Source: a bacterium (GTDB taxonomy: Bacteria > CSSED10-310 > JAJRTK01). From it: a stretch of 11,880 nt of DNA. The stretch is taken from assembly GCA_024278345.1 (NCBI GenBank), contig JAJRTK010000364.1, positions 1 to 11,880 on the forward strand, written 5' to 3'. Below the pieces are notes generated by a model. The model worked only from the letters and a program-made list of their open reading frames with translations, was not told the origin of the DNA and made no database searches. Positions 1 to 11,880 of the stretch are shown here, one piece after another. Positions within the stretch are counted from its first letter, which is position 1. Each line of letters opens with the position of its first letter. The position numbers and the translations under genes were made by a program.

Positions 1-1
1 G

Positions 2-46
2 GTGAAGAACGCCTCGCGTTACTCGAAAGTCGTCCTAAAATTGTAG
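2..46 (+). CDS. Possible C-terminal end of an upstream gene (partial)
   Basis: The second plus-strand frame is open from the window edge and reads VKNASRYSKVVLKL before TAG at 44-46. A strong hairpin begins exactly at the stop codon, as expected at a gene end. Frame 3 stops at once, while frame 1 stays open a little further. The fragment is too short to assign to a family, and the call rests on position only. It could be chance. Confidence 0.3.
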   Translation: MKNASRYSKVVLKL

Positions 47-71
47 CATGCGGGTCTCCCGGCCCGCATGC
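46..71 (+). terminator. Stem-loop right after the possible upstream stop codon
   Basis: Perfect 9-bp arms GCATGCGGG (46-54) and CCCGCATGC (63-71) enclose an 8-nt loop. There is no T-run behind it, so it is not a classical intrinsic terminator. It may protect an mRNA 3' end or be part of the hairpin string that continues to position 164. Confidence 0.35.
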
Positions 72-142
72 ATAGGGCTTCTCCCCGCACCCACCAGGGA
101 GTTACCTCCCTGGACCCCTCTTTGTACGCTGCGCGTTTTTTT
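72..142 (+). repeat. Dispersed hairpin repeat, left copy, ending in a T-run
   Basis: The element holds a degraded short hairpin (GGG..CCC near 75-86), the spacer CGCACCCA, a perfect hairpin with arms CCAGGGAG (93-100) and CTCCCTGG (105-112), then ACCC, TTTGT, and a small hairpin ACGC-tgc-GCGT (126-136) running into seven T (136-142). The same order of parts, with closely similar sequence, is present on the minus strand at about 11769-11820, so this is a dispersed element and not a unique terminator. It may still terminate plus-strand transcription entering from the left. Confidence 0.7.
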
Positions 143-164
143 GACGCTCCGCGTCTTTTCTTTC
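143..164 (+). terminator. Intrinsic terminator-like hairpin with T-rich tail
   Basis: Stem GACGC (143-147) and GCGTC (151-155) with loop TCC is followed directly by TTTTCTTTC. Together with the T-run just before it, this would insulate the downstream operon from transcription entering from the left. The stem is only 5 bp, so efficiency is uncertain. It has no counterpart in the right-hand repeat copy. Confidence 0.5.
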
Positions 165-183
165 ATTCTTCGGGGTGGTCCGA

Positions 184-212
184 TTGGTCTCCATGAGTGT
201 TAGGCATATTCT
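184..212 (+). promoter_or_regulatory. Candidate sigma70-type promoter for the NTT-like/barrel/kinase-like cassette
   Basis: A -35-like TTGGTC (184-189) and a -10-like TATTCT (207-212) are separated by 17 nt. The -10 matches four of six consensus bases, the -35 only three. The predicted start lies near 219, exactly where the paired leader begins (220-221). It is also the first good candidate after the terminator at 143-164. These two positions support the call more than the hexamers do. Confidence 0.35.
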
Positions 213-219
213 GCTGGAT

Positions 220-340
220 CCCGAGGCCGGGGCCCGGGGATGAAAGGGAGAGCAGCCTTGCTTGTGCGGCCTCGGTCATCAGTGGGCGGTGCCCAGTGCG
301 ATGATAGCTGCCAAAGCGGTCACTGATGACCGGTCTCGGG
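220..340 (+). promoter_or_regulatory. Structured 5' leader with two competing stems (possible riboswitch or attenuator)
   Basis: Stem I pairs CCGAGGCCG (221-229) with CGGCCTCGG (267-275), a perfect 9 bp. Stem II pairs CGGTCATCAGTG (273-284) with CACTGATGACCG (321-332), a perfect 12 bp over a 36-nt loop. The two stems share CGG at 273-275, so those three bases can pair with only one partner at a time. CTCGGG (335-340) could also pair with CCCGAG (220-225). Inside stem II, TGGGC-ggt-GCCCA (283-295) competes locally. I do not recognise a known riboswitch consensus. The remaining 341-411 holds a small GTAG/CTAC hairpin (380-392) next to the ribosome binding site. A stretch of this leader (261-279) recurs near 11737. 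Confidence 0.45.
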
Positions 341-411
341 TTTGCGCCCTGGCCGCCGGATGTGGTCTTCTCCCTGGCGGTAGCTGAGCTACGAGGGGAT
401 TGGAGTCGAGG

Positions 412-1875
412 ATGGAGTCATCGGTGGCGCGGAGTGCCGTGCGAAGGAGCGAGAAAAACCTGCTAGAGAAGTTCCTGAGCCTCTTTACCGAAGTGGGGCC
501 GGGGGAGGGGCTGAGTGCTCTGCTTCTGATGCTGAACGTCCTGATGCTTCTTGCGGCCTATTACATCATCAAGCCGGTGAGGGAGGCGCTCATCCTCTCC
601 GAGCCCAGTGGCCCGGAGGTGAAATCCTATCTTTCGGCGGTCATGGCCGTTTTACTGGTCTTGCTCGTTCCCGCCTACGCGAAATTGGTCAACCGATTCA
701 TCCGGTCCCGGCTCATTGCGGTGGTGACGCTTTTCTTCATGGCCTGCCTGGTAGGGTTTTGGGGGATGGACAAGCTGGGTGTTCCAAGGCTCGGCTACCC
801 GTTCTTCGTTTGGGTGGGCATCTTCAATCTGATGGTCATCAACCAGTTTTGGTCCTTCGCCAATGATGTTTACAGCTCGGAAGCGGGAAAACGCTTGTTT
901 CCTCTCATCGCTTTCGGCGCTTCATCGGGAGCCGTGGTTGGGCCGTGGGTAACGGAGTTGCTCCTAGAGGTGATGAGCACTTTTGAGCTTCTTCTGGTTT
1001 GCGCCTCGGTCCTGGGAGCCTGTATCCTCATCACCCAGTGGGTGGCGGGCCGGGAGTTTGGCGCGGAGGCTCCAGACTCCTCGGGACCCATAGAAGAGAG
1101 GAAGGCGGACAAGTCGCCGGAGCGGTTTTTTGATAGCTTCGAGCTTCTTTTTCGGCACCGCTATTTAGGGGCGATTGCCGTGTTGGTGCTGTTGCTCAAT
1201 TTTGTGAACACCACCGGAGAATACGTCCTTGGCAGTGTCGTTTCCCAGGATGCCAAGGCCCGGGCTGCCCAGATGGTGGAAGAGACGAGGAGTGAGGGCG
1301 CCCGACTGGCGATGGAGAGCGAGATCGGCGCTCCCACCGATGAAGAGCTACAGAAAGAGTACCAGAGCAAGATCATTGGCCGTTTTTACAGCAAGTTCTT
1401 TTGGTGGGTGAACTTGATAGGCGCTCTGTTTCAACTTTTTCTGGTTTCGCGCTTGGTGAAGATTGGCGGCATGTATGGCGCGCTAATCATGTTGCCGATC
1501 ATTGCCTTTGGGACCTATGCAATCGTTGTTGCGGCGCCGCTCTTGGCATACGTGAGAATTGGAAAGATCCTGGAGAACGCCACGGACTATTCGGTGAACA
1601 ACACGGCTCGGCACATGCTACTTCTGCCCACTTCCACGGAGATCAAATACAAAGCGAAGCAGGCCATCGACACCTTCATGCAGAGGGCTGGCGATCTGTT
1701 TTCGGGCCTGTTGGTTCTGGTGTGCGTCCAGAATCTTGGGATGGGAATAGGACAGATTGCTCTGGTGAATCTCGTGGTGATCATCGGTTGGGTATTCTTG
1801 GCCTGGCGGATTGCCGGAAAGTTTCACTGTATCGAGGCGGGAGATTGCCCGGAGATCGCCGGAGAATTGAATTGA
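412..1875 (+). CDS. NTT/TLC-family (ATP/ADP translocase-like) MFS membrane carrier
   Basis: This is a 487-residue polytopic inner-membrane protein with about 11-12 hydrophobic segments (roughly residues 34-53, 73-90, 101-118, 130-148, 163-180, 191-211, 251-267, 328-346, 353-383, 430-447, 449-468). Family marks are KPVREALIL (54-62) after the first membrane helix and the block ENATDYSVNNTARHMLLLP (388-406) followed by KYKAKQAID. Both are typical of proteins annotated as Npt1/Npt2-like nucleotide transporters. Family members with proven function exchange ATP for ADP across membranes, but free-living bacterial homologues are mostly untested, so the substrate is an inference. Two charged soluble stretches (213-250 and 275-325) split the bundle. 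The start is ATG at 412, with GGAG at 402-405 six bases upstream. An in-frame TTG at 400 has poorer spacing. It is the first gene of a co-directional trio. Confidence 0.9.
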   Translation: MESSVARSAVRRSEKNLLEKFLSLFTEVGPGEGLSALLLMLNVLMLLAAYYIIKPVREALILSEPSGPEVKSYLSAVMAVLLVLLVPAYAKLVNRFIRSRLIAVVTLFFMACLVGFWGMDKLGVPRLGYPFFVWVGIFNLMVINQFWSFANDVYSSEAGKRLFPLIAFGASSGAVVGPWVTELLLEVMSTFELLLVCASVLGACILITQWVAGREFGAEAPDSSGPIEERKADKSPERFFDSFELLFRHRYLGAIAVLVLLLNFVNTTGEYVLGSVVSQDAKARAAQMVEETRSEGARLAMESEIGAPTDEELQKEYQSKIIGRFYSKFFWWVNLIGALFQLFLVSRLVKIGGMYGALIMLPIIAFGTYAIVVAAPLLAYVRIGKILENATDYSVNNTARHMLLLPTSTEIKYKAKQAIDTFMQRAGDLFSGLLVLVCVQNLGMGIGQIALVNLVVIIGWVFLAWRIAGKFHCIEAGDCPEIAGELN

Positions 1876-2033
1876 GTGGAACTGTCATGAGCGCCATGGC
1901 CCAGCGGGAATGCCGGAGCCGTTTGGACCGCCCGAAAAAGGCGACTGGCGCGTGGCGGCTGCCGCGCGACGGGAGCGGACACAACAAAAAAACAGGAAAA
2001 ATTTCCACGGATAGGCGGTTCCGTGGGCTCAAA
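1876..2033 (+). other. Gap between carrier and barrel genes with a stem-loop and an AT-rich palindrome
   Basis: GCGC (1948-1951) pairs with GCGC (1964-1967), continued by GGC (1954-1956) with GCC (1961-1963). Further on, GGAAA (1995-1999) and TTTCC (2002-2006) form an AT-rich palindrome after an A-run. Either could mark an internal control point or promoter for the barrel gene, but no convincing -35/-10 pair is visible. If translation really starts at 1887, most of this stretch is coding. Confidence 0.25.
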
Positions 2034-3374
2034 ATGGCTGAATCCAATCTTGGATGTCATGCGCTTCTTCGGTTTGGGCGAGGTTTTGCGGCCTCGGCCT
2101 TGCTGTTTCTGTCGATTGTCTGCCTATTCGTACCAGCCTTTGCCGATGATGGAGCTGGGGGGGCTTTGGCGACGGATACCGTGGAAACGGCCTTGCCTGC
2201 GACCGCCGCAGCCGAAAAGTTGCGGGGCCGTGTGGAAAAGGGGCGGGAGGCCAGACCCGCTTTGGTGATTCCAAGGATACTCTTGTATTTGCCCCGAATG
2301 GTCGTAAAAGCTTTTGTTGTGTGGCCTTTGGAGAAACTTGCTTATTTCGTGGGAAGGCTTCAGGGCGCCGCGAAACTACAGTTTTATGTGGCGAGCTTTG
2401 TTCGGACGGGATTTCGGCCGAGCATTGGCGTGGGCGTCGTGGGAGGCTCGCTTTTTGGAGATCGGAAAGGGCTTTCGGCGTTGGCGAGTTATGGTGGGCG
2501 CAACTTCCAATTCTACGAGCTCAAATATGCCTGGAAACTGGATCCCTCGTGGAAACTGGAGCTGGCTGGCCGCTACCGGCGGAGGGGCGATATGCAGTTT
2601 CACGGTATCGGCCAGGTGCCCTGGAATGAGAGCCGTTATTTCTACCAGGAGTCCCGTGGCGAGGCTTCTTTGGAAAAGAAGTTCTCCAAGGCCGTGAAAC
2701 TGGAGTTCACCTCGGGTTGGCGGCGAGTCGGTACTGGGGATTCTTCCGATCTCGGGGACGATGATCGGACGCTGTCGGAGATCTTCAATTCCGACGCCCT
2801 GGAGGGGTTTGGAAGAGAGCAGAACTTCGTGAGAACCGCGCTTGCGGCGACGTTTCGCTTGCGCTCGGAGAAGATATGGAAGCCGGGCTTGGAAGTCGTA
2901 GCCAGGGGCGAGAGCTGGTTGGCGGTCGGTGGTGAGGGAGGTTCGGCCGTGGTGGCTGGACTGGAAGCCGCCGGCTGGTTCCCCTTGTTTCGGGATCGGG
3001 TCGTGGCGTTCCGACTGTTGGGGCGCGGAGCGGGTCAGTTGGGGAGCGACGGTCTTCCCTTCTACTTGTTGCCCCGTGCAGGCCGTGGTGGCGAGCTTCG
3101 AGGTTATCCCAGCGGTCGTTTCCGGGATCGGCTGTTTGCTTTGGCGAGCACGGAATACCGGTGGCCTGTATGGAAGGGGGCGGAGGGGGTTCTTTTCTTC
3201 GACGTGGGACGCGTTTTCTCCGCTTTCCAGCGCTTGACCCTGTCGGGGTGGAACTGGGGGACTGGAGGCGGTCTCCGGATCCGGACGGAGCGAAAGTTGC
3301 TGTTCAGCATTCAGTTTGCCTATAGCCCGGAAGGCACGGAGTTGTTGATCTTGTCCGGGTCCAACCTGTTCTAG
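2034..3374 (+). CDS. POTRA-less Omp85/D15-like outer-membrane beta-barrel protein
   Basis: The product has 446 residues. The N-terminus is a signal peptide (hydrophobic core about 19-36, likely cut after AFA at 37). A linker and an amphipathic stretch (about 75-110) follow, then alternating beta strands to the C-terminal Phe. Near the C-terminus LPRAGRGGELRGYPSGRFRD (347-366), with the RGY motif at 356-358, followed by ALASTEYRWPVW, matches the bacterial surface antigen (D15/BamA-TamA) barrel. There is no room for POTRA domains, so it is unlikely to be a full BamA or TamA. A substrate or partner cannot be read from sequence. The start is chosen at ATG 2034 because the signal peptide begins there. 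An in-frame ATG at 1887 would add 49 basic, non-conserved-looking residues in front of it. The ribosome binding site at 2034 is weak. The stop lies 35 nt before the next gene. Confidence 0.88.
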   Translation: MAESNLGCHALLRFGRGFAASALLFLSIVCLFVPAFADDGAGGALATDTVETALPATAAAEKLRGRVEKGREARPALVIPRILLYLPRMVVKAFVVWPLEKLAYFVGRLQGAAKLQFYVASFVRTGFRPSIGVGVVGGSLFGDRKGLSALASYGGRNFQFYELKYAWKLDPSWKLELAGRYRRRGDMQFHGIGQVPWNESRYFYQESRGEASLEKKFSKAVKLEFTSGWRRVGTGDSSDLGDDDRTLSEIFNSDALEGFGREQNFVRTALAATFRLRSEKIWKPGLEVVARGESWLAVGGEGGSAVVAGLEAAGWFPLFRDRVVAFRLLGRGAGQLGSDGLPFYLLPRAGRGGELRGYPSGRFRDRLFALASTEYRWPVWKGAEGVLFFDVGRVFSAFQRLTLSGWNWGTGGGLRIRTERKLLFSIQFAYSPEGTELLILSGSNLF

Positions 3375-3409
3375 GGGATGGACCTCTTTTGCGTGGGAGC
3401 AAAGAGACG

Positions 3410-5110
3410 ATGGGATGGCGCGGCGTGGCAGCTTGGATCGGATTCGTGGCGTGGCTGGGGTTTGCTGTGGGAGCTGGTGGAGCGTTGGCTGCCGGTGGGA
3501 AGGACCTTCGAAGGTTTGCATCTAGGCCCACCGTCTGGCGCCTCATCGACCGCCACGTGGCCAAAAGGCCAGCGAAAACCAAGGAAAACGTCCTTGGGGA
3601 TGGTTTTCGGGCTCAGTTCACGCGACGGATGGACAATGGGTTGGCGCTCCGCGGGGAGACGCTTGCCCGGGACATCAACAGTCTAGGGGAGATCCCGGAT
3701 TCAGCCTGGTACCAGAACCGGATAGGCAGGGCGGAGATCAGTGCGGAGGACCTGTTTTGGGGGCCTTGCGACAAGGATGGCTCCATGGGGCCGGAGCCGG
3801 GGAGCAGGCTTGCGGTGTTTGCCGCCAAGACCGTGGGAGCGAATCCAGGGTTTTTGGCTCGGGATCAGCGGGGAGGGCGCTACCTTGTAAAGTTCGATCC
3901 ACCCCACGCCCCGGAGATGCAGACCGGGGCGGATTTGGTGGGAAACAGGCTCTTTTGGGCCCTTGGATACCACGTGCCCTGCGATTCGATCTTTGTTTTC
4001 CGGCGGGAGGACCTCGTCATCGATCCTGAAACTGAGGTCCTCGATGCCCTGACGAAGAAGAAACGCCCCATGGAGGCGCGGGATCTCGATGCGATCCTGG
4101 CCAAGGTAGCACGCCGGGATGACGGCTCCTACCGGTGCCAGCTCAGTCGTTTCGTCCCGGGAATTCCCGTGGGCCCAGTGGCGCAGAGCGGCGTACGCGG
4201 GGACGATCCCAACGACCGAATTCCCCACGAAGAGCGGCGGTCGTTTCGGGGGCTCCGGGTCTTCGCAGCCTGGGTCAAGCACACCGATCTCAAGCTGGGC
4301 AATACACTGTCAGCCTACGTGACCGAGGGGGATCGATCATTCTTGCGCCACTACCTGGTGGATTTCGGGGAGATCTTCGCCGGGCAGGCGGGAGAACAGG
4401 GTTACATGCGAGACGGATACCAGTACAACATCGATCCCGGGGCGATTCTTCGCTCTTTTCTGCTGTTGGGGCTCTGGGTAGAGCCATGGGAGCGGATCGA
4501 GGATTCGGGTTATACTGCTATTGGACCCTTCGAGAGCAAGAACTTTAGGTTCTATGGCTGGAAACCTCTTCTTCCCAATCGCTTCATGAACCGGATGAAC
4601 GATCTCGATGCTTTTTGGGCTCTCCGAAAGTTGGCCGCACTTTCGGAGGAACACCTGAAAGCTGCCGTAAAAGCGGGGCAATATAGCGATCCCGGAGCCG
4701 CGGACTACCTTTTGGAGGTCCTTTTGGAACGCCGCCAGATCATCGCCAGGGAAGTCCTTCCTCGGGTCAACCCGGTTTACGGGTTTAGAGTGGACAATGG
4801 AGTGCGGTTGAGCTTTCGCGATCTCGCCCTGGACCTTGGCCACCTGGAGCCGGTGGAAAGAACCTGGCGGGTGGAGTCTTGCTTCATCGGTCGGCACCGG
4901 TCGTGTCCCGGGAAGGTTCAGCTCCTTTCAAGACCGGTCATGGACTTAGAGACTCCTGCCGCGGAAGAGCAATTGGTGGTGCGGCTCCAGGCGCTATCCC
5001 ACGGCCGAGCCCGGGGCCAGGCCGTCCATCTCCACCTGGATCGGTTGCCGGGCCGCGAGAGAATCTCCATCGTGGGTATTGATCGCTGGCGGACTGGACA
5101 GGTGAAGTGA
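3410..5110 (+). CDS. Secreted protein of a conserved uncharacterised family with protein-kinase-like motifs
   Basis: The 566-residue product has a Sec signal peptide (core about 7-25, likely cut after ALA at 25-27, no lipobox Cys), so it is probably periplasmic. Blocks I recognise from hypothetical proteins of Acidobacteria and Deltaproteobacteria are LGEIPDSAWYQNR (92-104), DDPNDRIPHEERRSFRGLR (265-283) and FESKNFRFYGWKPLLPN (374-390). Kinase-like signatures occur in the right order: RYLVKFD with candidate Lys161, then VKHTDLKLGNTL with Asp293 and Asn298 in exact HxDLKxxN spacing, then HYLVDFGEIF with DFG at 318-320. No clear glycine-rich loop or alpha-C Glu can be assigned. The C-terminal 450-566 looks like a separate domain. 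The start is ATG 3410 with GGGAG ten bases upstream. A TTG at 3389 is less likely. Kinase activity is inferred, and a HipA- or CotH-like phosphotransfer fold is the main alternative. Confidence 0.9.
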   Translation: MGWRGVAAWIGFVAWLGFAVGAGGALAAGGKDLRRFASRPTVWRLIDRHVAKRPAKTKENVLGDGFRAQFTRRMDNGLALRGETLARDINSLGEIPDSAWYQNRIGRAEISAEDLFWGPCDKDGSMGPEPGSRLAVFAAKTVGANPGFLARDQRGGRYLVKFDPPHAPEMQTGADLVGNRLFWALGYHVPCDSIFVFRREDLVIDPETEVLDALTKKKRPMEARDLDAILAKVARRDDGSYRCQLSRFVPGIPVGPVAQSGVRGDDPNDRIPHEERRSFRGLRVFAAWVKHTDLKLGNTLSAYVTEGDRSFLRHYLVDFGEIFAGQAGEQGYMRDGYQYNIDPGAILRSFLLLGLWVEPWERIEDSGYTAIGPFESKNFRFYGWKPLLPNRFMNRMNDLDAFWALRKLAALSEEHLKAAVKAGQYSDPGAADYLLEVLLERRQIIAREVLPRVNPVYGFRVDNGVRLSFRDLALDLGHLEPVERTWRVESCFIGRHRSCPGKVQLLSRPVMDLETPAAEEQLVVRLQALSHGRARGQAVHLHLDRLPGRERISIVGIDRWRTGQVK

Positions 5111-5185
5111 GGCCTCTCCCTGTCAAGGCTGGAGCCTCCCCTCATTTCTAGGTGGAAAGGCCTTGGTGGCAGGTTGATCGAATAA

Positions 5186-5272
5186 GGGGCGATGAGAGGG
5201 GAGGGGCGGCGGACGGACTGCCGCCGCCCCGACCGGACTCCAACCAGAGAAAGAGAGAGCAGTTTGGGGATT
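5186..5272 (+). repeat. Dispersed GGCGGCGG hairpin repeat, copy 1
   Basis: The core is a perfect hairpin with arms GGCGGCGG (5205-5212) and CCGCCGCC (5221-5228) and loop ACGGACTG, extended to 10 bp by flanking GG/CC. A 24-base core is identical to the reverse complement of 10254-10277. Similarity continues outside the core: AGGGG and GATG upstream, then CAACC, an AGAAA-rich stretch, GTTTG and GATTCTC/AATCTCC downstream. The element is therefore about 85 bp with diverged flanks. No T-run follows the stem on either strand, so it is not an ordinary intrinsic terminator. REP-like or 3'-end-stabilising roles are possible. Confidence 0.8.
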
Positions 5273-5324
5273 CTCGCCCGAACGAGCATGATCCCGGCGA
5301 CCACACCCCGGAAGATGAAAGTGA

Positions 5325-5341
5325 ATGGCGCCGAGCGCCAT
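5325..5341 (-). terminator. Stem-loop downstream of the sulfotransferase gene, possible minus-strand terminator
   Basis: Perfect 7-bp arms ATGGCGC (5325-5331) and GCGCCAT (5335-5341) surround a 3-nt loop. Read on the minus strand, the stem is followed by the moderately T-rich TCACTTTCATCTT. It lies about 86 bases past the sulfotransferase stop. The tail is interrupted, so termination is only a possibility. Confidence 0.35.
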
Positions 5342-5426
5342 AACCACGCCGTCGAAGATGGATTCAACCATGTACTTTCATGGTAAGGGGGTTCCGCGGT
5401 TCAGCCAGCAGGGGATGGCTCAGCGG

Positions 5427-6626
5427 TCAAAGACCGTCGAATTCCCGGGGATATCCGTAGGTGTCGTAGACCAGGCTCCAGCGCTGGCGGACGAAATCAA
5501 GAGTCTCGGGATCGATTTCCAGCGGGTTGCGGCGGTAGCCCCGGAGACCTTCCAAGTAATGGCCGATGGCCTTGCTGTACTGCTCCCAGTCGGGAAGGGC
5601 GAACTGGGAGTAGAGTTTTTCCATGATCTCGAGCTCCTGGCCGCAAAACTCGTCATACCGGATCTCGAACAAATTCTCTTTGGGAATCAGGGCGCGATCT
5701 TCGATAAGACGACGGAAGAGGAGTTCTCCGGCTACGGCTGTATGCTCTTTCCGAAGTTCCAGAAAGGTCTTTCTAGGGCGCTGGAGGAAGTTCTCCCAAT
5801 CGACTTTCCGGCGCATGTGGAGCATGGAAACAAAGACTCGCGCCGGGTGGCGATGGATATGGACGAACTTGGCATCGGGAAAGAGCTCTAGGAGCAGGGA
5901 GATGCGGGCGCTGTGAAGACAGCTCTTGAGAACGACCCGCTTGCCGCCGGTGGAAAGCATGATCTTCTTCACAACCAGCAGGAGCGCTTCTTTCCAGCGC
6001 TGCACCTCGTGTTGGGACACACCCTGGAAATCGATGTACTTTTTGTATTCCTCGGCATCATCGGGAAACATGACGCCGGTGTAGAAGGAGAGCCCTTCGG
6101 TGAGTTTCATCAGGGCTATTTCGTCTTCGGCCGCTTCGTGCCAACCGTGCTTGACAGCATCGTAGCTTCTTGTTGACGGAAGAGCTCCGGCCAGGAGCCT
6201 AGGGCCCATGCGCCCGGTCGTCAGGAAAATCGTGGGAAAAACGGCTTGATAGACCGTGGAGAAGGTATGGTTCGGGTCGCGGCCAAGGACGTTGTGTAGG
6301 TGTGTGGTTCCACTCCTCCAATGGCCAAGGACAAAAATGGGCGTCGGATCGATTTTTTGATCCTTGATGCGCGTGGAGAAAATGAGGCGCTCCAGAAGGC
6401 CGAGGGCGGAGATCGGGAGAGAATAGGCCAGAATCCGCGCGGCCCGGAGAAGATAAGGAGAATGCACATTCCAGCCCCGCCGCCTGAGAATGCGCAGCCA
6501 CGGAATGACGTGGATTCCGGTCACAAGCTGGTCCGCGGATTTCCGGTTCTCGAGCTTTTGGATTCGGGCCGCCAGGTCTGCACTCATTTTTTTTGCCGGC
6601 TGTGAGAGGTTGTGATTGGCGCACAT
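5427..6626 (-). CDS. PAPS-dependent sulfotransferase family protein
   Basis: The 399-residue product is predicted to transfer a sulfuryl group from 3'-phosphoadenosine-5'-phosphosulfate to an unidentified acceptor. The P-loop-like 5'-phosphosulfate loop is FVLGHWRSGTTHLHNVL (98-114). The 3'-phosphate-binding segment is FVHIHRHPARVFVSML (254-269), with Arg259 and Ser267 as likely contacts. KSCLHSARISLL (234-245) lies between them. The length suits the bacterial Sulfotransfer_3-type group. A hydrophobic stretch near 63-84 may attach it to the membrane. The start is uncertain. ATG at 6626 gives a 13-residue N-terminal extension, while in-frame ATG at 6587 follows an A-run. Neither has a good ribosome binding site. 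It is divergent from the PhnD-like gene and convergent with the kinase-like gene, so it is probably transcribed alone. No acceptor biosynthesis genes are adjacent. Confidence 0.92.
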   Translation of the reverse strand: MCANHNLSQPAKKMSADLAARIQKLENRKSADQLVTGIHVIPWLRILRRRGWNVHSPYLLRAARILAYSLPISALGLLERLIFSTRIKDQKIDPTPIFVLGHWRSGTTHLHNVLGRDPNHTFSTVYQAVFPTIFLTTGRMGPRLLAGALPSTRSYDAVKHGWHEAAEDEIALMKLTEGLSFYTGVMFPDDAEEYKKYIDFQGVSQHEVQRWKEALLLVVKKIMLSTGGKRVVLKSCLHSARISLLLELFPDAKFVHIHRHPARVFVSMLHMRRKVDWENFLQRPRKTFLELRKEHTAVAGELLFRRLIEDRALIPKENLFEIRYDEFCGQELEIMEKLYSQFALPDWEQYSKAIGHYLEGLRGYRRNPLEIDPETLDFVRQRWSLVYDTYGYPREFDGL

Positions 6627-6726
6627 TTGTAGAATGATTCCCGTCGATTCGCAATTCGCTCACGTCCGGTTGAAGATCGTTGGACGTCTTTGGTTCTTGG
6701 ACCGTGCGTCACCTGGAGGCAAAACG
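6627..6726. promoter_or_regulatory. Divergent control region between sulfotransferase and PhnD-like genes
   Basis: About 100 bp must hold the start signals of both genes. An inverted repeat ACGTCC (6662-6667) and GGACGT (6682-6687) with 14 bases between could be an operator. ATTCGC is directly repeated nearby (about 6646-6658). TGGAGG at 6714-6719 is a strong ribosome binding site seven bases before ATG 6727 and fixes that start. I cannot assign convincing -35/-10 or sigma54 elements on either strand. Confidence 0.4.
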
Positions 6727-7602
6727 ATGTTGGGACGGGTGGTGGTCATACTTGTTTTTCTGGTGGGCGAGTTTGCTCTTGCGTATCCGAGCGAGCTGAC
6801 CATCGGGTTGGTTCCCGAGCAGAACGTCTTCGAGCAGCTCAAGAGATACAAACCTCTTGGCGCTTACCTCGGGGTACGGATGGACTGTGATGTGGAGTTT
6901 GTCATTTTTTCAGGTTATTCTACCGTGTTAAAGGCGATTCGCGATGGCACGGTTGATGGTGCGTTCCTGGGGAGCTTTGCCACGGCGCTCGCCATCGAGA
7001 AACTGGGGGTGGAACCTCTTGCGCGGCCAGTATGGCTTGATGGATCTGCCAGTTATCGGGGCTTGATCCTCGTGCGAAAGGAAGCTGGGATTCATAGCGT
7101 CAAGCAAATGAAGGGACGGAGGCTGGTTTTCGTCGATTCCATGACGTTTGGCGGCTATATCTTTCCCCTTGCTTATCTGCGCCGGCATGGAGTGGAGGAT
7201 CCTGAAACCTATTTTCAGAGCAGCTATTTCGCTGGCAGTCACGACGCGGCGATACAGAGCTTGTTGGATGGCAAGGCAGAGGTTGGCTGTTCAAAGAATA
7301 CGATTTTTTTCCGCCAGGCAAAAGAAAAACCGGAGATCATGAAAAGCCTGGAGGTGCTGGCGGAGTCGCCTGAAGTACCTTCCAATGCCCTTGCGGTGAG
7401 AAAGGATCTGCCTGACAGCCTCAGATCGGCCATTCGAGCAACGCTCATGGAGATGGAGAATCGCGCTGCAGGCCGAAAAGTGCTCAGCGAGTTTGGAGCG
7501 CTTCGGTTCATGGCCACCACAAAGGGGGATTACTCGCTGGTAAAGATAATCGCTACGCAGGCTGGAATCGACCTGGATCGCTACAAGCCTTCTGGCTGGT
7601 GA
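6727..7602 (+). CDS. PhnD-like periplasmic substrate-binding protein
   Basis: The product has 291 residues with a signal peptide (core 5-17, likely cut after ALA at 19). The mature protein starts with ELTIGLVPEQN and shows the type-II periplasmic-binding fold of the phosphate/phosphite/phosphonate (PhnD) family. Family marks are GTVDGAFLGSFATAL (74-88), the MKGRRLVFVDSMTFGGYIFP segment (128-147), and FAGSHDAAIQSLLDGKAEVG (168-187). The ligand cannot be read from sequence. No permease or ATPase gene is nearby, and the next gene is a membrane histidine kinase 117 nt downstream on the same strand. By analogy with the PhnD-like sensory domain of the TtrS tetrathionate kinase, it probably delivers ligand information to that kinase. 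The usual Asp-rich VDAG stretch reads VGCSKN (186-191), putting a Cys near the cleft. Start choice rests on TGGAGG seven bases upstream. Confidence 0.88.
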   Translation: MLGRVVVILVFLVGEFALAYPSELTIGLVPEQNVFEQLKRYKPLGAYLGVRMDCDVEFVIFSGYSTVLKAIRDGTVDGAFLGSFATALAIEKLGVEPLARPVWLDGSASYRGLILVRKEAGIHSVKQMKGRRLVFVDSMTFGGYIFPLAYLRRHGVEDPETYFQSSYFAGSHDAAIQSLLDGKAEVGCSKNTIFFRQAKEKPEIMKSLEVLAESPEVPSNALAVRKDLPDSLRSAIRATLMEMENRAAGRKVLSEFGALRFMATTKGDYSLVKIIATQAGIDLDRYKPSGW

Positions 7603-7614
7603 GAACCGGGGCGT

Positions 7615-7659
7615 AAATCCAATTTCGGGGGGGAGCGCCCAATTGCGTTGAGCGGATTT
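7615..7659 (+). promoter_or_regulatory. Nested stem-loop between PhnD-like and kinase genes
   Basis: Outer arms AAATC (7615-7619) and GATTT (7655-7659) enclose CAATT (7620-7624) with AATTG (7641-7645), which in turn enclose a GGG/CCC pairing. It may be an mRNA processing or stabilising hairpin that sets different levels for the secreted binding protein and the kinase. There is no T-run. Confidence 0.35.
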
Positions 7660-7719
7660 CTCCGAAACCAGAACGGCGATGCTCGTGGCGTCGTCGCAAA
7701 CTTGTTTTTGTGGGGGATA

Positions 7720-10173
7720 ATGAGACAGAAAATCCTCTTGTCATTGCTGCTTTTATTCGTGGTGTTCTTCATGGGCACCATGTTGGCGATGATCTATCTG
7801 CGGGAGACCACACACCAGCTCTCCGAGCTCGTCAAGGCGCACGAAATTGACGAATTTCAGCGGTCCCTGGCCAAGGGCATTCAACGCGTGCAGTCCGATC
7901 TCCAAGCCGTGGCCGGCACGAGATCTGACGGGCTCGGCTCTATTGTCGAAAGCGTGTCGGAACTCGAAAAACGAGCAGAATCCTGCGGCGGCTGTCATCA
8001 TGCCGCCAATGTTGCCAAGGAGTTCGACCGACTTCGAGAGCTTGTGGGAAACTACGAAGCAGCACTGAGCCACTCCATCACGGCAACCGGAGATCCCCGA
8101 AGGCTCCAGGCCCTGAAAGATGAAGCAACGCGATCGGGAGAGAGCATTCTTCGGTTTACCGAACGGATGAGCTTGAGCGCCTTAGGCAGGATTTCTAAGA
8201 TGACGAAGAAAACCGCAAGGAGTTTTCGGAACGTCGATTATATTTTGGGTGCAACATTGCTTGTGACCGCCCTCATGGGCTTGCTCGCCGCTATTCGGTT
8301 AAGCCGGAGCATCACCCACCCGGTTCAAGATCTTTTGCAGGGCACAAGAGCCATCGCAGCCGGTAACCTGAGCTATAAAATCTCCCATCGGGGGACCTCG
8401 GAGTTTCGAGAGCTGGCCTCCAATTTCAACCGGATGAGCGAGGCCCTCCGCTCGGGCTATCAGGACTTGACCCTGGCCAATGATCGCCTCTACCGGGAGA
8501 ATCTGGAGCGCAGGAAAATCGAGCAGAGACTCCGCCTTGACGAGGCCCGCCTTGAGGCCCTTTTGGATCTTGGGGCCATGACTGATGCCTCGGAGCAACG
8601 GATTGCCGAGTTCGTTTTGGATCATGGGATTCGGCTCACCAACAGTCGTTCCGGCTTTGTTCGCCTGGTGGATGAATCAGGGAGAGTCACTCTTCGCCAT
8701 GCGGCCTCCATCGAACCCGAAACAGGGAATGGCCGGGAGGCTGATTCCGGCGAGCCAGCTCTCAACGAAACCTGGACCTGGAGACGGACCGTTGACGAGA
8801 GAAAACCAGTCCTCATCAATGCCCAGGGTCACTCCCGCCCCGCCGGGACGGATCGGCAAGACAATCCGGGGGGCGCGGGCCGGTCCCAACGGGTTTTGAG
8901 CGTCCCGATCCTCGACCGGGCTTCGGTGGTAGGGGTCGCCGCCGTTGCCGGGAAGGACTCGGAATACGACGAGATGGATCAGCGGCAGTTCGTGCTCCTG
9001 GTTCAGGGAATGTGGCAACATCTCCAGCGTCGGCGGCGGGACGAAGAGCTCTTGAGGATGCAGAAACTCGAATCGCTGGGGATCCTTGCCGGCGGCATAG
9101 CCCATGACTTCAACAACCTGTTGACGGGGATCCTTGGTAATATCTCCCTGGCGTTGGATCGCATCGGGGCCGATGGTGACTTGTCCTCCCTCTTGGCAGC
9201 GGCAAGCCAGGCGACGCGGCGGGCAAAGGGGTTGACCGCCCAGCTCCTGACCTTTTCCAGGGGCGGCGCGCCAGTTCGCGAAACCGTTTCCATGGGAGAT
9301 CTCGTGCGGGAAACCACGACCTTCGTCACTCGTGGTTCAAAGGTCAAATGCCGGTTCCGGGTCCAGGAGGACCTCTTTTTCGTCGAAATCGACGTAGGAC
9401 AGATCGCCCAGGTTCTCAATAACCTCGTCATCAATGCCTGCGATGCCATGCCGGATGGTGGCACGCTGGAGATCGTGTGCAGAAGTGTCACGAGCGCTGA
9501 GGAAACACTTCCCATAGAAGAAGATAAATGCGTGGTGATCTCCATTGCCGACCAGGGGGTGGGGATTAAGCCCGAGCACCTTCAAAAGGTCTTCGAGCCC
9601 TATTTCTCAACAAAAAAGCGCGGCAGCGGCCTGGGACTCTCGGCATCGACTTCCATTGTCCAGGCCCACGGGGGGCATATCAGCGTCGAATCACAACTGG
9701 GCGCGGGGACAATTTTTCACGTCTACCTTCCCGCGTCCTCAAAAGAGCCCGTGGCCACTGATGTTCGCAATGAAGAAAAGGTCACACGAGGCAAAGGTGG
9801 TCGGATTCTCGTGATGGACGACGATGAATTGGTCTTGGAGGTCTGCCAGGGCATCCTTGAATACCTTGGCTATCAAGTGGTGACCGCCACCGACGGTGCA
9901 GAGGCCCTGGAGCGCTACGAGGATGCACGCCAGAAGGGCCGACCCTTCGATGCTGTGGTTTTCGATCTCACCATTCCCGGAGGGATGGGCGGACAGGAAG
10001 CCATCCGACGCCTGAGACTCGTCGATCCATCCATCAAGGCCATTGTCACCAGCGGCTATTCCAGCGATCCAGTCCTGGCGGAGCACGAGAGATATGGGTT
10101 CAATGGTCGCGTGGTGAAACCCTATAACGTCCACGATCTGGGGAGCGCTATGGAGGAACTGCTAGGTGGATAG
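7720..10173 (+). CDS. Hybrid histidine kinase with CxxCH heme-c-type periplasmic sensor, HAMP, GAF and receiver domains
   Basis: The 817-residue inner-membrane sensor has TM1 (about 5-27) and a helical periplasmic region (28-172) with SCGGCHH, giving Cys89, Cys92 and His93 as a covalent heme-c site. TM2 (about 174-193), HAMP (194-247) and a short coiled coil (250-280) follow. The GAF-like domain spans about 281-435, with RVLSVPILDRASVVGVAAVA. HisKA carries the H-box AHDFNN with phospho-accepting His462. HATPase_c has N-box NLVINACDA, DQGVGIKP, FEPYFSTKKRGSGLGL and GAGTIFHVYLP. The C-terminal receiver (695-815) has acidic Asp700-702, phospho-acceptor Asp749, Ser/Thr near 777-778 and Lys800. 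No DNA-binding output domain or response regulator gene is in the window, so output probably goes through phosphotransfer to a distant partner. ATG 7720 is chosen because TM1 starts there, although the G-run before it is close. In-frame TTG 7648 would add 24 residues. It is probably co-transcribed with the PhnD-like gene. Confidence 0.93.
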   Translation: MRQKILLSLLLLFVVFFMGTMLAMIYLRETTHQLSELVKAHEIDEFQRSLAKGIQRVQSDLQAVAGTRSDGLGSIVESVSELEKRAESCGGCHHAANVAKEFDRLRELVGNYEAALSHSITATGDPRRLQALKDEATRSGESILRFTERMSLSALGRISKMTKKTARSFRNVDYILGATLLVTALMGLLAAIRLSRSITHPVQDLLQGTRAIAAGNLSYKISHRGTSEFRELASNFNRMSEALRSGYQDLTLANDRLYRENLERRKIEQRLRLDEARLEALLDLGAMTDASEQRIAEFVLDHGIRLTNSRSGFVRLVDESGRVTLRHAASIEPETGNGREADSGEPALNETWTWRRTVDERKPVLINAQGHSRPAGTDRQDNPGGAGRSQRVLSVPILDRASVVGVAAVAGKDSEYDEMDQRQFVLLVQGMWQHLQRRRRDEELLRMQKLESLGILAGGIAHDFNNLLTGILGNISLALDRIGADGDLSSLLAAASQATRRAKGLTAQLLTFSRGGAPVRETVSMGDLVRETTTFVTRGSKVKCRFRVQEDLFFVEIDVGQIAQVLNNLVINACDAMPDGGTLEIVCRSVTSAEETLPIEEDKCVVISIADQGVGIKPEHLQKVFEPYFSTKKRGSGLGLSASTSIVQAHGGHISVESQLGAGTIFHVYLPASSKEPVATDVRNEEKVTRGKGGRILVMDDDELVLEVCQGILEYLGYQVVTATDGAEALERYEDARQKGRPFDAVVFDLTIPGGMGGQEAIRRLRLVDPSIKAIVTSGYSSDPVLAEHERYGFNGRVVKPYNVHDLGSAMEELLGG

Positions 10174-10400
10174 CGGAATCTACGACGCTGGCAGCTCAAA
10201 GGGGAGATTCCTTCAGCAAACCACTTTCTTTTCTTGGGTTGTGTTCCGCTCCCGGCGGCGGCAGTCCGTCCGCCGCCACTCGCCCATCACCACCCCTGGC
10301 TGAAGCCACTTTCCGGAGGGGATCTCCCCGATCCTGTGCCCGACCAAACTATGGCGCAGCTCCTGCTTGCGCCCTATCCGCAGATGAACAATCTCCTTCT
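10174..10400. other. Convergent intergenic region between kinase and ATP-grasp genes
   Basis: The region holds the inverted copy of the GGCGGCGG hairpin repeat and a small GGGG-atct-CCCC hairpin (10318-10329). No T-run terminator and no gene are seen. On the minus strand, 10349-10400 reads as open frame in the register that the ATP-grasp gene would have without the duplication at its stop. Confidence 0.55.
10205..10296 (-). repeat. Dispersed GGCGGCGG hairpin repeat, copy 2 (inverted)
   Basis: The core hairpin arms GGCGGCGG (10254-10261) and CCGCCGCC (10270-10277) with loop CAGTCCGT are the exact reverse complement of copy 1 at 5205-5228. On the minus strand, the flanks repeat the GATG lead-in and the CAACCC, AGAAAAGAAAG, GTTTG, AATCTCC tail. 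Both copies lie between convergent genes, and together they bracket the sulfotransferase, PhnD-like and kinase block. Confidence 0.8.
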
Positions 10401-10420
10401 TCAACTCCCTTCAACTCCCT
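10401..10420 (-). repeat. 10-bp tandem duplication over the ATP-grasp stop codon
   Basis: TCAACTCCCT occurs twice in immediate succession (10401-10410 and 10411-10420). On the coding strand AGGGAGTTGA is doubled, giving the C-terminal codons GVEGS and the TGA. With one copy, the frame would continue for 16 further residues after GVE to a TAG ending near 10349. Confidence 0.9.
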
Positions 10421-11570
10421 GGATGAAGTCCGTGGCCCGGAAGATTTCTTCTTGTTCCGCTGCCCGGAGAACGTAGGCGTAATCGCCCATGGCCCTGCTA
10501 AAAACCGGCTCGACCCGATGGTGAAGGAGGATCGAATCCCCAAATTCCTCAAGGATTTCCTCGTGGCAGTGGAGATACGGGTTCTTTTCCTTGCGACTGA
10601 TATAGCAACAGAAGAACTTCCGCTCGTAGGCGAATCGGCCCGGTTTTCCGGCGATGATCCGCGCCCACTGGCGATAGAGATCGATGTCGGCTGAAAAATT
10701 GCACATGTCCAGAGTGGGACCGCCGGGCGGCCGCATATTCGCTTCGATAGCCACGAGATCCCCTGTTTCCCGAGTCCGGAAAAACTCAAAGTGGAAAAAG
10801 ATCTCCCGGCCATCGAACGCCTTCAGCGTCCGTTCGCCAAGAGCCTGGAGATCCGCCGGAATTTCCCGAAGTGACGTATAATAGACATGCCGGTCGTGGT
10901 TGACCACTTCCATGACGCCATCACTATACACGTGGGAGGTGCAAAAAACGATGCGGCCTTCCCCATCCGAAAGGCCATCGAAACTGTAGATCGTTCCGTC
11001 GATGAACTCCTCCAGCACGTAGTCCACCGCGGGCTTGAGCGCGAAGAAGCTCTTCAGCTCACCGTCGTCGTGGAGCTTGTAAGTTCCGGCGGCGCCCACG
11101 CCTACATCCGGCTTACCGATGACCGGGTATCCCGTTTCTTTGACGATTCCCAGGGCATCTTCCAGATTTTGGACCAGCCCGCCCCGGGCCACGGGAATCC
11201 CCCATTGCCGGTAGATCGCCTTCATTCGGCTCTTCCGCTTGTAATCGCCGATTTTGTCGAAACCCACCCCCGGTATCCCAAATTCGGTTCGCAATCGGGC
11301 CAGGGGCTCCAGCCAGTGTTCATTGTGGGCCTCCAACCGGTCTACGGGGCCAAATTCATCCACAAGCCCCGTCAAGGCACGGCGAAGGTGCGTCAGATCG
11401 TCCATGTCCGCCACCTGACGGTAGCCATCCAGGGAAAGGCGGAGCTCCGGCCTCAGTTGCTCCCACGGTTGATCGGCAATCCCAAGGACTTGGACGCCAA
11501 GCTCCCGAAGCCGAGCACAAAATAGGTAGTAGTTTGGAGGGAAGTGGGGAGAGACAAAGACGACGTTCAT
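10401..11570 (-). CDS. ATP-grasp carboxylate-amine/thiol ligase family protein
   Basis: The 389-residue protein is predicted to be a cytoplasmic ligase that activates a carboxylate as acyl-phosphate with ATP and joins it to a nucleophile. A Rossmann-like pre-ATP domain comes first (MNVVFVSPHFPPNYYLFCAR, 1-20), then a linker with KRKSRMKAIYRQWGIPVA (111-128). The ATP-grasp core has YPVIGKPDVGVGAAGTYKL (148-166, Lys153), the hinge YVLEEFIDG (184-192), Glu262 in FHFEFFRT, and metal-binding Glu276 and Asn278 in AIEANMRPPGGPTLDM. The C-terminal domain (about 300-389) contains FCCYISRKEKNPY. It resembles carbamoyl-phosphate-synthase-L-like and BL00235/CARNS-type ligases, but the substrate is unknown. 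Start ATG 11570 is preferred over upstream ATG 11678 because the Rossmann strand begins there and GTGGAAGAAGA lies upstream. The last codons fall in a 10-bp tandem duplication. No pathway partners are adjacent. Confidence 0.9.
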   Translation of the reverse strand: MNVVFVSPHFPPNYYLFCARLRELGVQVLGIADQPWEQLRPELRLSLDGYRQVADMDDLTHLRRALTGLVDEFGPVDRLEAHNEHWLEPLARLRTEFGIPGVGFDKIGDYKRKSRMKAIYRQWGIPVARGGLVQNLEDALGIVKETGYPVIGKPDVGVGAAGTYKLHDDGELKSFFALKPAVDYVLEEFIDGTIYSFDGLSDGEGRIVFCTSHVYSDGVMEVVNHDRHVYYTSLREIPADLQALGERTLKAFDGREIFFHFEFFRTRETGDLVAIEANMRPPGGPTLDMCNFSADIDLYRQWARIIAGKPGRFAYERKFFCCYISRKEKNPYLHCHEEILEEFGDSILLHHRVEPVFSRAMGDYAYVLRAAEQEEIFRATDFIQGVEGS

Positions 11571-11736
11571 GGGATCTTCTTCCACGTTTATTTGGTGCCG
11601 CCGGGCGCCAGCTTCACCAGTTGCTTGGCGCTGGGAAAAATTCCAACCTCGGCCGGTCACACCGGTTTTCGAGGGCAAAAATCTTGCGGCAGTCTAGCGG
11701 TGGAAAGAATGTCTGGCAAGACGAGAAAGGAAAGCC
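11571..11736 (-). other. Upstream region of the ATP-grasp gene
   Basis: This stretch should hold the ATP-grasp promoter, but I find no convincing -35/-10 pair. A small hairpin CCGGT-cac-ACCGG (11653-11665) lies before TTTT on the plus strand. In-frame reading on the minus strand stays open to 11678, but with non-protein-like composition. Confidence 0.4.
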
Positions 11737-11765
11737 CTTGTGGCCTCGGTCATGGTACCGGCCAC
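11737..11765 (+). repeat. Copy of the leader segment CTTGTG-GCCTCGGTCAT within a hairpin
   Basis: CTTGTGGCCTCGGTCAT (11737-11753) matches 261-279 in the left-end leader in the same orientation, except that the left copy has two extra bases (CG) in the middle. Here the segment sits in a hairpin with arms GTGGCC (11740-11745) and GGCCAC (11760-11765) and inner GGT/ACC pairing, unlike the left copy, which pairs elsewhere. Its role is unknown. Confidence 0.5.
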
Positions 11766-11768
11766 CCG

Positions 11769-11820
11769 AAAAAAGCGCGCAGCGCACAAAGATGTGGGTC
11801 CAGGGAGCTGGCTCCCTGGC
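11769..11820 (-). repeat. Dispersed hairpin repeat, right copy (inverted), with T-run on the minus strand
   Basis: On the minus strand the order is hairpin CCAGGGAG / CTCCCTGG (from 11819 down to 11800), ACCC, CTTTGT, small hairpin GCGC-tgc-GCGC (11785-11775), then six T (11774-11769). This reproduces the left copy at 93-142 in order and spacing. After the T-run, TTCGGGTGGCCGG..CCATGA also resembles 168-196 on the left. Confidence 0.7.
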
Positions 11821-11880
11821 GTGGGTCTGGGAGCGGCGCTCCCAGCGGAGGTCCGGAGGCAGAGCCTCCGCCGGGTTCCA
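11794..11880. repeat. Tandem array of about 26-bp hairpin units
   Basis: Unit 1 (11794-11820) is GTGGGTC plus a CCAGGGAG/CTCCCTGG stem. Unit 2 (11821-11846) is GTGGGTC plus a CTGGGAGC-ggc-GCTCCCAG stem. Unit 3 (11847-11872) is GGAGGTC plus a CGGAGGC-aga-GCCTCCG stem. A fourth lead-in, GGGTTCC, is cut by the window edge. The spacing and lead-in are kept while both stem arms change together. Confidence 0.75.

Follow-up and report, generated by a model that had tools for sequence, protein, structure and literature searches.

A Predicted Secreted Kinase-Fold Protein Is Encoded with an Omp85-Type Barrel and Linked to a Subclade of NTT-Family Carriers in Bacteria

Introduction

The Fam20 kinases of the eukaryotic secretory pathway depend on nucleotide carriers that lead into the lumen. 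ATP is generally held to be absent from the bacterial periplasm, where kinases are therefore unexpected. Carriers of the NTT family move nucleotides in the best-known cases, and in AtNTT1 four charged residues are essential, which are conserved across the characterized carriers (PMC4256464, PMC3306366). Microsporidian NTTs are changed at three of these positions and have the right residue within 3 to 4 positions (PMC4256464). For the NTT carriers of free-living bacteria, no role is known (Major et al., 2017; PMC5381601). Here, we describe a bacterial cassette in which the gene of an NTT-family carrier stands beside those of an Omp85-type outer-membrane barrel and of a predicted secreted, kinase-like protein, which we call KIN.

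Results

The window, that is, the whole stretch of DNA analyzed (11,880 nucleotides), is an entire contig (C294) of a draft bacterial genome of 6.06 Mb, which is 88% complete and has few relatives. An initial annotation of this sequence had described three co-directional genes at positions 412 to 5110 and had proposed that the carrier supplies nucleotide to a periplasmic phosphotransferase, as parts of a new envelope phosphorylation system, unless the genes were mere neighbors. The gene positions confirm the arrangement on the plus strand, the genes being about 160 and about 35 bases apart (Table 1). No phosphoesterase is encoded on the window contig, and the genome has only a distant one elsewhere; an Rfam search gave no match.

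TABLE 1 Positions of the cassette genes, predicted functional sites, and a downstream gene in the window
Feature	Position	Strand	Remarks
NTT/TLC-family carrier, subclade NTT-A	412..1875	+	487 aa; alternative start TTG 400
POTRA-less Omp85-type outer-membrane barrel with signal peptide	2034..3374	+	446 aa; in-frame ATG 1887 is a possible start
KIN, predicted secreted kinase-like protein with HipA/CtkA/Fam20 fold	3410..5110	+	566 aa; TTG 3389 is a possible start
Predicted catalytic lysine codon K161 of KIN (YLVKFDP)	3890..3892	+	K in 81/81 of set A2 and in 15/16 profile-found copies
Predicted catalytic-loop codons D293 to N298 of KIN (DLKLGN)	4286..4303	+	D in 81/81 and N in 78/81 of set A2; 15/16 profile-found copies
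DFG codons D318 to G320 of KIN	4361..4369	+	81/81 of set A2 (in part an effect of the motif selection); D in 15/16 profile-found copies
Predicted FN3-like C-terminal domain of KIN, residues 454 to 545	4769..5044	+	matches FN3 domains with Z of about 8 over 83 to 91 residues
Hybrid histidine kinase, downstream of the cassette	7648..10173

KIN has both the signal peptide and the kinase-like motifs that had been pointed out at the outset; the motifs read YLVKFDP, HTDLKLGN, and HYLVDFG. Searches of Pfam, NCBIfam, PADLOC, and PDB sequences placed it in no family, tblastn against plasmids gave no match, and structure alone gave an assignment. An AlphaFold model built from 81 homologues (set A2) has a mean pLDDT of 92.2 and a pTM of 0.92. 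Among solved structures, residues 120 to 455 of this model match CtkA best (Z 15.0, 4.3 Å over 234 residues), followed by Fam20C and Hydra Fam20 (Z 13.4 to 13.6), PI4KII-alpha (Z 12.7), CotH (Z 12.4), HipT (Z 11.8), and HipA (Z 10.1). The top match in Foldseek is a Golgi casein kinase with Mn/ADP (E 2.3e-4), and SidJ is present in the same list. At the sequence level, the HipA_2 family (PF20613) gives weak matches in 5 of the 81 A2 members (best, 5.8e-4), while the KIN of the window has no match at an E value of 1 and stays below the curated cut-off. The kinase fold surmised by the initial annotation thus withstood structure prediction, and as a modeled fold it is well supported.

The residues that would form the active site succeed one another as they do in kinases, as judged by sequence and predicted secondary structure: K161 lies in a strand (residues 157 to 161), D293 and N298 precede a hairpin (299 to 306 and 309 to 316), and D318 comes directly after it. 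A set of 80 KIN loci was picked with the motifs DPND..PH and HYL[IV]DFG, which biases the apparent conservation of the residues concerned, and set A2 was in part collected in this way. We therefore relied on 16 copies of KIN that had been detected with a profile only. All but one retain the K, D, N, and D residues. In the sole exception (G153) all four are gone, and this copy is a predicted pseudokinase; it has retained the barrel, so pairing with the barrel needs no catalysis in that case. Kinase activity of KIN is likely.

The neighboring barrel had initially been read as D15-like and POTRA-less, a description that its predicted structure and its homologues bear out. The AlphaFold model has a pLDDT of 80.7 (mostly >90 in the barrel part) and matches the barrels of TamA (Z 26.2) and BamA (Z about 25.9), an Omp85-type fold. 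Pfam family Omp85 (PF01103) is matched by 63 of 69 barrel homologues, and the NCBIfam family Omp85_fam (NF047779) matches the window's barrel at 1.7e-11, below its cut-off. Residues 1 to 110 are modeled as a signal peptide and low-confidence helices, and no POTRA domain was found by the Pfam search or in the N terminus of the model.

KIN and the barrel gene are neighbors in most loci. In the 80 motif-selected loci, 77 of 85 KIN copies have a co-directional barrel gene no more than 800 bases away, and the eight exceptions include four second copies in KIN tandems and two copies at a contig end. Among the profile-found loci flanked by 5 kb or more on each side, the barrel is present in 15 of 15. 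The 80 loci span about a dozen phyla and come from Acidobacteria, Zixibacteria, KSB1, Latescibacterota, Krumholzibacteriia, Calditrichia, Poribacteria, Gemmatimonadetes, Polyangiaceae, Fodinibius, and others. Cultured bacteria with the cassette include Edaphobacter aggregans (L038), Fodinibius roseus (L059), and Fodinibius salsisoli (L069). Because the arrangement is found again in many phyla, it is more than a chance neighborhood. The KIN-barrel link is near certain as a pairing of genes. Candidate barrel-KIN fusions were rejected: the long open reading frames in L026 and L150 hold KIN domain matches only and resemble read-through of GC-rich sequence, and the single frame with a truncated barrel and KIN in L149 is possibly a deletion or an assembly error.

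Many cassettes add genes for a periplasmic phosphatase, an NTT-HEAT protein, a cNMP-binding protein, and a histidine kinase. In a larger form (L006, L013, L024, and L082), the order is histidine kinase, barrel, KIN, metallophosphoesterase, NTT, NTT-HEAT, cNMP-binding protein, and histidine kinase. The phosphoesterase of the cassettes belongs to PF00149, has a signal peptide or a lipobox, and adjoins KIN, and in other loci a PAP2 phosphatase follows KIN. A metallophosphoesterase gene is also found near the carrier gene in three of four genomes in which the NTT-A carrier is located away from KIN. The presence of a putative kinase beside phosphatases would fit reversible phosphorylation.

The carrier of the window is the only NTT found in its own genome, and the family marks seen initially are borne out by a match to Pfam family TLC (PF03219; 6.2e-19, 68.6 bits, with a cut-off of 21). 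It stays below the cut-off of the NTP/NDP exchange transporter family (TIGR00769; 57.7 bits versus 387.2) and matches the ADP,ATP carrier structures 9j3n (5.9e-7) and 9j3j (8e-5). In a tree of 87 NTTs, the window carrier is placed inside a clade of 15 cassette carriers, here called NTT-A, which in that tree comprises KIN-linked single-domain carriers only and branches apart from the NTTs sampled in KIN-less genomes and from the intracellular-bacterium type.

The co-occurrence of the families beyond chance had been set beforehand as a test, and it is borne out by neighborhood, phyletic, and subclade counts. (i) Of the 39 KIN copies with flanks of at least 7 kb, 19 have an NTT gene no more than 8 kb away, as do 7 of 15 profile-found copies, where about 1% would be expected by chance (our own estimate, from two to three NTT genes per 4 to 5 Mb); about half of the KIN copies have no NTT nearby. 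(ii) Among 389 genomes, which apart from the window's own are at least 90% complete, 17 have KIN (one as a fragment), 47 have PF03219, and 15 have both (Fisher, 2e-13). Counted by family, with the total number of families being approximate, 12 of 14 KIN families have an NTT (P = 4e-10), and the remaining clear KIN genome also has one under a better profile. (iii) With its own profile (A6), NTT-A is detected in 10 of the 389 genomes at 599 to 710 bits, other genomes scoring at most 246 bits. All 10 have KIN (P of about 1e-15), four of them on another contig. Within one phylum (143 genomes), NTT-A at 400 bits or more is present in 11 of 14 clear KIN genomes versus 12 of 129 others (P = 4e-8). 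Two genomes of one genus, in a phylum represented by only 4 genomes, illustrate the same point, since G342 has KIN and NTT-A and G105 has neither, and both keep NTT-HEAT. A Pfam survey of the neighbors of NTT genes in KIN-less genomes revealed no strongly recurrent family, which indicates that the kinase link is not general to all NTTs. By these statistics, the module of KIN and barrel is associated with NTT carriers and with one of their subclades in particular.

Discussion

KIN, which by sequence and model is a secreted protein of atypical-kinase fold with an intact set of catalytic residues, is inherited with a POTRA-less Omp85 barrel, and the pair is often joined by NTT-family carriers and a periplasmic phosphatase. 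The best explanation, to which we give an even chance, is a conserved extracytoplasmic phosphotransfer module with a carrier-supplied nucleotide. An inner-membrane NTT would provide the periplasm with a nucleotide as phosphoryl donor and return the spent nucleotide, and KIN, either free or lipid anchored, would phosphorylate an envelope substrate. The Omp85 barrel might be this substrate or might insert or export the substrate. In other species, the metallophosphoesterase or the PAP2 phosphatase could undo the reaction, and the histidine kinase and cNMP-binding genes could regulate the module. We hold with moderate confidence that the carrier supplies nucleotide to KIN in the periplasm; that this nucleotide is ATP is plausible.

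In an alignment, the NTT-A carrier of the window has S, G, E, and D at the positions of K155, E245, E385, and K527, and the loss of three of the four charged residues weakens the nucleotide reading; with K155S, E245G, and K527D, the substrate cannot be deduced from the family. Furthermore, NTT-A occurs in 12 KIN-less genomes of one phylum, which shows that the carrier can serve other uses. It is therefore conceivable, though unlikely, that the module is the same and the carrier moves a non-nucleotide or another charged metabolite (e.g., an NAD-like compound or a phosphorylated intermediate) used or made by KIN, which would obtain its donor from elsewhere. Consistent with this, the NTTs beyond the characterized clade include an NAD transporter and one carrier with no detected nucleotide transport (Major et al., 2017; PMC5381601). 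However, NTT-A retains many invariant charges, including a lysine, invariant in the clade, four residues upstream of the K155 position and thus one helical turn away, and an aspartate is largely conserved at the 527 position. Given the nearby right residues of the microsporidian NTTs, loss at the exact alignment column alone does not exclude nucleotide transport. Moreover, a second type of carrier, NTT-B, found in seven other loci and occupying the same cassette position in six of them, keeps K155 and K527 and has E245D. Nucleotide supply by the carrier remains the reading that we prefer.

The association of KIN with the barrel gene is much closer than that with the NTT genes and persists in the pseudokinase member, and other Omp85-linked enzymes, such as PlpD, are known (Heinz and Lithgow, 2014; PMC4104836). 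KIN might thus be a passenger or partner that the barrel displays or secretes at the cell surface and that acts outside, the NTTs being co-regulated energy or stress genes with no direct biochemical link. We regard this as rather improbable, because NTT-A tracks KIN in all 10 genomes even when the two genes lie apart, which a chance neighborhood does not explain, and because the catalytic residues are under strong constraint, which implies a nucleotide at the site of KIN. Least probable is that KIN, though of kinase fold, serves outer-membrane protein assembly with the barrel in a different way, be it by AMPylation, by glutamylation, or as a non-catalytic scaffold: kinase-fold proteins with other activities are known (SidJ and SelO), SidJ is in the Foldseek list, and a pseudokinase member exists, but the phosphotransferase pattern of K, D, N, and D is kept in 15 of 16 copies and the recurrent neighbors are phosphatase families.

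The module is real and conserved, it is predicted to belong to the envelope, and it is apparently undescribed. The literature searched held no description of such a module, no periplasmic-ATP kinase system, and no relevant NTT cryo-EM paper; the novelty, which rests on this absence, is at the level of the module, since its parts belong to known superfamilies. The cassette suggests, but does not prove, that some bacteria carry out extracytoplasmic phosphorylation with a nucleotide supply of their own. If true, a conserved link of a secreted kinase with a dedicated NTT subclade would explain what those carriers are for and would locate phosphorylation in the envelope of bacteria, where it could be tested with two proteins.

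Several described systems share parts of the cassette. The NTT-HEAT and cNMP-binding genes of the larger cassettes are those of the NTT-HEAT/cNBD operons of Major et al. (2017), whose account, in the part concerning these operons, does not describe the kinase, barrel, and phosphatase partners (PMC5381601). The "noNterm" Omp85 proteins have, like the barrel described here, no N-terminal extension, and related barrels carry a PF00149 domain, whereas the cassette has a separate PF00149 phosphoesterase; no kinase partner is reported for them in the main text, from which the word "kinase" is absent (Heinz and Lithgow, 2014; PMC4104836). AtNTT1 and the bacterial ADP,ATP carrier protein 1 share PF03219 and the E385 position with the window carrier, which differs from them by its separate clade and by the replacement of K155, E245, and K527. 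The window carrier is also encoded with a putative secreted kinase and does not belong to an intracellular parasite or a plastid.

CtkA, HipA, HipT, and bacterial CotH are among the best fold matches of KIN, and a few KIN members match HipA_2 weakly. KIN is predicted to be secreted, whereas HipA and HipT are toxins of the cytosol and the spore coat is the site of action of CotH; none of the four is known to have a carrier and an outer-membrane barrel as partners. Fam20 and the Golgi casein kinase resemble KIN, as it is predicted here, in having a kinase-like fold (Z of about 13), in being secreted, and in acting outside the cytosol, so that in both cases a nucleotide would have to cross a membrane; KIN differs in being bacterial, in its identity of only about 10%, in its extra FN3-like domain, and in its Omp85 barrel partner. 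Of the new envelope phosphorylation system proposed in the initial annotation, the co-occurrence and the kinase fold have stood, and the nucleotide reading has been weakened by the lost charged residues. In its widest form, which we rate slightly short of an even chance, it would be a widespread system, functionally analogous to the lumenal phosphorylation of the eukaryotic secretory pathway: carriers of a dedicated NTT subclade in the inner membrane would export a nucleotide, ATP or another, and thereby feed a Fam20/HipA-fold kinase that acts in the periplasm together with an Omp85 barrel.

Variant KIN loci and a second kinase-like family

Genome G153 has a pseudokinase homologue of KIN (secreted kinase-like protein), with the substitutions K161L, D293G, N298F, and D318R, that retains its pairing with the barrel gene; the sole NTT match in this genome is the NTT-HEAT type of carrier, located on a separate contig. 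At L149, a truncated barrel and KIN share one open frame; fusion of the two genes, a deletion, or faulty assembly could each account for this. The L115 contig (G189) carries NTT, NTT-HEAT, cNMP-binding, and three histidine kinase-like genes in cassette order, and neither KIN nor barrel was found up to the contig end; the assembly may simply lack KIN.

A second secreted family, PI3K/HipA-like and smaller than KIN, has copies in the vicinity of KIN. Four of the proteins contain the motif NTDRN.GNLL...IDHTRAF. The L116 protein, a distant relative, adjoins NTT-HEAT in a genome without KIN.

Coordinates of the features described
Feature	Location	Strand
Sulfotransfer_3 sulfotransferase	window 5427-6626	-
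PhnD-like binding protein	window 6616-7602	
Hybrid sensor histidine kinase (HAMP-GAF-HisKA-HATPase-REC)	window 7648-10173	
ATP-grasp ligase	window 10401-11678	-
Barrel-KIN frame	L149:1236-3968	
Pseudokinase KIN homologue	L090:9130-11091	
PI3K/HipA-like family	L027:8998-9831	
	L014:7701-8543	
	L054:6474-7574	
	L076:4158-5192	
	L116:7841-8812	

Sensor pair downstream of the cassette

In the window, the sulfotransferase and ATP-grasp ligase genes flank a sensor pair, in which the PhnD-like gene immediately precedes that of the hybrid histidine kinase, whose sensor region contains a CGGCH haem-type motif. This pair resembles two-part sensor systems.
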